DNA from: Aquibium microcysteis
Lineage (GTDB): Bacteria > Pseudomonadota > Alphaproteobacteria > Rhizobiales > Rhizobiaceae
Reading direction: 5' to 3'
DNA length: 64,000 nucleotides
Assembly: GCF_014495845.1 (NCBI RefSeq)
Contig: NZ_CP061080.1
Coordinates: forward strand, 2,903,001-2,967,000
The translations under genes and the position numbers were made by a program. Shown in pieces: positions 1-64,000 of the stretch. The first letter of the stretch is position 1. Every line of letters begins with the position of its first letter. The notes beneath the pieces were generated by a model. It had not been told where the DNA came from and ran no database searches. It saw nothing but the letters and a program-made list of their open reading frames with translations.

Positions 1-762
1 CCGGTTCACCAGGCGGATGCGCGCAACGAGCATGTCGATGTGGGCGCTGGCGGCCTCGGTCGTCCCGGCGGCGACCGCGAGGGGCGGCTTGCGCAGCGCG
101 GCGAGCACATGGGCGGCATCGAAGCGGCGGATGCGATGGCGCTTGAGAAGCCTGGCGATCGTCGCCTCGCGGATGCGCGCGGCCTTGGCCGGCGTCGGCG
201 CGGTCTCCCACAGATCGAGCAGCCACGCGGCGCCGAGATCGTCTTCGAGCTCGAGCAGCGCCGGAAAGTAGCGCCAGAGCTGCTCGCGCATGCGGTTCGT
301 CAGCCGGCTGCGCTCGGCACCGAGACCCTCGGCCATGCGCGACCACTCGCGCAGTTCGACGACGACGGGATCGGCGGCCGCGAGCGGCCGGAAGCACCGG
401 GCATCGGTTCGCAGGGCCGAGGCCATCACTTCCGCGTCGCGGCTGTCGTCCTTGGCGCCGGCGAGGGTGAAGCGGTCGCGGAAGCGATCCATCTGCTTGG
501 GATTGATGGCGTGCACCGCGAAGCCGCGCTCGACCAGCGTTTCGACCACGGGGCCATGCGGCACCTCGATCGCGACCCGGATCCGGCCCGCCTCGGGCGC
601 ACCGCTGGTCGACGTCAGCCAGGCCGCCATCTCGGCGAGGCCTTCGCCGCCGTGCCTGAAGACCCTTTCGCCGATTCTCCGGCCATCACCGTCCGTGAGG
701 AACACATGATGGCTCTGCGACGCCCAGTCGACGCCGGCATACCACTGTTTCTGATCGGTCAT
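1..762 (-). CDS. IS110-family transposase, 3' end beyond window
   Basis: The reverse strand reads open from an ATG at 762 to the window edge, 254 codons with no stop, so the C-terminal part lies outside. The N-terminal half is the RuvC-like DEDD domain of IS110-type transposases: AGVDWAS near residue 10 (first Asp), AIEVPHGP near 64 (Glu) and the KDDSRDAEVMA block near 104 (paired Asp). A strong ribosome site (GGGAGAAAGG) lies just upstream of the ATG. The C-terminal transposase_20 domain with its serine is expected further left and cannot be checked. IS110 elements lack terminal inverted repeats, so element ends cannot be drawn from this sequence. It may be intact or truncated. Confidence 0.85.
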   Translation of the reverse strand, partial: MTDQKQWYAGVDWASQSHHVFLTDGDGRRIGERVFRHGGEGLAEMAAWLTSTSGAPEAGRIRVAIEVPHGPVVETLVERGFAVHAINPKQMDRFRDRFTLAGAKDDSRDAEVMASALRTDARCFRPLAAADPVVVELREWSRMAEGLGAERSRLTNRMREQLWRYFPALLELEDDLGAAWLLDLWETAPTPAKAARIREATIARLLKRHRIRRFDAAHVLAALRKPPLAVAAGTTEAASAHIDMLVARIRLVNR

Positions 763-1070
763 GTCCTTTCTCCCTTCGAGCATGCGAGCCACCGCGACCT
801 TCGCCGATCCCTGTACTGGCGCTCGGACGATGATCCGAAGGTCCGGCGCGGACTCCCCACGGGGCGTCGATCACGGCCAATCCGTCGGGGCACGCGTCCC
901 CCCCAGGTGGTCGGGCCACAGGAGGTGATTGGTCGCTCCCGACGGATCGGCTCGGTTCGGGAAAGCTACGCCGATTCGGGCCGTCGCCCGTGGGTCACGC
1001 TCCGTTCCGCTCCGCTTCACGTCGCGCGACCCACGGCGTGCATCCAGAAACCGCAGGAGAAAGGGTACAG

Positions 1071-1411
1071 AGGTGCCGAGCGAAGCGAGGCGGAGGGGGG
1101 GACCCCGCCGGACCAGTCCGGGACGACGGACGGTCGGCACGACGGACGTGGCCAGGCCGTCCATCACGCTCCCGCGCATCGACGGCCAGAGGATCCGACC
1201 CGCCCCCCCCACCTTCGTCATCCCGGAACGACGTCCGAGCGCAGCGAAGGACGACGTATCCGGGATCCATGCCTCGCCATCCGTCCCCGCGATCCGGCCC
1301 ACGACGAGGCCCGTGCCGCCCGGTCGCCGCTGCGAGCGCCACATCCTGCGCCCCCCCTCCGTCGTCGCTGCGCGACGCCACCTCCGCCCCCACTGCGTGG
1401 GGTGGAGGACA
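1071..1411. repeat. Direct repeat, copy A (341 bp)
   Basis: This block is repeated at 1462-1802 with a period of 391 bp and only scattered substitutions. Inside it are two palindromic sub-elements. One begins GTCATCCCGGAACG and ends CGTATCCGGGATCCATG, and recurs near 53.4-53.6 kb. The other pairs CCTCCGCCCCCACTG with GTGGGGTGGAGG. The many reading frames across it are low-complexity and do not look coding. The whole interval 763-1894 holds no gene that I can support. Confidence 0.85.
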
Positions 1412-1461
1412 GCCCGCCCCAAGCGCCGCCGCCCATCCTCCAACCCCACGAAGTGGGGGGA

Positions 1462-1802
1462 GGTGCCGAGCGAAGCGAGGCGGAGGGGGGGACCCCGCCG
1501 GGCCTGGTCGCGACGACGGACGGTCGGCACGACGGACGTGGCCAGGCCGTCCATCACGCTCCCGCGCATCGACGGCCCGAGGATCGGAGCCATCGTTGCC
1601 CCCCACCTTCGTCATCCCGGAACGGCGTCCAAGCGCAGCGCAGGACGTCGTATCCGGGATCCATGCCTCGCCATCCGTCCCCGCGATCCGGTCCACGACG
1701 AGGCACGCGCCGCCGCCGCCCCCGTCGCCGCCACATCCTGCGCCCCCCCTCCGTCGTCGCTGCGCGACGCCACCTCCGCCCCCACTGCGTGGGGTGGAGG
1801 AT
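1462..1802. repeat. Direct repeat, copy B (341 bp)
   Basis: This is the second copy of the 1071-1411 block in the same orientation. It keeps the GTCATCCCGGAACG and CCCCCACTGCGTGGGGTGG palindromes. Differences from copy A are mainly single-base changes and a short C-run and CCG-run length change. The 50-bp spacer between copies contains a further small palindrome, CCCCACGAAGTGGGG. Confidence 0.85.
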
Positions 1803-1894
1803 GGACCCTTCCAGCGAAATCAATGCCTTGCGAAAATTCTGTCCACACCCCTGCCGGTCCACCGCAGACTGGCCGCAGCTGAAGGAGGGCGGAT

Positions 1895-2323
1895 ATGGGC
1901 GGGGCGGGACTGAACGGGCGGAAGCTGCGGGAGACGATCACGCTCCTGCTGTCGCTCGCCGCGCATGCCGACGCCGCCGCCGGCCGTTGCTTTGCCGTGC
2001 GCTGGCTGGTGCTGTTCTTCCTGCGCCGCGGCGAGCAGGCCGCGCGGATCAGCGTCGCCGACGCGCTGCGGATCGACGTCGAAGCGATCGAGGACGAACT
2101 GGCGGCCGCCGCCGGGCCGGACGACGACAGCCCCTTCGATGCCGCGCTGGTCGCCTGGCGCTACCGCTGGTGCGCGGCGATGCTCTCCGCGGTGCTGGCC
2201 AGCATGGGCGGCACCGCCTGGGCGCCCGGCCGCGACGCGATCCCCGGACGCCCCGCCTGCCTCGCCGTCGCCTGCCCCGTCCTGCCCGGCCTGCCGCTGC
2301 CGCAGGTCCACGACACCTCCTGA
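1895..2323 (+). CDS. Hypothetical protein, 142 aa
   Basis: I do not recognise this protein. An excellent ribosome site (GAAGGAGG, 6-7 bases from the ATG) and GC-rich third positions argue that it is real. The N-terminal 100 residues look helical: a hydrophobic stretch LRETITLLLSLAAHADAA, then RWLVLFFLRRGEQAARI, an acidic segment with IDVEAIEDEL, and a Trp/Arg-rich helix with VAWRYRWCAAML. The last 40 residues are Pro/Gly-rich and unstructured-looking. No membrane segment is long enough to be convincing. It stands alone between the repeat block and a REP-like palindrome, so context gives no function. Confidence is moderate because of the surrounding repeats. Confidence 0.5.
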   Translation: MGGAGLNGRKLRETITLLLSLAAHADAAAGRCFAVRWLVLFFLRRGEQAARISVADALRIDVEAIEDELAAAAGPDDDSPFDAALVAWRYRWCAAMLSAVLASMGGTAWAPGRDAIPGRPACLAVACPVLPGLPLPQVHDTS

Positions 2324-2407
2324 CGCCGCGCCTGCGGCGCCCAAATCCCCATCCCGAGACCCAGCAAGGCCGGGCGGCAGAGCCGCCTCCCGGCCCGCCC
2401 GTGCTGC

Positions 2408-2503
2408 CGGAAATGCGGGGACAGTCTACGCAATTCGACCCCGGGACCGACCCGGAAAGGCGGAGAACGGTGTCGAATTGCGTAAACTGTCCCCGTATTT
2501 CCG
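2408..2503. repeat. REP-like inverted repeat
   Basis: Two arms of about 30 bases face each other. The left arm (2408-2439) carries GCGGGGACAGTCTACGCAAT and the right arm (2472-2503) carries ATTGCGTAAACTGTCCCCGT, its near-perfect reverse complement. About 32 bases separate them. The GGGGACAGTTTACGCAATTC core resembles repetitive extragenic palindromes seen in many proteobacteria. It lies just past the 3' end of the ABC operon and could also act as a transcription stop. Interval 2324-2534 otherwise shows nothing. Confidence 0.75.
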
Positions 2504-2534
2504 TCCCCGGATTGACCGCTCGCAGCAGTCGCCG

Positions 2535-3602
2535 CTACGCCGCCGCCAGGTTCAGGCCCGTCCCCCGGTCGAACAGGATGATCCGGTCGGGATTCCAGGA
2601 GAAGCCCACCGTGTCGTCGATCGAGAGCCGCTGCGAAGCCGGTGTCGTCAGCCGCACGAGAGTCTCGCCCGCCGCGAGCGTGACGATCTTCTCCACCCCG
2701 TGGTTCTCGACGTCGTGAACCCGTCCCCGCGCCGACGCGTCGGGATCGAGGCGGATGTCCTCGGGCCGCACGCCGAAGGTCACCGGGCGCCCGTCCTGCG
2801 AAGGCGCGGCCGCGATCGGCAGGGCGAAGCCCGCTTCCGCGACCGCCCGGCCATCGCGCACCGCGCCGTCGAGGAGGTTCATCGGCGGCGAGCCGACGGC
2901 CCGCGCGACGAAGGTGTTCCTCGGCCGGGCATAGATCTCGGCCGGCGTGCCGACCTGCACCAGCCGGCCGCGGTCGAGCACGCCGATCCGGTCGCCCATC
3001 GACATCGCCTCGACCTGGTCGTGCGTGACGAACAGGAAGGTGGCGCCGAGATTCATCTGCAGGTTCTTGAGTTCGATCCGGAGCGCCTCGCGCAGCTTGG
3101 CATCCAGCGCCGACAGCGGCTCGTCCATCAGGAAGACGCGCGGCTTGCGCACGATGGCGCGCCCGATCGAGACGCGCTGCATCTCGCCGCCCGACAGCCG
3201 GTCGGTCTTGCGGTCCATCAGGTGCTCGATGCGCAGCGTCCTGGCGACCCGCTCGACGCGGGCCTTGATCTCGGCGGGGTCGACGCGGCGGATCTTCGAC
3301 TTCAGCGGAAACTCGAGGTTCTCGCGGACCGTGTAGCGCGGGTAGAGCGAGTATTGCTGCAGCACCAGCGCCACGTCGCGCTCCGCCGCGCCCCAGTCGC
3401 CGACGTCGACGCCGTCGATCAGCACCGTGCCGGCGGTCGGCTTCTCCAGCCCCGCCACGACGCGCAGCGTCGTCGTCTTGCCGGCGCCGGTTTCGCCGAG
3501 CAGCACGAAGAACTGTCCGTCCTCGACCGTCAGGTCGAGACCCTTCAGCGCCGTGCTGTCGCCGAAGGTCTTGGTGACGTTTCTGAGCTCGATATGGGCC
3601 AT
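2535..3602 (-). CDS. Sugar-type ABC transporter ATP-binding protein (second ATPase)
   Basis: This is a 355-residue ATPase of the MalK/UgpC group, last in the operon that starts at 8218. Walker A is GETGAGKTT near residue 36, the signature is LSGGEMQR near 139 with Glu in place of the usual Gln, and Walker B is VFLMDEPLSALD near 158, with the switch His in [10 protein letters not shown]. The C-terminal 120 residues form the regulatory TOBE region. It should pair with the other ATPase (3606-4712) as an asymmetric dimer driving uptake through the two permeases. The substrate cannot be read from the sequence. The three-base gap to the upstream gene indicates co-translation. Confidence 0.9.
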   Translation of the reverse strand: MAHIELRNVTKTFGDSTALKGLDLTVEDGQFFVLLGETGAGKTTTLRVVAGLEKPTAGTVLIDGVDVGDWGAAERDVALVLQQYSLYPRYTVRENLEFPLKSKIRRVDPAEIKARVERVARTLRIEHLMDRKTDRLSGGEMQRVSIGRAIVRKPRVFLMDEPLSALDAKLREALRIELKNLQMNLGATFLFVTHDQVEAMSMGDRIGVLDRGRLVQVGTPAEIYARPRNTFVARAVGSPPMNLLDGAVRDGRAVAEAGFALPIAAAPSQDGRPVTFGVRPEDIRLDPDASARGRVHDVENHGVEKIVTLAAGETLVRLTTPASQRLSIDDTVGFSWNPDRIILFDRGTGLNLAAA

Positions 3603-3605
3603 GGC

Positions 3606-4712
3606 TTACAGTCTCACTCCGAGGCTCTTGCCGCTGGACGTGTCGAAGAAATGCGCCTGGGCGGGGTCGACGCGCGCATGGACGGGCTCGCCGGCCTTCG
3701 GCACGAAGCCGGAGGGCGTGCGGGCGCGCAGGATTTCGCCGCCCACCTTCAGGTCGACGATGTCGTGCGAGCCGAGCGGCTCGATGATGTGGGCGACCAC
3801 GGGCACGTAGCCCGGCTGCGCCTCGCGGCTCACCAGCACGGCTTCGGGGCGGATGCCGAGCTTCAGCGCGCCGCTGCCGGAATGTCCGTCGAGCCTTCCC
3901 AGCAGTTCCGGCGGAAAGGCGAAGCCGGGGACAGCCGCGTCGATCGCCACCGAGACGTCGGCGCCCTCGCTGCGCACGATCGCCGGCGCGACGTTCATCA
4001 CCGGGCTGCCGACGAACTGCGCCACGAAGAGGTTCTGCGGATGCCGGTAGACCTCCTCGGGCGCACCGACCTGCTGCAGCACGCCCTCGTGCATGATCAC
4101 GATCCGGTCGGCGAGGCTCATCGCCTCGACCTGGTCGTGGGTGACGTAGATCGTCGTCGAGCCCTGCTTGACGTGCAGCCGCTTGATCTCGGCCCGCATC
4201 TCCTCGCGCAGCTTGGCGTCGAGCGCGCCGATCGGCTCGTCCATCAGCATCGCCTTGGGATGGCGCACCAGCGCGCGTCCGATCGCCACGCGCTGCATGT
4301 CGCCGCCCGAGAGCGCCGAGGGCCTGCGGTCGAGAAGCTCGGTGATCTTCAGGACCCTGGCGATCGCCCGCACCGCCTCGTCGATGCCCGCCTTGCCCAT
4401 GCCCGTCGCGCGCAGCGGAAAGGCGATGTTCTCGTAGACGGTCATGTGCGGATAGAGCGAGAAGGACTGGAACACCATGGCGATGTCGCGGTCCGAGCAC
4501 TTCAGGTGCTGCACCGGCTTGCCGTCGATCAGGATATCGCCCTCGTCGATCGTCTCCAGCCCGGCGATGGCGCGCAGCGTCGTCGTCTTGCCGCAGCCCG
4601 ACTGGCCGAGCATGACGATGAACTCGCCGTCCTCGATCGTCAGGTTGAGGTCCTTGATGACCTGGACGGCGCCGAACCATTTCTGCACGCCGCGAAGCTC
4701 GATATGCGTCAT
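3606..4712 (-). CDS. Sugar-type ABC transporter ATP-binding protein (first ATPase)
   Basis: This 368-residue MalK/UgpC-type ATPase has Walker A GQSGCGKTT near residue 36, signature LSGGDMQR (Asp replacing the canonical Gln), Walker B AMLMDEPIGALD and the switch histidine in [10 protein letters not shown], followed by a TOBE domain. The ATG at 4712 overlaps the stop of the small membrane protein as ATGA, which fixes the start; a longer reading frame upstream is the shadow of that gene. Having two different ATPases in one operon suggests a heterodimer rather than the MalK homodimer. Confidence 0.9.
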   Translation of the reverse strand: MTHIELRGVQKWFGAVQVIKDLNLTIEDGEFIVMLGQSGCGKTTTLRAIAGLETIDEGDILIDGKPVQHLKCSDRDIAMVFQSFSLYPHMTVYENIAFPLRATGMGKAGIDEAVRAIARVLKITELLDRRPSALSGGDMQRVAIGRALVRHPKAMLMDEPIGALDAKLREEMRAEIKRLHVKQGSTTIYVTHDQVEAMSLADRIVIMHEGVLQQVGAPEEVYRHPQNLFVAQFVGSPVMNVAPAIVRSEGADVSVAIDAAVPGFAFPPELLGRLDGHSGSGALKLGIRPEAVLVSREAQPGYVPVVAHIIEPLGSHDIVDLKVGGEILRARTPSGFVPKAGEPVHARVDPAQAHFFDTSSGKSLGVRL

Positions 4713-4954
4713 GCCTTTTCTCCGGCCTTGCCGTCGTGATGGTCGGAGACGTCGAAGGCGCCGTCCGGGTTCTTCGCCTTCGCCGGGCCGATCTTGCCGG
4801 TGATCATGAAGCCGACCAGCCCGATCAGGATCAGCGTCACGCCGTACCGGTGCAGGAAGAAGTTCCACGGCTGGCACAGCGCCACGATGCCGAGGATCAT
4901 CAGCGTCTGGAACGCCGGGTGCAGCCAGCGCTGGTTGAAGGCGCGGAAGCTCAT
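4709..4954 (-). CDS. Small two-helix membrane protein in ABC operon, 81 aa
   Basis: The 81-residue protein has two hydrophobic segments, about residues 15-34 (FQTLMILGIVALCQPWNFF) and 39-53 (VTLILIGLVGFMITG), then a charged His/Asp/Lys-rich tail. Its start overlaps the permease stop (ATGA at 4951-4954) and its stop overlaps the ATPase start (ATGA at 4709-4712), so it is translated as an integral member of the operon. I do not recognise the family; it does not look like the DUF2160 protein known from glycerol ABC operons. A role as an accessory subunit of the transporter is inference from position only. Confidence 0.8.
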   Translation of the reverse strand: MSFRAFNQRWLHPAFQTLMILGIVALCQPWNFFLHRYGVTLILIGLVGFMITGKIGPAKAKNPDGAFDVSDHHDGKAGEKA

Positions 4955-5910
4955 TTGCGGATCGCCCCGAAGCTCATGCCGCGCAGGAGATGGTTGCGCA
5001 GGAGGAAGGTGAAGATGGCCACCGGCAGCAGGAACAGGAAGGTGCCGGAGGCGATCACGGTCCAGTCGGGCAGGCCCGACCCGACCTGGCTCGGGATGAA
5101 GGGCGGCGCGGTCTGCGCCGTGCGGCGCGTCATGATCAGCGCGAAGGCGTATTCGTTCCACGCCGTGATGAAGCAGAACACGGCGGTCGCCGCGATGCCG
5201 GTCGCCGCCTCCGGCAGCACCACCTTGAAGAAGGCCTCCATGCGCGTGTAGCCGTCGACGAGCGCCGCCTCCTCGTACTCCTTCGGGATCTCGTCGATGA
5301 AGCCCTTCATCAGCCAGACCGAAAAGGAGAGGTTGAAGGCGGTGTAGAGGATGATGAGGCCGAGATGCGTGTCGTTGAGGCCGACCGCGCGGTACATCAG
5401 GAACATCGGGATCGCCACCACCACCGGTGGCAGCATGCGCGTCGACAGGATGAAGAACAGCCAGTCCTGCTCGCCCTTCACCTTGAAGCGCGAGAAGCCG
5501 TAGGCGGTGATCGTCCCCATGCCGACGGCCAGCACCGTCGAGACGATGGCCACGATCAGCGAGTTGACGAAGCGGCTGGGATAGCCCGACAGCTGGACGT
5601 TGCCCTGGCCGTCGCGCACCACCTTCTCGCCGCCGTCGAAGACCAGCCGCTCCCACCACGGGGCGGCGGCATATTCCTCCGGCGTCGGCTGCTCGCGCAT
5701 CTGCGAGCGGCGCAGCACCAGCTTCACGAAGGGCGAGATCTCGGGCTCGAACAGCACCGTCGGCGGGATGGTCGTGGCGAGGTTGCGCGGCTTGAAGGAG
5801 GTCGAGACGATCCAGTAGATCGGCGCGAGGAAGATGATCGTGGCGATCAGCACGCCGACGATGGCGATCCTGTTGAGGGCGCGCTCGGAGGTGGTCTGGA
5901 CGGCCGCCAT
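4951..5910 (-). CDS. Sugar-type ABC transporter permease (MalG-like)
   Basis: This is a 319-residue inner-membrane permease of the CUT1 MalG/UgpE type with about six membrane segments. The EAA-loop that docks to the ATPase is visible as EYEEAALVDGYTRMEAFFKV, about 70 residues before the C-terminus, and the C-terminus ends in LRNHLLRGMSFGAIRK as usual for MalG-type subunits. A periplasmic insert of about 80 residues follows the first helix. It sits one base after the other permease stop and its own stop overlaps the small membrane protein. Confidence 0.9.
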   Translation of the reverse strand: MAAVQTTSERALNRIAIVGVLIATIIFLAPIYWIVSTSFKPRNLATTIPPTVLFEPEISPFVKLVLRRSQMREQPTPEEYAAAPWWERLVFDGGEKVVRDGQGNVQLSGYPSRFVNSLIVAIVSTVLAVGMGTITAYGFSRFKVKGEQDWLFFILSTRMLPPVVVAIPMFLMYRAVGLNDTHLGLIILYTAFNLSFSVWLMKGFIDEIPKEYEEAALVDGYTRMEAFFKVVLPEAATGIAATAVFCFITAWNEYAFALIMTRRTAQTAPPFIPSQVGSGLPDWTVIASGTFLFLLPVAIFTFLLRNHLLRGMSFGAIRK

Positions 5911-5911
5911 C

Positions 5912-6817
5912 TCAGCGTTCCTTCACTTTGTTCAGGTATTTCACGTAGATGTTGGTGATCGCGATGACCATGATCAGCACGATGTAGGCGAGCGCGCAGC
6001 TGAGCCCCGTCTGCCATTCCTGGAAGGCCATCTTGTACAGCCGGATCGAGATCACCTCGGTCGTCGGCTGGCTGGTCAGGATGTAGGCGAGGTCGAAGGT
6101 CTTGAAGGCCTCCATCGTGCGGAAGATGATGGCGATCATCAGGATCGGCGCGACCAGCGGCAGCGTGATCCGGAAGAAGGTGTAGAGGGGACCCGCCCGG
6201 TCGATCGCCGCCGCCTCGTAGAGGTGCTTCGGCACCGCCGACAGCCCTGCGAGCGACAGGAGCATCACGAAGGGCGACCACATCCAGATGTCGGTGAGCG
6301 CCACCGCGTAGAGCGCCATGTCCGGGTCCGACAGCCATTCGAACCGGCCGAGCCCGAGCGCATAGTTGATGATGCCGAAGGACGGATCGTAGAGCAGCTT
6401 CCAGAACAGCCCGACGACGGCCATTGACAGCATCATCGGCAGGAGCAGCAGCGTCGTGATCAGGCCCTTGAAGGGAATGTCGCGGTTGAGCAGCAGCGCC
6501 ACGCCGAAGCCGACGATCACCTGCCCCGCGACCGAGACGATCACGTATTTGGCGGTGATGGCGAAATTCGACCAGATGAACGGGTCGTTGAGCAGCGTGC
6601 GGTAGTTGTCGAGACCGACGAAATTGGCCGGCGCGTTCGACGAGGCGCGGAAATCCGTGAACGAGTATCCGAGCGAATAGAGCAGCGGGAAGATGTTGAA
6701 GACGATCAGGAAGACGATCGTCGGAATGATGAAGAGGTTCCTGATCGACAGGTCGCTCAGTCCCCGCCGCGCCGCACGGCTGCGCGGGTCGAGTGTCGTC
6801 ATCGTCAATGTCGTCAA
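5912..6817 (-). CDS. Sugar-type ABC transporter permease (MalF-like)
   Basis: This is a 301-residue CUT1 permease with six hydrophobic segments; the EAA loop reads YEAAAIDRAGPLYTFFRITL. The first possible start is a TTG at 6817, seven bases after GGAGGAG, and this spacing favours it over the in-frame ATG at 6802, which would be too far from any ribosome site. The 90-bp gap to the binding-protein gene upstream is typical of these operons, where binding protein is made in excess. Confidence 0.9.
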   Translation of the reverse strand: MTTLTMTTLDPRSRAARRGLSDLSIRNLFIIPTIVFLIVFNIFPLLYSLGYSFTDFRASSNAPANFVGLDNYRTLLNDPFIWSNFAITAKYVIVSVAGQVIVGFGVALLLNRDIPFKGLITTLLLLPMMLSMAVVGLFWKLLYDPSFGIINYALGLGRFEWLSDPDMALYAVALTDIWMWSPFVMLLSLAGLSAVPKHLYEAAAIDRAGPLYTFFRITLPLVAPILMIAIIFRTMEAFKTFDLAYILTSQPTTEVISIRLYKMAFQEWQTGLSCALAYIVLIMVIAITNIYVKYLNKVKER

Positions 6818-6907
6818 AACCCTGCTCCTCCCAGAGCCTCGCGGCGACGGGCCGCGCGAAACGGATCGAGGGGGCGGCGGTGGCCGCCCCCTCGCACCGG
6901 GATGGCG

Positions 6908-8218
6908 TCACTTCACGCGGTTGTACTTCTTGAAGGTGGCGTTCCAGTCGGCGGCGAGCGCGTCGAGGGCTTCCTTCGCGGTGCCCTGTCCGGCCGTCAC
7001 GTAGGGGTAGATGCGCTGGTTCATCTGGATCAGCAGCTCGGCATATTCCGGCGTCGCCCAGAAGTCCTTCACCTTGAACATGGTCTCGTAGAAGGCCTTG
7101 TTGTAGGGCGTCGCGTTCTGGAACTCCTCCGACTCCAGCACCTTGGCGCTGGCGGTATAGCCGCCGAGTTCGGCCCAGCGCTTCTGGGTCTCGTCCTTGA
7201 TGAACCATTCGAGGAACTTCATCGATTCCTCCTGGTTCTCCGAATAGGAGATGACCGAGATGCCCTGCCCGCCGAGCGCGGCGAACTGGTGGCCGTCCGG
7301 ACCTGCCGGATTGGCGAAGAAGCCGGTGACCTTGGCGTTCGGGTTCGAGGCCTCGTTGGTCAGCGCCGGGAAGAAGGCGAAGTAGTTCATGCTCATCGCC
7401 GCCAGGTTCTCGGTGATCGCCTGGTTGTTCTCGACGAAGAAGGTCTTGGCCCAGCCGGGCGGCGTGAAGCCGTAGAGCTCGCGGTACATCTCGAGCGCCT
7501 TCACGTTCTGCTCGGAATTGATGATCCCGTCGACCTTGTAGGTGGCGTAGTCGCCGAGCTCGCCGCCGTAGGAGAAGATGGCGTTCTCGACGCCCATGAC
7601 GAGGCCGTCATAGGAGTTGTCGGTGTAGATGGCGATGCCGTAGCGGTTCTGGTCCGGACGGTGGAAGAACTCGGCGATGTCGCGCATCTGCGCCCAGGTG
7701 GCCGGCGGCGCGAGATCGTAGCCATACTTGGCCTTGAACGCCTCCATCTCCTTGGGGTCCTCGAACCAGTCCTTGCGGTAGGACCAGCCGACCGCGTCGC
7801 CCTCCGCCGGGATCGACCAGTATTTTCCGGAACTGGCGGGATACTCGGCGTAATACTTCACCGTCGCCGGCGCCATCACGTTGTTCAGGTCGTGCTTGTT
7901 GAAGAACTCGGTGAGGTCGACGTAGTGCCCGGCCTCGGAAGCCGCGCCGATCCACTGCGAGTCGCCGACGACCATGTCGTAGGCCGAACCGCGGGCGTTG
8001 AGCTCGGTGAAGGTCTTGGTCTGGAAGTCGGACCACGGCGTGGTCTCGACCGTGACCTTGACCCCCGTCTCGGCCTCGTATTCGTTGACCAGTTCCTGCA
8101 GGTAGTTCGCCGGATCCCATTCCGCCCAGAAGATCGTCAGTTCCTGAGCGAACACGGAGGTCGAACAGGCAAGCGTCAGTCCAAGACCGGCCACGAGGCC
8201 GGTGATCCTATTGCGCAT
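6908..8218 (-). CDS. ABC transporter extracellular solute-binding protein, family 1
   Basis: The 436-residue precursor has a clean Sec signal peptide ending ...STSVFA before QELTIFWAEWD. The mature protein is an SBP_bac_1 fold with many aromatic residues (WIGAAS, YWSIPAEGDAVGWSYRKDW) typical of sugar or polyol binding. The ATG at 8218 is chosen because GGGAGG lies eight bases upstream; an ATG 24 bases earlier has no such site. As the first gene of the operon it should bind substrate in the periplasm and deliver it to the two permeases. The ligand is unknown. Confidence 0.92.
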   Translation of the reverse strand: MRNRITGLVAGLGLTLACSTSVFAQELTIFWAEWDPANYLQELVNEYEAETGVKVTVETTPWSDFQTKTFTELNARGSAYDMVVGDSQWIGAASEAGHYVDLTEFFNKHDLNNVMAPATVKYYAEYPASSGKYWSIPAEGDAVGWSYRKDWFEDPKEMEAFKAKYGYDLAPPATWAQMRDIAEFFHRPDQNRYGIAIYTDNSYDGLVMGVENAIFSYGGELGDYATYKVDGIINSEQNVKALEMYRELYGFTPPGWAKTFFVENNQAITENLAAMSMNYFAFFPALTNEASNPNAKVTGFFANPAGPDGHQFAALGGQGISVISYSENQEESMKFLEWFIKDETQKRWAELGGYTASAKVLESEEFQNATPYNKAFYETMFKVKDFWATPEYAELLIQMNQRIYPYVTAGQGTAKEALDALAADWNATFKKYNRVK

Positions 8219-8376
8219 AATGACTTCCTCCCATCTATGCACCTACCGTCTGAAGTGCCGGCCGACGGCTGGCACAGGTAGTCCCATGCTGGCGCTGCCC
8301 GGCCGAAGAGAACGGTTCCTCCCGTCTTCGGCCCGCGCTTCGGGGAAATGCTCCCTCACATTCACCCGGTACAATC

Positions 8377-8405
8377 TGGTATTACCAAATGGCGAAGCGC
8401 GTCAA
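8377..8405 (-). promoter_or_regulatory. Putative promoter and GntR-type operator of the ABC operon
   Basis: On the reverse strand TTGACG (8400-8405) and TAATAC (8379-8384) are separated by 15 bases. The palindrome TGGTATTACCA (8377-8387) covers the -10 element and matches the FadR-subfamily GntR consensus TNGTNNNACNA. It lies about 160 bases upstream of the binding-protein start. The regulator is not identified; neither TetR gene nearby would be expected to use this motif. The rest of 8219-8575 holds nothing I recognise. Confidence 0.45.
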
Positions 8406-8575
8406 GGCCCTTCTCTCGATCTGTTGCGCCGCTCCCTGCAGCAATTTGGCTCCGAAAGGCAACATTCTCCAATCAATTCCGCCGAATAGAGCATCGGGGA
8501 GGAACGAGGCGCGATCATGATCGAGAGCCAGCCGAAAGATCAGGCAGCAAACTGGTCGAACCAGATAGGGGCCGG

Positions 8576-9226
8576 TCAGGCCGGCTTGCGGGACCCCGCG
8601 CCGGCTTCGATCGCCGCATGCACGAGCGCGGATGCCGCCCACCGCGTCACCGCCTGCACGCGTTCGCCATCCAGACCCCAGATGTCCTTCAGGACGACGA
8701 ACGCCTCCACACCGTAGATCAGAGAGAGCGCCTGCGCGAGACGCTGGAAATCGTCTTCGGCGAGCGTGTCCCGCAAGGGAAGAAGCGCATCCTGAAGCAG
8801 GTCGATGCGATGACCGCGGGTGAACGGCGGCTCGTCGCCCAGCGACCCGGCCTGACGCTTCGCCCATTGCTCCAGCGACAGCTTCAGCGCGGCCTTGAAC
8901 GTGGCTTCGAACGCCTCGATCCGCGGCAGCGACGTCCGGAGGAGATCGTCGACGCGATCCTCCGCCTTCGGACGGTCGTTCGTGCGCGTCAGGATCGGAC
9001 CCAGCGCTTCGTCGACCACCGCATGCACCAGCGCCGCCTGGCTCGGGAAATAGCGATAGGCGGTAGCCCGCGAGACCTCCGCGGCTTCCGCCACCTCGCT
9101 GACGGAGGGCGTCGCGCCGGACTGCATCAGCCGCGTCGCCGTCTCCAGCATCAGCCGCCGCGTGCGCGCCCTTGGTCCGCGTGCCGGATCGGCTTCACCT
9201 TCGGTCGATTGACGTGAGACACTCAT
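8576..9226 (-). CDS. TetR-family transcriptional regulator
   Basis: The N-terminal helix-turn-helix is clear: RRLMLETATRLMQSGATPSV, then SEVAEAAEVSRATAYRYFPSQAALVHAV. The C-terminal ligand domain is not assignable. The ATG at 9226 gives 216 residues with a short polar leader; longer starts up to 9304 are possible, and no ribosome site is visible at 9226. A near-perfect 25-bp palindrome covers the chosen start codon, consistent with autoregulation and with control of the divergent operon at 9325. The effector is probably a metabolite of that operon, which is inference. Confidence 0.85.
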   Translation of the reverse strand: MSVSRQSTEGEADPARGPRARTRRLMLETATRLMQSGATPSVSEVAEAAEVSRATAYRYFPSQAALVHAVVDEALGPILTRTNDRPKAEDRVDDLLRTSLPRIEAFEATFKAALKLSLEQWAKRQAGSLGDEPPFTRGHRIDLLQDALLPLRDTLAEDDFQRLAQALSLIYGVEAFVVLKDIWGLDGERVQAVTRWAASALVHAAIEAGAGSRKPA

Positions 9227-9232
9227 GTCAAT
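9208..9232. promoter_or_regulatory. TetR-type operator palindrome
   Basis: ATTGACGTGAG and CTCATGTCAAT flank a central ACA: eleven-base arms with a single mismatch. Size and symmetry fit a TetR-family operator. It overlaps the presumed start of the tetR gene and lies about 100 bases upstream of the divergent 9325 gene, so one site could control both. Confidence 0.7.
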
Positions 9233-9324
9233 ATGATACGACCGTCTCAAAAATTTGCAACCGGCATCCGTCGGCTGCACCATGAACAGGGACCGCCTTC
9301 CCACCCGGAAGGCGCGGGAGGATC

Positions 9325-10524
9325 ATGAAGCGCGTCTACGTCGTCGGCACGGCCGACACCAAGGGCGAGGAACTCGACTATCTGGCCAGCCTCGTCGCCG
9401 CGCGCGGAGCGGCGATCGCCCGCGTCGACGTCGGCACGCGGGCACCGGCCGACGGCTTCGATGTCGGGGCAGCCGAGGTCGCGGCCTTCCATCCCGGCGG
9501 CACGTGCGCCGTGCTCGGTCTCGACGACAGGGGCCGCGCGGTCGAGGCCATGGGAACGGCGCTCGCGGCATTCCTCGCCTCCCGCGACGACATCGGCGGC
9601 GTCGTCGGCATCGGCGGCGGCGGCGGGACGTCCATCGTCACCGCCGGAATGCGCGCCCTCCCCTACGGCGTGCCCAAGCTGATGGTCTCGACGCTGGCCT
9701 CCGGCGACGTGGCCCCCTATGTCGACATTTCCGACATCGTCATGATGCCGTCGGTGACCGACATGGCCGGCCTCAACCGGCTGAGCCGGACGATCCTCGC
9801 CAACGCCGCAGAGGCGATCGCGGGCATGGCGCTGCATCCGCCCGCTCCGGCGCAGGACGCCCTGCCGGCCATCGGGCTCACCATGTTCGGCGTGACCACG
9901 CCTGCCGTGACGGCCATCGTCGAGCGGCTGCGCGACCGCTACGACTGCATGGTCTTCCACGCCACCGGCACCGGCGGGCGCACCATGGAGAAGCTCGCCG
10001 ACAGCGGCATGCTGACGGGCTTCCTCGACATCACCACGACCGAGGTCTGCGACCTCGTCTGCGGCGGCGTGCTGCCGGCCACCGAGGACCGTCTCGGCGC
10101 GGTGGCCCGCACGCGGTTGCCCTGGGTGGGCTCCGTCGGCGCGCTCGACATGGTGAATTTCTGGGCCTTCGACACCGTGCCCGCGCACTACGCGGGCCGC
10201 ACGCTCTATCGCCACAATCCCAACGTGACGCTGATGCGCACGAATGCCGGCGAAGCGCGCGCCATCGGCGCCTGGCTGGCCGGGCGTCTGAACCGCTGCG
10301 AGGGGCCGGTGCGGCTGCTGATCCCGGAGAAGGGCGTATCCGCCCTCGACGTCGAGGGCGGCGCCTTCTTCGACCCGGAGACCGATGCCGCGCTGTTCGA
10401 CGCCATCGAGCAGACCCTGGTCCGGACGGGCGACCGGCAGGTGATGCGGCTGCCGCTCCACATCAACGATCCGGCCTTCGCGGCCGCAGCCGCAGACATT
10501 TTTCTCGACATCTCGAAGACCTGA
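9325..10524 (+). CDS. UPF0261 (Tm-1-like ATP-binding) family protein
   Basis: This is a 399-residue member of the UPF0261 family, whose plant relative is the N-terminal part of the Tm-1 tomato mosaic virus resistance protein. The start is [20 protein letters not shown] glycine-rich loop [15 protein letters not shown] near residue 92 fits nucleotide-phosphate binding, and [15 protein letters not shown] near 209 is a second conserved family block. The bacterial function is not established. GGGAGG lies just upstream of the ATG. It is followed seven bases later by the PEP-hydrolase-like gene, the same pairing that is found fused or adjacent in many organisms. Confidence 0.9.
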
Positions 10525-10531
10525 GGGACCC

Positions 10532-11374
10532 ATGCCCGCCATCCCGCGCAAGACGATCCTGGACAAGTTTCGGACAATGATCGCCGAAGGCCGGCCGATC
10601 ATCGGCGGCGGGGCGGGGACGGGCCTGTCGGCCAAGGCCGAGGAGGCCGGCGGCATCGACCTGATCGTCATCTACAATTCGGGCCGCTACCGCATGGCCG
10701 GCCGCGGCTCCGCCGCCGGGCTGCTCGCCTATGGCAACGCCAACGAGATCGTCAAGGAAATGGCCGTCGAGGTCCTGCCCGTCGTCCGGCACACCCCGGT
10801 GCTCGCGGGCGTCAATGGCACCGATCCCTTCGTGCTGATGCCGCAGTTCCTTGCCGAGCTGAAGCAGATGGGGTTCTCGGGCGTGCAGAATTTTCCGACC
10901 ATCGGGCTCTTCGACGGCACGATGCGCCAGAGCTTCGAGGAGACCGGCATGGGCTTCGGCCTCGAGGTCGACATGATCGCGGCAGCAGCCGCGCTGGATC
11001 TCCTGACCACGCCCTACGTCTTCAATCCCGACGAGGCCGTCGCCATGACGAAGGCCGGCGCCGACATCATCGTGGCGCACATGGGCGTCACCACCGGCGG
11101 CTCGATCGGCGCCACCTCGGCCAAGTCGCTCGACCAGTGCGTCGGCGAGATCGACGCGATCGCCAGCGCGGCCATGGCGGTGCGCGGCGACGTGATCGTC
11201 ATCTGCCACGGCGGCCCGATCGCCATGCCCGACGATGCGCGCCACATCCTGGAAAACTGCCGCATCTGCCACGGCTTCTACGGCGCGAGCTCGATGGAGC
11301 GCCTGCCGGCCGAGATGGCGATCCGCGACCAGACCGCAAGCTTCAAGTCGCTGCCGCTGAAACGGCTGGGCTGA
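10532..11374 (+). CDS. Phosphoenolpyruvate hydrolase family (TIM-barrel) protein
   Basis: The 280-residue protein matches the TIM-barrel family often annotated as phosphoenolpyruvate hydrolase or signal-transduction TIM barrel. Visible blocks are [21 protein letters not shown] near residue 24, [15 protein letters not shown] near 50, [25 protein letters not shown] and [13 protein letters not shown]. It has no signal peptide. Paired with UPF0261 and a cupin, it is likely to act on a small organic acid or acylphosphate-like compound in the cytoplasm; the actual substrate is not known. Confidence 0.88.
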
Positions 11375-11399
11375 GAGGACGAACAGGGAGGAGACGAGC

Positions 11400-11819
11400 A
11401 TGAAGCAGGGATCGGACGGCTATTTCGTCTATCCGAAGGACGTCGACGCCTTCGGCTTCGACTGGGGCCGGCTGGCGCTGACGGTCGCGCCGGAGGTCAA
11501 CGGGGCGCAGCGCTTTTCGGGCGGGGTCGTCGACCTGCCGTCCGGCCAGGGCCATGCGCGCCACAACCATCCCGGCGCCGAGGAGATCATCTTCGTCATC
11601 TCCGGCGAGGGCGAGCAGATGGTGGAGGACGAGGACGGCAATCCCGTGACCCGCAAGGTCGGCCCCGGCTGCACGGTCTACGTGCCGGAGAGCCGGTTCC
11701 ATTCGACGCTCAACACCGGCGACGGGCCGATGCAGCTCTTCGTGGTCTATTCGCCGGCCGGTCCCGAACGCGGCCTGCGCGACCTGCCGGACTTCCGCAT
11801 CATCGAGGCCGGCAGCTGA
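11400..11819 (+). CDS. Cupin-domain protein, 139 aa
   Basis: This is a single-domain cupin. The metal ligands of motif 1 are seen in GHARHNHPGAEEIIFVISGEG (two His and the Glu) and motif 2 in YVPESRFHSTLNTG (final His). Such small cupins are isomerases, decarboxylases or dioxygenases, or sensors of a small ligand. A ribosome site (GGGAGGAGA) precedes the ATG. It is the third gene of the UPF0261 operon, 25 bases after the previous gene, so it probably acts in the same pathway. Confidence 0.9.
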   Translation: MKQGSDGYFVYPKDVDAFGFDWGRLALTVAPEVNGAQRFSGGVVDLPSGQGHARHNHPGAEEIIFVISGEGEQMVEDEDGNPVTRKVGPGCTVYVPESRFHSTLNTGDGPMQLFVVYSPAGPERGLRDLPDFRIIEAGS

Positions 11820-11849
11820 ACGCTCCCTCCCGGGCGTGACCGGCCGAAC

Positions 11850-11881
11850 GGCGCGGGCGGTGGTTTCCGACCGCCCGCGCC
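11850..11881. terminator. Hairpin between convergent genes
   Basis: GGCGCGGGCGGT and ACCGCCCGCGCC form a perfect 12-bp stem around an 8-base loop, between the ends of the cupin gene and the M24 gene. There is no U-tract on either strand, so it is a probable rather than certain bidirectional terminator. Confidence 0.6.
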
Positions 11882-11903
11882 GGATCCAGCTGGCCGCGAC
11901 GCC

Positions 11904-13097
11904 TCAGGCCGTGCCGCCCCTGTTCCAGCCCCTGCCCCGCTCGCCGAACATCGCGTAGCCGCCGGCCGTGACCGCCAGCGTGTCCTCGAGCTTGATGAAG
12001 CCGCGCGTCGGATGCAGCATCGTCGTCTCGACCGAGAGCACCATGCCGGCCTCCAGCGGCCGGTCGGCGTCGACGCCTTCGTAGGCGACGGGGTGATTGG
12101 TCATCAGGAACGGCACCTCGTGGCTGATGAGGCCCATGCCGTGGGCGAAGAAATCGGTGAAGGCCGCGACCTTCGAGGCCTTCAGGACGCTTTCCGCATG
12201 GGCGATCATGTCGCCGCCGCGCGTCCCGGCCGCGACCTTCGAGAAGGCGGCCTGCTGCACCGCCTCCACCTCGCCAAGCAGATCCTCCAGCTCCGCATCC
12301 GGCTCGCCCAGCACGCCCATGCGGCAAAGGTCGCCGATATAGCCGTGCCAGTTGCCGCCGGAATCGATCGACAGCACCTCGCCCTTCTGCCAGGCCTGGT
12401 CGGAGGCGGCGCGGTTGTGGCTGGCGCCGAGCGTCAGCAGGCAGTATTCGAACTGCAGGCCGCGGTTGGTCTCCTCGCGCCGCAGCCGCTCGATGATTTC
12501 GGCCTTCGTCGACCCCTCCCCCGCCGCGGCGATCGTCGCCATCATGGCGTCCGTGATCAGTTCCGACGCCTGCTTCAGTTCGGCCAGTTCGTGCGGGGTC
12601 TTCAAAGCCCGCAGGCGCTCCATCACGGCGGTGGCGTCGACCAGCGTCGCGCCCTCAAGGCCGTCGACGAGGATCCTGTGCGCGTCGGAGGGAAGGAAGG
12701 CCGGCTCGATGCCGATGCGCGCGCCCGCCTTGCCGATCTTGCGCAGGTGCTCGACCGCGCGCTTCGCCGCGTCGACCGAGCCCCAGGTCTCCGGATGGAA
12801 GGCCGGCGTCCAGAACGGATGGTTCTGGTGCTCGCCCGCCTCCATCCTGTTGGCCACGAAGGCCGCATGATCCGGCCGCCCCTTCTCGTAGACCACGATC
12901 GGCAGATAGCGGCTGTGGCCGATCGCATCCATCGCCGAGAAGAAGATGAAGCGGTAGCCGCCGAGCAGGTAGGCGGTGTTGTGCTTGGAGGTCGCCAGCA
13001 TCACGTCGATGCCGGCCTCCTCCATCAGCCGGTCGAGGCGGCCGGCGTCGAAGGGTACGGCCGGAGCGGCAGCCGCCGGCTGCGTGGCAATGGTCAT
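11904..13097 (-). CDS. M24-family metallopeptidase (Xaa-Pro peptidase / creatinase fold)
   Basis: This protein of about 397 residues has the two-part creatinase/prolidase architecture: an N-terminal domain (LDRLMEEAGIDVMLATSKHNTAYLLGGYR) and a pita-bread catalytic domain. The metal ligands are in place: Asp in LSIDSGGNW, Asp in YIGDLCRMG, His in FAHGMGLISHE, Glu in VLSVETTM and Glu in IKLEDTLAV. It may cleave a dipeptide or hydrolyse an amidine or cyclic amide, as relatives do. Start 13097 is preferred (GGGAGG eight bases upstream) over 13103 and 13139. It converges on the UPF0261 operon, so a shared pathway is only a suggestion. Confidence 0.88.
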   Translation of the reverse strand: MTIATQPAAAAPAVPFDAGRLDRLMEEAGIDVMLATSKHNTAYLLGGYRFIFFSAMDAIGHSRYLPIVVYEKGRPDHAAFVANRMEAGEHQNHPFWTPAFHPETWGSVDAAKRAVEHLRKIGKAGARIGIEPAFLPSDAHRILVDGLEGATLVDATAVMERLRALKTPHELAELKQASELITDAMMATIAAAGEGSTKAEIIERLRREETNRGLQFEYCLLTLGASHNRAASDQAWQKGEVLSIDSGGNWHGYIGDLCRMGVLGEPDAELEDLLGEVEAVQQAAFSKVAAGTRGGDMIAHAESVLKASKVAAFTDFFAHGMGLISHEVPFLMTNHPVAYEGVDADRPLEAGMVLSVETTMLHPTRGFIKLEDTLAVTAGGYAMFGERGRGWNRGGTA

Positions 13098-13241
13098 CGT
13101 CATGTCCTCCCGAGGCAGGGTCGGTGCCGTCTTCTCCACCCGGCAACTGGTCCGACCAGTCCGGATGTTTGGAAAGTCGGGCTGCCGCTGTCAAGCCGGA
13201 TCAGCCTGTGGCAGGGAAAGAGGCCGCCGAAGCACCCGCGA

Positions 13242-13625
13242 TCAGCGCCCCTGGACGCAGGCCTCGACCAGGACGGCCGTCGTGCCGGTCCACAGGATCG
13301 CCACCAGCGCGAGCAGGCCCGCCATCCAGGCGATCCTGTCATAGGCCGCGCGGGCGTCCATCTCGCGCGTCAGGCCGAGGCGGCGTGCCACGGCGGACGG
13401 GACCAGCAGGAAGCCGCCGACCAGCAGGGCCAGGACGGCCGAGACGCCGATGACCAGCCCGTCGCCCAGCGCCGCCGAGCCGCCCTGGCTGCAGAAGAGC
13501 GTATGGCCGGCATAAAGGAGGGTGAGCTGCATCGCCCAGGCGAGCGGTCCGAGCAGCAGATAGGCCAGCGTCCCGAGCGTCGACGGCGTGGGACGGGGGC
13601 GCAGGAGTTTTTCCAGATCGCTCAT
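13242..13625 (-). CDS. Small membrane protein of the caa3 oxidase operon, 127 aa
   Basis: Three hydrophobic segments are visible, at about residues 17-40, 54-76 and 98-120. The first two flank a loop with LFCSQGG and the third is followed by the C-terminal VEACVQGR. It begins one base after the stop of the subunit I-III gene and ends the operon. I do not recognise the family. A small accessory subunit or assembly helper of the oxidase is the simplest reading from position. Confidence 0.75.
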   Translation of the reverse strand: MSDLEKLLRPRPTPSTLGTLAYLLLGPLAWAMQLTLLYAGHTLFCSQGGSAALGDGLVIGVSAVLALLVGGFLLVPSAVARRLGLTREMDARAAYDRIAWMAGLLALVAILWTGTTAVLVEACVQGR

Positions 13626-13626
13626 G

Positions 13627-16167
13627 TCAGCCCACCATGCGCGGGAAGCCGTGGATGAGGAGAAGGCCGAAGAACGCCTGCCCGGCGGCGTAGTAGTAGA
13701 GCACGGCCCCGTTGTCGAAGCTCACCCGGCGCTCGCGGTCGAGCAGCCCGGCGAAGGAGCGCGCCACCGAGAAGCCGATCATGATCAAAAGCGCGAAGGC
13801 GATCTGTCCGTTGACGACGCTCTGCATGTAGACCATCGCGCCGTAGGAAGTCTCGTCCGGGCGCAGGCCCGACTGGACGTGCCCCCAGATCTCCAGCGCG
13901 ACCGCGCCGGCGAGGCAGAGCGCGCCGATGGCGTTGAACAGCGGCATCGCCAGCGAGCGGCCGCCGGGTTCGGGCAGCAGCCGCCCCGCGAGCCACATCG
14001 AGGCGGTCCCCGCGACGATGAGCGCGGCACCGCCGAGCGGCCAGGCCAGCGACGGCAGCGCGGGCGACCCCGCGGGCGCCCAGACCTCCGGCGACACGAT
14101 CCACAGATAGAGATAGGCAAAGACGTAGGCGACGTAGAGCGAGGTCGCGACCAGCACGAGGACGATCATCGCCCACCAGGAATGCGAGCTCGGGCCGGAC
14201 ATGTAGGTCGGCAGCCTGAGACCGGCGCCGATGTCCACCTTGCCCTTTGCCGGTCCGGGATCGAGCCCCCAGGTCCAGACGAGCATCGCGCCGATGGCCA
14301 CGACCGCGCAGACCACCGCGATCGTCACCGCCTTGATGGTGAGGAGCAGGAAGAAGGCTGCGGTGAAGACGGCGGCGATGAAGGGCGACCAGCCGGGGCC
14401 GGGCATCTGGATGATGTATTGCGGCTCGGCGTCGATGGCCGAGGTGACGATCGTCTCGCGGCCGCCGGTCGGCGCATTGGGCAGGAAGTGCCGCCCTTCC
14501 TGGACCTCGCGCGGCAGGTCCGGATTGTCCCAGAGCGGCTCGCGGCTGGTCACCAGCGGAACGCTGCGGGCCGAATAGACGTCGTTGGGCAGCCACTCCA
14601 GCGTGCCCGCGCCCCAGGGATTGTCCGGCCCGCCCTCGCCGGCCCGGAAGTTGCGGACGAGATCGAGCACGAAGATCGCGACGCCGGCGGCGAAGATGTA
14701 GGCGCCGGCGGTCGAGATCAGGTTCAGCCAGTCCCATCCGACGTCGGCCGGATAGGTCCAGACGCGCCGCGGCATGCCGCGCAGTCCCGTCAGGTGCATG
14801 GGGAAGAAGGCGACGTTGAAGCCGATGAACATCAGCCAGAACACCCAGCGGCCGAGCCGCTCGGACAGCGGCCGCTTCGCCACCATCGGCGTCCAGTAGT
14901 AGAAGGTCGCAAACAGCGGGAAGACCATCCCGCCCACCAGCACGTAGTGGAAATGGGCGACGACGAAATAGGTGTCGTGCACCTGGAAGTCGACCGGCAC
15001 GAGCGCCACCATGATGCCGGTCATCCCGCCGATGGTGAAGATGAACAGGAAGCCGAGCACGAAGAGCGAGGGCGTGGTGATGCGCAGGCGCCCCTTGCTC
15101 GACGCGATGGTGGCGATCCACGAGAACATCTGGATGCCGGACGGGATCGCCACCGCCATCGAGGCGGCCGAGAAGAAGGCAAGGCTGAGCGAGGGAATGC
15201 CCGTGGTGAACATATGATGCACCCACAGGCCGAAGGAGAAGAAGCCGGTGGCGATCAGCGCGATGACGATGAGATTGTAGCCGACCAGCGGGCGCTGTGC
15301 CATCGTCGGCACGATCATCGAGACGAGGCCGGCCGCCGGCAGGAAGATGATGTAGACCTCCGGATGGCCGAAGAACCAGAACAGGTGCTGCCACAGGAGC
15401 GGATCGCCGCCCTGGTCGGCGGTGAAGAAGGGCCAGCCGAAGGAGCGCTCGATCTCGAGCAGCATGGTGCCCAGGATCACCGCCGGGAATGCGAACATGA
15501 TCATCGCCGCGAAGATCAGCATCGCCCAGGCGAAGATCGGCATCCTGGCCAGCGACATGCCGGGCGGCCGTGTCCTGAGCGCCCCGACGACGATCTCGAT
15601 CGCGCCGGCGATCGCCGAGATCTCGATGAAGCCGATGCCCAGCAGCCAGAAGTCGGCATTGTCGCCGGGGGAATACTCCTTCAGCGTCAGCGGCGCGTAC
15701 ATGAACCAGCCGCCCTTGGGCGCGAGGTCGTAGAAGACGGTCGAGAAGAACACGAGCCCGCCGACGACATAGGCCCAGATGGCGAAGGCCGACAGCCGCG
15801 GGAACGGCAGGTCGCGGGCGGCCAGCATCTGCGGCAGCAGCATGACCCCCAGCGCCTCCACCGCCGGGACGGCGAAGAGGAACATCATCGTCGTGCCGTG
15901 GACGGTGAAGATCTGGTTGTAGAGGTCCTGGCCGATGAAGTCGTTCTCCGGCATGGCGAGCTGCGTGCGCATGACCAGCGCGAGCACGCCCGCCATCAGG
16001 AAGAACAGGAAGGCGACGCCGATATAGAGCAGTCCGATGACCGTGTTGTTGACGGCCGTCAGCAGCCGGAACCCTTTCGGCATCGCCCAGATGCGCTTCA
16101 GGTCCTCCAGCTCCTGCGGATCGCGGTTGCCGGGGTTCGGCAGGTGCCTTTCGGTGGCGTCCGTCAT
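13627..16167 (-). CDS. ctaD: Cytochrome c oxidase subunit I-III fusion
   Basis: The 846-residue protein joins the twelve-helix haem-copper subunit I (about residues 25-560) to a subunit III-like domain (about 600-846). Haem a ligands are His90 and His407, haem a3 His405, and CuB His268, His317 and His318. Tyr272 of HPEVY is the residue that cross-links to a CuB histidine, and Glu270 marks an A1-type enzyme with a D-channel. The fusion is known from some caa3 oxidases. It reduces oxygen to water at the inner membrane while pumping protons. Its ATG overlaps the upstream exchanger gene as ATGA. Confidence 0.95.
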   Translation of the reverse strand: MTDATERHLPNPGNRDPQELEDLKRIWAMPKGFRLLTAVNNTVIGLLYIGVAFLFFLMAGVLALVMRTQLAMPENDFIGQDLYNQIFTVHGTTMMFLFAVPAVEALGVMLLPQMLAARDLPFPRLSAFAIWAYVVGGLVFFSTVFYDLAPKGGWFMYAPLTLKEYSPGDNADFWLLGIGFIEISAIAGAIEIVVGALRTRPPGMSLARMPIFAWAMLIFAAMIMFAFPAVILGTMLLEIERSFGWPFFTADQGGDPLLWQHLFWFFGHPEVYIIFLPAAGLVSMIVPTMAQRPLVGYNLIVIALIATGFFSFGLWVHHMFTTGIPSLSLAFFSAASMAVAIPSGIQMFSWIATIASSKGRLRITTPSLFVLGFLFIFTIGGMTGIMVALVPVDFQVHDTYFVVAHFHYVLVGGMVFPLFATFYYWTPMVAKRPLSERLGRWVFWLMFIGFNVAFFPMHLTGLRGMPRRVWTYPADVGWDWLNLISTAGAYIFAAGVAIFVLDLVRNFRAGEGGPDNPWGAGTLEWLPNDVYSARSVPLVTSREPLWDNPDLPREVQEGRHFLPNAPTGGRETIVTSAIDAEPQYIIQMPGPGWSPFIAAVFTAAFFLLLTIKAVTIAVVCAVVAIGAMLVWTWGLDPGPAKGKVDIGAGLRLPTYMSGPSSHSWWAMIVLVLVATSLYVAYVFAYLYLWIVSPEVWAPAGSPALPSLAWPLGGAALIVAGTASMWLAGRLLPEPGGRSLAMPLFNAIGALCLAGAVALEIWGHVQSGLRPDETSYGAMVYMQSVVNGQIAFALLIMIGFSVARSFAGLLDRERRVSFDNGAVLYYYAAGQAFFGLLLIHGFPRMVG

Positions 16168-17234
16168 GTGCCCGCTCGCAAGGTGTAGAGGACGGCGACG
16201 CCGCCGAGATAGAAGACGATGACGAGGATGGAATCGTAGCCCATGCGCAGGACCGACCGGTCGCGGCGCTCGGTCATGCCGGCAAGGAAGAAGGCGGTCA
16301 GCACGACGGCCAGCAACGCGCCGAAGATGGCGAAGTCGTCCATCCGGTTCAGCACCGGCTCGGCGTCGGTGTCGAGGAGGTCGACGACGAAGACCAGCGC
16401 GACGTTGATGATGTTGGTGCCAAGGATGTCGGAGATCGCCATCGTGTAGAGGCCGAGCTTGGCGGCGCTCAGCGCGGTGCTGAGTTCGGGCAGCGAGGTG
16501 GCGAAGGCCACGAGCACGAAGCCGACGAAGCTCTGGCCGAGACCGGTCGCCTGCGCGATCGCGTCGCCGCTGCGCGCCAGCACGAAGCCCGCGACGAGGA
16601 TGACGGCGGCGACGCCGGCGGTTTTCAGAAGCAGGGTGCGGAGGCTACCGGCTGCCTCTTCCGCTCCCTCCTCGCGCTGCTTCTGCTTCTCGATCAGATC
16701 CTCGTCGATGTGGCCGCCGCGGGCGGCAAGCCAGGGACGCTTGCCCTGCGCCTTCGACAGCAGCCACACGCCGGCGATGTAACCGAAGAGGCAGCCCCAG
16801 GCCCACAGGCCGATGCCGAAGAACGGAACGTCGCCCGCCACCATCGCCGCCGCGGCGAAGGTGATGAGCACGACGTTCAGGGTTCCCATCAGCAGCACCG
16901 TCGGGTCGGGGACGACCGATGTCAGCGCGTCGCGGCCGATGACGAGATCGACGATGGCGAGCAGCGCGACCTGCAGCGCGATCGACCCGAACAGGTTGTT
17001 GACTGCCAGCTGTGCGTCGCCGGACAGGGATGCCGTGGCCGTCACGCCGATCTCCGGCAGTGACGTGATGCCGGCGAGCAGGACGATGCCGATCACCGCC
17101 TGCCCGAGACCGGTCTTGCGGCTGATCGCGTCGGCATAGCCGGTCAGCCGGGCACCGGAAAACCACACCGCGACGGCGCCCGCGCCGAACAGCAGGATGT
17201 TGATCGTCAATCCGAGCCGGGCGAAATCGAGCAT
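16164..17234 (-). CDS. Sodium/calcium exchanger (CaCA) family protein
   Basis: This is a 356-residue integral membrane protein with about ten helices in two inverted halves. Each half carries the alpha-repeat signature, GITSLPEIGVTATASLSG near residue 54 and AFATSLPELSTALSAAKLG near 236, with the ion-binding Glu in each. A charged loop (IEKQKQREEGAEEAAG) separates the halves. It fits the YrbG-like CaCA group that exchanges Na+ or H+ for Ca2+. It lies two bases after subunit II and overlaps subunit I by four, so it is cotranslated with the oxidase, an unusual position. Confidence 0.88.
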   Translation of the reverse strand: MLDFARLGLTINILLFGAGAVAVWFSGARLTGYADAISRKTGLGQAVIGIVLLAGITSLPEIGVTATASLSGDAQLAVNNLFGSIALQVALLAIVDLVIGRDALTSVVPDPTVLLMGTLNVVLITFAAAAMVAGDVPFFGIGLWAWGCLFGYIAGVWLLSKAQGKRPWLAARGGHIDEDLIEKQKQREEGAEEAAGSLRTLLLKTAGVAAVILVAGFVLARSGDAIAQATGLGQSFVGFVLVAFATSLPELSTALSAAKLGLYTMAISDILGTNIINVALVFVVDLLDTDAEPVLNRMDDFAIFGALLAVVLTAFFLAGMTERRDRSVLRMGYDSILVIVFYLGGVAVLYTLRAGT

Positions 17235-17236
17235 CC

Positions 17237-18220
17237 CTACTCCAGGCTTTCCAGATAGGCCGAGATCGCGTCGACCTCGTCCGGTTCGAGGTAGCGATAC
17301 TCCGGCATCAGGTTCTCCGGCTTGATGTGCCCGTTCTCGACCAGCCAGGTGGCGAAGGCGGCGCGGGTGTTGGGCAGTGCGGCAGCGGCGAGCGACAGGC
17401 GCCCGCCGACATGGGTGAGGTCCGGGCCGAGCACGCCTTCGGCGCCGGTGCCGCGGATCGCATGGCAGGCGCCGCAGCCGTTCTCCAGGAAGAGGTCCCG
17501 CCCGCGCGCCTCCACGCTCGTCTGCGGCTCGCGCGCATCGCCGGCCTCGCGCTCCAGCCATTCGTCATACTGGTCCTGCGGCAGGGCCACGACCCAGAAC
17601 GCCATCAGCGCATGCGCCCCACCGCAATACTCGGCGCACTGCCCGCGGCTCGCCCCGGGCTCCGTCGCTTCCAGCGTCAGCACGTTGGTACGACCGGGAA
17701 TCATGTCGAGCTTGCCCGCCAGCCGCGGCGCCCAGAAGCTGTGGATGACGTTGTCGGACTCGAGCCGGATCGCCACGGCGCGACCGACCGGCAGGCGCAG
17801 TTCGTTGGCGCTGCGGATCTCGCGGCCGTCCGGGGTGGTGTAGACGACGTCCCACCACCAGCGCTTGCCGATGATGGTGACGCCCGGCCCCGCGGCCGTC
17901 GCGGCGCGCGTGGCGCCGGCCTGCAGCACAATCAGGCCGTAGACGAACAGTCCCGACAGGACGACGACCGGGAAGACGATGCCGCCGCCCCAGACGATCC
18001 AGCCGCCCGACAGCCGCGCGCGCCAGGCGGGCGGGCCGAAGATCGCCACCGCCAGCAGGATCGTGACGAGGCCGGTGACGAGCGCGCTGATGCCGGTCAC
18101 CGTCCAGAACAGCGGATCGATCTCCACCGCCTCCGCGCCCGCCGGCGAAAGCGCGGACTGGACCCCGGCGCAGCCCGTCAGCGCCAGTGCTGCGGCGACG
18201 AGAAGGAGGCGCCGTCTCAT
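17237..18220 (-). CDS. ctaC: Cytochrome c oxidase subunit II with C-terminal cytochrome c (caa3 type)
   Basis: The 327-residue protein starts with a lipoprotein signal (LTGC, Cys17), then two membrane helices and a periplasmic cupredoxin domain. The CuA ligands are His160, Cys195, Glu197 (backbone), Cys199, His203 and Met206. A cytochrome c domain follows with CGACH at 249-253 and the distal Met near 305 (ENLMPEY). This fused haem is the hallmark of caa3 oxidases and takes electrons directly into CuA. The ATG overlaps the triheme cytochrome stop. Confidence 0.95.
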   Translation of the reverse strand: MRRRLLLVAAALALTGCAGVQSALSPAGAEAVEIDPLFWTVTGISALVTGLVTILLAVAIFGPPAWRARLSGGWIVWGGGIVFPVVVLSGLFVYGLIVLQAGATRAATAAGPGVTIIGKRWWWDVVYTTPDGREIRSANELRLPVGRAVAIRLESDNVIHSFWAPRLAGKLDMIPGRTNVLTLEATEPGASRGQCAEYCGGAHALMAFWVVALPQDQYDEWLEREAGDAREPQTSVEARGRDLFLENGCGACHAIRGTGAEGVLGPDLTHVGGRLSLAAAALPNTRAAFATWLVENGHIKPENLMPEYRYLEPDEVDAISAYLESLE

Positions 18221-19389
18221 CGTGCCGCCTCCGGTCGGGCCGGCGCCGGTTGCCGCGGCTCGGTCGGGCGTGCGGCGAGATAGGCCGCGACGTCCTTCAT
18301 CATGGTCTCGTCGAGATGGCCGGCGACGTTCGCCATGATGGCGGCATAGGGCGATGCCGCGCGCACGCCGGTGCGGAAGAGTTCCAGTTGCGTGACGATG
18401 TAGGCGAAGGACAGTCCGTCGATCCGCGGGAACTGGCTCGACCGGCTGGCGCCGTGACACGAACCGCAGGGCGCCACGCGCGCCTGCGGAAGCCCGACCT
18501 CGACGATCCTGCGCCCGCGTTCGGCGTCCCCCATTGCAGCCGGCGCGGCCGGCACAGCCGCGGCGCCGTTCCCCGTCCGGCCGGCGTCGGCGTAGTGCTG
18601 CGCAAGCGCGCGGATGGCCGCGTCGTCGAGATCATGGGCGACCGGCTCCATGATCCCGCTCTGGCGGACGTCGTCGCGATACTCCGTCAAGGCGCGCGCC
18701 AGGTAATCCGCCTTCTGGCCCGCAAGCGCGGGGACGAGACCGTCGACCGGTTCGGCCCCGCCTGCCCCATGGCAGGCCGCGCAACGGGCAGCCGCGGCTG
18801 CGAGCGAGTGTTTCGCGCCATCGCCGCTCCCCAGATCGAGACCGGCCGCACCCCGGGTGTCGGGCGAAGCAATCAGCGCACCGTACTCCGAGGGCGACAT
18901 GTCGGGCAGCGCCTCGATGAAGGCGACGAGGGGCCAGACCTCGGTGGTGCGTCCCGCGCCGGGCCAGGCCGGCATGCCGGTGAACTTCAGGCCGTTGCGG
19001 ACGATCCAGTGCAGGTCTTCCGAACTCCAATCGTCGCGCGCATGCGTCAGCGGCGGCGGCGCGGGGTACATCCGCGCCACGACGGCGGAACCCGGGGAGG
19101 CCGGGCTGCCGTGACAGGGCGCGCAGCCGATCCGGTAGTGGTTGGCGCCCAGCCGCACGAGGCCCGGATCGTCGAGGGCGGGCACGGAATCCACGCCGCT
19201 GTGGGTCTGGATGGACCGCCTGAGGACGATCTTGATGACGTGGTTGGTGACGTCGAAGTGCTGCACCGACGCAGCGACGTTGTAGATGCCGGAGAACATG
19301 AAGACGAGGAAACCGCCGACGCCGACGGCAGCGAAGACCACGAACCAGAACAGCGCGCGCCGGAAGCGGAGGTTCTTCGGGATCCACAT
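18217..19389 (-). CDS. Membrane-anchored triheme cytochrome c
   Basis: The 390-residue protein has one N-terminal membrane anchor (ALFWFVVFAAVGVGGFLVFMF) and three CXXCH haem sites: CAPCH at residue 89, CAACH at 203 and CGSCH near 327. Spacing suggests three class I cytochrome c domains, as in the cytochrome subunits of periplasmic dehydrogenases. In this operon it is a likely electron feeder to the caa3 oxidase, either from a bc1 complex or from a dehydrogenase. The start is the ATG at 19389, two bases after the ctaG stop, and the C-terminus is Pro/Ala-rich. Confidence 0.9.
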   Translation of the reverse strand: MWIPKNLRFRRALFWFVVFAAVGVGGFLVFMFSGIYNVAASVQHFDVTNHVIKIVLRRSIQTHSGVDSVPALDDPGLVRLGANHYRIGCAPCHGSPASPGSAVVARMYPAPPPLTHARDDWSSEDLHWIVRNGLKFTGMPAWPGAGRTTEVWPLVAFIEALPDMSPSEYGALIASPDTRGAAGLDLGSGDGAKHSLAAAAARCAACHGAGGAEPVDGLVPALAGQKADYLARALTEYRDDVRQSGIMEPVAHDLDDAAIRALAQHYADAGRTGNGAAAVPAAPAAMGDAERGRRIVEVGLPQARVAPCGSCHGASRSSQFPRIDGLSFAYIVTQLELFRTGVRAASPYAAIMANVAGHLDETMMKDVAAYLAARPTEPRQPAPARPEAAR

Positions 19390-19391
19390 GG

Positions 19392-19937
19392 TCAGGGAAG
19401 ACCTCCGGTCCAGCCCGGCCGGCCCTCGACCCGCGCCATCACCCGGGTGACGATGACCACGGCCGCGACGAGGAAACCGAGCGCCGAGATCGCCATGAAG
19501 AGCAGCCCGCCGATGTTCTGGTCCCACTGCCCGGCTGCACCGGCTTCCGCCACGACCGGAGGGCCGTAGAGTGGCCGCGGAGCAAGCACGAGCAGCACGC
19601 CGAGGAGACCGAACGCCTTCATGCCCGACAGGACCGCGGCCAGCGAGCGCCAGGGACGGATGTCCGCATCGGCGAAGACGGCGTGCCAGAACAGGCAGGC
19701 CGACAGCGCCACGGCTGCATAGAGGCCCGCCGACAGCAGGACCGACGACTGCGCCGCGCCCAGCAGGGCCGGGACATGCCAGCCCCAGACGAGTGCAACG
19801 AGAAGCAGCGCCGCACCGGGAGATCCAAGCGCCGGGGCATCGGCCCGCGGCCCGCCTGCCATACGCCAGCCCAGGATTCCGAGCGGCGCCAAGACGTTCG
19901 TCAGCACCGCCAGCACGACGAGGTGCGCGGTCAGCAT
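19392..19937 (-). CDS. ctaG: Caa3-type cytochrome oxidase assembly protein CtaG-like
   Basis: This is a 181-residue, five-helix protein of the caa3_CtaG family. Conserved family features are WGWHVP near residue 53, the LFWHAVF block near 82 and QWDQNIGGLLFM near 138. The family is associated with copper delivery or assembly of caa3 oxidases. It is the first gene of the oxidase operon, with a fair ribosome site (AGGGAG, eight bases upstream of the ATG at 19937). It is shorter than many relatives of 250-300 residues because it has fewer helices. Confidence 0.82.
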   Translation of the reverse strand: MLTAHLVVLAVLTNVLAPLGILGWRMAGGPRADAPALGSPGAALLLVALVWGWHVPALLGAAQSSVLLSAGLYAAVALSACLFWHAVFADADIRPWRSLAAVLSGMKAFGLLGVLLVLAPRPLYGPPVVAEAGAAGQWDQNIGGLLFMAISALGFLVAAVVIVTRVMARVEGRPGWTGGLP

Positions 19938-20101
19938 GCAGGCTGCTCCCTCATGCGAGGCCAAACAACCGGACGGCAGGATTGTTCCTGCTGTCTCACC
20001 TGCTGCTGCTCGAGCCTCGGCGGCCTCGTGCCCCCGGACGTTTCCCGGCCGCTCCGATCGTCATTGTCGGCCGGCGCCGGATCAGGGGATCGCCGGCGCG
20101 G

Positions 20102-20719
20102 TCAGGTTCCCGGATAGGGATTCGCCTTCAGCAGCCGGGCGAGATGCGCCGCGCCGGAGGCCGCCATCTTCAGAGCCGAGGCGACGGGATCCGGAATCTC
20201 CTCGAGGTCCTTGTAGTCCTTCGACTGCATCGCTTCTCCCACCCAGTAGCAGCCGGCATTGGCCGGGATCGTGAAGCCGACGTCGTCGAGTGCCTGGAAG
20301 CAGGCCGCGTGACTGGCATGGGCACCGTCCTCGTTGCCGACGACGGCCACGAGCGCGACCTTGCCGGTGGCGGGCATGCGCCCCTTGTCGTCGGTCTCGC
20401 CGAGGAATGCATCCAGGCGCTCGAGCACGCGCTTGGCGACGGACGAAGGCTGGCCGAGCCAGATCGGGGTCGCCAGGATGAAGATGTCGCTCTCGACGAT
20501 CTTCTGGCGCAGCCGGGGCCAGCCGTCGCCCGGCCCCATGTCCGACAGGACACCGGGGAGAATGGAGGCGTCGACCGCTCGAACCACTTCGCCCTCCACG
20601 CCGACGGCGGCCAGCTCCGCAAACAGGTCCGCCACCATCTTGTCCGTGGACGAGCTTTCGGCGTCGCCACCGGATTTCAGGCTGCAGTTCAATGCGAAGG
20701 CTTTGAGCGTGTCGGCCAT
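20102..20719 (-). CDS. NADPH-dependent FMN reductase / flavodoxin-fold protein
   Basis: The 205-residue protein has a flavodoxin-like fold of the FMN-reductase family. The phosphate loop region is LNCSLKSGGDAESSSTDKMV at the N-terminus, and the flavin-facing loop is DIFILATPIWLGQPSS near residue 80. Family members reduce quinones, azo compounds or iron. The ATG at 20719 has GAGGAG seven bases upstream. It stands alone, with intergenic gaps on both sides, and is probably monocistronic. Confidence 0.85.
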   Translation of the reverse strand: MADTLKAFALNCSLKSGGDAESSSTDKMVADLFAELAAVGVEGEVVRAVDASILPGVLSDMGPGDGWPRLRQKIVESDIFILATPIWLGQPSSVAKRVLERLDAFLGETDDKGRMPATGKVALVAVVGNEDGAHASHAACFQALDDVGFTIPANAGCYWVGEAMQSKDYKDLEEIPDPVASALKMAASGAAHLARLLKANPYPGT

Positions 20720-20904
20720 GAAAGATCTCCTCGAGACATGTTCGGTGGATAGGTGGCGGCGGACCCGCCCGGCGGCGCAGCGCCCGTCGTCACCGACGAT
20801 GGGGCGATGCCACCGCTCCCCGCAGGCACGGCGGCGGACTGCAGGGTGAACAGGCTCGCTGCCGCAATGTTCCTGCAGCACGCGGGCTCTCGGAGTTCCG
20901 ATGC

Positions 20905-21669
20905 TCAGAAAGTCACGTGCGCCCGCGCCACCAGCCGGTCGACCAGCCGGTCGAGATGAGGGTCCGACACGCCCGCGCGCGACAGATAGGAGGCGAAGCC
21001 GCCATGGCGATCCGAGACATGGGCCAGGAAGGCCTGCATCGTCCGCGCTTCGCTGGACAGCAGGATCGATGCCGCCGTCTCGCTCAGGCCGCGCGACCGG
21101 GCGGCCTTGCGCAGGCTGTCCATCAGCACGGCGGCGGTGCTGGCGGTGAGCGCATAGTCCTGCACGATGTCGTCGTCGGCGACGCCGGCGAGACCGAGCA
21201 GCATGGCCGCGACGATGCCCGTCCGGTCCTTGCCGGCCGTGCAGTTGAACAGGACGACGCCTGCGTCAGCCTCGGCGATCGCCGCCGCGACCTTCGCAAG
21301 CGCCGGCCCGCAGATCTCGACCGCGCTGACGTACCGTTCCGCGAGGCTGAACGACGGCTGCGACGACAGCAGCGTATCGACCGGGGCGAGGCTGTCGAAC
21401 AGCGGGATGTGCCGGTACTCGACGGCCCGATGCCCGGCGAAGACGCTCGGATGCCGCTGGAGTTCGAGATCGCTGCGCAGGTCGACGACCGTCGCCAGGC
21501 CGGCTTCCAGCAGCGTGCCGACGTCCCCCTCCGTCAGGCCCTGCAGCCCGTCCGCCCGCAGAACCGAACGCCAGCGCGTGGCTCCGCCGCCGGGAAGCGC
21601 ATAGCCGCCGAGGTCGCGAACGTTGAAAGCCCCTTCGAGGCGGATGTGACGTTCGAAAGTCCCGGTCAT
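20905..21669 (-). CDS. Tyrosine-phosphatase-family protein (Y_phosphatase3)
   Basis: The 254-residue protein has the N-terminal family motif FNVRDLGGYALPGGG and the catalytic P-loop LFNCTAGKDRTGIVAAML. The Cys and Arg of CX5R are present, but the His that normally precedes the Cys is Asn. The fold acts on phosphotyrosine, phosphoinositides or small phosphoesters. It begins exactly at the end of the permease gene and is the last gene of the ABC operon, so a small phosphorylated metabolite is a plausible substrate. No signal peptide is present. Confidence 0.85.
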   Translation of the reverse strand: MTGTFERHIRLEGAFNVRDLGGYALPGGGATRWRSVLRADGLQGLTEGDVGTLLEAGLATVVDLRSDLELQRHPSVFAGHRAVEYRHIPLFDSLAPVDTLLSSQPSFSLAERYVSAVEICGPALAKVAAAIAEADAGVVLFNCTAGKDRTGIVAAMLLGLAGVADDDIVQDYALTASTAAVLMDSLRKAARSRGLSETAASILLSSEARTMQAFLAHVSDRHGGFASYLSRAGVSDPHLDRLVDRLVARAHVTF

Positions 21670-22488
21670 TCAGCGGATTCCCGATTTCATGAAGGAGTCG
21701 ACCACCTGTCGCTGCAGGACCAGGTAGAGCGCGAGGATGGGCAGGGAGGCAAGCGTGGCGGCGGCCATCAGCGGCCCCCAGTCGTTGCCTTCCTGCGTCA
21801 TGAAGAACTGCAGTCCGATCTGGACGACCGAATTCTCCATGCGGCGGATCAGGAGCAGCGGCCAGAAATATTCGTTCCAGGCCGAGATGAAGCACAGGAT
21901 CGAGACGGACGCCAGCGGCGCCCGCAGGTTCGGCAGCACCACCTCGGCGAGGATGCGCAAGGAGCCCGCGCCGTCCATCCGCGCCGCCTCCACCACCTCG
22001 CGCGGGAAGCCGCGCATGGCGTTGTAGAGCACGAGCACGGAGAAGGCGGCGGCAGCGTTCGGGATGACCAGCCCGGCCACCGTGTCGAGCAGGCCGAGCC
22101 GGCTCGCCAGCACGTAGTTCGGGATCATCACCACCTGGAACGGCACCAGCCAGGACAGCGCGATCAGCGAGCGTGCGAGTGCTCCGCCCGGAAAGCGCCA
22201 GCGCACCAGCGCCCAGGCGGCGAGCAGGCCGGTGGCGACCTGCGCCAGCGTGGTGGCGCCGGCCATGAGGGCGGTGTTGGCCAGGATGCGCAGCATCGGC
22301 ATCGCGGCGAGCACGTCGGCATAGTTCTTCAGCGTCGGCGCGGCGGGGAACAGCCCGCCCGAAAAGATCTCGTTCTCGGAGCGGAACGAGGTCTGGATCA
22401 TCCAGTAGACCGGGAAGATGGCCAGAAACGACAGCGCGACCATCACGCCGTGGGCGGCGATGCGCCCGGGATTCGTCCTATTCGTCAT
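21670..22488 (-). CDS. ABC transporter permease (UgpE/MalG-like)
   Basis: This is a 272-residue six-helix permease of the MalG/UgpE type. The EAA loop is VVEAARMDGAGSLRILAEVV and the C-terminus reads LVLQRQVVDSFMKSGIR, which is typical. It overlaps the preceding permease by 11 bases and is followed without a gap by the phosphatase. Together with the other permease it forms the channel of the 20.9-26.8 kb transporter. Confidence 0.9.
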   Translation of the reverse strand: MTNRTNPGRIAAHGVMVALSFLAIFPVYWMIQTSFRSENEIFSGGLFPAAPTLKNYADVLAAMPMLRILANTALMAGATTLAQVATGLLAAWALVRWRFPGGALARSLIALSWLVPFQVVMIPNYVLASRLGLLDTVAGLVIPNAAAAFSVLVLYNAMRGFPREVVEAARMDGAGSLRILAEVVLPNLRAPLASVSILCFISAWNEYFWPLLLIRRMENSVVQIGLQFFMTQEGNDWGPLMAAATLASLPILALYLVLQRQVVDSFMKSGIR

Positions 22489-23413
22489 AGACCGCGAACC
22501 TCCGCATGAGGGCGAGACAGCCGATCGCGATCAGCCCGAAGACGGCAAAGACGAGCATGCCCGCCGCCGTGCTCCAGCCGGCCGCCATGGTCTTGAAACC
22601 GTATTCCCACATGACGTGATAGACGTTGGTGGTGGAGCGCAGCGGCCCGCCGCCGGTGAGCGCGTTGATGTAGACGAAGCTCCATTGCGCGCCGAACAGG
22701 ATGGTCATCATGGTGATCAGCAGGATCGTCGGCGACATCAGCGGCAGCCGGATGTCGCGCACGATCTGCCAGGGGCTCGCCCCGTCCATGCGCGCCGCCT
22801 CCACGTAGCTCGGGCTGATAGCGCTGTCGGCGGCGGCGAAGAGCAGCGTGGAAAAGCCGATCAGCTTCCAGCCGGTGATCCAGACCAGCGTCCAGAGCGC
22901 GACGTCGGGATCGCTGAGGAAGCCGACCTTGCCGAGGCCGAGCCCGGCGAGCCAGGCGTTGACCAGACCGTGGTCCTCGTTGAGCAGCCAGCGCCAGAGG
23001 ATGGCGGCGACGATCGGCGCCACGATCATCGGCACGAAGATCAGCGCCCGGTAGAGATTGCGCAGCCGCCCGCCCAGGTTGCCGGTGAGCAGCGCGACCG
23101 CCAGCGGGACGCCGACCGACAGCGGCAGCAGGCCGATCGTGTAGATCACGGTGTTGACCACCGCCTGGCGCATGTCCGGCAGGGACAGGAGGTTGCGGTA
23201 GTTGTCGAGGCCGACGAAGCGCGGCGTCGACCGCGGCAGCATGTTCCACTGGTAGAAGGACAGTTCGAAGGCCTGCAGCAGCGGCACGTAGGTCCACACC
23301 GCCACGACCACGAGCGCGGGCGCGAGATAGAGCCAGGGTTCGGCGGCCGAGAGCCGCAGGCGCGGCAGGCCGCGCGGCGCGACATGGGCGCCGGTGATCG
23401 TCGCGTCGGTCAT
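22478..23413 (-). CDS. ABC transporter permease (UgpA/MalF-like)
   Basis: This is a 311-residue permease with six hydrophobic segments and the EAA loop YVEAARMDGASPWQIVRDIR. The ATG at 23413 follows AGGAG with suitable spacing; a longer reading frame back to 23464 would have an odd Arg/Pro-rich leader and is rejected. It pairs with the permease at 21670-22488. Confidence 0.9.
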   Translation of the reverse strand: MTDATITGAHVAPRGLPRLRLSAAEPWLYLAPALVVVAVWTYVPLLQAFELSFYQWNMLPRSTPRFVGLDNYRNLLSLPDMRQAVVNTVIYTIGLLPLSVGVPLAVALLTGNLGGRLRNLYRALIFVPMIVAPIVAAILWRWLLNEDHGLVNAWLAGLGLGKVGFLSDPDVALWTLVWITGWKLIGFSTLLFAAADSAISPSYVEAARMDGASPWQIVRDIRLPLMSPTILLITMMTILFGAQWSFVYINALTGGGPLRSTTNVYHVMWEYGFKTMAAGWSTAAGMLVFAVFGLIAIGCLALMRRFAVYDE

Positions 23414-23477
23414 CGGGATCTCCTGAACGCGCGCGCCGGGGCGGGGGCGACCGCCCCGGCGCACCCTGGATTCCTGG

Positions 23478-24779
23478 TCAGTCCTGCGGCATCAGCGGCT
23501 GGGCGGTGTCCTGCGCGGTCTTGAGAACCACACGCGGATCGCCGCTGCCGAAGACGGCCTCGGTCATGGCGTCCTTCATCATGTTTTCGACCTGCCGGTA
23601 GTTCGGTCCGGGGAAGGCGACGTTCGCCGTCAGCCGCGACAGCTGCTCGACATTGGCCTTGTACTTCGGATTGGCCGCATACCAGTCCTTGAGGTAGCGC
23701 GGATCGTCCAGCGTGGAGAGGCGCAGCGGCAGGTAGCCGATCTTCGACGTGATGATCGAATAGGCCTCGTCCGAGGTCAGGAACTTCATCAGCTCCCAGG
23801 CCGCGCGCTGCTTCACCGGGTCCTGCGAGAACATGAAGATGGCCGAGCCGGAATTGGTCGGCGCGGTCGGCTTGTCGCCGAAGGACGGCATCGGCGCCAG
23901 CCCGACCTCGAACTTGCCCGCCGCAGCCGTCTCGACGCGGTTCAGGATGGCCGAGGTGTAGAGGAACATGCCGAGATTGCCCGACTGGAAGGTGTCGAGA
24001 TGCGCGCCGACGTCGATGCGGGCATGGGCGCCCGAATCCATCAGGTCGCGCAGCATGGCCACCGCATCGGCCTGGTCCTTGTCGGCGAAGGTGAGCCTGT
24101 TGCCCTCGCGCACCTTGCCGCCGTTCGAGATGACGATCGCCTGATAGACGAAGGTGCCGTCGGTCGGCCCGTAGGCGCCGGGGAAGAAGCCGTGCTTGCC
24201 GGTCTTCTGCGCGATCGCCATGCCGGCCGCCTTCACCTCGTCCCAGGTGCGCGGCGGCTGGTCCGGATCGAGACCGGCGGCGCGGAACAGGTCGCGGTTG
24301 ATGAACATGACCGGCGTCGAGAACACGTAGGCCAGCCCGTAGGTCTTGCCGTCCACCGCGCCGAGCGCCAGGCCGTTGGGAACGAAGCCGGCGGCATGGG
24401 CGGCGAGTTCCTCGCCCGCGAGATCCTCCAGCGGCTGCGCGCCGAGCTGCTCGGCGGCGTAGATCAGGTCGCGGAAGACGAGCTGGGCGACGTCGACGTC
24501 GAGGCCGGCCACCATGTCGGCCTGGACGCGCGACAGCACTTCGTTGGAGGGTGCCGCGATCGGCTCGACCTTGATGTTCGGATTGGCCGCCTCGAAGCGG
24601 GCGATCAGGTCGAGCGTGGCTTCCCGGCCGATGCCGGCCGAGGCGAGGTTGTAGTTGTAGAAGGTGATGGTCACCGGCTGGTCGACGGACGGCGCCATCT
24701 GCGCCTGCGCAGCCGGAGCGAAGCCTCCGGCCATCAGGCCGGTGGTCAGCGCGAGCGCCAGGAAATGTCTGCGGATCAT
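23478..24779 (-). CDS. ABC transporter extracellular solute-binding protein (UgpB-like)
   Basis: The 433-residue precursor has a signal peptide ending PAAQA before QMAPSVDQPVTITFYNYN. The mature part is a family 1 binding protein: PIAAPSNEVLSRVQADMVAG, YGLAYVFSTPVMFINRDLF and FFPGAYGPTDGTFVYQ. The closest type by layout is the UgpB group that binds glycerol-3-phosphate or phosphodiesters, and the phosphatase genes in the operon agree. The ligand is still inference. Confidence 0.9.
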   Translation of the reverse strand: MIRRHFLALALTTGLMAGGFAPAAQAQMAPSVDQPVTITFYNYNLASAGIGREATLDLIARFEAANPNIKVEPIAAPSNEVLSRVQADMVAGLDVDVAQLVFRDLIYAAEQLGAQPLEDLAGEELAAHAAGFVPNGLALGAVDGKTYGLAYVFSTPVMFINRDLFRAAGLDPDQPPRTWDEVKAAGMAIAQKTGKHGFFPGAYGPTDGTFVYQAIVISNGGKVREGNRLTFADKDQADAVAMLRDLMDSGAHARIDVGAHLDTFQSGNLGMFLYTSAILNRVETAAAGKFEVGLAPMPSFGDKPTAPTNSGSAIFMFSQDPVKQRAAWELMKFLTSDEAYSIITSKIGYLPLRLSTLDDPRYLKDWYAANPKYKANVEQLSRLTANVAFPGPNYRQVENMMKDAMTEAVFGSGDPRVVLKTAQDTAQPLMPQD

Positions 24780-24807
24780 GGAAAATTCCTTTCGGGTCGG
24801 GGGAGGA

Positions 24808-25656
24808 TCACTCGGCCGCGGCCTGTACGGGCGCGGCGCGCTGGAGCATCAGATCCAGCGGATAAACGTTGAGCTCGGCGCGGTCGGCCGGCAGCGGCAC
24901 GAAGGCCACCGTCAGTCCGCTGCGGCGGATCGTGCCGATGGCGAAGGAGGCGCCGCGCACCATGCGCAGCACGTCGCTGCGCAGGATGTCGGTGGCCGCG
25001 TGCTGGCCCATGCCGACCACGACCGGGATGCCGTGCCAGGACGAGACCCGGTCGTGGTGGATGTGGCCCGACAGGATGCCGATCACGTTGCGGCCCCTCA
25101 GCAGCGTGGCGAGCCGCTGCGACTGGTCGAAGTGGATCGTGCGCCAGTGCGCCCAGTCCGGCGCGTCGCCGAGTGCCGGCGGATGATGCGAGACGATCAG
25201 CTTCGGCAGGTCGGGATGACGGTCGAGCGTCTCGGCCAGCCAGGCGAACTGGGCCTCCTCGATCGAGCCGCCGATGAAGCCGGGCGTGCTGGAATCGAGC
25301 GTGACGACATGGATGCCGTCGATGACGGCGTCATGGTCGTAGGGCTGGGCGAGATCGTCCGCGCGGCCGAGCATGCCGCGGTAGAAGCCTTCGCGGGTGT
25401 CGTGGTTGCCGAGCGCGTAGACGACCGGCAAGTCGAGGCCCGCCATCAGGTCCTTCAGCACGGCGTAGCTTTCCGGGTCGCCGCGGTTGGACAGGTCGCC
25501 GCTCGCCACGACGAAGCTCGGCCTCGGCTGGATGGTGCCGACCAGCCGCACGATTTCGGAGAGCGTCGAGCGCGTGTCCGAGAACAGGTGCGTGTCCTGC
25601 GACGGGTCGCCGATGTGGAGGTCGGTCAGGTGTACGAAAGTGACGTCGCGCGCCAT
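24808..25656 (-). CDS. Calcineurin-like metallophosphoesterase (GpdQ/CpdA type)
   Basis: The 282-residue protein carries the full set of class III phosphodiesterase motifs: DLH at residues 12-14, GD at 53-54, GNHD at 83-86, SHHPP near 156 and GHIHH at 197-201. These bind a dinuclear metal centre. GpdQ and CpdA relatives hydrolyse glycerophosphodiesters or cyclic nucleotides. It overlaps the ATPase gene by 31 bases, so it is cotranslated with the transporter, and it lacks a signal peptide. A phosphodiester imported by the transporter would be hydrolysed in the cytoplasm; this is inference. Confidence 0.9.
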
Positions 25657-26765
25657 GGGGCTTCTCCGGTGGGTTTGGATGTCGCGAGGGATACGGCGGG
25701 CTCGACGCGCTTGCCGTCGCCGAGAAAGGCGTGGACGGCCGACGGCGAGGCCCTCAGGCCGACGGGACCGGTCGGGATGGCGGTCGCGGCAGGCAGCGCG
25801 ACCGCGACGGCGCTGCCCTCGACGGTGCCGTGCCAGTGCAGCTCGCTGCCGAGGTCTTCCAAGATGTCGGGTTCGAAGGGGATGGCGCCGTCGGCCGCCT
25901 TGCCGGCGACCGGCCTCAGGTCGCCCGGCCGCAGGCCGATCTCGACCGCCGTTCCCGCGGCGAGCTCGAAGACCAGGTCGGGCCAGGGCATGTGCCCGCC
26001 CGCCAGCACCGCCCTGCCCCGCCGGTCGATTTCGGCGGGAAGGAAGTTCATCGGCGGCGAGCCGAGGAAATTGGCCACGAACCGGCTCGTCGGCCGCCGG
26101 AACACCTCGGCCGGCGTGCCGACCTGCTCGATCACGCCCTGGTTCATGACGACCAGCGTGTCGGCGAGCGTCATCGCCTCGACCTGGTCGTGGGTGACGA
26201 AGACGCTGGTGGTCTTCAGCTCGCGGTGCAGCCGCTTGATCTCGAGCCGCATCTGGATCCTGAGCTTGGCGTCGAGGTTCGACAGCGGTTCGTCGAAGAG
26301 GAAGATGCCGGGCTGGCGCACCATGGCGCGGCCCATCGCCACCCGCTGGCGCTGCCCGCCCGAAAGCTGCGAGGGCTTGCGATCGAGAAGGTCGCCGAGC
26401 CCCAGCATCGCCGCCACCCGGCCGATCCGCTCCTTGCGCTCGGCCTTCGGCACCCGCGCGACCTTGAGCGCGTAGCCGATGTTCTCGGCCACCGTCATGT
26501 GCGGGTAGAGCGCGTAGTTCTGGAACACCATGGCGCAGCCGCGCCGGCCCGGCTCGACGTCGTTGACGACGCGGCCGTCGAACGCGATCGTGCCCGCGGT
26601 GATGTCCTCCAGCCCGGCGATCATCCGCAGCAGCGTGGACTTGCCGCATCCCGACGGCCCGAGGATGACCAGGAAACTGCCGTCCTCGACGGCAAGGTCC
26701 AGTCCGCGCACCGCCGGCGTCCTGCCGTAGAGCTTGTGAACGTCTCGGATGTCGATCGAGGCCAT
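25626..26765 (-). CDS. ABC transporter ATP-binding protein (UgpC/MalK-like)
   Basis: This is a 379-residue ATPase, first in its operon. Walker A is GPSGCGKST near residue 36, signature [17 protein letters not shown], Walker [17 protein letters not shown], and switch His [12 protein letters not shown]. The C-terminal TOBE region is less conserved and ends in a 30-residue polar tail. With a single ATPase gene in the operon, a homodimer is expected. The ATPase-first gene order differs from the other transporters here, where the binding protein leads. Confidence 0.92.
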
Positions 26766-26874
26766 GGGGTCGCCCGTTGCATTGCTTCGGGGCTTGGGTA
26801 GGCGCGTGGCGTATCGGCAGCATGACGGGTTTCAAACAGCGTTCGAAATCCGCCGCTGCGCCCTGGTGCGCCGG

Positions 26875-27501
26875 TCAGCCTGGACGGAGGAACATCGGCA
26901 CCACCACCTCGACGATCCGCGCGATCACCTCCTCCGGATCGGAGAAGTCGATGGCATGGCCGGTCAGGACCTCGTTGCGCACCCGGCTGCGCGTCACCTG
27001 CGAGCGGATGCCGAGCGCACAGCTCATGCGCCAGCCGATCGCGGCGTCGTCGAGCCAGGGCGCGAGCTGGCGCAGATAGGCCATGAAGACCTTGTGATGC
27101 TCGACGCCCTCGATGATCGCCCGGTAGATCTCGGGATCGCGGCTGCGCTGCGACATCGCGTTGAAATGCGCCAGCACGCGGTACTGCGAACCGTCGTCGA
27201 GGCTCCAGCGCACGGAGGGGCCGACCAGCGCCGCGATCACCTCCTCGAGCGCGGGCGGCTCCGGATGGCGCTTCTGCACCGCCCGGTTCAGGAGATTCAT
27301 GCGCTCCTGGTTCAGCCGCCGGTAGACACGCTCGGCAGTCGCCACGATCAGGCGCTCCTGCGACCCGAAATGATAGCTCACCGAGGACGGCGTCGTTCCC
27401 GCCTCGCTCGCCAGCCGCCGGACGGTCAGGTCGTCGACGCAGTCGACCTCGCAGAGCAGCCGCTCGCAGGCATCGAGCAGACGCACGGTCGTGTGGTTCA
27501 T
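26875..27501 (-). CDS. TetR-family transcriptional regulator
   Basis: The 208-residue protein has a helix-turn-helix in LTVRRLASEAGTTPSSVSYHFGSQERLIVATAERVYRRL. The ligand domain contains a His/Trp-rich pocket (VLAHFNAMSQR, GVEHHKVFMAYL). It is transcribed toward the phosphate-related ABC operon, about 110 bases upstream of it, and is the natural candidate for its control. No palindrome stands out in the intervening gap. Confidence 0.88.
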   Translation of the reverse strand: MNHTTVRLLDACERLLCEVDCVDDLTVRRLASEAGTTPSSVSYHFGSQERLIVATAERVYRRLNQERMNLLNRAVQKRHPEPPALEEVIAALVGPSVRWSLDDGSQYRVLAHFNAMSQRSRDPEIYRAIIEGVEHHKVFMAYLRQLAPWLDDAAIGWRMSCALGIRSQVTRSRVRNEVLTGHAIDFSDPEEVIARIVEVVVPMFLRPG

Positions 27502-27631
27502 GGCGGGCTCCCGGAAGTCGAGCGAGGCGCGAGCCTACGCCGGCTCGGCGACGGCTGGATGACCGCGGGGGAAATCTCCCGGGCGTGCCAGGGCAATGGA
27601 CGCCGCAGGCGTCTGCCCCGACGGAAACCGC

Positions 27632-27659
27632 TTGCTAAGTTGTAGGATGACAGTATGAT
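27632..27659 (+). promoter_or_regulatory. Putative sigma-70 promoter for the 27.7-33 kb operon
   Basis: TTGCTA (27632-27637) and TATGAT (27654-27659) are separated by 16 bases, about 25 bases upstream of the proposed first codon, which would leave a leader of about 20 bases. The local AT-richness contrasts with the surroundings. Confidence 0.5.
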
Positions 27660-27685
27660 ATGATTACGTTACGGGAGGATTTCCT

Positions 27686-29140
27686 CTGCTCGCCTCACCC
27701 GCCATCCCTGCCGCGGAAAGCCTCAGCACCGATCTCGTCGGCGCTCTGGGCGAATCCGCCGTGCTCCTCCGGCCAGAGGACAAGGCGGGCTTCCTCACGG
27801 ACTGGTCGGGCGACTGGACGGGGGATGCCGTCGCGGTGGCGAGGCCCGGATCCGTCCGAGAGGTTCAGGCCTGCGTCGACATCTGCCGCCGGCACGGGAT
27901 CGCCATCGTCCCGCAGGGCGGCAATTCGGGGCTGGTCGGCGGTGCCTTTCCGCCCGCCTCCGGCCGAGCCATGGTGATCGTCAGCCTGTCGCGGCTGAAC
28001 GCCATCCGCCGCGCCGACGCCGCCAATGCGACGCTCGACCTCGACGCCGGCTGCACGCTGCAGACGGCACGGGACGCCGCGGACGCCATCGGCCTGCAGT
28101 TCCCGCTCGCGCTGGGCGCCCAGGGCAGCTGCCAGGTCGGCGGCAATGCGGCGACCAATGCGGGCGGCGTCAACGTGCTGCGCTTCGGCATGGCGCGCGA
28201 CCTGATCCTCGGGCTGGAGGCCGTGCTGCCCGACGGCTCGCTGTGGAGCGCCATGCGCGGCCTGCGCAAGGACAATCGCGGCTACGACCTGAAGCAGCTC
28301 TTCATCGGCTCGGAGGGCACGCTCGGCATCGTCACCGGGCTCTGCCTCAGGCTGCATCCGAAACCGGCGACGATCGAGACCGCCTATCTCGGCGTCGGCT
28401 CCATCGCGGACGCCATGGCGATCAGCGCCCTGGCGCGCGGCGACCTCTCCGAACTCGTCACCGCCTTCGAGATCATCGGCACGGAATGCCTGCCGCTCGC
28501 CCGGCTGATCGACGACGCCATGATGGCGCCCGTCTCGTCGGCCTTCCCCGTCCACGTGCTGATCGAGCTGTCCTGCGGCAGGCGCATGGACGGCCGCGCG
28601 CTGCTGGAGGGCTTCCTGGCCGACATGATCGCGCAGGGCCTCGTCGGCGACGCCGTGGTGGCGCAGAGCCAGGCCCAGGCACGACGCTTCTGGGCCATTC
28701 GCGAAGGCCTCGTGGAAGGCCAGGCGCGGCGCGGCTACCACGTGCGCAGCGACGTCTCGGTGCGGCTGGGCGACGTGCCGGCCTTCGTTACGGCGGCGCG
28801 CGCCTTCGCCGCCCGCGACTGGCCCGACTGGATGCCGCAGGTCTACGGCCATGCCGGCGACGGCAACATCCATTTCAATCTCCTCCCGCCGGCCGACATG
28901 CCGCGCGCGCAGGCGCAGGCGCATGGGCGGCGGATCACCGACGGTCTCTTTGCGATCGTCGAGGCGTTCCACGGCTCGATCAGCGCCGAACACGGCATCG
29001 GCCGCGCACGCACGGAGGCCTTCTGGGCCGGGCTGGGCGCGGTGGAGCGACGGACGATGCGCGCGGTAAAGGACGCGCTCGATCCGCAGGACCTGATGAA
29101 CCCGGGATGTCTCATCCCGGCCGGGAAGGAGCAGGCATGA
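27686..29140 (+). CDS. FAD-linked oxidase (GlcD / D-2-hydroxyglutarate dehydrogenase type)
   Basis: This is a FAD_binding_4 enzyme. The flavin-binding part includes VARPGSVREVQACVDICRRHG, VPQGGNSGLVGGAFP and the long block ALGAQGSCQVGGNAATNAGGV. The C-terminal cap ends with the family motif YGHAGDGNIHFNLLPP and SAEHGIGRARTEAFW. It oxidises a D-2-hydroxyacid. The first ATG or GTG in frame is the GTG at 27761, but homologous-looking sequence (LSTDLVGALGESAVLLRPED) precedes it. A CTG at 27686, six bases after GGGAGGA, gives a complete N-terminus. If CTG is not used, the gene starts at 27761. Confidence 0.85.
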   Translation: MLASPAIPAAESLSTDLVGALGESAVLLRPEDKAGFLTDWSGDWTGDAVAVARPGSVREVQACVDICRRHGIAIVPQGGNSGLVGGAFPPASGRAMVIVSLSRLNAIRRADAANATLDLDAGCTLQTARDAADAIGLQFPLALGAQGSCQVGGNAATNAGGVNVLRFGMARDLILGLEAVLPDGSLWSAMRGLRKDNRGYDLKQLFIGSEGTLGIVTGLCLRLHPKPATIETAYLGVGSIADAMAISALARGDLSELVTAFEIIGTECLPLARLIDDAMMAPVSSAFPVHVLIELSCGRRMDGRALLEGFLADMIAQGLVGDAVVAQSQAQARRFWAIREGLVEGQARRGYHVRSDVSVRLGDVPAFVTAARAFAARDWPDWMPQVYGHAGDGNIHFNLLPPADMPRAQAQAHGRRITDGLFAIVEAFHGSISAEHGIGRARTEAFWAGLGAVERRTMRAVKDALDPQDLMNPGCLIPAGKEQA

Positions 29141-29886
29141 GAGAACGATCGAGCAGCATCGGCACATTCGAGGCGCTTCCCGGGCGGGTGGCGGCACTCC
29201 TCTCGCGCGAGATCGAGGAGGGCGGGTTCCAGCCCGGGCACCGCCTGCCGACCGAACAGCAGCTGGCGGACCGCTTCGGCGTCAGCCGCAATGTCGTGCG
29301 CGAGGCCGTGGCCCAGCTGCGTGCCGACGGCGTGATCGAGGCGCGCCAGGGCGTCGGCGCCTTCGTGCTGGCGCCCGAGCAGCGCGCCGCCATCCGCATC
29401 GACCGCGATGCGCTGAAGGACGGCGACAACATGGAGCGGCTGTTCGAGCTGCGCTGCATCCTGGAGGCGGAGGCGGCGGCGCTGGCGGCCGAGCGACGCA
29501 CGCCCGAGCACCTCGTCGCCATCAAGACCGCGCTCGACCGCATGGGCGGCGAGGAACGCTGGGAGGACGGCAGCATCGAGGCGGATCTGGCCTTCCACCG
29601 CGAGATCGCGCGGGCGACCGGCAACGGCTACATCCACACCTTCATCGCCTTCATCTGCGAGCAGATCCGCCGTTCGATCCACTACGCCCGCGCGGTCAAC
29701 CCGCTGCACGATCTGGTCGACGTCAATGTCGGCGAGCACGTGCTGATCTACGAGGCGCTGGTGGCCGGCGACGCGGACGCCGCCGCGCAGGCCATGCGCG
29801 CCCACATCATCGGCGCCGCCGAGCGCGTCGGGGTGAGCCTGAAGAACACCAGGAACGGCGAGAAAGCCGGGGAGACAAAGCCATGA
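29137..29886 (+). CDS. GntR-family regulator, FadR subfamily
   Basis: The 249-residue protein has a winged helix at its N-terminus (RLPTEQQLADRFGVSRNVVREAVAQLRADGVIEARQGVGAFV) and an all-helical FCD effector domain. The latter shows the metal-binding Asp/His pattern: DLAFHREIARATGN near residue 150, with later histidines in GEHVLIYEAL and MRAHI. FadR-type regulators with FCD domains usually sense organic acids. The gene overlaps both neighbours (ATGA at each end) and probably controls its own operon. Confidence 0.92.
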   Translation: MRERSSSIGTFEALPGRVAALLSREIEEGGFQPGHRLPTEQQLADRFGVSRNVVREAVAQLRADGVIEARQGVGAFVLAPEQRAAIRIDRDALKDGDNMERLFELRCILEAEAAALAAERRTPEHLVAIKTALDRMGGEERWEDGSIEADLAFHREIARATGNGYIHTFIAFICEQIRRSIHYARAVNPLHDLVDVNVGEHVLIYEALVAGDADAAAQAMRAHIIGAAERVGVSLKNTRNGEKAGETKP

Positions 29887-30320
29887 CCTTCGGGACGGAG
29901 CACCGCATCTCCGACATCTGCCTCCTGGTGGAGGACATTCAGCGCACCGTCGATTTCTATGTCGACAGGCTCGGCTTCCGGCTGCGCCGCCGGGCGGAGG
30001 GCTTCGCCGATTTCCACGGCGAGGGCGTCACGCTGGCGGCCTGGGAGATCGGTCACATCAGCCGCCACACCGGGGTCTCGGACGTCCGCGCGCCGCGGGC
30101 GGCGCACAAGGCCTGCGTGGCGGTGAGGCTCGACGCGCCGGCCGAAATCGACCGGGTCCATGCCGCGCTGTCGGCGAAGGGCGTGCCCTTCCAGGGCCCG
30201 CCGGCGGACTACGTCTGGAACGCGCGCTGCGCCTATTTCACCGATCCCGACGGCACGCTCTGGGAACTCTACGCCTGGCTCGACGGCGGCCCCGGCGACT
30301 ATCACGACGAACAGCCGTGA
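29883..30320 (+). CDS. VOC-family (glyoxalase/dioxygenase-like) protein
   Basis: This is a 145-residue vicinal-oxygen-chelate protein. It has the paired beta-alpha-beta-beta-beta modules: HRISDICLLVEDIQRTVDFYVDRLGFRL, then KACVAVRLDAPAEIDRVHAAL and YFTDPDGTLWELYAWLDG at the end, with the metal-ligand Glu in LWELY. The reaction is not predictable. It starts inside the stop codon of the GntR gene (ATGA overlap) and precedes the transporter genes, so it probably acts on the imported compound or its product. Confidence 0.85.
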   Translation: MTFGTEHRISDICLLVEDIQRTVDFYVDRLGFRLRRRAEGFADFHGEGVTLAAWEIGHISRHTGVSDVRAPRAAHKACVAVRLDAPAEIDRVHAALSAKGVPFQGPPADYVWNARCAYFTDPDGTLWELYAWLDGGPGDYHDEQP

Positions 30321-30380
30321 CCTGATCCGCGCCGGGAATGGGACCGGCGAAACGAAACCACAATGACAAGGGGAACGATC

Positions 30381-31436
30381 ATGACAGGATATCCGAACCA
30401 CCGCATCGACCGCAGAACCCTCTTCAAGACCGGCGCGGCGGCAGGCCTGCTCGCCTTCGCGCCGGGCATCCAGCTCCTTTCCGCGACCTCGGCGCGGGCC
30501 GCCGCCGAGCTCGTCATCCAGTATGACTGGCTGATGTCGAACGGCCAGATCGGCGACATCGCCGCCATGAAGAACGGCTATTTCGAGGAGGCCGGCTTCG
30601 AGGTCACGTTCAGCCCGGGCGGCCCGAACTCCGCCACCGTGCCGCCGGTGATCTCGGGCTCGGCGGAACTCGGCCAGTTCTCCGAGACGCCGCAGCTCTT
30701 CGCCGCCCGCGCCGGCGGCGTGCCCGTGCGCATCATCGCCTGCGGCTTCCGCACCGGCCCCTACGCGCTGACGTCGAAGCCCGGCAAGCCGATCAACGGC
30801 GTGGCCGACCTGAAGGGCAAGACGATCGGCATCCAGCCGACCGCCCGCTTCCTGATGGATGCCATCCTGGCGAAGAACGGCATCGCGCCGGCCGACGTGA
30901 ACGTCGTCAACGTCGGCTTCGACAAGGGCCCGCTGGTGCGCGGCGAGGTGGATGCCATCGGCGGCTGGATCACCAACACCCAGGCCCTGTCGGTCGTCGG
31001 CGAGGACCGCATCGACCTCCTCGTCCGCGACCTCGGTCTGGACTCCTACGCCAACGTCTATTTCGCCACGGACGGCGCGGTCGACGGCGACGCCGAGACG
31101 CTGGCGAAGTTCATCGGCGCGGTCGCCAGGGGCTGGGGCTTCGTGCACGCCAACCCGCAGGAAGCGGTCAAGACGATGGTCGAAGCCTATCCGGAGATGG
31201 ATCTCGGTTGGGAAGAGAAGACCATCGACCTGATCCTGAAGCTCTCCTTCGACGAGAACACCGCCGCCGGCGGCTGGGGCACGTTCAGCCCCGAATCGCT
31301 CGACGGCCAGCTGACGCTGCTCGACACGGTCGGGCAGTATCCGAACGGCCGCCCGAAGACGGAGGACGTCTACACGACGAAGATCCTCGACCTGACGGCC
31401 GACAGCCGGCCGAAGCTCGCTGCCCCCGGCGCCTGA
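30381..31436 (+). CDS. ABC transporter substrate-binding protein, NMT1/THI5 type
   Basis: The 351-residue precursor has a twin-arginine-like leader (RIDRRTLFKTGAAAGLLAFAP) ending near ARAAAE. The mature part matches the NMT1/THI5 and TauA/SsuA group: QIGDIAAMKNGYFEEAGFEV, then GSAELGQFSETPQLFAARAGG and LKGKTIGIQPTARFLMDAIL. Known ligands of the group are pyrimidine thiamine precursors, sulfonates, nitrate and aromatic acids. The ATG at 30381 has a purine-rich AAGGGGAA site; an upstream ATG at 30363 lacks one. Confidence 0.88.
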   Translation: MTGYPNHRIDRRTLFKTGAAAGLLAFAPGIQLLSATSARAAAELVIQYDWLMSNGQIGDIAAMKNGYFEEAGFEVTFSPGGPNSATVPPVISGSAELGQFSETPQLFAARAGGVPVRIIACGFRTGPYALTSKPGKPINGVADLKGKTIGIQPTARFLMDAILAKNGIAPADVNVVNVGFDKGPLVRGEVDAIGGWITNTQALSVVGEDRIDLLVRDLGLDSYANVYFATDGAVDGDAETLAKFIGAVARGWGFVHANPQEAVKTMVEAYPEMDLGWEEKTIDLILKLSFDENTAAGGWGTFSPESLDGQLTLLDTVGQYPNGRPKTEDVYTTKILDLTADSRPKLAAPGA

Positions 31437-31440
31437 GCCG

Positions 31441-32210
<770 letters not shown>

Positions 32211-32214
<4 letters not shown>

Positions 32215-32963
32215 CACCGCTCCCGCCGCTTGCCCGCACGGTACTGCCCTTCGCCGGCGCCGCGTCCCTCATCCTCGCCTGGCAGTATCTGCTGCCGCTG
32301 GCCGGCGTGCCCGCCTACATCGTGCCGACGCCCACCGCCGTCTTTGCCGTGCTGGGGCGCGACGCGGCGCTTCTGTCGGGCCATTTCTGGCCGACCGCGA
32401 TCGAGGCCGGCGCCGGCTTCCTGATCGGCAATCTCGCCGCGATCCTGCTCGCGGTCGTCTTCGTCCACAGCCGGGTCCTGCAGGCCGCCTATTTTCCCGT
32501 CGTGCTGTTCTTCAACACCATCCCGATCCTGGCGCTCTCGCCCATCATCATCCTGATTTTCGGGCTCGGCATGACGCCCAAGATCGTCATCGCCGCGGTG
32601 ATCTGCTTCTTCCCGACGCTGATCAACATGATCCGCGGCCTCGATTCGGCCGGCCCCAGCGAGCACGAGCTGTTCCGCATGCTCTCGGCCAGCCGCTGGG
32701 AGGTGTTCTGGCGCCTGCGCCTGCCGCGCTCGCTGCCGCTGCTGTTCTCCTCGCTGCGCATCAGCTCGGCCACCGCCGTCATCGGCGCGATCGTCGGCGA
32801 GTGGATCGGCTCCGACAAGGGCCTCGGCGCACTGATCATCCAGGCGACCTTCAACTACCAGTCGGACCGCCTGTACGCCGCGATCGTGCTCTCCTCGCTG
32901 CTCGCCATCGGCATCTTCGCCGTCGTGGTGGCGGCGGAGAAGATGCTTCTGCGGGAACCGTAG
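32211..32963 (+). CDS. ABC transporter permease (NitT/TauT type)
   Basis: This is a 250-residue BPD_transp_1 permease with six hydrophobic segments. The C-terminal EAA-like loop is EHELFRMLSASRWEVFWRLRLP, followed by SSLRISSATAVIGAIVGEWIGSDKGLGALI, a well-known block of SsuC/TauC permeases. It is the last gene of the six-gene operon beginning at 27686. Confidence 0.92.
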
Positions 32964-33001
32964 AGCGGCGAGGCCCCCGGTTCCCGCACGGCGGGCGGCC
33001 G

Positions 33002-33832
33002 TCAGCCCCGCGCGAAGGCCAGGAGGTCGGGATTGACGACCTCCGGATGCGTCGCGAACAGCCCGTGCGACAGGCTCGGATAGGTCTTCAGCGTGCCGTT
33101 CTTCAGCAGCCGCACGGCCTTGTGGGCCGAGTTGGCGATCGGCACGATCTGGTCGTCCTCGCCGTGGATCACCAGGACGGGCACGGTGATGGCCTTCAGG
33201 TCCTCGGTGAAGTCGGTTTCCGAAAAGGCCGTTATGCAGTCATAATGGGCCTTGGCGCCGCCCGCCATGCCCTGGCGCCACCAGTTGTCGATCAGGCCCT
33301 GGCTGACCTTGGCGCCCTCGCGGTTGAAGCCGTAGAAGGGGCCGGACGGGATGTCGCGGAAGAACTGCGCCCGGTTGGCAACCAGCGCCGAGCGGAAGCC
33401 GTCGAAGACATCGAGCGGGATGCCGTCGGGGTTGGACGGCGTCCTCGCCATCACCGGCGGCACCGCGCCGATCAGCACGGCCTTCGCGACCCGGCCCGCC
33501 TCTGCCCGGGCGGCGTAGCGGGCGACCTCGCCGCCGCCGGTGGAATGGCCGATGTGGATCGCGTTCCTCAGATCGAGCGCCCGGGCGAGATCGGCCACGT
33601 CGGCGGCATAGGTGTCCATGTCGTTGCCGGTGTCGGTCTGGTCCGACCGGCCATGACCGCGCCGGTCATGCGCGACGACGCGGTAGCCCTCGCCGAGGAA
33701 GAACAGCATCTGGTTGTCCCAGTCGTCGCCCGACAGCGGCCAGCCATGATGGAACACCACGGGCTGCGCGTCCTTCGGACCCCAGTCCTTGTAGAAGATG
33801 GTCGTGCCGTCGGAAGTCCTGATCGTCGCCAT
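33002..33832 (-). CDS. Alpha/beta hydrolase, non-haem chloroperoxidase-like
   Basis: The 276-residue protein resembles cofactor-free haloperoxidases and related esterases. The start is TIRTSDGTTIFYKDWG and the oxyanion region is VVFHHGWPLSGDDWDNQM. The nucleophile elbow is GHSTGGGEVARY (Ser near residue 98), the acid Asp lies in VIHGEDDQIVP and the His in SLSHGLFATHPEV. AAAGGAG precedes two in-frame ATGs; the inner one at 33832 has the better eight-base spacing. It is separate from the next hydrolase gene by 71 bases and may be cotranscribed with it. Confidence 0.9.
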   Translation of the reverse strand: MATIRTSDGTTIFYKDWGPKDAQPVVFHHGWPLSGDDWDNQMLFFLGEGYRVVAHDRRGHGRSDQTDTGNDMDTYAADVADLARALDLRNAIHIGHSTGGGEVARYAARAEAGRVAKAVLIGAVPPVMARTPSNPDGIPLDVFDGFRSALVANRAQFFRDIPSGPFYGFNREGAKVSQGLIDNWWRQGMAGGAKAHYDCITAFSETDFTEDLKAITVPVLVIHGEDDQIVPIANSAHKAVRLLKNGTLKTYPSLSHGLFATHPEVVNPDLLAFARG

Positions 33833-33903
33833 GCTCATGTCTCCTTTGTTGTGAGCGGTCGTCATGCGTTGGAAGGAATGCCGTGGCGGCCGCGGGCGCG
33901 GTC

Positions 33904-34731
33904 CTACCGGGCGGCGGCGCCGGTGCCCCGGGCGGCGTCTTCGGCGCCCCGGGCGGCGTCTTCGGCGCCCCGGGCGGCCTCGTCGATGACGCCGGCCACG
34001 ACGTCGGGCTGGGTCATGAAGACGGCGTGGCTGGCCGCGACTTCGGTGACCCTCGCGCCGATCTTCTCAGCCATGCCGTGCAGCATCTTCTGGTCGAAGG
34101 CCTTGTCGTCGGTGGCGATCACCGCCCAGCTGGGCTTCTGCCGCCAGGCGGCGTTGGTCAGCGTCGTGGCGAAGGAGGCCATGGCGATCGGCACCTGCGA
34201 ATCCCGCAGGAAGGCCGCATCGGCCGCGCCGGCGTCGGCCGCGAACCCCGCCGCGAAGGCGTCCGGCCGGATGAAGCCGAAGCCGTCGGCGCCGATGTCG
34301 AGCACGAATTCGGGCGGGGTGGTGAAGCCGTCATACTGCTGGGCGGTGGTCTCGCCCGCGTCCGGCGACAGCGCGGAGACATAGACGAGGCTGCGGACCT
34401 GCGGGTGGACGCCCGCCTCGGTGATCACCGTCCCGCCCCAGCTGTGGCCGACCAGGACGGCCGGCCCGTCCTGGCGGTCGAGCGCCCGCTTCGTCGCCGC
34501 GACGTCGTCTGCGAGCGAGGTGAGCGGATTCTGCACGATGGTGACCCTGTAGCCGCGGGCGGTCAGCCGGTCGTAGACGCCGCGCCAGCCGGAGCCGTCG
34601 GCGAAGGCGCCGTGGACGAGGACGACGTTGCGGATCTGCTGCGTGTCGGGGATCCGGTCGGCGGCCTCGGCGGAGGCGGCGGCCAGGGCAACGGCCGCGG
34701 CCGTCGCTGCGAGGATGCTGGTGGTGGACAT
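33904..34731 (-). CDS. Exported alpha/beta hydrolase with repeated C-terminal tail
   Basis: The 275-residue protein has a Sec signal peptide (ILAATAAAVALAAASAEA). The mature domain is a hydrolase with NVVLVHGAFADGSGWRGVYDRL, the nucleophile elbow VLVGHSWGGTVI and the His in AASHAVFMTQPDVV, like many alpha/beta hydrolases placed beside redox regulators. After the domain ends, the tail is a seven-residue repeat (AEDAARG) encoded by a 21-bp tandem repeat. It diverges from the OhrR-type gene, and the promoter region between them holds several GCGATA palindromes. Confidence 0.88.
   Translation of the reverse strand: MSTTSILAATAAAVALAAASAEAADRIPDTQQIRNVVLVHGAFADGSGWRGVYDRLTARGYRVTIVQNPLTSLADDVAATKRALDRQDGPAVLVGHSWGGTVITEAGVHPQVRSLVYVSALSPDAGETTAQQYDGFTTPPEFVLDIGADGFGFIRPDAFAAGFAADAGAADAAFLRDSQVPIAMASFATTLTNAAWRQKPSWAVIATDDKAFDQKMLHGMAEKIGARVTEVAASHAVFMTQPDVVAGVIDEAARGAEDAARGAEDAARGTGAAAR
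33920..33983 (-). repeat. 21-bp tandem repeat in coding tail
   Basis: The unit GCCCCGGGCGGCGTCTTCGGC is present twice in full plus a partial third copy, in frame with the hydrolase gene, giving repeated AEDAARG at the C-terminus. Such a repeat is prone to copy-number slippage. Confidence 0.85.
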
Positions 34732-34747
34732 GGTGCCTTCCTTTCTT

Positions 34748-34840
34748 TTGCGATAACGTTTATTGCGATAACTATCGTGTAGCAGCGGCTGCGATCCTTG
34801 TCCAGCCGGAATCTTATCGCGATATTCCTTTTTGCGATCG
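34748..34840. promoter_or_regulatory. Cluster of GCGATA half-sites between hydrolase and ohrR-like gene
   Basis: TTGCGATAA occurs at 34748-34756 and 34763-34771, the dyad CGATAACTATCG at 34766-34777, the perfect palindrome TATCGCGATA at 34815-34824 and TTGCGATCG at 34832-34840. The cluster fills the divergent promoter region upstream of the MarR/OhrR-family gene and is its likely binding region. It does not look like the classical TACAATT-type OhrR box. Confidence 0.55.
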
Positions 34841-34872
34841 GATGCGCTACGGAGACGCCGACGGAGGTCCCG

Positions 34873-35337
34873 ATGCCCAAGCCCAACCCGCCGCTGCCGC
34901 TCGACGAGCAGCTCTGCTACGCCATCTACTCAGCCGGAATGGCCGTCCAGCGCCTCTACAAGCCGCTGCTCGACGGACTGGGGCTGACCTATCCGCAGTA
35001 TCTCGTGCTCAACGTCCTGTGGCGCGAGGACTCCCAGACCGTCGGCCGGATCGCCGATACCCTGGCGCTGGAGTCGAGCACGCTGACGCCCCTGCTCAAG
35101 CGGCTGGAGGCCGGCGGCCTCCTGCGCCGCGCGCGCAATCCCGACAACGAGCGGCAGGTGGTCGTGGCCCTGACCGATGCCGGCCGCGACCTGCGTTCGC
35201 GCGCGGGCTGCCTCGCCGACGCCCTGATCGAAACGTCCGGGCAGGCGCCCGCGCAGCTGAACGCGATGGCCGGCGAGCTGCGCCGGCTGCGCGACGCCAT
35301 CTATTCCCGGACCGGCGACTGGAGCGTGTCGGGCTGA
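34873..35337 (+). CDS. ohrR: MarR-family peroxide sensor, OhrR type
   Basis: The 154-residue protein has the winged-helix of the MarR family (TVGRIADTLALESSTLTPLLKRLEAGGLLRRARNPDNERQVVVAL). The redox-sensing Cys15 is in LDEQLCYAIYSA, and Tyr29 and Tyr40, which hydrogen-bond to that Cys in Bacillus OhrR, are both at the same positions. This identifies a one-Cys-type organic hydroperoxide sensor. No ohrA-type peroxidase is adjacent; the divergent gene is an exported hydrolase instead. The ATG at 34873 has GGAGGT in front. Confidence 0.88.
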   Translation: MPKPNPPLPLDEQLCYAIYSAGMAVQRLYKPLLDGLGLTYPQYLVLNVLWREDSQTVGRIADTLALESSTLTPLLKRLEAGGLLRRARNPDNERQVVVALTDAGRDLRSRAGCLADALIETSGQAPAQLNAMAGELRRLRDAIYSRTGDWSVSG

Positions 35338-35368
35338 GCCGAAAGCCGACCGACCGGTTCCGAGGTCT

Positions 35369-36151
35369 CTAGGCAGTCGGGATCGTGCCGCCGTCGATCA
35401 CGAATTCCGTCCCCGTGATGCTGGCGGCGCGATCGGAGGCGAGGAAGGCGATCAGCGCGGCGACTTCCGCGGGGCTCGACGGCCGGCCGATCGGGATTCC
35501 GCCCAGCGCCGCCATGATCCGCCGCTTCCCCTCCTCGACGCCCGCACCGGCCTCCGCGCCGACACGTTCGGCCAGATGCACCGCCGCCTCCGTCTCGATC
35601 CATCCCGGCGAGACGCGGACGACGCGGACACCCTTCGGCGACACCTCCTTCGACAGCGCCTTGCTGTAGGTGGAGAGCGCCGCCTTCGCCGCCGCATAGG
35701 CCGTCGTCGCCTCGGGCAGCGGCAGGGCGCGCTGGATCGAGGTGACGTGGACGACCACGCCGCCCCCCCGCGCCACCATGCCGGGCACCAGGGCGCGATC
35801 GAGCCGCACGGCGGGCATCAGGTTGAGATCGAGTTCCCTGCGCCATTCGTCGTCGCCGAGCGCGGCGAACCCTCCGGCCGGCGCCGACGAGCCGCCGAGC
35901 ATGTGGACGACGACGTCGACGCCGCCCCAGCGCTCCTGCACCGCTCCCGCGAGTGTCGCGCAGCCTTCGGCCGAGGTCAGATCCGCAGCGACGAAGCCGA
36001 CGCCGTCGTCGAGCGTCTCCGGCCGGCTGCGTGCGCTGGTCAGCACCTCGGCCCCGAGCTCGGCGAACAGCCGTACCGTGGCGGCGCCCGCACCGCGCGT
36101 GCCGGACGTGACGAGCGCCCGCCTGCCTTCGAGCGAAAGGAAGGGGATCAT
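35369..36151 (-). CDS. Short-chain dehydrogenase/reductase
   Basis: The 260-residue SDR has a modified cofactor motif ([22 protein letters not shown], normally TGxxxGxG), [24 protein letters not shown] containing the catalytic Ser, Tyr and Lys, and [11 protein letters not shown] after it. The C-terminus ends with [16 protein letters not shown], as in classical family members. It overlaps the SnoaL-like gene by four bases and so forms a two-gene operon with it, divergent from a LysR regulator. Confidence 0.92.
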
Positions 36152-36477
36152 GGCACGATCTCCAGCGCGGCGATGCGGTCGCCGTCGAGCGTGAAGACGT
36201 AGCGGAGATCGACCGGACTGCCCGGGAAATCACCCGCGACCCGGCCCGTCACCACGGAGCGGCCATCGTCCTGCGACAGCGCGAAGGGTTCGACCGTGTA
36301 GGCGAAGGCCGCCGACGCTTCGGCCTTCCAGCGGCGGATCGCCTCCCGGCCGGAGTGTGTCCGGCGTTCGTCCGTCACGACGCCGTCGTCGCCGAAGCAG
36401 GCGGCCACGGCATCGGCGTCGCGGCTTCGGTCCGCTACGAAATAGGCCGCGATCGGCCCGGGGAGTTCGATGTTCAT
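36148..36477 (-). CDS. SnoaL/NTF2-like protein, 109 aa
   Basis: This small protein of the NTF2/SnoaL fold starts [30 protein letters not shown], followed by [12 protein letters not shown] and a C-terminal sheet ([19 protein letters not shown]). Members are cyclases, isomerases or binding proteins for small hydrophobic compounds. The ATG at 36477 has GGAG seven bases upstream. It is cotranslated with the SDR. Confidence 0.85.
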
Positions 36478-36601
36478 CCGTCGTCTCCGTCTCTTGCAGC
36501 GGCCGGCGCCATGCACGGCCGTCGATGGACGCAACATAAGGCTGGACCTTCGTCGCGATAACGGGGACAAAGCCGGATGTAACATTGCGGAATCAGGGAC
36601 A

Positions 36602-37510
36602 ATGCCAAGCCACGGCCTCGTCGAGCTGCAAGCCGTTCTCGCCATCGCGGCGCGGGGATCGTTCCGGGCGGCCGCACTCGAACTCGGGCTCTCGACGACG
36701 GCGCTGAGCAACCTGATCGCGCGGACCGAGCGGCAGCTCGGCGTGCGGCTGTTCAACCGCACCACGCGCAGCGTCTCGCTCACCGATGCCGGACGCATCT
36801 TCGTCGATCGCGTCACCCCGGCGCTTCGCGACATCAAGGACGCCATGGCGGCGGTGCGGTCACAGCAGGACACGCCGTCGGGCACGCTGCGCATCAACGC
36901 CTTCGCGAGCGGGGCGCGCGAGGTGCTGGCGCCGCTCATTCTCGAATTCCTGCGGCGGCACCCGCAGGTGCATGTCGATCTCGTCACGGAGGGCCGGATC
37001 GTCGACATCGTGGCCGAGGGCTTCGACCTGGGGCTGCGCGGCGCCGACCTCGTGCCGAGCGACATGATCGCGCTCCCCGTCGGCGCCCCGCGCCGCTTCG
37101 CCGTCGTCGCCACGCCCTCCTACTTCGAAGCCCATGGCCGGCCGCGCGTGCCGTCGGATCTTCCTGGCCATCCCTGCATCCGCATCCGCCTGCCGAACGG
37201 CGCGCTCTACCGCTGGCACTTCGAGAAGGACGGCGATCCGGTCCAGATCGACGTCGACGGCCCGATCACCCTCGACGAATCGTCGCTCGCCCGCATCGCC
37301 GTCCTCGACGGGACCGGCATCGGCTTCTTCATGGAGGCCGACATCCGCGACGACCTCGCGGCGGGTCGGCTGGAACGCGTCCTCCACGACTGGACGCCCC
37401 CCTCAGCCCCCCTCTGCCTCTACTATCCCGGCCGCAAAAACCCCTCCGCCGCGTTCAGGGCCTTCATCGACATGGCGCGCGGGCTGGGGCGGGTGGCGGC
37501 GGGGGGATGA
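36602..37510 (+). CDS. LysR-family transcriptional regulator
   Basis: The 302-residue protein has the LysR helix-turn-helix ([54 protein letters not shown]) and a periplasmic-binding-like effector domain. It diverges from the SnoaL-SDR pair with a 124-bp gap, the classical arrangement for a LysR regulator and its targets. The start at 36602 gives the standard N-terminus; an in-frame extension to 36470 would run across the neighbour gene and is rejected. Confidence 0.93.
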
Positions 37511-37857
37511 GGATGAGAAATCCCGGACCTGGCCCTGGCGGACAGGGGCGCGGCGGAGAAGCCGCAGCGGTCGGTGCAGTCATCGAAGCCCGAAACGGCG
37601 TCGAAGGACGGCGCAGGCGGATGACGAAGACGTGCTGAACCCGGCCCGGTGCCTGCGGCGCCGGGAGGGAGCCGTCGGCGCCGACGCCTCCTGCGCTCGA
37701 TCAGCCCATGCGTTCCGTTCGCTGCAGCTACCCGTCCGGCAGGTTGCGACGCCGAGCGAGCCTGAGGCGGTCATGCTGTCCGAAAGGCGGTCTGCGCTGC
37801 GAGCGGACCTGCGTCGACGGGAACCTCCGGATAGTGCCCGAAACGCCCAGGGATCGG
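37511..37857. other. Intergenic, no feature recognised
   Basis: Short reading frames here have no ribosome site or recognisable motif. I see neither a clear terminator nor a repeat. Confidence 0.5.
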
Positions 37858-38928
37858 TCAGGCCGCCAGGTCCCCGCCCTCGGCGACCAGCACGATGCGG
37901 CCCTTGACCTGCCCGTTCTCAAGGCGATGAATGGCATCGTTCAACGCGCTCTTCGGAAGCACGGAAACAGGGATCGCGGGAAGCTGTCCGTTCCGCGCCA
38001 TGCGGACCACGTCGCGCAGGTCGTCGAGCGTGCCGGTGATGCTTCCACGAACCGTGAGTGACGCACCCGTGATGAGCGGCAGTGGCACACTCAACTCGCC
38101 GCCGTAGAGTCCGACCTGGACCATTTGCCCGCCTTTCCCGAGAAGATCGAAGGCGAGCGTCGCGGTTTGCGAACTGTTGACGAAATCGAGGACGGTGTCG
38201 ACCTTTCCGCCGAGCGCCTCGATAAGGTCTGCCGACGTCGTGCCTTCCGGTGTTGCGATGAACCGCGCTGCGCCGGCGGCGACGGCGACGGCGGCCCGGC
38301 TCGGATCCCGATCCAGCGCGATGACATTGCGATGGCCGAGCGCATGCAGCACCGAAATGGCGGTCAGGCCGACCCCGCCCGTCCCGATCGTGACGATCGC
38401 CTCGGTCGGGTCGAAAGGCTCGATCTTGCGGATGGCGCAGCGGACGGTCAGCCCGGCGCATGCCAGTGGAGCCGCCTGTTCGGGCGACAGGTCCCCGAGA
38501 GGCACGGCATAGCGTTCATGCGGAACCGCGACCCGCTCGGCGAAGCCGCCGTGGTTCCCGAAGCCCAGGCTGCGCGTGGGCTCGCGGCACATGTTGTCCG
38601 CCCCGGACAGGCAGGCCCTGCACCTGCCGCAGCCGAACCAGGGATAGACGATGACCTTCTCGCCGAGCCTGCGCCCGGTTACGGCCGTGCCCATGCCGAC
38701 GATCTCGCCGACGATCTCATGGCCCATCGCCACCGGGTTCTCGGGGCGGGGGCGCTGAACGACGCCGCGGCTGCCCATGTTGGATATGCCGCGCCAGCGG
38801 TGGAGGTCGGAATGGCACAGACCGCAATGGCTGACCTGGATGACCAGCCCTTCGGAGCCGGGATCGGGGTCAGGCACCTCCTCGCAACGCAGGGCAGCGC
38901 CGTGGTCATGGTTGAGCCAGGCTTTCAT
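37858..38928 (-). CDS. Zinc-dependent alcohol dehydrogenase (MDR family)
   Basis: The 356-residue medium-chain dehydrogenase has the catalytic zinc ligands Cys38 (CGLCHSDLH), His70-Glu71 (MGHE) and a later Cys (PLACAGLT). The structural zinc cysteines are Cys100, Cys103, Cys106 and Cys114. The nucleotide fold carries IVTIGTGGVGLTAI and ALDRDPSRA, where Asp indicates NAD+ preference. It is the last gene of the PotABCD-like operon and probably interconverts an alcohol and the aldehyde used by the adjacent aldehyde dehydrogenase. Confidence 0.92.
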   Translation of the reverse strand: MKAWLNHDHGAALRCEEVPDPDPGSEGLVIQVSHCGLCHSDLHRWRGISNMGSRGVVQRPRPENPVAMGHEIVGEIVGMGTAVTGRRLGEKVIVYPWFGCGRCRACLSGADNMCREPTRSLGFGNHGGFAERVAVPHERYAVPLGDLSPEQAAPLACAGLTVRCAIRKIEPFDPTEAIVTIGTGGVGLTAISVLHALGHRNVIALDRDPSRAAVAVAAGAARFIATPEGTTSADLIEALGGKVDTVLDFVNSSQTATLAFDLLGKGGQMVQVGLYGGELSVPLPLITGASLTVRGSITGTLDDLRDVVRMARNGQLPAIPVSVLPKSALNDAIHRLENGQVKGRIVLVAEGGDLAA

Positions 38929-38970
38929 GGTTCAGTGTCCTTGCAGAAAGAATGAGACGGATGCGAAGGC

Positions 38971-40413
38971 TCAGGCGCTCCAGCCGCCGACCGCCTTCAC
39001 CTCCAGGAAATCCTGCAGCCCCCAGACACCGGCCTCGCGACCGTTGCCCGACTGCTTCATGCCGCCGAAGGGCGCGCCGGGGCCTCGGGGGGTGCCGTTC
39101 AGTTCCACCATGCCGGAGCGCAGGGCCCGGGCGACGCGCCGGGCGCGGTCGGGATCTGCCGTCTGGACATAGTTCGAAAGGCCGAAGGACGTGTCGTTGG
39201 CGATGGCGATCGCCTCCTCCTCGGTATCGAAGGGAATGATCGTCAGAACGGGACCGAATATCTCCTCGCGCGCGATCGTCATGGCGTTGTTCGCATCGGC
39301 GAAGACGGTGGGCCGCACGTAGTAGCCCTTCTCGACGTCGTCCGGCAGGCCGACCCCACCGGCGACGAGACGGGCACCCTCGGCGATTCCGGTGCGAATG
39401 AGACCCTGGATCCTGTTCCACTGGGCGCGATTCACGACGGGACCGAGATGTGGGCCCTCGGCTGACGACGGCCCCACCGTGAGGCGTCCGGCGACCTCTG
39501 CCGCGATCCGGACGGCTTCTGGATACACGTCTCTCTGCACCAGCATGCGGCTCGGCGCATTGCAGGACTGGCCGGTGTTGTTCATCATCTGGCGGACACC
39601 GCGCTCGACGGCGCCCGGCTCGGCGTCGGCGAAGATCAGATTGGCACCCTTGCCGCCCAGTTCGAGGTGAACGCGCTTCAGCGTGTCCGCAGCCGCCTTG
39701 GATATCGCGATGCCCGCACGGGTCGAGCCGGTGAAGCTGACCATGTCCACGTCCGGATGGCGGCTGAGCATCGTCCCCGCCCCTGCACCGTCACCGTTGA
39801 TGAGGTTGAAGACCCCTTTTGGGAGCCCCGCCGCGTCGATGCATTCGGCCCAGAGCAGTGCGCTGAGGGGACTCTCCTCCGAGGGCTTGAGCACCATCGT
39901 GCAGCCCGCGAGCAGGGCGGCGATCGTCTTCAGCGAGATCTGGTTCAGAGGCCAGTTCCACGGGGTGATCAGTGCACAGACCCCGGCCGCCTCGTGGATG
40001 ATACGGGTCCCGTCATCCTGCGGAGAGAGCGGCGCTTCGAATGCGAAATCGCGCGCGGCCGCAAGAAACCCCTTGATATGCTTGATCGCGAGAGGAGCTT
40101 GAGCGCGGCGCGCCAGATCGATCGGCGCGCCCATTTCCAGGGACACCGCTCGGGCCACGTCCTCGATCCGAGCCTCGTAGGCCCTTAGAAACCGCTCCAC
40201 GGCAGCGATGCGCTCGCCAGGAGGCGTGACCATCCATGCAGGCAGCGCCGCCTTGGCGGCAGCCACGGCCCGGTCGACATCCGCGGGTCCCGCCATCGAT
40301 ATGACCGCACAGGGCATTTCGGTGCAAGGGTCGATCACCTGGACGTCCCGGCCGTCGACGGGATCCACCCAGGCGCCATCGATGTAGAACTGGCGACGCT
40401 CGATCATGTTCAT
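38971..40413 (-). CDS. Aldehyde dehydrogenase family protein
   Basis: The 480-residue NAD(P)-dependent enzyme shows TPWNWPLNQISLKTIAALLAG near residue 150, SFTGSTRAGIAISKAAA near 226, the general-base Glu in LELGGKGANLIF (Glu251) and the nucleophile in NNTGQSCNAPSRM (Cys284). EEIFGPVLTIIPF and FGGMKQSGNGREAG complete the pattern. It oxidises an aldehyde to the acid, probably the product of the alcohol dehydrogenase or of an amine-oxidising enzyme in the same block. No clear ribosome site; ATG codons at 40413 and 40407 are both possible. Confidence 0.94.
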   Translation of the reverse strand: MNMIERRQFYIDGAWVDPVDGRDVQVIDPCTEMPCAVISMAGPADVDRAVAAAKAALPAWMVTPPGERIAAVERFLRAYEARIEDVARAVSLEMGAPIDLARRAQAPLAIKHIKGFLAAARDFAFEAPLSPQDDGTRIIHEAAGVCALITPWNWPLNQISLKTIAALLAGCTMVLKPSEESPLSALLWAECIDAAGLPKGVFNLINGDGAGAGTMLSRHPDVDMVSFTGSTRAGIAISKAAADTLKRVHLELGGKGANLIFADAEPGAVERGVRQMMNNTGQSCNAPSRMLVQRDVYPEAVRIAAEVAGRLTVGPSSAEGPHLGPVVNRAQWNRIQGLIRTGIAEGARLVAGGVGLPDDVEKGYYVRPTVFADANNAMTIAREEIFGPVLTIIPFDTEEEAIAIANDTSFGLSNYVQTADPDRARRVARALRSGMVELNGTPRGPGAPFGGMKQSGNGREAGVWGLQDFLEVKAVGGWSA

Positions 40414-40442
40414 TCTCGAAGATGCTAGGCTGAGGTTGGCTC

Positions 40443-41237
40443 TCAGGCGCGGTTCTCGACGAAGAGACGGATGCCGATGAGCCGGTTGATGATGTAGACC
40501 ATCGCCAGCGTGAGCCCCATCAGGAGGGTCGAGACGGCGGCGATGGCCGGGCTGGCCGAGGCCTGGATGTCGGAGAGGATCTTGACGGGAAGCGTGGTCA
40601 TGTCGACCCCGATCAGGAAGACCGAGACCGTTACTTCGTCGAACGAGACGATGAAGCTGAAGAGGAATGCGCTGACGAGCGCCGGCCGGATCATCGGCAG
40701 CGTGATCTTGCGGAAGACGGTGATCGGATCGGCCCCGAGCGTCGCCGCAGCCTCCTCGACCGAGAGGTCGTGCTGGCGCAGTCCGTTCACGATCGGAGCG
40801 TAGACGAACGGCATGACCAGGATGAGGTGGGCGACGGCAAGCCCTGGGAAGCTGCCCCGCAGGCCGAGAACGAGGATGAGCGAGAACAGAGCCATGGCCA
40901 GGGCCGCGTGCGGCAGCAGGAGCGGCAGCTGGATCAGGAACTCGAGCAGGTTCTTGCCCGGAACCCTGCGACGCGTCGTGACGAGGGCGGCGAGGAAACA
41001 CACGAAGGTCGTCGCCGTGGCGGCCACGGTGGCCAGCGCGACGCTGACGAGGAAGGCGCGGCCCCAGGCCCAGGAGGTCAGCACCTCGACATACCACCGC
41101 AGCGACAGACCCTGCGGCGGGAACTCGAGATATCCCCGCGGCGTGACGGAGGCGACGACCACGACCAGGATAGGCGCCAGGATGAAAGCGAATGCCGCGG
41201 CGGCGAAGGCGGTGAGCACGGCTTGTGCGGGTTTCAT
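40443..41237 (-). CDS. ABC transporter permease (PotC-like)
   Basis: This is a 264-residue permease with six helices; the EAA loop is SVEEAAATLGADPITVFRKI. The C-terminal IINRLIGIRLFVENRA is as in PotC-type subunits. It lies ten bases after the companion permease. The group transports polyamines, iron or opine-like compounds. Confidence 0.9.
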   Translation of the reverse strand: MKPAQAVLTAFAAAAFAFILAPILVVVVASVTPRGYLEFPPQGLSLRWYVEVLTSWAWGRAFLVSVALATVAATATTFVCFLAALVTTRRRVPGKNLLEFLIQLPLLLPHAALAMALFSLILVLGLRGSFPGLAVAHLILVMPFVYAPIVNGLRQHDLSVEEAAATLGADPITVFRKITLPMIRPALVSAFLFSFIVSFDEVTVSVFLIGVDMTTLPVKILSDIQASASPAIAAVSTLLMGLTLAMVYIINRLIGIRLFVENRA

Positions 41238-41246
41238 CGAGCGTCC

Positions 41247-42077
41247 TCAGGTCCGCCGGCTCGGCAGTTTCCGCGTGGCCCACCGATCGACCAGCTGGAA
41301 GGGGATGACGGCGATCGCCGCCGAGCCGGTCAGAAGGATCGCCGCAGCCGAAGCCGCGGGGAAATTGTAGTAGACCAGCATCTGGTTGTAGATCATCGTT
41401 CCCAGCATGTTCTGCTGCTGCCCGCCGAGCAGGAGCGGCGTGACGATGGCGCCCAGGGAGAGAAGGTAGACGATGCTGGCCGCGGTGGCGACGCCGGGAA
41501 GCGACAGCGGCAGAACCACGCGAAGGAACACTTTCAGCGGCGAAGCCCCAAGCACCATCGCGGCCTCGAGCAGGGTCTTCTCGATCTTCACGTAGACCGC
41601 GAGGATCGCCAGGACCGCAAAGGGGATGAAGATGTGGACGAGTCCCACGATCACGCCCCCGTCGTTGAACATCAGCGGCAGAGGCCTGTCGATGATCCCG
41701 GCCGCCCTGAGCGCGGTGTTGACGAGGCCACGCGGCCCCAGGATCACCACCCAGCCATAGGTGCGCACCACGATCGACACCATCAACGGCATCAGGATCA
41801 GCACGAGGTAGATCACCTTCGGCCGCAGTGCCATGAACACGGCGAGCGGATAGGCGATGAGGAGACAGATCGCCGTCACTTCGAGCGCGATGCGGTGGGT
41901 ATACCAGAAGACCCGCATGGCCTCGGGCCTGCCCAGGAAGTCCGCCACGTTCGCGACGGAGGATCCCTCCACCCCGGTGAAGGCCTGCTGCACCAGCGTG
42001 CCGACACCGGTCAGCAGGCCGATCAGCAAGCCGATACAGGGCAGCAGCAGCAGCAGGGAGGCCCTACCAAAGCTCAT
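41247..42077 (-). CDS. ABC transporter permease (PotB-like)
   Basis: This is a 276-residue permease with an N-terminal anchor and a BPD_transp_1 domain. The EAA loop reads LLEAAMVLGASPLKVFLRVV. A periplasmic segment follows the first helix. It is placed between the binding-protein gene and the PotC-like gene. Confidence 0.9.
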   Translation of the reverse strand: MSFGRASLLLLLPCIGLLIGLLTGVGTLVQQAFTGVEGSSVANVADFLGRPEAMRVFWYTHRIALEVTAICLLIAYPLAVFMALRPKVIYLVLILMPLMVSIVVRTYGWVVILGPRGLVNTALRAAGIIDRPLPLMFNDGGVIVGLVHIFIPFAVLAILAVYVKIEKTLLEAAMVLGASPLKVFLRVVLPLSLPGVATAASIVYLLSLGAIVTPLLLGGQQQNMLGTMIYNQMLVYYNFPAASAAAILLTGSAAIAVIPFQLVDRWATRKLPSRRT

Positions 42078-42104
42078 GAGGAATCCTCGCGTTGTTCCCG
42101 CCGC

Positions 42105-43178
42105 TCAGCCCAGGGCCGCTTCGATCTTCTTGATGAGATCTTCGCGGGTGGACTCGATGTAGGCCCAGTCGGGATTGAAGGTCTTGGCGACGATCTCTTC
42201 GCGCGAGTAGCCGAGGCGCTGCACGAGGAGGTCCTCGTCGATCTTCGCGGTCGTGTTCAGCGGGATGTAGCCCGATGCCGCGAAGTTCCGCTCCTGCGGA
42301 GCCGCGGTGCCCGCGAAACGCGCGAACTCGAAAGCGGCTTCCATATGCGGAGCGTTCTTCGGGATCACGAACACGTAGGGGATCATGAGGGCCCCTTCCT
42401 GCGGGATGTTGACCTCGACGTTGGTGGCGCCCTCCTCCTTCAGCGTCCAGACCTGGCTGGAGTAGTAGGCGGAGGCGACGGCATCGCCGCGCTGGAGCAA
42501 CTGCTGGTTCTGCGCCATGGAGGTGTAGGCCGTCAGGGCATTGTCGGAGACGGCCTTGTACTGCTGGATCCCGGTCTCCAGCTGCTTCTGGTCGCCGGTG
42601 AGCATGTGGGCGTACCAAGGCACGTCATAGAGCGAGGCGAAGACCGGCTTGGTCACCGTCACCTGCCCCTTCCACTTCGGGTCGGCCAGTGCCTTCCACG
42701 AGGTGAAGTCCTCCTTCTTCGAGAAGTCGGTATTGTAGCAGAGACCATAGAAGATGAACTGGATGGGGATGCCGGAGATGTGCTCGTCATCCAGCATCGG
42801 CAGCATGTTCTTCGGCACGTCCCTGAGCGCCGGGAAGTCCGCGAGCTTGAGCGTCTCGGTCACGCCCATCTTGTTGAGCTTCATCGCCCCGGAATAGGAG
42901 TGATAGGACGAATTGTAGATCGGCGCCGACGCGTTCGACATCACGGCCGTCTCGGTGGAGGGCACCTCGACGATCTTGAACGGGATGCCGGTCTCCTGGG
43001 TGAAGAGTTCGCCATAGGCCTTGCGGAAGGCGTTGGCCACGCCGCCGCCGAAGTTGCACTGGATGATTTCGCCCTTGCCCTGGGCATAGGACTGCCGGCC
43101 GATGACGAACGGCGCCGCGAGAGCGGCGGCACCCGTGGCGATCAGATGACGGCGGTTCAGTATCAGCTTGTCGGTCAC
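42105..43178 (-). CDS. ABC transporter substrate-binding protein (PotD-like)
   Basis: The 357-residue precursor has a twin-arginine-style leader (LILNRRHLIATGAAALAAPFVIG) ending near SYAQGKGE. The mature fold is the SBP_bac_8 / PotD type: FRKAYGELFTQETGIPFKIVEV, GLCYNTDF, WKALADPKWKGQVTV and NIPQEGALMIPYVFVIPKNAP. A GTG at 43178, six bases after GAGGGG, gives the proper leader; the longer frame from 43238 overlaps the ATPase gene and is rejected. Ligand may be a polyamine or amino-compound. Confidence 0.88.
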   Translation of the reverse strand: MTDKLILNRRHLIATGAAALAAPFVIGRQSYAQGKGEIIQCNFGGGVANAFRKAYGELFTQETGIPFKIVEVPSTETAVMSNASAPIYNSSYHSYSGAMKLNKMGVTETLKLADFPALRDVPKNMLPMLDDEHISGIPIQFIFYGLCYNTDFSKKEDFTSWKALADPKWKGQVTVTKPVFASLYDVPWYAHMLTGDQKQLETGIQQYKAVSDNALTAYTSMAQNQQLLQRGDAVASAYYSSQVWTLKEEGATNVEVNIPQEGALMIPYVFVIPKNAPHMEAAFEFARFAGTAAPQERNFAASGYIPLNTTAKIDEDLLVQRLGYSREEIVAKTFNPDWAYIESTREDLIKKIEAALG

Positions 43179-43218
43179 GAAAGGCCCCTCATTGGGTGTT
43201 GTAGAGTGGTGGTGGCGA

Positions 43219-44292
43219 TCAGGCAGCGGGCAGCGCAACGCAGCCGCCGTCCTCGAAGGTGATCTGCACGGCCTCTCCCGGGGCGAACCCGGGCTCCTGC
43301 GGGCCGTGCCGGGTGCGGACCTTGACGTCGCGCCCGGCCGCAGAAACGAGGTAGCGCGTTCCGCTGCCTATGAACGTTCGATCGGTCACGGTCCCGACAA
43401 GGCCGTCGGCAGCGCCGGGACGAGCGAGGTGCAGGTAATCCGGACGGAACATCACGTCGACCCTGTCGCCGGACTGGAAGCCGGCGCCGCGGGCAGTGAC
43501 CACCTGCCCCACCTCATCGATGCTCACCCGGGCCGTCCCGCCGCTCGCGTCGCTGACCCGACCGGGAAAGACGTTCGTCTCACCGACGAAGTTGGCGACG
43601 AAGAGCGAAGCGGGCGTGTCGTAGACATCCCGGGGCGACCCGAGTTGCTCGATCAGTCCGTGGTTCACCACGGCGATCCGATCGGACATGCTCATCGCCT
43701 CTTCCTGGTCGTGCGTAACGAAGATGAATGTGGTGCCGACCTGCTTCTGGATGCGCTTGAGCTCCTCCTGCATCTGCTGGCGAAGCTTCAGGTCGAGAGC
43801 AGAGAGCGGCTCGTCGAGCAGAAGGACGGACGGCTGCGTGACCAGGGACCGGGCGAGTGCGACGCGCTGCTTCTGCCCGCCCGACAGCTGGTGAATCAGC
43901 CTCTCCTCGTAGCCGGCCAGGCCGACCATCGCGAGCGCATCCCCAGCCTTGCGCCGTGCGGCGGCGCGGTCCTCCTTGCGAAGCAGAAGGCCGAACATCA
44001 CGTTCTCGCTGACGTCCATGTGCGGGAACAGCGCGAGGTTCTGCATCACCATGCCGATCGGACGCCGGTAGGTCGGCACCCTGGTGACGTCGCGCCCGTC
44101 GATCAGGATCCGCCCCGACGTGGGGTCCTCGAAACCCGCGACCATCCGCAGGATGGTGGTCTTGCCGCAGCCCGACGGACCGAGCAGCGTGAGAAACTCT
44201 CCACCGAGAATATGCAGGTCGACGCCTCGAACAGCCTCGACGTTGCCGTATCGTTTGACGGCGGCTTCTACCTGGACTTGACCCAAGGGCAT
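43219..44292 (-). CDS. ABC transporter ATP-binding protein (PotA-like)
   Basis: This is a 357-residue ATPase with Walker A GPSGCGKTT near residue 38, signature LSGGQKQRVALARSLV, Walker B VLLLDEPLSALDLKLR and switch His FVTHDQEEAMSMSDRI. The last form is usual for the PotA/FbpC type. A TOBE domain follows. It is the first gene of a six-gene operon down to 37858 and is divergent from the TetR gene at 44680. Confidence 0.92.
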   Translation of the reverse strand: MPLGQVQVEAAVKRYGNVEAVRGVDLHILGGEFLTLLGPSGCGKTTILRMVAGFEDPTSGRILIDGRDVTRVPTYRRPIGMVMQNLALFPHMDVSENVMFGLLLRKEDRAAARRKAGDALAMVGLAGYEERLIHQLSGGQKQRVALARSLVTQPSVLLLDEPLSALDLKLRQQMQEELKRIQKQVGTTFIFVTHDQEEAMSMSDRIAVVNHGLIEQLGSPRDVYDTPASLFVANFVGETNVFPGRVSDASGGTARVSIDEVGQVVTARGAGFQSGDRVDVMFRPDYLHLARPGAADGLVGTVTDRTFIGSGTRYLVSAAGRDVKVRTRHGPQEPGFAPGEAVQITFEDGGCVALPAA

Positions 44293-44339
44293 GCGGAGGC
44301 CGGCTTTCTCGCTTTCTGCGCTTCTCCGGTCAGCCTAAC

Positions 44340-44420
44340 CGCGCCCATCCGTTAGTCAAGGTCAAATATTTTGTTGCGGCAATATTTTTTAATGCGATAA
44401 AGTTTTTGCGCCGGTCGCCG
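44340..44420. promoter_or_regulatory. AT-rich divergent promoter region with dyads
   Basis: The region between the PotA-like operon and the TetR gene contains an AT-rich island with AATATT on both sides of TTGTTGCGGC, then GCAATATTTTTTAATGCGAT and GATAAAG. It is the likely promoter/operator for the operon at 44292. The rest of 44421-44679 shows no gene with a supportable start. Confidence 0.4.
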
Positions 44421-44679
44421 GTTCAGCCCGTCCGCGGCCCGTGTGGGGATTGGGCGCGCCGGCGCTCATTTCATTGGAATAAAGAACTTAGGTCCTATAC
44501 AGGTTGTGCCGTCGGTCGACCGCAGGCTGTTCCACGGAGGTCCCTGTGTCAGGCGGCCGTCCGTGGCTCGCGAGTGCACGGATTTCGCGATCGACCGATT
44601 CCGCAGCGAGGCCAGGTGCGGGCCTTAGCGCTTGCCCTTAGCGAGAGCCTGGCAGCCGATGACGAGGTTTGGAGACGAC

Positions 44680-45312
44680 ATGGAAAAGGCGGGCGCAAAT
44701 CTGGGACTGCGCGACCGGCAGCGGCTGCGCCGACACAGGGCGATCGTTTTCGCCGCCGCCGATCTGTTCACCGCGAAGGGCTTCGCGGAAACGACGATGG
44801 AGGATATCGCGGGCCTGGCAGAAGTCTCGCCGCCGACGATCTACAATTACTTCCGATCGAAGAGCGACATCCTCCTCGGGCTTCTCGAGATCAGCAAGGA
44901 GATGATGGACGAGGCCCTCGACCGCATCATCGAAGACCCCAGGGGCGATCCGATCGACGTCATATGCGAATTCGTCCGCATCGATCTGCAGGACGGCTTC
45001 GACTACCGTCAGAAGAACGTCTGGCGCATGATCTCGGCCGCCGCGCTCGAAGCACAGGACGAACGCCGCGCAGCCTATATCGAGGCCCAGTCGATCTTCA
45101 CGCGCAAGCTCGAGCGGCTCCTCCGGCAGATGCAACTGCGCGGCCACGTCGATCGCGACGTCGATGCGCTGACGGCCGCGCAGCTGCTGAACGCCATCAC
45201 CCGCGACTGTTTCCGCCTCTACATGATCATCGAGGACATGAGCATCGAGGACATGCACGCGCGGCTTCGCCTGCAGGTCGAACTGGTCTGGCGCGGCTTT
45301 CTCCGCAGCTAG
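44680..45312 (+). CDS. TetR-family transcriptional regulator
   Basis: The 210-residue protein has the helix-turn-helix AIVFAAADLFTAKGFAETTMEDIAGLAEVSPPTIYNYFRSKSDILLGLL. The ligand domain is not typed. The ATG at 44680 has GGAG five bases upstream; 44659 (ATG) and 44632 (TTG) are alternatives. It lies between two reverse-strand operons of the catabolic block, divergent from the transporter genes and convergent with the FAD oxidoreductase, and could control both. Confidence 0.9.
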   Translation: MEKAGANLGLRDRQRLRRHRAIVFAAADLFTAKGFAETTMEDIAGLAEVSPPTIYNYFRSKSDILLGLLEISKEMMDEALDRIIEDPRGDPIDVICEFVRIDLQDGFDYRQKNVWRMISAAALEAQDERRAAYIEAQSIFTRKLERLLRQMQLRGHVDRDVDALTAAQLLNAITRDCFRLYMIIEDMSIEDMHARLRLQVELVWRGFLRS

Positions 45313-45319
45313 GACCGCG

Positions 45320-46630
45320 TCAGACGCGCCGGTCGCGCAACCACTGCCGCGCCTTCGCCAGAGCGAGCGATGGGGCGACGCCCATCGGCCATGCGGGCTG
45401 CAACGCGATCGGCCGGATCGGGCTGACGGGAAAGGCCGGCACATGCGCCGCGCCGCTCAGCGTCGAGGCCAGCATCCGGGCCACTTCCTGTCCCATCACC
45501 GTGGCCATGGCGACGCCGCGACCATTGTAGCCGAGACAGGCGAAGCCCGCCGGCCCCAGCCGATGCACGTGCGGGTAGTGATCGGCAGTCAGGGCGAGCC
45601 GCCCGTTCCAGCCATATTCCCAGCCGACCGCCCCTATTCCCGGCCAGAGCCTTTCGGCCTGCGCGGCGAGCGAGGGGAATGCGCCGGGACCGCTCCGGTC
45701 CGCCATCGCGCCTCGACCGCCGAAGATCAGTCTCCCTGCGCTGTCGACCCGATAATAGGTGGTGATCGCGCCCGCCTCGAAGACCGATTCCCCGCCCGCC
45801 GCGATGCACGCGCGCAGGGCCGGCGGCAAAGGCTTCGACGCAAGGATGGCGCTGTAGACCGGAAGCAGCGAACGGGCGAGCCGGGGCACCAGGGGTCCGG
45901 AGTATCCATTGGTGGCGATCATGACCGCCCGGGCGACGACGGTGCCCTGCGGCGTCGAAAGCGTCCAGCGACCGCCGCTCTCCCCGATACCGTGAACGGG
46001 GGTGTCGCAGTAGATCCGCGCGCCGGCACGCTCGGCTGCGGCAGCGATCCCGAGAACATATTTCAGCGGGTTGAGCTGGCCGCCCTTCGGATCGCGAAGC
46101 CCACCGGTGTAGCGCGTGCTTCCGGTCACGGCGGCGGCTTCCTCGCGCGAGAGCATCCGATAGTCCACGCCCTCTGCCCGCGCATCGCGCGCGAGAGCAT
46201 GCAGATCGGCCAAAGTGCCCCGATCGACCGCCGCGCGAATCGTGCCGCCCCTGCGGATGTCGCAGGAAATGCCATGCTCTTCGACGAGTTCGAACACCGT
46301 ATCCGCAGCGTTCTGCGACATCCGCATCGCGCGTTCGCCCAGATCCGCCCGCACTCTTGTCGGCGCATGCTTCAGCCCGGGATTGATCTGGCCTCCATTG
46401 CGGCCGGACGCACCCCACCCCGGCGCATTGGCTTCGAGCACCGCGCAGTCGATGCCCGTGCCGGCCAGAGCCAGGGCGGCCGACAGGCCCGTGAAGCCTG
46501 CACCGACGACGGCGACGTCGACCTGCAGATCGTCGTCCAGCGGGACTCGCGGCGGCGGGACCAGCTGATGGGCATAGAGGCTGTCCGGACAGGCCTGCCC
46601 GCCTCGCGTCCTGACGCGATCGATCAGCAT
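45320..46630 (-). CDS. FAD-dependent oxidoreductase (DAO superfamily, PuuB-like)
   Basis: The 436-residue protein has an N-terminal Rossmann fold (VDVAVVGAGFTGLSAALALAGTG with a downstream acidic residue in AVLEAN), then GWGASGRNGGQINPGLKH. These are both typical of the glycine-oxidase / gamma-glutamylputrescine-oxidase group. The C-terminal flavin motif is FACLGYNGRGVAMATVMGQEVA. It should oxidise a primary or secondary amine to an aldehyde or imine, matching the PotABCD-like transporter and the aldehyde dehydrogenase. It lies two bases after the esterase gene. Confidence 0.9.
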   Translation of the reverse strand: MLIDRVRTRGGQACPDSLYAHQLVPPPRVPLDDDLQVDVAVVGAGFTGLSAALALAGTGIDCAVLEANAPGWGASGRNGGQINPGLKHAPTRVRADLGERAMRMSQNAADTVFELVEEHGISCDIRRGGTIRAAVDRGTLADLHALARDARAEGVDYRMLSREEAAAVTGSTRYTGGLRDPKGGQLNPLKYVLGIAAAAERAGARIYCDTPVHGIGESGGRWTLSTPQGTVVARAVMIATNGYSGPLVPRLARSLLPVYSAILASKPLPPALRACIAAGGESVFEAGAITTYYRVDSAGRLIFGGRGAMADRSGPGAFPSLAAQAERLWPGIGAVGWEYGWNGRLALTADHYPHVHRLGPAGFACLGYNGRGVAMATVMGQEVARMLASTLSGAAHVPAFPVSPIRPIALQPAWPMGVAPSLALAKARQWLRDRRV

Positions 46631-46632
46631 GG

Positions 46633-47580
46633 CTAGACCATGTGGCGGGCGAGGAAGTCGCAGATGAACCTGAATTCGGCTGCCGCCTGCGCTCCCGTGA
46701 AACGTGCCCGCATGAAGCCATGGATCATCCCCCGCGCGGTCCGCACGGTGACGTCGTTTCCGGCAAGAACCAGTCTGGCGGCATAGGCCCGCCCCGCGTC
46801 GCGGATCGGGTCGTATTCCGCCATGTGGACCAGGGTGGGTGGAAGGCCCGTCAGATCGTCGGCCAGCACGGGGAAGGCGACGGGATCGTCGAGCCACGGG
46901 CCGCCTGGAAACAGAAGCTCGCCGAACTCCGTGGTGCGGGCTGCGGTCAGACCGAAACCCGTCGCGAAGTCCACCATCGATCCCGCATCGGGGATCGGCC
47001 CCGCATTGGCGTAGATCACGGCCTGGGCGCGGATCTTCGGACCGCCCGCGAGCTTCGCCTTCTGGCAGAGGGAGGCGGCGAAACGCCCGCCCGCACTGTC
47101 GCCCCCGACCACGAGGCGGTCGGGGTCGATGCCAATCGATGCTCCCTGTTCCGCCGCCCAGACCAGCACCGACCAGCAATCGTCGAAGCCGGCCGGCCAG
47201 GGGTGTTCGGGCGTCAGGCGATAGTCGACGCTGATCACCGTCGCGCCGGTCTCCACCGCGAAACCCCAGGCGATCGAATCCGAACTGTCGAGATCGCCGA
47301 GCATGTAGCCGCCTCCATGCAGGTAGATCATGCAGGGCGTCACTGCGGCTGCCGCTTTCGGGCGGTAGATGCGGACCGGCACGTCCCCCTCCATGCCCGG
47401 CACGGTGGAGTCCGTGACGTCGAGCGTGTCGGGATGTGGCTCGGCCAGTCGGGCCGCATAGGCATTCCAGCTTTCGCGCTGGGCCTGCACGCTCTGACCG
47501 GGCGGCGTCGGACGGCGCGCATTCACCAGAACCATCATGTCCGGATGAAGGGGGAATCTCCGATCGTCGTCACCGGCCAT
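46633..47580 (-). CDS. Alpha/beta hydrolase, hormone-sensitive-lipase family
   Basis: The 315-residue esterase has the HSL oxyanion motif HGGGY at residues 88-92, the nucleophile elbow GDSAGG with Ser162, an acid Asp in AEYDPIRD and a His in GMIHGFM. Members hydrolyse short-chain esters or amides. The ATG at 47580 has GGAG seven bases upstream. It forms a two-gene operon with the FAD oxidoreductase. Confidence 0.92.
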   Translation of the reverse strand: MAGDDDRRFPLHPDMMVLVNARRPTPPGQSVQAQRESWNAYAARLAEPHPDTLDVTDSTVPGMEGDVPVRIYRPKAAAAVTPCMIYLHGGGYMLGDLDSSDSIAWGFAVETGATVISVDYRLTPEHPWPAGFDDCWSVLVWAAEQGASIGIDPDRLVVGGDSAGGRFAASLCQKAKLAGGPKIRAQAVIYANAGPIPDAGSMVDFATGFGLTAARTTEFGELLFPGGPWLDDPVAFPVLADDLTGLPPTLVHMAEYDPIRDAGRAYAARLVLAGNDVTVRTARGMIHGFMRARFTGAQAAAEFRFICDFLARHMV

Positions 47581-48106
47581 GCGGCATCTCCTGTGCGTGC
47601 ACCCCGGAGGGAAGCAAGAACCCATACAAATCTTTTACTCCGATAAAATTACATATTGCAATCGAGTTTTTTTCGAACCCCGCGGCTCCCGAACGACCGG
47701 AAGCCGCCGTCGCGCGTCGGGTCGAGGCGATGGTGGCGCGGGGATGTTCGACGGCGGCTCTCCCTCGGAAAAATCGCCCGTCCATCGCGACGAGCAGGGT
47801 GGCGTCGGAGCGACGCGCAGGCCGGGCGGACCGGCGCGACCCGGATGCCCGACGATCGACCGCGCGATGGCGACCTCGCCGCGATCCGCCCTCGCGACGA
47901 CGTCACCACGCGCTGCCGGCACCGGCCCGTCGCCGCCGACGGGGTGGCTGCGCGACCAGTCTTCCGCTGGACGGGCGGCGAGAACGGACCGTCGAGCGAC
48001 CGGAAGAGCGTGCCGGCGTCGACGCGTCGCGCCGGCGAAGCTCGTCGACGCAAGGCTGCCGTGGTGCCGGGAAGCCGCCCCCGCTCGCGGGACAAGGCGT
48101 GGCCGC
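47581..48106. other. Intergenic with AT-rich promoter segment
   Basis: About 50 bases upstream of the esterase gene an AT-rich stretch (47625-47675) contains CCGATAAAATTACATATTG and CAATCG, which partly resembles the island at 44.4 kb. From 47700 to 48106 the sequence is GC-rich, with no convincing gene, hairpin or repeat. Confidence 0.4.
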
Positions 48107-48288
48107 TCACACAGCCTCCGCCGGCCGTTCTGCGCTCCGGCTGAAGCCCCGGATCACCTCGACCAGCCGCTCCGTCCGCCCGACGTCGAACACCTGCTGC
48201 AGCCCTTCCGGAGCCTCGTCGATGAAGGGGCTCTCGCAGAGCAGGCCGGGTCCATGGTGTCCTTCTCGGTGAGGTGCTCGATCACCAT
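48107..48288 (-). pseudogene. Remnant of type I restriction enzyme subunit R (C-terminus)
   Basis: Read on the reverse strand, one frame gives MVIEHLTEKDTMDPA and the next gives LLCESPFIDEAPEGLQQVFD, then GRTERLVEVIRGF and a stop. Together they match the conserved C-terminal tail of HsdR-type helicase/endonucleases (...HLTxxGxMDPxxLYESPFTDxAPxG...). A single missing base near 48245 breaks the frame, and nothing upstream of 48288 resembles the rest of the 1000-residue protein. It is a decayed fragment next to a tRNA gene. Confidence 0.65.
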
Positions 48289-48489
48289 CTGGCGACGCCC
48301 AAGGCTCCTTCGGGATCTGCGGGACGCGAGACAGCCCACGAGCAGAGTGGTCGGGGAGAGCGCAGACGGGCAAGCCTCGGCCCGTCGATTCTGGCCTGTT
48401 CCTCGCTGCGACTGGTCCGGCAGATTCAGGCGCCGGCGAGCACCGCGAGCACAGCACGAAGAACTCTCTGTTTCAGAAGCAGGGGAGGT

Positions 48490-48563
48490 TGGCTGGGGAA
48501 CCTGGATTCGAACCAGGACTAACGGAGTCAGAGTCCGTGGGTCTACCGTTAACCTATTCCCCA
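48490..48563 (-). tRNA. tRNA-Gln (anticodon CTG)
   Basis: The reverse strand folds as a 74-base tRNA with an encoded CCA. Acceptor stem TGGGGAA pairs with TTCCCCA, the anticodon arm ACGGA-CTCTGAC-TCCGT presents CTG, and the T arm is CCTGGTTCGAATCCAGG. The anticodon reads the Gln codon CAG, which is frequent in a genome of this composition. Confidence 0.96.
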
Positions 48564-49219
48564 CCAGTGTGACGCTGCCGCACATGCGGCATGGGCGTGC
48601 GGACGGTAATCCGGGCGCCGCGCCAGCGCTGATGGGGCGCTACTTAACACATTGTCGGGCGCGATCAAGCCCGCAGCGGTGGAAAAACACGCAGGGGTGC
48701 CGGGCGTGTGGACGGCGGCGGCGGGCAGGCGCGCGCGACCGCGGCGGCCCATCCCGACAGGCTTCTTCCGGAACGGGCTCGCCGCGACCGCGCGCCCACC
48801 TGCGGCACGGCGCTCCCCGACACATCGTGCCCCAGGCATCGCGGCGTGCGGCTCGGGGCGAAGGCGCCGCCCCTGCCCGCGCCGCTGCGGCGCGCGGACG
48901 TCCTGCCCGAGGCCCTGCCTGCACGCCAAGGCCTCGCGGGGCGCCTGCCGGAAAAGCCCCCGCCGCCGTTGCCTTGCGCGGGGTGCATGTTGAAGCCCCG
49001 ACAGCTTTCCGCGGAAGGCGGCGCACCTGCCCGACGCTCGCACGCCGGTCCATCCCCTGCCCGCGCCGATATGCCACCACGCCCGCCCTGCCCGACGCCC
49101 CGCCGGCACACCCGGCTTCGCAGAGCGCCGTCCCGGATACGCCCGTCCTCCTCCCCACCGCCGTTGCCTTGCGCGGCTTTCTTGCTTAAAGCCCCGGCCA
49201 GCACATCATGGGGGAAGGA
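48564..49219. other. GC-rich intergenic with imperfect short repeats
   Basis: No supportable gene. CCGCCGTTGCCTTGCGCGG occurs at about 48962 and 49160, each followed by a degenerate AAGCCCCG. The spacing of about 195 bp and the repeated GCCTGCCCGACGC suggest an old duplication. Confidence 0.45.
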
Positions 49220-50518
49220 ATGTCCGGACCAGTCGTCCTGATCGCCGGCGGCGGCATCGGCGGGCTTGCGACCGCGCTGACGCTGCACCAGATCGGCGTG
49301 CGCTGCATCGTCTTCGAGAGCGTGAAGGCGCTGAAGCCGCTCGGTGTCGGCATCAACATCCAGCCCAACGCGGTGCGCGAACTGGAAGACCTCGGCATCG
49401 GCACGGCCGAACTCGACCGCGTCGGCCTGCCGGCGCGCGAATGGGCGCTGGTGGGGCTGAACGGCAACGACGTCTATTCCGAGCCGCGCGGTCTCGAGGC
49501 CGGCTATGCCTGGCCGCAATATGCCGTGCATCGCGGACGCCTGCAGATGCTGCTGTTCGAGACGGTGGTGGAACGCCTCGGCGCCGATGCGGTGCGGCTC
49601 GACAGCCGCGTCACCGGATATCGCAACGAGCCCGGCGGCGGGGTCACCGCCGTCGTTCAGCATTCGGACGGGTCGACGAACGAGGAGACCGGCGCGCTGC
49701 TCGTCGGCGCCGACGGCATCCACTCCGCGGTGCGCGCGCAGATGCATCCGGCCCAGCCGCCGATCCACTGGGGCGGCGCGGTGATGTGGCGTGGCACGAG
49801 CCTCGGCAAGCCGATCCGCTCCGGTGCCTCCTTCGTCGGCCTCGGCACGCACCGGCACCGCGTCGTCTTCTACCCGATCTCGCATCCCGACCCGAAGACC
49901 GGCCTGTCGGTGATCAACTGGATCGCCGAGGTGACACAGGACGCCTCGAAAGGCTGGCAGGGCGGCGACTGGAACAAGCGCGTGGCGCTCGAGGACTTCG
50001 TCCACCATTTCGACGGCTGGACCTGGGACTGGCTCGACGTGCCCGCAATGCTGTCGGGGGCGACCGACGTCTTCGAATATCCGATGATCGACCGCGACCC
50101 CGTGCCGACCTGGCGCGACGGCGCGGTGGCGCTGATGGGCGATGCCGCGCACGCCATGTATCCGACCGGCTCGAACGGCGCGAGCCAGGCGATCGTCGAC
50201 GCGCGCGTGCTCGGTGCCTGCCTGGTCGAGCACGGCGTGACGGAAAGGGCGCTCGCCGCCTATGACGATAGGCTCTGCGGGCCGATCTCGGCCGTCATCC
50301 TGCGCAACCGCGGCGCCGGCCCCTTCGGCCTGCTCAACCTCGTCGACGAACGCTGCGGCGGCGCCTTCGACAACATCGACGACGTCATTCCCGCCGAGGA
50401 GCGCGCCGCCTTCATGGCCGGCTACAAGGCCGCCGCCGGCTTCGCCATCGAGAAGCTCAACGCCGCACCGCCCACCATCGCGCCCGGCGCGCGGGTGAAG
50501 GAGACGGCGTCGGCCTGA
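49220..50518 (+). CDS. FAD-dependent monooxygenase (aromatic hydroxylase type)
   Basis: The 432-residue protein is a class A flavoprotein monooxygenase. The N-terminal flavin site is VLIAGGGIGGLATALTLHQIG, DG motif LLVGADGIHSAVRAQM near residue 172, and FAD-phosphate motif VALMGDAAHAMYPTGSNGAS near 306. Relatives hydroxylate salicylate, phenazines and similar aromatics (the PhzS-like group). An upstream ATG at 49208 is also possible, adding four residues; the purine-rich GGGGAAGG sits between the two. It is an isolated gene. Confidence 0.9.
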   Translation: MSGPVVLIAGGGIGGLATALTLHQIGVRCIVFESVKALKPLGVGINIQPNAVRELEDLGIGTAELDRVGLPAREWALVGLNGNDVYSEPRGLEAGYAWPQYAVHRGRLQMLLFETVVERLGADAVRLDSRVTGYRNEPGGGVTAVVQHSDGSTNEETGALLVGADGIHSAVRAQMHPAQPPIHWGGAVMWRGTSLGKPIRSGASFVGLGTHRHRVVFYPISHPDPKTGLSVINWIAEVTQDASKGWQGGDWNKRVALEDFVHHFDGWTWDWLDVPAMLSGATDVFEYPMIDRDPVPTWRDGAVALMGDAAHAMYPTGSNGASQAIVDARVLGACLVEHGVTERALAAYDDRLCGPISAVILRNRGAGPFGLLNLVDERCGGAFDNIDDVIPAEERAAFMAGYKAAAGFAIEKLNAAPPTIAPGARVKETASA

Positions 50519-50524
50519 GAGGCT

Positions 50525-50593
50525 GCGGAAGAATGCCCGCTTCCCTGCAGCTCGAGCCAGAAATCGCCAGGATTTCAGCAGGCATTCTTTCGC
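50525..50593. terminator. Long-loop inverted repeat after monooxygenase
   Basis: GCGGAAGAATGCC (50525-50537) and GGCATTCTTTCGC (50581-50593) pair at 12 of 13 positions around a 43-base loop, between two convergent genes. It may act as a transcription stop for both, though no T-run follows. Confidence 0.45.
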
Positions 50594-50644
50594 ATCCTCG
50601 ATCGATTCACACAGTCTGAGCGGGCCGGCGCGAAGCCCTCAGGA

Positions 50645-52264
50645 TCAGGCCGCGCCGCACGGCTCGGGAAGCCGCGGCAGCCACGAATCGTCCGGCAGGA
50701 AACCGAGCAGGCGGTCGAGCGCCGCGAGCGGGTCTCCCGACTGCACCGCGCCGCGGTGATGGCCTCCGGCGAGCGTCACCGTGCGGCCGTCCGGCAGGGC
50801 GACCGGCACCTCGACCGCGGTGCCCATGAGCGCCGGCGACACCCCCGCGAAATCCGGCACGGCGGCGTCGGGCGCGGCGAACAGCGACGGCGCATGGACG
50901 CAATCCGCCCCGAGCGGATAGCCCACCCGGCCGTAGACGTCGGGGAAGGAGGGGTCGTTGCCGACGTCGCCGAACATGCGGATGCCGAGTTCGCTCCAGC
51001 GCCGGGTGAATCGCGTCGCCTCGGCCGCCGCCTCGCCGATGGAGGACCGGGTCGAGACCGCGCCGTCCGGCCCGAACAGGCCGGCCTTGGCCTTCGGGCC
51101 GAAGGCGATCGCGTTGTTGGCGTGGATCAGCCGCCCCAGCGCGCCGCTGGCGAACACGCCCTTGCCGACCCCCATGAACCAGGAATTGTTGAGGACGTGG
51201 ATCGGCCCCTCGTTGCGCTGCGCGCCGCCGAGCTTGAACAGCGTCGGGTTCATGCGCGGTTCGAACCGCGCGAGGTCCTCCGGCGACAGGTGCGTCGAGG
51301 GACGATGGGTGAAGGCCGCGGTGTTGCCGTAGACGTAGAACCAGCCGGCGCGGTCGAGTTCGAAGGAGAAGGGGCGGAAGCAGTTCCGCAGGCGGTTGCG
51401 GCGGATCACCCAGTTCCAGGCATGGCCCTCGGGTTCGAAGACGTTGTCGCGGATGCGGACGAAGTCGTTCTCCTCGATCAGGACGTTGGCGGAAGACTGC
51501 CGGCCGCCGTTGAAGGCGAGCCCGTCAGGCGCGACGCCGGGCGCCAGCCTGTCGTGGCTGTTGAAGACATGGATGGCATTGAAGGCGTCGCTGACGCGGT
51601 TCCTGCGGATGATGACGTTGCCCGAGACGTTCCAGGCGCGGAAGAAGTCGCCGTCGAAGCAGCGCCAGTCACCCGTGAGATCGACGGCGGCGTCCTTCTC
51701 GTTGTCGCTCGCGCCGTGGATGCGCGCCCAGGGGATGCGGTTCCACATGTCGTGGCCGTCGCTGGTGTCCTGCTGCCAGTCGCAGTGCTGGACGACGATG
51801 TCGTGCGTGTCGATGCCGTTGGCGCCGATCGCGATCGTGCCGCCGCGGAAGCGGACGTCGTGGATGACGACGTGCTGGCAATCGTCGAGATAGATCGCCG
51901 TCGGCCAGCAGTCCGTGAAGTCGAGGCCGTGGATGGCGACGTGGCGGCAGTTGCGCAGCGTCAGCATCGCGAAATCGCCCACCTGTCCGACGCTCGGATA
52001 ATAGCCGGCCCGCTGGCGCCGGTCGGCGAGCGCGTTCGCCCATGACCGCGCTTCGTCCAGGGAGAGGCCGCTGGTGAAGACCGTTGCACCGCTCCGCGTG
52101 CCGCCGTCAGGCCCGATGACGATGGGCCGTGCCGGCGTGCCGGCGGCGCCCTGGATGACCAGCGGCACGTCGTATGTGCCGGACCGGAAGCCGATCGTAT
52201 CGCCCGCGAAAAGCCGTGGCGGGATCGCGCCATAGGCGCGGGGAGCAACCACGATCGATACCAT
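50645..52264 (-). CDS. Right-handed parallel beta-helix repeat protein
   Basis: The protein of about 539 residues has pectate-lyase-like parallel beta-helix turns: MLTLRNCRHVAIHGLDFTDC, IYLDDCQHVVIHDVRF, DTHDIVVQHCDWQ, NVIIRRNRVSDAFNAIHVFNS, NVLIEENDFVRIRDNVFE and WVIRRNRLRNC. Proteins of this type bind or cleave polysaccharides. No signal peptide is visible, which is unusual for such a protein. The ATG at 52264 has GGGAGG nine bases upstream. It stands alone. Confidence 0.85.
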   Translation of the reverse strand: MVSIVVAPRAYGAIPPRLFAGDTIGFRSGTYDVPLVIQGAAGTPARPIVIGPDGGTRSGATVFTSGLSLDEARSWANALADRRQRAGYYPSVGQVGDFAMLTLRNCRHVAIHGLDFTDCWPTAIYLDDCQHVVIHDVRFRGGTIAIGANGIDTHDIVVQHCDWQQDTSDGHDMWNRIPWARIHGASDNEKDAAVDLTGDWRCFDGDFFRAWNVSGNVIIRRNRVSDAFNAIHVFNSHDRLAPGVAPDGLAFNGGRQSSANVLIEENDFVRIRDNVFEPEGHAWNWVIRRNRLRNCFRPFSFELDRAGWFYVYGNTAAFTHRPSTHLSPEDLARFEPRMNPTLFKLGGAQRNEGPIHVLNNSWFMGVGKGVFASGALGRLIHANNAIAFGPKAKAGLFGPDGAVSTRSSIGEAAAEATRFTRRWSELGIRMFGDVGNDPSFPDVYGRVGYPLGADCVHAPSLFAAPDAAVPDFAGVSPALMGTAVEVPVALPDGRTVTLAGGHHRGAVQSGDPLAALDRLLGFLPDDSWLPRLPEPCGAA

Positions 52265-52644
52265 GCGGATGATCCTCCCGCCTGCCGGACTCATCCGGAA
52301 CGTTCCTGAAGCGGGAGTATCGCGCCAGCGTCGAAAAAGATAAACCGTCGAAGCGACGATGCGCGCCGGCAGCAGTCTCGACCCCGGTCCGGCAAGCGCG
52401 GTCGAAACGTCACGCGCCCTGGCCTGCGCGAAGGTCTTGCGATCGGAGCGCGACGCGATTGCCTAAGACGAATGCGCCCGACTGTTCAAAAAAATGGCTG
52501 TTGCATCAGTCTTGGTCAAAGTCATGTCGATGACGGCCCATGGTTAGAAGCGAATGCGTCCTTCGCCTCCGCCCAAAGCTCTTGCAGCTTGATTCCAAAG
52601 CGAGAATTCGAATAAGTTGCTGCCATTGGGCCGGGCGGGCGATC
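52265..52644. other. Intergenic between divergent genes
   Basis: No gene is supported. The AT-richer part (52487-52520, TGTTCAAAAAAATGGCTG and TTGGTCAAAGTC) is the likely promoter for the response regulator. An in-frame ATG at 52540 could extend that protein by 35 residues, but the extension does not look like part of a receiver domain. Confidence 0.4.
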
Positions 52645-53334
52645 ATGAACTCCAATGCCGCGATCTTGGAACTGGGCAGCACCCCGCACCCTCGGACGAA
52701 GCTCTTTCTGATCGACGATCATCCGATCGTCGAAGCGGGCCTCAGCCTTCTCCTCAGGGGGCATCCGGACCTCCACCTGTCGGGCAGCTGCTCCAGTCCG
52801 GACAGCCTCGCCAGCGAGGGTCTCGACCGGATCGCCGACGTCTTCATCCTCGATCTGGTCTACCGGGGCACGATCAACGTCGATGCCATCCGCAGTATCC
52901 GCAAGCTCGCGCCCGACAGCGTCATCGTGGTCTATTCCTCGCTCCCCAACAGGCAGTACCGGACGGTCGTCGCCGCCGCCGGAGCGGACGAGTTCGTGAG
53001 CAAGGATTCGAGCCTCGCCACCCTGCTCTCGACCATCCGCGAGATCGTCGTCCGGCGCCGGACCCGGGACGTGTTTCCGGCCTTGCCTGCGAGGGACGCC
53101 GCCGGGCCGACCGGGACCGACACGATCGTGATCGGCGACGTTCACCTGACGCGCCGCGAACGGCTGGTGGCGGGCATGATCGGACGAGGGGTGTCGATCG
53201 CAGAGATCGCCCGCACGGTCGGGATCAGCAAGAAGACCGTCGCGGTGCACCGGGACAACATCCGGCGCAAGCTGAACTGCCGCGACAGCAACGAGCTGAT
53301 CGCCCGTCTCTCGGCGCTCTCGCTGGCGCCCTGA
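52645..53334 (+). CDS. NarL/FixJ-type response regulator
   Basis: The 229-residue protein has a receiver domain with the acidic pair in LFLIDDHPIVEAG, the phospho-acceptor Asp in DVFILDLVYRG and the conserved Lys in EFVSKDSS. A LuxR-type helix-turn-helix (LTRRERLVAGMIGRGVSIAEIARTVGISKKTVAVHRDNIRRKLNC) follows. No kinase is adjacent; the nearest is the MASE1 kinase at 58.8 kb. It precedes the secretion locus and may regulate it. The ATG at 52645 has only a weak ribosome site. Confidence 0.9.
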   Translation: MNSNAAILELGSTPHPRTKLFLIDDHPIVEAGLSLLLRGHPDLHLSGSCSSPDSLASEGLDRIADVFILDLVYRGTINVDAIRSIRKLAPDSVIVVYSSLPNRQYRTVVAAAGADEFVSKDSSLATLLSTIREIVVRRRTRDVFPALPARDAAGPTGTDTIVIGDVHLTRRERLVAGMIGRGVSIAEIARTVGISKKTVAVHRDNIRRKLNCRDSNELIARLSALSLAP

Positions 53335-53410
53335 CGCCGGCGTCTCGCGGCGCACGGACGGCGGCCGGGATTCGCGCGGGGCCGGCGCAGTGCTCGGCGG
53401 ACCGCGCCCC

Positions 53411-53635
53411 TTCACTTTCGTCATCCCGGGCGAAGCCGGAGCGAAACGGAGGCGCAGACCCGGGATTCATGCCTCGGCCGATATCGGAGAGCGGGACGAC
53501 GTCGAAAAGAGTCGGCTTCCGGTGGATGTCCTCCACCGGATTGCGGTCAGGGGCGGCGAGGCATGGATCCCGGATACGCCGTCCTTCGCTCCGCTCGGAC
53601 GCCGTTCCGGGATGACGAAAGTGGGGGCGGAACGC
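53411..53635. repeat. Two copies of dispersed CATCCCGG palindromic repeat
   Basis: A forward copy at about 53411-53475 starts TTTCGTCATCCCGGGCGAAG and ends CCCGGGATTCATGCCTC. An inverted copy at about 53553-53635 reads GAGGCATGGATCCCGGATAC through CGTTCCGGGATGACGAAAG. The inverted copy is nearly identical to the element inside the direct repeats at 1.2 and 1.6 kb. The interval 53335-53760 holds no gene. Confidence 0.85.
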
Positions 53636-53760
53636 CGTGCGACGGCGAAGGCAGTCCCGGTGCCGGCCGCCCTGTCGCGCGTCATTCCGGAAGACGAAGC
53701 GCGCTGCGCGGCCGTCCGGCATGAGGGAGACGGCGAGGCCGGTCTCCGCAGCGGCGCGCT

Positions 53761-54126
53761 CTAGGCCTCGACCCCGTCGATCATCTGGCGCGCCATGTCG
53801 CGGATCGGCGCCGCGGCGACCGCCGCCAGGTTCTCGAGGATGTCCATGGCTTCAGCCTCCTCGCCCATGCCGCGCAGCGCCACGGCGAGGAAGAAATAGA
53901 TCGCGTCGCTGGGCTCGGCGGCGTTGAGGATCGCGGCGGCACCGCGCGCGTCGCCCCGCGCCATCTTCACGAGCCCCTGCCCCAGCGGGCCGATCTCCGC
54001 CCCCGGCCGCGCCAGCGCGAGCGCGGCGAAGATGGCGTCCGCGCCTTCAAGCGTGCCGCGTGAGAGCCCCAGCATTCCGATCGACGCGAGAAGCCGCGTC
54101 TCGTCGCTCGTCAGCAGTTCCGCCAC
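53761..54126 (-). CDS. HrpB1/HrpK-like TPR protein, 121 aa
   Basis: The 121-residue helical protein with a degenerate TPR pattern (LLASIGMLGLSRGTLEGADAIFAALALARPG, ALVKMARGD-like second repeat, FFLAVALRGMGEEAEAMDILENL third repeat) resembles the small HrpB1/HrpK family found in type III secretion clusters. The start is a GTG at 54126 with a poorly spaced ribosome site. It diverges from sctV and shares a 150-bp promoter region with it, which supports a role in the same apparatus, perhaps as a chaperone. The family call is tentative. Confidence 0.6.
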   Translation of the reverse strand: MAELLTSDETRLLASIGMLGLSRGTLEGADAIFAALALARPGAEIGPLGQGLVKMARGDARGAAAILNAAEPSDAIYFFLAVALRGMGEEAEAMDILENLAAVAAAPIRDMARQMIDGVEA

Positions 54127-54279
54127 CGGTCATCCAGCTCCCTTGCGCCGCCGAAGCGGCAGGCCGTCCGGACCCTAGCGCCGCGGGCCGGCACGATGGT
54201 GTCAAAGGATACATCCGCTCCCCCGCCCGGAAGGCACAACGGGAGCGCCGCGCGGCCAGACGGCAGGAGGCCAGGAATC

Positions 54280-56388
54280 GTGTTCACCAGATTTTTGCGT
54301 GCGGCGTCGCAGCGCAACGACGTCATCCTCGCCTTCCTGCTGATCTGCATCGTCTTCATGATGATCCTGCCGCTGCCCACCTTCCTGGTGGACATCCTGA
54401 TCGGCATCAACCTCACGCTCTCGGCCATCCTTCTGATGGTCGCGATCTATCTCTCCGACATCGTCGCCTTTTCCGCCTTTCCGGCGATCCTGCTCCTGAC
54501 GACGCTGTTCCGGCTCGCTTTGTCGATCACCACCACGCGCCTGATCCTCCTCGACGCCGATGCGGGTCAGATCGTCGAGACCTTCGGCAAGTTCGTCGTC
54601 TCCGGCAATCTCGTCGTCGGCGCCGTCATCTTCCTGATCCTGACCATCGTCAACTTCATGGTCATCACCAAGGGGGCCGAGCGCGTCGCGGAAGTCTCGG
54701 CGCGGTTCTCGCTGGACGCGATGCCCGGCAAGCAGATGTCGATCGATTCCGACATGCGCGCCGGCCAGATCGACATGAACGAGGCCAAGAGCCGCCGCGG
54801 CAAGCTCGAGAAGGAATCGCAACTCTACGGCGCCATGGACGGCGCCATGAAGTTCGTGAAGGGCGACGCCATCGCCGGCCTGATCATCATCGCCGTCAAC
54901 ATCATCGGCGGTATCCTGATCGGCACCACCCAGCGCGGCATGGACATCGGCGAGGCGCTGAACCTCTATGCCATCCTCACGATCGGCGACGGGCTGGTGT
55001 CACAGATCCCGGCGCTGTTCATCTCCATCACCGCGGGCTTCATCGTCACCCGCGTCTCGTCGGAGAAGAACGAGAATCTCGGCTCCGACATCGCCGGACA
55101 GCTCATCAACGAACCCAAGGCGCTGCTGATCGCGGGCGGCATCTGCGTCGGCTTCGCCCTGATCCCCGGCTTCCCGACCATCACCTTCCTGCTGCTGGCC
55201 GCGCTGGTGGGCGGCGGCGGCTACATGATCATCCGCCGTCGCAAATCCGACACCCGCGAGCGAGAGGGAACCCGCATGCCGGCCCTGTCCGCGGCGGCCG
55301 GCCCGGTCGGACAGGCGCCGCGCTTCCCCGACGAGGAGGAGGACACCCGCCCCGTCGAGCCGGTCACCTTCGCCCTGACGGTGCCGCTGATGGTCGACAT
55401 CGCCGCATCGGTGCGTTCGGCGATCAAGCCCGAGCGGCTCGACCGCGAGGTCGCCCGCGTGCGGCGGGCGCTCTATTTCGACCTCGGCGTGCCCTTTCCC
55501 GGCATCCACCTGCGGCTGAACGAGAACCTCGCCGCCGGCCACTACCGCATCATGGTCAACGAGATTCCGGTCGCCGCCGGTGCGGCACGGGCGGACCACT
55601 TCATCGTGCGCGAGAGCGAAGCCAACCTGAAGATGTTCGACATCCCCTATGAAAGGGGCGACGATTTCCTGCCGAACACGCCGAGCCTCTGGGTCCATAC
55701 CCGCCATCTCGGCCTCGTCGACCAGTCGGGCATCCAGCGCATGACGCTGCCCAGCATGCTGACCTACCACCTCGCCCACGTTCTCAAGGACCATGCGGGG
55801 CAGTTCCTCGGCGTGCAGGAGGCGATGTTCCTCATGAACCAGATGGAGAAGAACTTCGCCGAGCTCGTGCGCGAGGCGACCCGCGCGCTGCCCATCATCA
55901 CCATCACGGACGTCCTCAAGCGCCTCGTCGGCGAAGGCATCTCGATCCGCGACATGCGCACCATCCTGGAGGCGCTGGTGGAATGGGGCCAGCGCGAGAA
56001 GGACCCGATCCTGCTCTCCGAACATGTTCGCGGCGCGCTCTCCCGCTACATCACCTACAAGTACTCCGGCGGCCAGAACGTCATCCCGGCCTATCTGCTC
56101 GGCAAGGAAGTCGAGGACGAGGTCCGCGGCGCCGTGCGCCAGACCTCGGCGGCTTCCTACCTGGCGCTCTCGCCCGACTTCCACCGTCGCCTGATGGAGG
56201 CGCTGAAGGCCTCCATCGGCGACCTCAGCGGCCATGCGCTGACCCCGGTCCTGCTCGCGCCGATGGACATCCGCCGCTTCATGCGCAAGATCGTCGAGCG
56301 GGACTTCCCCGAACTCGCGATCCTGTCCTTCCAGGAGCTGGCGCCCGACGTCAGCATCCAGCCGCTCGACCGAATCCGCATCACCTGA
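54280..56388 (+). CDS. sctV: Type III secretion export gate protein SctV
   Basis: The 702-residue protein belongs to the FlhA/LcrD family. Around eight membrane helices occupy residues 15-330, including MILPLPTFLVDILIGINL, FRLALSITTTRLILL and the FHIPEP signature RVAEVSARFSLDAMPGKQM at about 135-153. The C-terminal 350 residues are the cytoplasmic nonamer-forming domain. It resembles SctV (HrcV, YscV) more than FlhA, and no flagellar gene is nearby. It uses the proton gradient to drive protein export. A GTG at 54280, nine bases after AGGAGG, is preferred to an ATG at 54196 with no ribosome site. Confidence 0.88.
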   Translation: MFTRFLRAASQRNDVILAFLLICIVFMMILPLPTFLVDILIGINLTLSAILLMVAIYLSDIVAFSAFPAILLLTTLFRLALSITTTRLILLDADAGQIVETFGKFVVSGNLVVGAVIFLILTIVNFMVITKGAERVAEVSARFSLDAMPGKQMSIDSDMRAGQIDMNEAKSRRGKLEKESQLYGAMDGAMKFVKGDAIAGLIIIAVNIIGGILIGTTQRGMDIGEALNLYAILTIGDGLVSQIPALFISITAGFIVTRVSSEKNENLGSDIAGQLINEPKALLIAGGICVGFALIPGFPTITFLLLAALVGGGGYMIIRRRKSDTREREGTRMPALSAAAGPVGQAPRFPDEEEDTRPVEPVTFALTVPLMVDIAASVRSAIKPERLDREVARVRRALYFDLGVPFPGIHLRLNENLAAGHYRIMVNEIPVAAGAARADHFIVRESEANLKMFDIPYERGDDFLPNTPSLWVHTRHLGLVDQSGIQRMTLPSMLTYHLAHVLKDHAGQFLGVQEAMFLMNQMEKNFAELVREATRALPIITITDVLKRLVGEGISIRDMRTILEALVEWGQREKDPILLSEHVRGALSRYITYKYSGGQNVIPAYLLGKEVEDEVRGAVRQTSAASYLALSPDFHRRLMEALKASIGDLSGHALTPVLLAPMDIRRFMRKIVERDFPELAILSFQELAPDVSIQPLDRIRIT

Positions 56389-56403
56389 CGGCCGGAGGAG
56401 GAC

Positions 56404-57444
56404 GTGACCTCGACGGCCGCGACGCCGGAACGAAGCACGCGGGAGGCCGCCCGCCTGCTCGGATTCCGCGCCGCCCTCTTCGCGCTCGTCGCGGCGATCG
56501 CCCAGGCGCTCGCGCTGGTCCTCCTCGCTCCGGCCTTCGACGGAGCGCCGAGGCTCGCGCTCGCCCTTCTCGTCGCCGCGGGTCCCCTGCTGGCGGCGTT
56601 CCTTCCGGTCGCGACGATCCTGCAGCCGCTCGCCTGGGCGGGCATCTTCTTCTCCGCCCTGTCGACGGCCGGAGTGGCGGTCTCCGCGCTGCCCACAGCA
56701 GACCCGGCCGGATGGACGGCGAGCGATCTGGCCGTCGCCTTCGCCGGCTTCGCCTACTGGCCGCTCGTCGCGAGCAGCCTTTCGGCAGGACGCGCGCTGG
56801 ACGATCTGGCGCACCGGTCGGCGTTGATGGCATCGCTGCAGCGCCCTGGCCGGTCGGCCGCAACGGCCGTGGACGGCAGGCTCGCAGGGTCGGCAGGCGC
56901 TCTCGCGCTCTACGCCCTCGCTGCGGCAATCGTTCTCCTGTCGGCGCTCTTCCTCGCAGCGACGCTGATGCAGCGCCGAGCTTCCCTCGAATGGCTGATC
57001 TCGACCCCCGCCCACGTCGCGATCATCGTCCTGTTCTGCGCGATCTGCGTCCTCCTCACCCAGTCCTGGCGCGATCACCTGCGCGCCGCGATGCGCGCCG
57101 AATCCGCCGAGCCCGGTGCCGTGGAAGCCGCGAGGCGGCGCGCGGCGGCGCAGCGGCGGCTGCTGCGCACCCTGATCGGCCTCCTTCCGGTCCTCGGATT
57201 CCTCGGCACCGTCGTCGGCATCATTCAGGCGCTTGCCAGTCTGCCGGTCGCGCTCGCGGATCAGCCCGCCACGCAGGGCGCCGGACTGGCCGAAAGCCTC
57301 CGCGGCATCGCCACCGCCTTCGAGACGACGCTGCTCGGACTGGTCGGGTCGATCGCCGCGACGCTGGCGCTCGCCGCCGTCGAGCGCGCCGAGGCGATCG
57401 GCGAGGCCGACGCCGCCCCCAGAGCCCCGGAGCCGGAGCCGTGA
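56404..57444 (+). CDS. MotA/TolQ/ExbB-like proton-channel protein
   Basis: The 346-residue protein starts at a GTG after GGAGGAGGAC. It has several membrane helices in the first 220 residues, a charged cytoplasmic stretch rich in Arg and Ala (RAAMRAESAEPGAVEAARRRAAAQRR), and then the two-helix channel core of the MotA/ExbB family: IGLLPVLGFLGTVVGIIQAL near 258 and LRGIATAFETTLLGLVGSIA near 300. The family forms pentameric ion channels that power TonB, Tol or flagella. It lies 15 bases after sctV and overlaps the next gene by GTGA. Confidence 0.82.
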   Translation: MTSTAATPERSTREAARLLGFRAALFALVAAIAQALALVLLAPAFDGAPRLALALLVAAGPLLAAFLPVATILQPLAWAGIFFSALSTAGVAVSALPTADPAGWTASDLAVAFAGFAYWPLVASSLSAGRALDDLAHRSALMASLQRPGRSAATAVDGRLAGSAGALALYALAAAIVLLSALFLAATLMQRRASLEWLISTPAHVAIIVLFCAICVLLTQSWRDHLRAAMRAESAEPGAVEAARRRAAAQRRLLRTLIGLLPVLGFLGTVVGIIQALASLPVALADQPATQGAGLAESLRGIATAFETTLLGLVGSIAATLALAAVERAEAIGEADAAPRAPEPEP

Positions 57445-57917
57445 CGCCCGCCGCAAGCGAAGCGGAAGCGGGTGGCGCCGCCGCGATGGCCGACCTGATC
57501 CTGGGCACGACGGGCATCCTGCTGGTGCTGCTCGTGACGCTCGGCCCGGCCGTCCTGTCGCGCCAGGCATCCGCGACGGCGCGGGAGCCCCTGGCATTGC
57601 CGCCGGGCTTCTCGACCGAGGGCCATGCCGGGCCGATCCTGTTCGCCGGTGCCGGCGGGCTGGCCCTGGCCCCGGGCGGAACCGTGATCCCCGTTTCGGC
57701 CATCGCCACGAGTCCGCTGCCCGCGGGACCGGGAACCGCCCGCCCGCTCCTGATCGTCGCACCGGACGGAATCGAGGCTGCCTTCCATGCCAGCGCGCGC
57801 CTGGCGGCGCTGGGAGCGACTGCGATCGACCGCGTCCGCGTCGACCGCACCTGCGCCGAAATCCGCCGGATCGAACGTCGCGGAACAGGTCTCGTTCTCG
57901 TCTGCGGGGGCCGGTGA
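57441..57917 (+). CDS. ExbD/MotB-like single-helix protein, 158 aa
   Basis: The 158-residue protein starts at a GTG overlapping the upstream stop (GTGA). It has one N-terminal membrane helix preceded by an Asp (ADLILGTTGILLVLLVTLGP) and a periplasmic domain of about 115 residues with a Cys pair (RTCAEIRRIERRG...LVCGG). The topology matches a MotB/ExbD partner of the preceding channel protein. Sequence similarity to those families is weak outside the helix, so the identification rests on topology and gene order. Confidence 0.6.
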   Translation: MTPAASEAEAGGAAAMADLILGTTGILLVLLVTLGPAVLSRQASATAREPLALPPGFSTEGHAGPILFAGAGGLALAPGGTVIPVSAIATSPLPAGPGTARPLLIVAPDGIEAAFHASARLAALGATAIDRVRVDRTCAEIRRIERRGTGLVLVCGGR

Positions 57918-58714
57918 CCGGCCGGCGGCCTTCGAGACGCGGACCGTCCGCGCCGCACGCCGGGGCGGAACCGCTGGCGGGCGTTTCCTTCCTGACGATC
58001 CTCCTCGACGTGTCGGCGAACCTGCTCTGCGTCGTGGTCCTGCTGCTGACGGTGTCCGCCGCCGGCCGGCCGCCGCGGCCGGCGTCCGCCGAGACAGGCT
58101 TCCCGATCCGGCCCGGCGAAGTCGTCGAACCGGCGGGCCTCGTCGAGGCGTTCCGGCTTCGCGCGGTGCGCGACGCATCCATCGCCACGGTGGACCTGCG
58201 GCGCGACCATGTCGAGGTGAAGCCGGCCGGGACGCCGCCGGCGGACGCCGTGCGCCTGTCCCTCGCAGCGCCCGCTCTCGCATCGGACCTGCGCGGACTG
58301 GTGTCGCCCGCCGCCGGAGGCATCCTCGTCTTCGTCTTCGCGCAGGACGGCCATCCGACGCTGCGCCGGGCGCTCGACGCCGTCGCCCTGCCCGTCACCG
58401 AGATCGACGTGCCGCTCGCGCTGCGGGCGCCCGGCCCGGATGCAGGCTGGTCGGACGCCTACCTTGCGCTCTTCGGCCGGATCAACGACCCGGCGGCTTT
58501 CCCGGAAAGGCTGGCACGCATCATCGCCGGGGGTGGCGGAACCGGGAGTCCGGCAGGCGAGCCCGCTTCCGCCTCCGCTCGCACGGACGGGGTCTCGACG
58601 ACCCTCTGGGTCACCCTCGGTGCGGCGGGGCGCCTCTGTTTCCTCGCGCTGTCGGTCGGAGCGATCATGCTCGTCGGCCGCCTGCGGCCGCTCGCGGGCG
58701 GCGATCCCGCGTGA
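57914..58714 (+). CDS. ExbD/MotB-like protein with C-terminal second helix, 266 aa
   Basis: The 266-residue protein again starts at a GTG in a GTGA overlap. The N-terminal helix SFLTILLDVSANLLCVVVLLL contains Asp32 in the position of the proton-carrying Asp of ExbD (TPLIDVxxxLLxxF). A periplasmic domain of about 180 residues follows, and a second helix (LCFLALSVGAIMLVGRL) lies at the C-terminus, which ordinary ExbD/MotB proteins lack. It appears to be the second stator-like B subunit of the module after sctV. Confidence 0.6.
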   Translation: MTGRRPSRRGPSAPHAGAEPLAGVSFLTILLDVSANLLCVVVLLLTVSAAGRPPRPASAETGFPIRPGEVVEPAGLVEAFRLRAVRDASIATVDLRRDHVEVKPAGTPPADAVRLSLAAPALASDLRGLVSPAAGGILVFVFAQDGHPTLRRALDAVALPVTEIDVPLALRAPGPDAGWSDAYLALFGRINDPAAFPERLARIIAGGGGTGSPAGEPASASARTDGVSTTLWVTLGAAGRLCFLALSVGAIMLVGRLRPLAGGDPA

Positions 58715-58778
58715 GCGGCGCGGGAGTTCGGAGTCTGTTCCGGAAAGCCGCGCGAGCCGCGGAGGTCCCGACGCTCCC

Positions 58779-60563
58779 TCAGGCCGCCGCGCGGCCGTGC
58801 CTCGTCTGCGGCATCCCGCCCGGCGCAGGGAACTCGAACTCGAATCTCGCGCCGCGCGGCGCCAGGTTCTGCGCCGTCAGCCGTCCGCCGAGCCAGTCCG
58901 TGTAGCGACGGGCGAGGCGCAGTCCGAGCCCCGCCCCTTCCTGGGACGCGCCGACACCGTCGCCGCTCATGATCCGGGCGAGGCGTTCAGGCGCGATGCC
59001 GGGGCCTTCGTCCGAAACGTCGACGACGATGCACGCGCCCTCCCGGCGGGCGCCGATCCGGATCGCACCGGCAGGCGGCGAATGACGGATCGCATTGTCG
59101 ATGACGGTATCGAGGATGTGTTCGACCACCGCCGGCTCCGGCGTCCGCAGTCCATCGGGTATAGCCAGCTCCGTCGCGAGCGAGTGGTGGAGGAGAGGCA
59201 GCCGGTGCGCGACCAGGACACGCCGCACGATGGCCGCCAGTTCGTCCGTCGGGCCGGCGGTCGACGGCCGCTGATCGCCGTCCGGCGCGATGAGGCCGGC
59301 GATGCGCACCATCAGCGCCTTGCAGGTCTCGCGCATCATCGCGAGCGTGGAGGTCAGCGTGCTCGCATCGAGATCGCCGCGCGCAGCCGCCGTCTCCAGC
59401 GCTTCGATCGTGTTGCTCACACCCGCGAGCGGGCTCCTGAGATCATGCGCCACCAGCATCATCAGGGTCTCGCGCTGGTCGAGCAGCTGCTCGACGGTCC
59501 TCGTCCTGGCCAGCACGCGCTGCTCGAGTTCGGACTTGACGCGCTCGGCCTCGGCCACCGCGGCGGAGACGCAGAGCGTCACGATGGCGAGAACCGCCAG
59601 GTAGATCTGCAGGTAGACCAGCGAGCGCCACGGCAATTCGGACGGAAACACCACGAAGCCGTTGAGGGTCCCCAACGAGGCGCCGGCCGTGACCAGAGCG
59701 ATCGCCGCCAGCGCTCCTCCGGCGCCGAAGCGGAAGGCCGCCCAGACGAGCAGCGGGGCGATCATGTAGGGTGTCGGCCACTCCGAAATGTGGTCGGTGA
59801 GATAAAGGCCGCAAAGGGCCTGGATCGCCAGGCACAGCGAGACCACCAGCGCGACGGCTTCCAGCGGCCGGCCGGGCACCGGGCTGCGGACGCGGTTCGA
59901 CAGGGCGAGAACCGTGAGCCCGGTGAAGATCAGGATGCCGGCCGCGTTGGCGACGTACCAGGTCAGCGCCACCTCGAAGAGGCCGTCGCTCTGCGTTCCG
60001 ACGAGGAACGAACTCGCGGTGACCCCGCAGACGACGCTGATCAGCGGCGGAAAGACCGGTGCGATGAGCAGGAAGCGGATGACGCCGCGGGTGTGGAAGA
60101 GGAACGACTGTCCATAGGCATGGCGTTCGATGAGGAAGGCGGTCAGCAGCGCCTCGCCCGTATTCGCCGCCGCGATGAGGATCGCCAGAAGGGCCGCGAC
60201 CTCCAGCGGCAGGCCGACCCCGACGTTGATGGCGAGGTTGACCGCGAAGGACCCGGCGCTGACGCTCGGCCAGTAGGCCCTCCCCTTCGCCAGGATCAGG
60301 CCCGTCGCGAATCCGGACGGCACCCAGACGGCTGCCGCATTCCACTGCACCGAAGCGGTCGAAAGCGACAACGCGCCGACCAGCACGTACACCAAGGCAT
60401 AGCCAAGGAGCCTGATTCCGTCCGCGCGCTCGTTCAAGTCCGCAAACCTCCCGCGCATTCGCGCCTGCCCGCGCTCGCAGAGCCGCGTAACGGCGGCCGA
60501 CACGGCCTCTTCGCAGGCCTCGCTCGAACCGTCCGCGTCACCCCGGCCTTCACCCCTCGTCAC
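58779..60563 (-). CDS. MASE1-domain sensor histidine kinase
   Basis: The 594-residue kinase has a multi-helix MASE1-like membrane sensor at about residues 50-330, a HisKA domain with the phospho-accepting His in LVAHDLRSPLAG (near residue 373) and an HATPase domain with DNAIRHS, DEGPGI and GAGLGL. A GTG at 60563 gives a 35-residue leader that keeps coding-like third positions; the ATG at 60458 is an alternative start. Its HisKA type usually pairs with OmpR-class regulators, none of which is nearby. Confidence 0.9.
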   Translation of the reverse strand: MTRGEGRGDADGSSEACEEAVSAAVTRLCERGQARMRGRFADLNERADGIRLLGYALVYVLVGALSLSTASVQWNAAAVWVPSGFATGLILAKGRAYWPSVSAGSFAVNLAINVGVGLPLEVAALLAILIAAANTGEALLTAFLIERHAYGQSFLFHTRGVIRFLLIAPVFPPLISVVCGVTASSFLVGTQSDGLFEVALTWYVANAAGILIFTGLTVLALSNRVRSPVPGRPLEAVALVVSLCLAIQALCGLYLTDHISEWPTPYMIAPLLVWAAFRFGAGGALAAIALVTAGASLGTLNGFVVFPSELPWRSLVYLQIYLAVLAIVTLCVSAAVAEAERVKSELEQRVLARTRTVEQLLDQRETLMMLVAHDLRSPLAGVSNTIEALETAAARGDLDASTLTSTLAMMRETCKALMVRIAGLIAPDGDQRPSTAGPTDELAAIVRRVLVAHRLPLLHHSLATELAIPDGLRTPEPAVVEHILDTVIDNAIRHSPPAGAIRIGARREGACIVVDVSDEGPGIAPERLARIMSGDGVGASQEGAGLGLRLARRYTDWLGGRLTAQNLAPRGARFEFEFPAPGGMPQTRHGRAAA

Positions 60564-60806
60564 GATACTGCCCGCACCCTGCCGCTTTCGCTATCCCCGG
60601 AAAGCCATGGCCCGCCGCTTTCGCACATTTCGTTCGTCCGCGGGGCAAGAAACGGCAAATCGGATGCTGCCCGAAGCGAATCTAGCGTTTTCCGTCCCTC
60701 TCAGCGCTGCCGGACCGTGATGTCCGGCACAGTGGCCGCGGGGGACCGTTGCTAACGTGCATCGGGTTCAGCCCGGCCATGCTGTCGTGCCGGGGAGAAA
60801 TGACGA

Positions 60807-61123
60807 TGAACCGACGGGAGGCACGTCTGGCGGTGCAAAGATCGGGTGGCGAATGGGGCGGAGAGCCCGGGGCGGCGCCCTTCCTCCCGTCCCGGCCGGT
60901 CGTCGCCGCGCGCTGGTCTCCGAGCCGCTCTCCCCGCGCCGCGAGCGCATCGGGAGCGGCCGGCCGACGGACGTGGGTCCGGCTTTCCTTTTGGCCGGCA
61001 GATCTTCCGGCACCCCTGGAGTGCCCGGCGACGGCGGACCCGAGGAGGCGGCCGGCGGCTGCGCCGTCCCCATCCTCCCATCCCGCGACGGCGGGCGCGA
61101 CTGTCGTTCGACCATCATGGTGA
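60807..61123 (+). CDS. Possible small protein, 105 aa
   Basis: The reading frame starts at an ATG eight bases after GGGGAG and ends by overlapping the next gene by 7 bases (ATGGTGA). The product is Arg/Pro/Ala-rich with no recognisable domain. The ribosome site and the overlap argue for translation, but overlapping frames across this GC-rich stretch look similar, so it may be spurious. Confidence 0.3.
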
Positions 61124-61479
61124 ACTCGATCAACAGCGGCAACGGCCCGCAGGTCCAGCCGCGCACAGGCGGCCCGGACAGGGGATCGCTCGCGGACGCC
61201 GTAACCTCCGCGCAGTCGCTCGCGCAGCTGCGCTTCAGCGCGGGCAACATGCGCGATGTTCCGCTTCAGGACGGCGCGCTCGGCGGCAGGACCGCGGAGT
61301 TCGTGCGTCTGCTCTCCCTCGGCATCGACGCGCTGTCCCCGGGCGAGACCCAGCAGGAAAAGGCGTCGGTGGGTGCGCGCCTTCGGCTCGAGGCGCTCGA
61401 CCGGATCGCCCTGTCGAAGGAAGAAATGGCGATCCTCGACGAGATCGTGACCACGATCACCGGAAGAAGCGGCCGATGA
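61117..61479 (+). CDS. Hypothetical protein, 120 aa
   Basis: I do not recognise this protein. Its first 25 residues are polar and Asn/Gln/Ser/Gly-rich (MVNSINSGNGPQVQPRTGG). The rest is helical, with LADAVTSAQSLAQLRFSAGN, RTAEFVRLLSLGIDAL and LRLEALDRIALSKEEMAILDEIV. No membrane segment. No ribosome site of its own is visible; translation may be coupled to the preceding frame. It ends in an ATGA overlap with the next gene. The locus suggests a secretion-system accessory or substrate, which is inference. Confidence 0.6.
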   Translation: MVNSINSGNGPQVQPRTGGPDRGSLADAVTSAQSLAQLRFSAGNMRDVPLQDGALGGRTAEFVRLLSLGIDALSPGETQQEKASVGARLRLEALDRIALSKEEMAILDEIVTTITGRSGR

Positions 61480-62501
61480 TGTCGCTGCTCGATCTACGGC
61501 GGGCGGTCCTCGATTCGCAGCCGGCCGCCGTCAACAGGCTCGCAAGGTCCCTTCTGGCGGCCTTTCAGCGCGAAGCCGGGCCAGGCGAAAACTGGCGCCC
61601 CGTGGCGCGCCGCCATCTCCACGCGATGGCTGCGCACGCGCTGCTGGAGGAACGCGCGCTCGGCGAGGAGCGCGCCATGGCCTTCGTGGCAAGCACGCTG
61701 GCGCCGCTCGCCCGCCTTGCGCCACTCTATCGCGGCGCCGGCGAAACCGATCTGGCCGGACTGGCCGGCCTCGTCGAGGGGATCGGATCGGAGCGGCTGG
61801 CGGACGAGGCGCGCCTGCATGCCCTGGGCCAAGCCGGCAACGTCCTGCGGGAGGCCGTCTCCCGCGCGCGGGAAAGAGGCGGCACCGCCTCGCCCGGCCC
61901 CGGTCCCGCGGACCGGGAGGTGAAGGCGGCGTTGCGCCGTCTGCTTTCCGTCGCGGCGCCGGCGCTGCGGTTCGAGCTGGCGCTCGACGCATCGCGCTTC
62001 ATCGCGTCGCAGGCCGCGAGGCTGCCTCTGTCGACCCTCGCGCATACGCCCTACGAGGAGATGCTCGTCCGCGAGCTCGACCTCCTTCAAGGCCTCGTCG
62101 CGGCCTATCTGGACGAGCGCTGGTTCCGCAACGGTCGCTACGTGACCCTGTTCTCGACGATTCCGGCGGAGGTCCTTGCTCCAGTCGGACGCGCCGTTCG
62201 CGAGACCGGCGACGACCGCCTCTTGCGCGCCACCGCTTCGGCCATCCTGGTTCCGGCACTCGATCGGCTCGACCAGCTGGAGCGCGGCGACCTCGACGCG
62301 GACGCGTTCGCGACGGTCGCGGAGACGGGGCGCCGGCTCGCGGACTGGATCGAGAGGATGATCGCGGCGGATACGTCGCTCACGAGCCAGGATCCGCGCA
62401 GGATCGGTCTGGACCGGCTTCGGAGCAGCCATGGACCGTCCATGGACGCGCTTCTCCTCGATCTGCGCGGGAGGTGCTTCGATGCCGACCGTTCGGAATG
62501 A
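61476..62501 (+). CDS. Hypothetical all-helical protein, 341 aa
   Basis: I do not recognise this protein. It is almost entirely helical and Ala/Leu/Arg-rich, has no signal peptide and no membrane helix. The N-terminus is MMSLLDLRRAVLDSQPAAVNRLARSLLAAFQ, and the C-terminal half contains HTPYEEMLVRELDLLQGLVAAYLDERWF. It overlaps the preceding gene by four bases and the next by 20. By size and position it could be a soluble regulator or sorting-platform-like component of the secretion apparatus, but there is no sequence evidence for that. Confidence 0.7.
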   Translation: MMSLLDLRRAVLDSQPAAVNRLARSLLAAFQREAGPGENWRPVARRHLHAMAAHALLEERALGEERAMAFVASTLAPLARLAPLYRGAGETDLAGLAGLVEGIGSERLADEARLHALGQAGNVLREAVSRARERGGTASPGPGPADREVKAALRRLLSVAAPALRFELALDASRFIASQAARLPLSTLAHTPYEEMLVRELDLLQGLVAAYLDERWFRNGRYVTLFSTIPAEVLAPVGRAVRETGDDRLLRATASAILVPALDRLDQLERGDLDADAFATVAETGRRLADWIERMIAADTSLTSQDPRRIGLDRLRSSHGPSMDALLLDLRGRCFDADRSE

Positions 62502-63162
62502 GCAGTCCAGCCATCGCGCCACCCCTCGGCCGGTGGTCGACCGGCGCACCTTCGTGGCCATGGTCCTCTCGGTCGCCGCGACGGGATGCGCGAGCGACGG
62601 CACCGATGGCGAACTGCTGGAGGTCGACTATGCGCGGCCGGTCTTCGACGAGGCGCATTTCGTTCCGGGTGTCCCCTCCGGAACCCTGCGCCGGAAGCAC
62701 CGGCGGCAGGTCGTCGCCTATCTGACCGCCGAGCAGCCGGGGACGGTGGTGGTTGAGACCGGAGCGCGCTTCCTCTACCTCGTGCAGCCCGGCGGCCGCG
62801 CGATCCGCTACGGGATCGGCATCGGTCGCGAAGGCTTTCTGTGGAAGGGTCGGGCGACGGTGGGTGCGAAGCGCGCCTGGCCGACCTGGACGCCGCCCGC
62901 CGAGATGATCGCACGCGATCCGCGGCTGGGGGCCTTCGGCGGGGGAGCCGGAGGAATGAGCGGCGGCACCGACAATCCGCTCGGGGCGCGTGCCCTCTAC
63001 CTCCACCGCGACGGTCGCGACACGCTCTACCGCATCCACGGCACGAACGACGCAGGGTCCCTCGGCTCGGAGGTCACCGCCGGCTGCGTCCGGATGCTGA
63101 ACGTCGACGTGATCGATCTGTACGACCGCGTTCCGCAGGGTGCGACGGTCGTCGTCCTGTGA
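62482..63162 (+). CDS. L,D-transpeptidase (YkuD domain), probable lipoprotein
   Basis: The 226-residue protein begins with a twin-arginine-like leader (VVDRRTFVAMVLSVAATGC) with a lipobox-like end (Cys36). The YkuD domain shows VVETGARFLYLVQPGGRAIRYGIGIG, PTWTPPAEMI and the active-site block YRIHGTNDAGSLG followed by VTAGCVRML, where the usual Ser/His before Gly-Cys is replaced by Ala. It cross-links peptidoglycan in the periplasm. GGAGG lies seven bases upstream of the ATG at 62482. Wall-modifying enzymes often accompany envelope-spanning machines. Confidence 0.92.
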   Translation: MPTVRNEQSSHRATPRPVVDRRTFVAMVLSVAATGCASDGTDGELLEVDYARPVFDEAHFVPGVPSGTLRRKHRRQVVAYLTAEQPGTVVVETGARFLYLVQPGGRAIRYGIGIGREGFLWKGRATVGAKRAWPTWTPPAEMIARDPRLGAFGGGAGGMSGGTDNPLGARALYLHRDGRDTLYRIHGTNDAGSLGSEVTAGCVRMLNVDVIDLYDRVPQGATVVVL

Positions 63163-63319
63163 CGGTCGTCCCCTGAGGCAGTTCTCCCGAAGGTGGGTAC
63201 CGGTTTCGATCGGGAGACAGGTGCGGAGACAGGAACCTGAAGCGCGGAGCAAATCCGAAGGAGCGCACTGCGCTTTCGGGGCCGGTCATACTACTGGGCT
63301 TTACCTTCGACCCTCGCGC

Positions 63320-63490
63320 CGCCCCTCATCCGCCTGCCGGCACCTTCTCCCCGTAACACGGGGAGAAGAACGCTGTCACCGACGGCTTCGCCGGTCGCAA
63401 AGGTCGCCTACCTGGTGCCGATGTCGCGGCCGTGCCCCCTTCTCCCCGCTTGCGGGGAGAAGGTGCCGGCAGGCGGATGAGGGGCAGCGC
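63320..63490. repeat. Inverted repeat pair with internal palindromes
   Basis: The left arm (about 63323-63367) contains CCCCTCATCCGCCTGCCGGC, CACCTTCTCCCCG and a small hairpin CCCCGTAACACGGGG. The right arm (about 63438-63487) contains CCCCGCTTGCGGGG, then GGTGCCGGCAGGCGGATGAG, the reverse complement. About 70 bases separate them. The type is common between genes in rhizobia-like genomes. Confidence 0.8.
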
Positions 63491-63518
63491 CGTGGGTCAG
63501 TCGAAAAGACCGCTGGTA

Positions 63519-64000
63519 TCAGATCTGGTAGCGCTGCCGGCGCGAGAGCCCCTTGCGGATCTGGTCGGCGACGTCCTGCGCCCATTCCGGCAGCTGCGTT
63601 CCCTTCCGCAGCAGATCCTCGACCGACTTCTCGATCTCGCGCAGGGCCGAGGTGAGCGCGAGCAGCCAGGCCATGAGTTTGACCGCTTCCTTCTTCTCCA
63701 CGCGGGCGAACAGGTCCTGCAGCGCCTTGAGCAGGCGGGCATTGGCGCCGATCGAGGTGAGGTAGGCAATCATCTCCTCCGGCGTCAGCTTGAACTCCTC
63801 GGCACCCGCAGCCGCGAGCTGCCCGGACGCCCGGCGGGCATCGGCGGCATGCGCCGGGTTCTCGTATGCGCGCGGAAAGGGCCAGCCCGGTATCATCGCG
63901 GCGTTGAGGATCACGGCGGCCAGCATCTCGCGCGAGACAGCCTGATCCGGGCGGTTGCCCAGGGCCGCGATGGCGGAGAGGAACGCCTCTCTCGCGACGG
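63519..64000 (-). CDS. Hypothetical protein, 5' end beyond window
   Basis: The reverse-strand frame stays open from the stop at 63519 to the window edge. An internal ATG at 63926 has no ribosome site, and coding-like sequence continues upstream of it (AREAFLSAIAALGNRPDQAV), so the true start lies outside. The visible 160 residues include ILNAAMIPGWPFPRAYENPA and a helical, charged C-terminus (RVEKKEAVKLMAWLLALTSALREIEKSVEDLLRKG). I do not recognise it. Confidence 0.65.
   Translation of the reverse strand, partial: VAREAFLSAIAALGNRPDQAVSREMLAAVILNAAMIPGWPFPRAYENPAHAADARRASGQLAAAGAEEFKLTPEEMIAYLTSIGANARLLKALQDLFARVEKKEAVKLMAWLLALTSALREIEKSVEDLLRKGTQLPEWAQDVADQIRKGLSRRQRYQI

Follow-up and report, generated by a model that had tools for sequence, protein, structure and literature searches.

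Within the window, the whole stretch of 64,000 nucleotides analyzed here (positions 2903001-2967000 of the 6.11-Mb single-contig genome of Aquibium microcysteis), four genes on the plus strand follow one another closely. The first, sctV (54280..56388; 702 aa), encodes the export-gate subunit of a non-flagellar type III secretion system and is recognized by TIGR01399 and PF00771. Fifteen bases further on begins a gene here designated B (56404..57444; 346 aa), whose product is a MotA/TolQ/ExbB-family channel subunit with the family core at residues 239-327 (PF01618). B shares a GTGA overlap (57441-57444) with D1 (57441..57917; 158 aa), a protein with a single N-terminal helix, bearing Asp18 near its start, followed by a presumed periplasmic domain. 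A second GTGA overlap (57914-57917) joins D1 to D2 (57914..58714; 266 aa), in which an N-terminal helix with Asp32 precedes a presumed periplasmic alpha/beta domain and a C-terminal helix. A previous sequence-only reading of this DNA gave the gene order, the 15-base gap, the overlaps and the coordinates exactly, and Asp32 is indeed found in the first helix of D2; its account of D2 as a single-helix protein did not hold, since a second hydrophobic helix, at the C-terminus and with a positive tail, is present in all ten D2 sequences of the clade described below.

The four genes lie in a non-flagellar type III locus that runs on past the end of the window and covers about 50 kb, window part included. 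SctU, SctT, SctN, SctJ, SctV and a SctI domain score above curated cut-offs; SctQ, SctL, SctF (needle) and SctW (gatekeeper) are best matches yet below cut-off, the SctD match is faint (19.4 bits, far below its cut-off), and SctR and SctS are present as open-reading frame translations, recognized without a profile scan. Judged as a whole, the set is to us clearly that of an injectisome. The SctV of the window scores 915.2 bits against TIGR01399 (hrcV/SctV; cut-off 692.25), 763 bits against PF00771 and 631.9 bits against the FlhA model, under that model's cut-off of 772.1. These scores, together with a separate flhA-like gene in the flagellar cluster, rule out that sctV is a flagellar flhA; the genome's second FHIPEP gene (C1:3414157-3416133) is 457 kb distant, in flagellar surroundings. 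With 55-56% identity of SctV to AscV, LcrD and Photobacterium SctV, and SctN, SctJ, SctT and SctU above cut-off, the system resembles Ysc-type injectisomes (AscV/LcrD class), but it differs from them in the presence of B-D1-D2 after sctV, in its secretin and in the gene at 61117-61479, a suspected sctX that matched no such family. The secretin of the window locus is closer to GspD (362 bits) than to YscC (119 bits), and GspD is the closest family in all four clade members tested, so that the machine departs from the usual in its outer portion as well. The divergent neighbor of sctV (53761..54126, minus strand) belongs to the secretion locus and not to the module; it encodes a 121-aa TPR protein that matches NF052415 (SctY) at E 4e-4 with 20.8 bits (cut-off 70). 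Rhizobium alvei has a TPR gene at the same place (L031 6885-7208; SctY 25.4 bits, below cut-off), and the window protein is perhaps a SctY-like chaperone.

To survey related loci, overlapping genome samples were searched with a profile built from six SctVs of the clade; the limit, E 1e-210 or better, retrieves near SctVs only. The family survey (294 genomes) gave seven SctV matches, five of them above 1400 bits; the class survey (372 genomes) gave the genome's own SctV and eight at 830-984 bits; and the order survey (249 genomes) gave the genome's own, five full-length matches at 1327-1366 bits, one contig-cut match at 1148 bits and two at 704-706 bits. An SctV match was found in two of five genomes of the genus, whereas neither the three matches among 249 genomes of the phylum nor those in 4/15 genomes of the family of G899 went beyond the results of the other surveys. 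The order sctV-B-D1-D2 is unbroken in all ten uncut loci of the clade defined by SctV scores of at least 1327 bits (G000, G177, G163, G088, G102, G746, G780, G899, G887 and G879), which spans seven genera and three families in the taxonomic numbering applied and includes Aquibium sp. ELW1220 (G177, a genus-mate), Rhizobium alvei, Aureimonas leprariae and Prosthecomicrobium sp. N25. The sequence-only reading had staked its proposal on conservation of this order in related genomes, and in the ten uncut loci the order is kept throughout. In an eleventh locus, from a Rhodobacteraceae MAG (L029), sctV is followed by B, inside which the contig ends; G901, whose contig ends inside sctV, was left out.

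The module is confined to this clade among the SctVs compared. Within 1.5 kb of 12 other alphaproteobacterial SctVs scoring 703-984 bits (L043-L052, L059 and L060, with open-reading frames listed for ten), no match to the B or TolQ profiles was found, and five of these neighborhoods were also examined over 20 kb. The B, D1 and D2 neighborhood profiles were derived from the clade itself, so that only their negatives are informative; an independent TolQ profile finds B in five of the ten uncut loci. The 11 SctVs that have the module group together as a single clade in a 24-sequence tree (support 100/100), and the pairwise distances of SctV, B, D1 and D2 correlate (r 0.87-0.94), with none of 2000 Mantel permutations reaching as high for any of the six protein pairs in a test that leaves near-identical locus pairs unaccounted for. 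A first B alignment, run against 385 class genomes with at most five candidates scored per genome, retrieved at E 1e-14 or better the own genome only, and two B proteins gave no match when compared with plasmids by tblastn. A single-sequence B search found some match in at least 219 of 297 family genomes; among the B matches listed, only five (G000, G177, G163, G088 and G102) reach E 3.2e-14 or better, the next standing at 1.3e-6.

This distribution bears on the possibility that B, D1 and D2 are an operon of unrelated function that hitch-hikes with the injectisome and is kept through common transfer of the cluster. The locus is scattered, occurring in 5/294 genomes of the family and 4/15 of the family of G899, which suggests transfer as a block. 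Other parts of the cluster, however, differ in arrangement between Aquibium and the remaining loci, whereas sctV-B-D1-D2 stays unbroken in 10/10, and reading frames overlap between B and D1 and mostly between D1 and D2. Gaps across the ten loci range from -11 to 64 bases for sctV-B and from -4 to -11 for B-D1, and the D1-D2 gap is -4 or -1 in nine, the tenth (G879) having an uncertain D2 start; script gene calls came from a simple home-made caller. What follows directly downstream of the module is either a gene for a kinase or one for a small protein of no recognized kind. We regard hitch-hiking as quite improbable.

Assignment of B to the MotA/TolQ/ExbB family is well supported by profiles. 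Against PF01618 (MotA_ExbB; cut-off 22.9) the B proteins of the window, G102 and G780 score 42.8 (residues 239-327), 24.4 and 28.5 bits, so that all three tested pass, and hhalign of B against TolQ/ExbB-type proteins of the same genome returns a probability of 94%. The 346-aa protein, on whose agreement with MotA/ExbB profiles the sequence-only reading had also relied, thus matches at 42.8 bits against a cut-off of 22.9; of the profile matches that reading had suggested looking for, MotA_ExbB for B and FHIPEP for SctV were obtained, and ExbD for D1 and D2 was not. Three threonines of B (T269, T308 and T309) are invariant in 13/13 sequences; threonines in the two core helices of the MotA/TolQ/ExbB family are what we take to line the ion path. 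ExbB, TolQ and MotA have three or four helices, and a simple hydropathy scan of four B sequences finds seven hydrophobic segments in the window protein and eight in two relatives. Across the ten loci B measures 344 to 392 aa.

Kinship of B to MotA through PF01618, and the homology of flagellar basal body and injectisome, raise the possibility that the module is a flagellum-like stator that turns the whole injectisome. MotA has a large cytoplasmic part at the site of the loop that precedes the core helices, and in the window B this loop measures 39 residues, but it reaches 89 in G102 and 82 in G780. Searches of Pfam and NCBIfam recognized no peptidoglycan-binding domain in D1 or D2, a further point against such a stator, and we consider rotation of the whole injectisome very improbable.

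Neither D1 nor D2 of the window matches any Pfam or NCBIfam model at E up to 1; at the same limit PF02472 (ExbD/TolR) matches neither D1 nor D2 of the window and of G102, nor D2 of G780. Comparison by hhalign with 31 ExbD/TolR sequences (33 loci were tried, of which 31 yielded sequence) gives 0.8% for D1 and 1.4% for D2, D1 against D2 gives 6% (2% in global mode), and for neither does Foldseek retrieve a PDB entry with E under 0.001. As the profile tests failed, classing the two proteins as ExbD by sequence was abandoned. In fold, D1 and perhaps D2 weakly match TolR/ExbD. Sequence profiles do not show the two proteins to be ExbD/MotB-like, a term that draws on the placed aspartate, the topology and these weak fold matches. 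The aspartates themselves are firmly conserved: Asp18 of D1 and Asp32 of D2 are each invariant in 10/10 sequences, in or at the start of the N-terminal membrane helix, and they and the core threonines of B persist despite subgroups that are only 20-30% identical. A single helix was found in all three D1 proteins scanned, and D1 carries two invariant cysteines. Sizeable domains outside the helices are present in 10/10 D1 and 9/10 D2 proteins, whereas the D2 of G887 measures 108 aa and has the two helices and the aspartate but no middle domain.

The remainder of the genome and the sequence of SctV narrow the role that the module could have. Other members of the MotA_ExbB and ExbD families occur in the genome, among them MotA-, TolQR- and ExbBD-like sets and a B-D-D set, which rules out that the module is the genome's only Tol or Exb system and means that it need not stand in for them. 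Identical counterparts of D45, R85, R94, K203, D208 and D249 of Salmonella FlhA occur in 10/10 clade SctVs, in a mapping that uses the genome's own FlhA in place of the Salmonella protein and a constant offset of two. These are six of the eight charged FlhA residues reported as tested in the portions of PMC3139655 consulted (R206 and R270 are not among the identical ones), and according to the same portions alanine change at three of the kept residues stopped FlgD secretion. Since SctV keeps charged residues essential in FlhA, we reject a role of the module as substitute for SctV's own proton function and read it as an addition to the gate's own proton use.

The same residues lend themselves to another account, in which the module is a proton conductor or a sensor of membrane energy that times gate opening and performs no mechanical work. 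SctV keeps residues that are essential for export in FlhA, as far as the excerpts of PMC3139655 and PMC13308203 go, so that extra power may be unnecessary, and a pair of helices, each with its Asp, could conduct ions even if no large output domain were attached. The sizeable extra domains in 9/10 D2 and 10/10 D1 proteins speak against this, and the characterized PF01618 complexes are, to our knowledge, motors. We hold a conductor or sensor to be improbable.

The reading that we prefer, at about even odds, is that B, D1 and D2 constitute a dedicated ion-driven stator, a fixed part of one injectisome clade, that works with SctV. In this motor class a pentamer encircles a dimeric axle and rotation is driven by ion flow, as described in the text available from PMC9389320. 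B has the family core and D1 and D2 each bring an aspartate, which makes a 5:1:1 motor the natural inference: a B ring of the 5:2 rotary-motor type would surround one D1 and one D2 helix, or else a D-D dimer, and protons would pass between B and the aspartates of D1 and D2. The stator would turn or tilt as a result and hand this motion to the export gate, most likely within the membrane by way of helix 2 of D2; in addition to the proton path that SctV has of its own, it would supply energy or serve as a gate. Two observations, the close linkage of the module to sctV and the G887 version of D2, favor output inside the membrane, beside SctV. The TolR-like domain of D1, with its two cysteines, still allows for a function in the envelope. 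A fuller version of this proposal, in which one export apparatus contains two proton-driven machines, SctV and a heteromeric rotary stator coupled to it via helix 2 of D2, with export powered by a stator as flagellar rotation is, we advance tentatively, at somewhat less than an even chance.

The envelope role could also be the whole of the function. As a Tol/Ton-like module, the outer domains of D1 and D2 would exert force on peptidoglycan, on the inner-membrane ring or on the outer-membrane secretin at assembly or opening, which calls for co-expression with the injectisome and not for contact with SctV. The TolR/ExbD-like domain weakly supported in D1 and perhaps D2, the two invariant cysteines of D1 and the secretin closest to GspD in 4/4 clade members tested are consistent with such a module, as is the abolition of type III secretion function in EHEC and Citrobacter by Tol-Pal loss, reported in the sections of PMC12204202 consulted. 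Against it, the gene that the module adjoins is sctV in all ten uncut loci, and never sctD, sctJ or that of the secretin; G887 dispenses with the D2 middle domain; and inspection by eye of the genes directly downstream picked up none resembling TonB/TolA. An envelope module appears unlikely on balance, though it merits serious consideration.

Several known systems resemble the proposed stator in part. TolQR/ExbBD share with it the B core helices and threonines and a fold weakly similar to that of D1, but lack the extra B helices, the second helix of D2 and the D1 cysteine pair, and no TonB/TolA-like gene was noticed alongside the module. The arrangement of one TolQ-like and two TolR-like genes, each with a predicted membrane aspartate, recurs in AglRQS of Myxococcus gliding, as outlined in the accessible text of PMC3169522 and PMC9389320. 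We liken the two by gene arrangement: AglRQS serves gliding, AglR measures 245 aa against 344 to 392 for B, and AglQ and AglS match PF02472 according to the same part of PMC3169522, whereas D1 and D2 do not. Two comparisons are made by description only. GldLM/PorLM is a dedicated proton-driven motor of a protein secretion system (excerpts of PMC8986121), but of another secretion type (type IX), and PMC9389320 states in the portion available that GldLM has no conclusive sequence kinship with other complexes. SiiAB of Salmonella SPI-4 is a pentamer:dimer motor tied to a secretion system in the text seen of PMC12204202, but to type I secretion.

The sequence-only reading knew of no type III system with a dedicated proton-channel stator in the same operon, and in the open literature, covered mostly through titles and the beginnings of abstracts and with subscription papers mostly outside, we found none with an ExbB/ExbD- or MotAB-like module. 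In the parts consulted of an injectisome-evolution study (PMC3459982), ExbB is absent and MotAB is named as flagellar, and none of the terms type III secretion, injectisome, T3SS and SctV occurs in PMC12505986, which treats MotAB and its homologs outside the flagellum. According to a reference title in PMC10711112, type III secretion of Yersinia depends on the proton gradient and not on MotA and MotB, and the available text of a 2026 preprint (PMC13308203) argues that FlhA may itself rotate. As far as searched, motor kind and secretion kind are both known and their union is new.

The locus presents a natural type III secretion system in which the genes of a putative proton motor, of a recognized class, are fixed to that of the export gate. 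It is still debated in what way type III export draws on the proton gradient, and a module-bearing system offers a way to test this. If the proposed function is true, type III would join the secretion systems with a dedicated stator, known so far for types I and IX, and D1 and D2 would represent a new form of axle subunit, heteromeric and partly two-helix.

The D2 protein, the small membrane protein that ends the sctV-B-D1-D2 order, occurs in genome G887 in a natural minimal form of 108 aa (locus stretch L064, 6806-7132), in which both helices and the Asp are kept and the middle domain is absent. Eight of these module loci, out of ten, encode a further small protein, roughly 90-100 aa long, after D2 (L031 12198-12500, L032 11069-11356, L033 11315-11605, L061 12383-12673, L062 12431-12721, L063 12611-12898, L064 7187-7456 and L065 12093-12386), and a family search with four copies yielded no convincing match. 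A. microcysteis carries a displaced copy of this protein (L004, its own T3SS region, 4587-4889), matched by blastp in three of the five loci compared (L061, L062 and L065); the proteins of the remaining loci are similar on visual inspection.

Within the window, D2 is directly followed, on the opposite strand, by a MASE1 histidine kinase gene (58779-60563, minus strand). In Aquibium sp. ELW1220 the corresponding position (L030 11863-13527) holds a gene that resembles it, as judged from the first residues. The T3SS neighbourhood also contains an L,D-transpeptidase (YkuD) gene (62431-63162, plus strand), to which, by visual judgement, a gene of the Rhizobium alvei locus (L036 4880-5410) may be related. 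The proteins encoded at window 63519-63926 (minus strand) and L065 5034-5519, which belong to T3SS loci from different families, share a stretch with 14 of 15 residues identical. Elsewhere on the A. microcysteis chromosome, one ExbB-like and two ExbD-family genes form a B-D-D set (C1 4197177-4198390; L074, L075 and L078) with no linkage to the T3SS.

The secretins of the T3SS clade were scored against the type II (GspD) and type III (YscC) profiles, using the A. microcysteis protein (L004 16858-19155, equivalent to C1 2986858-2989155, minus strand) and those of three other loci (L065 13151-15457, L033 17454-19718 and L036 10144-12363). GspD was the closest model for all four, with 332-370 bits versus 90-119 bits for YscC, one of the four falling below the GspD cut-off of 351 bits. 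Secretin recruitments are described in PMC3459982, and the GspD-like secretin of the clade may represent one more, beyond those which that study covers.
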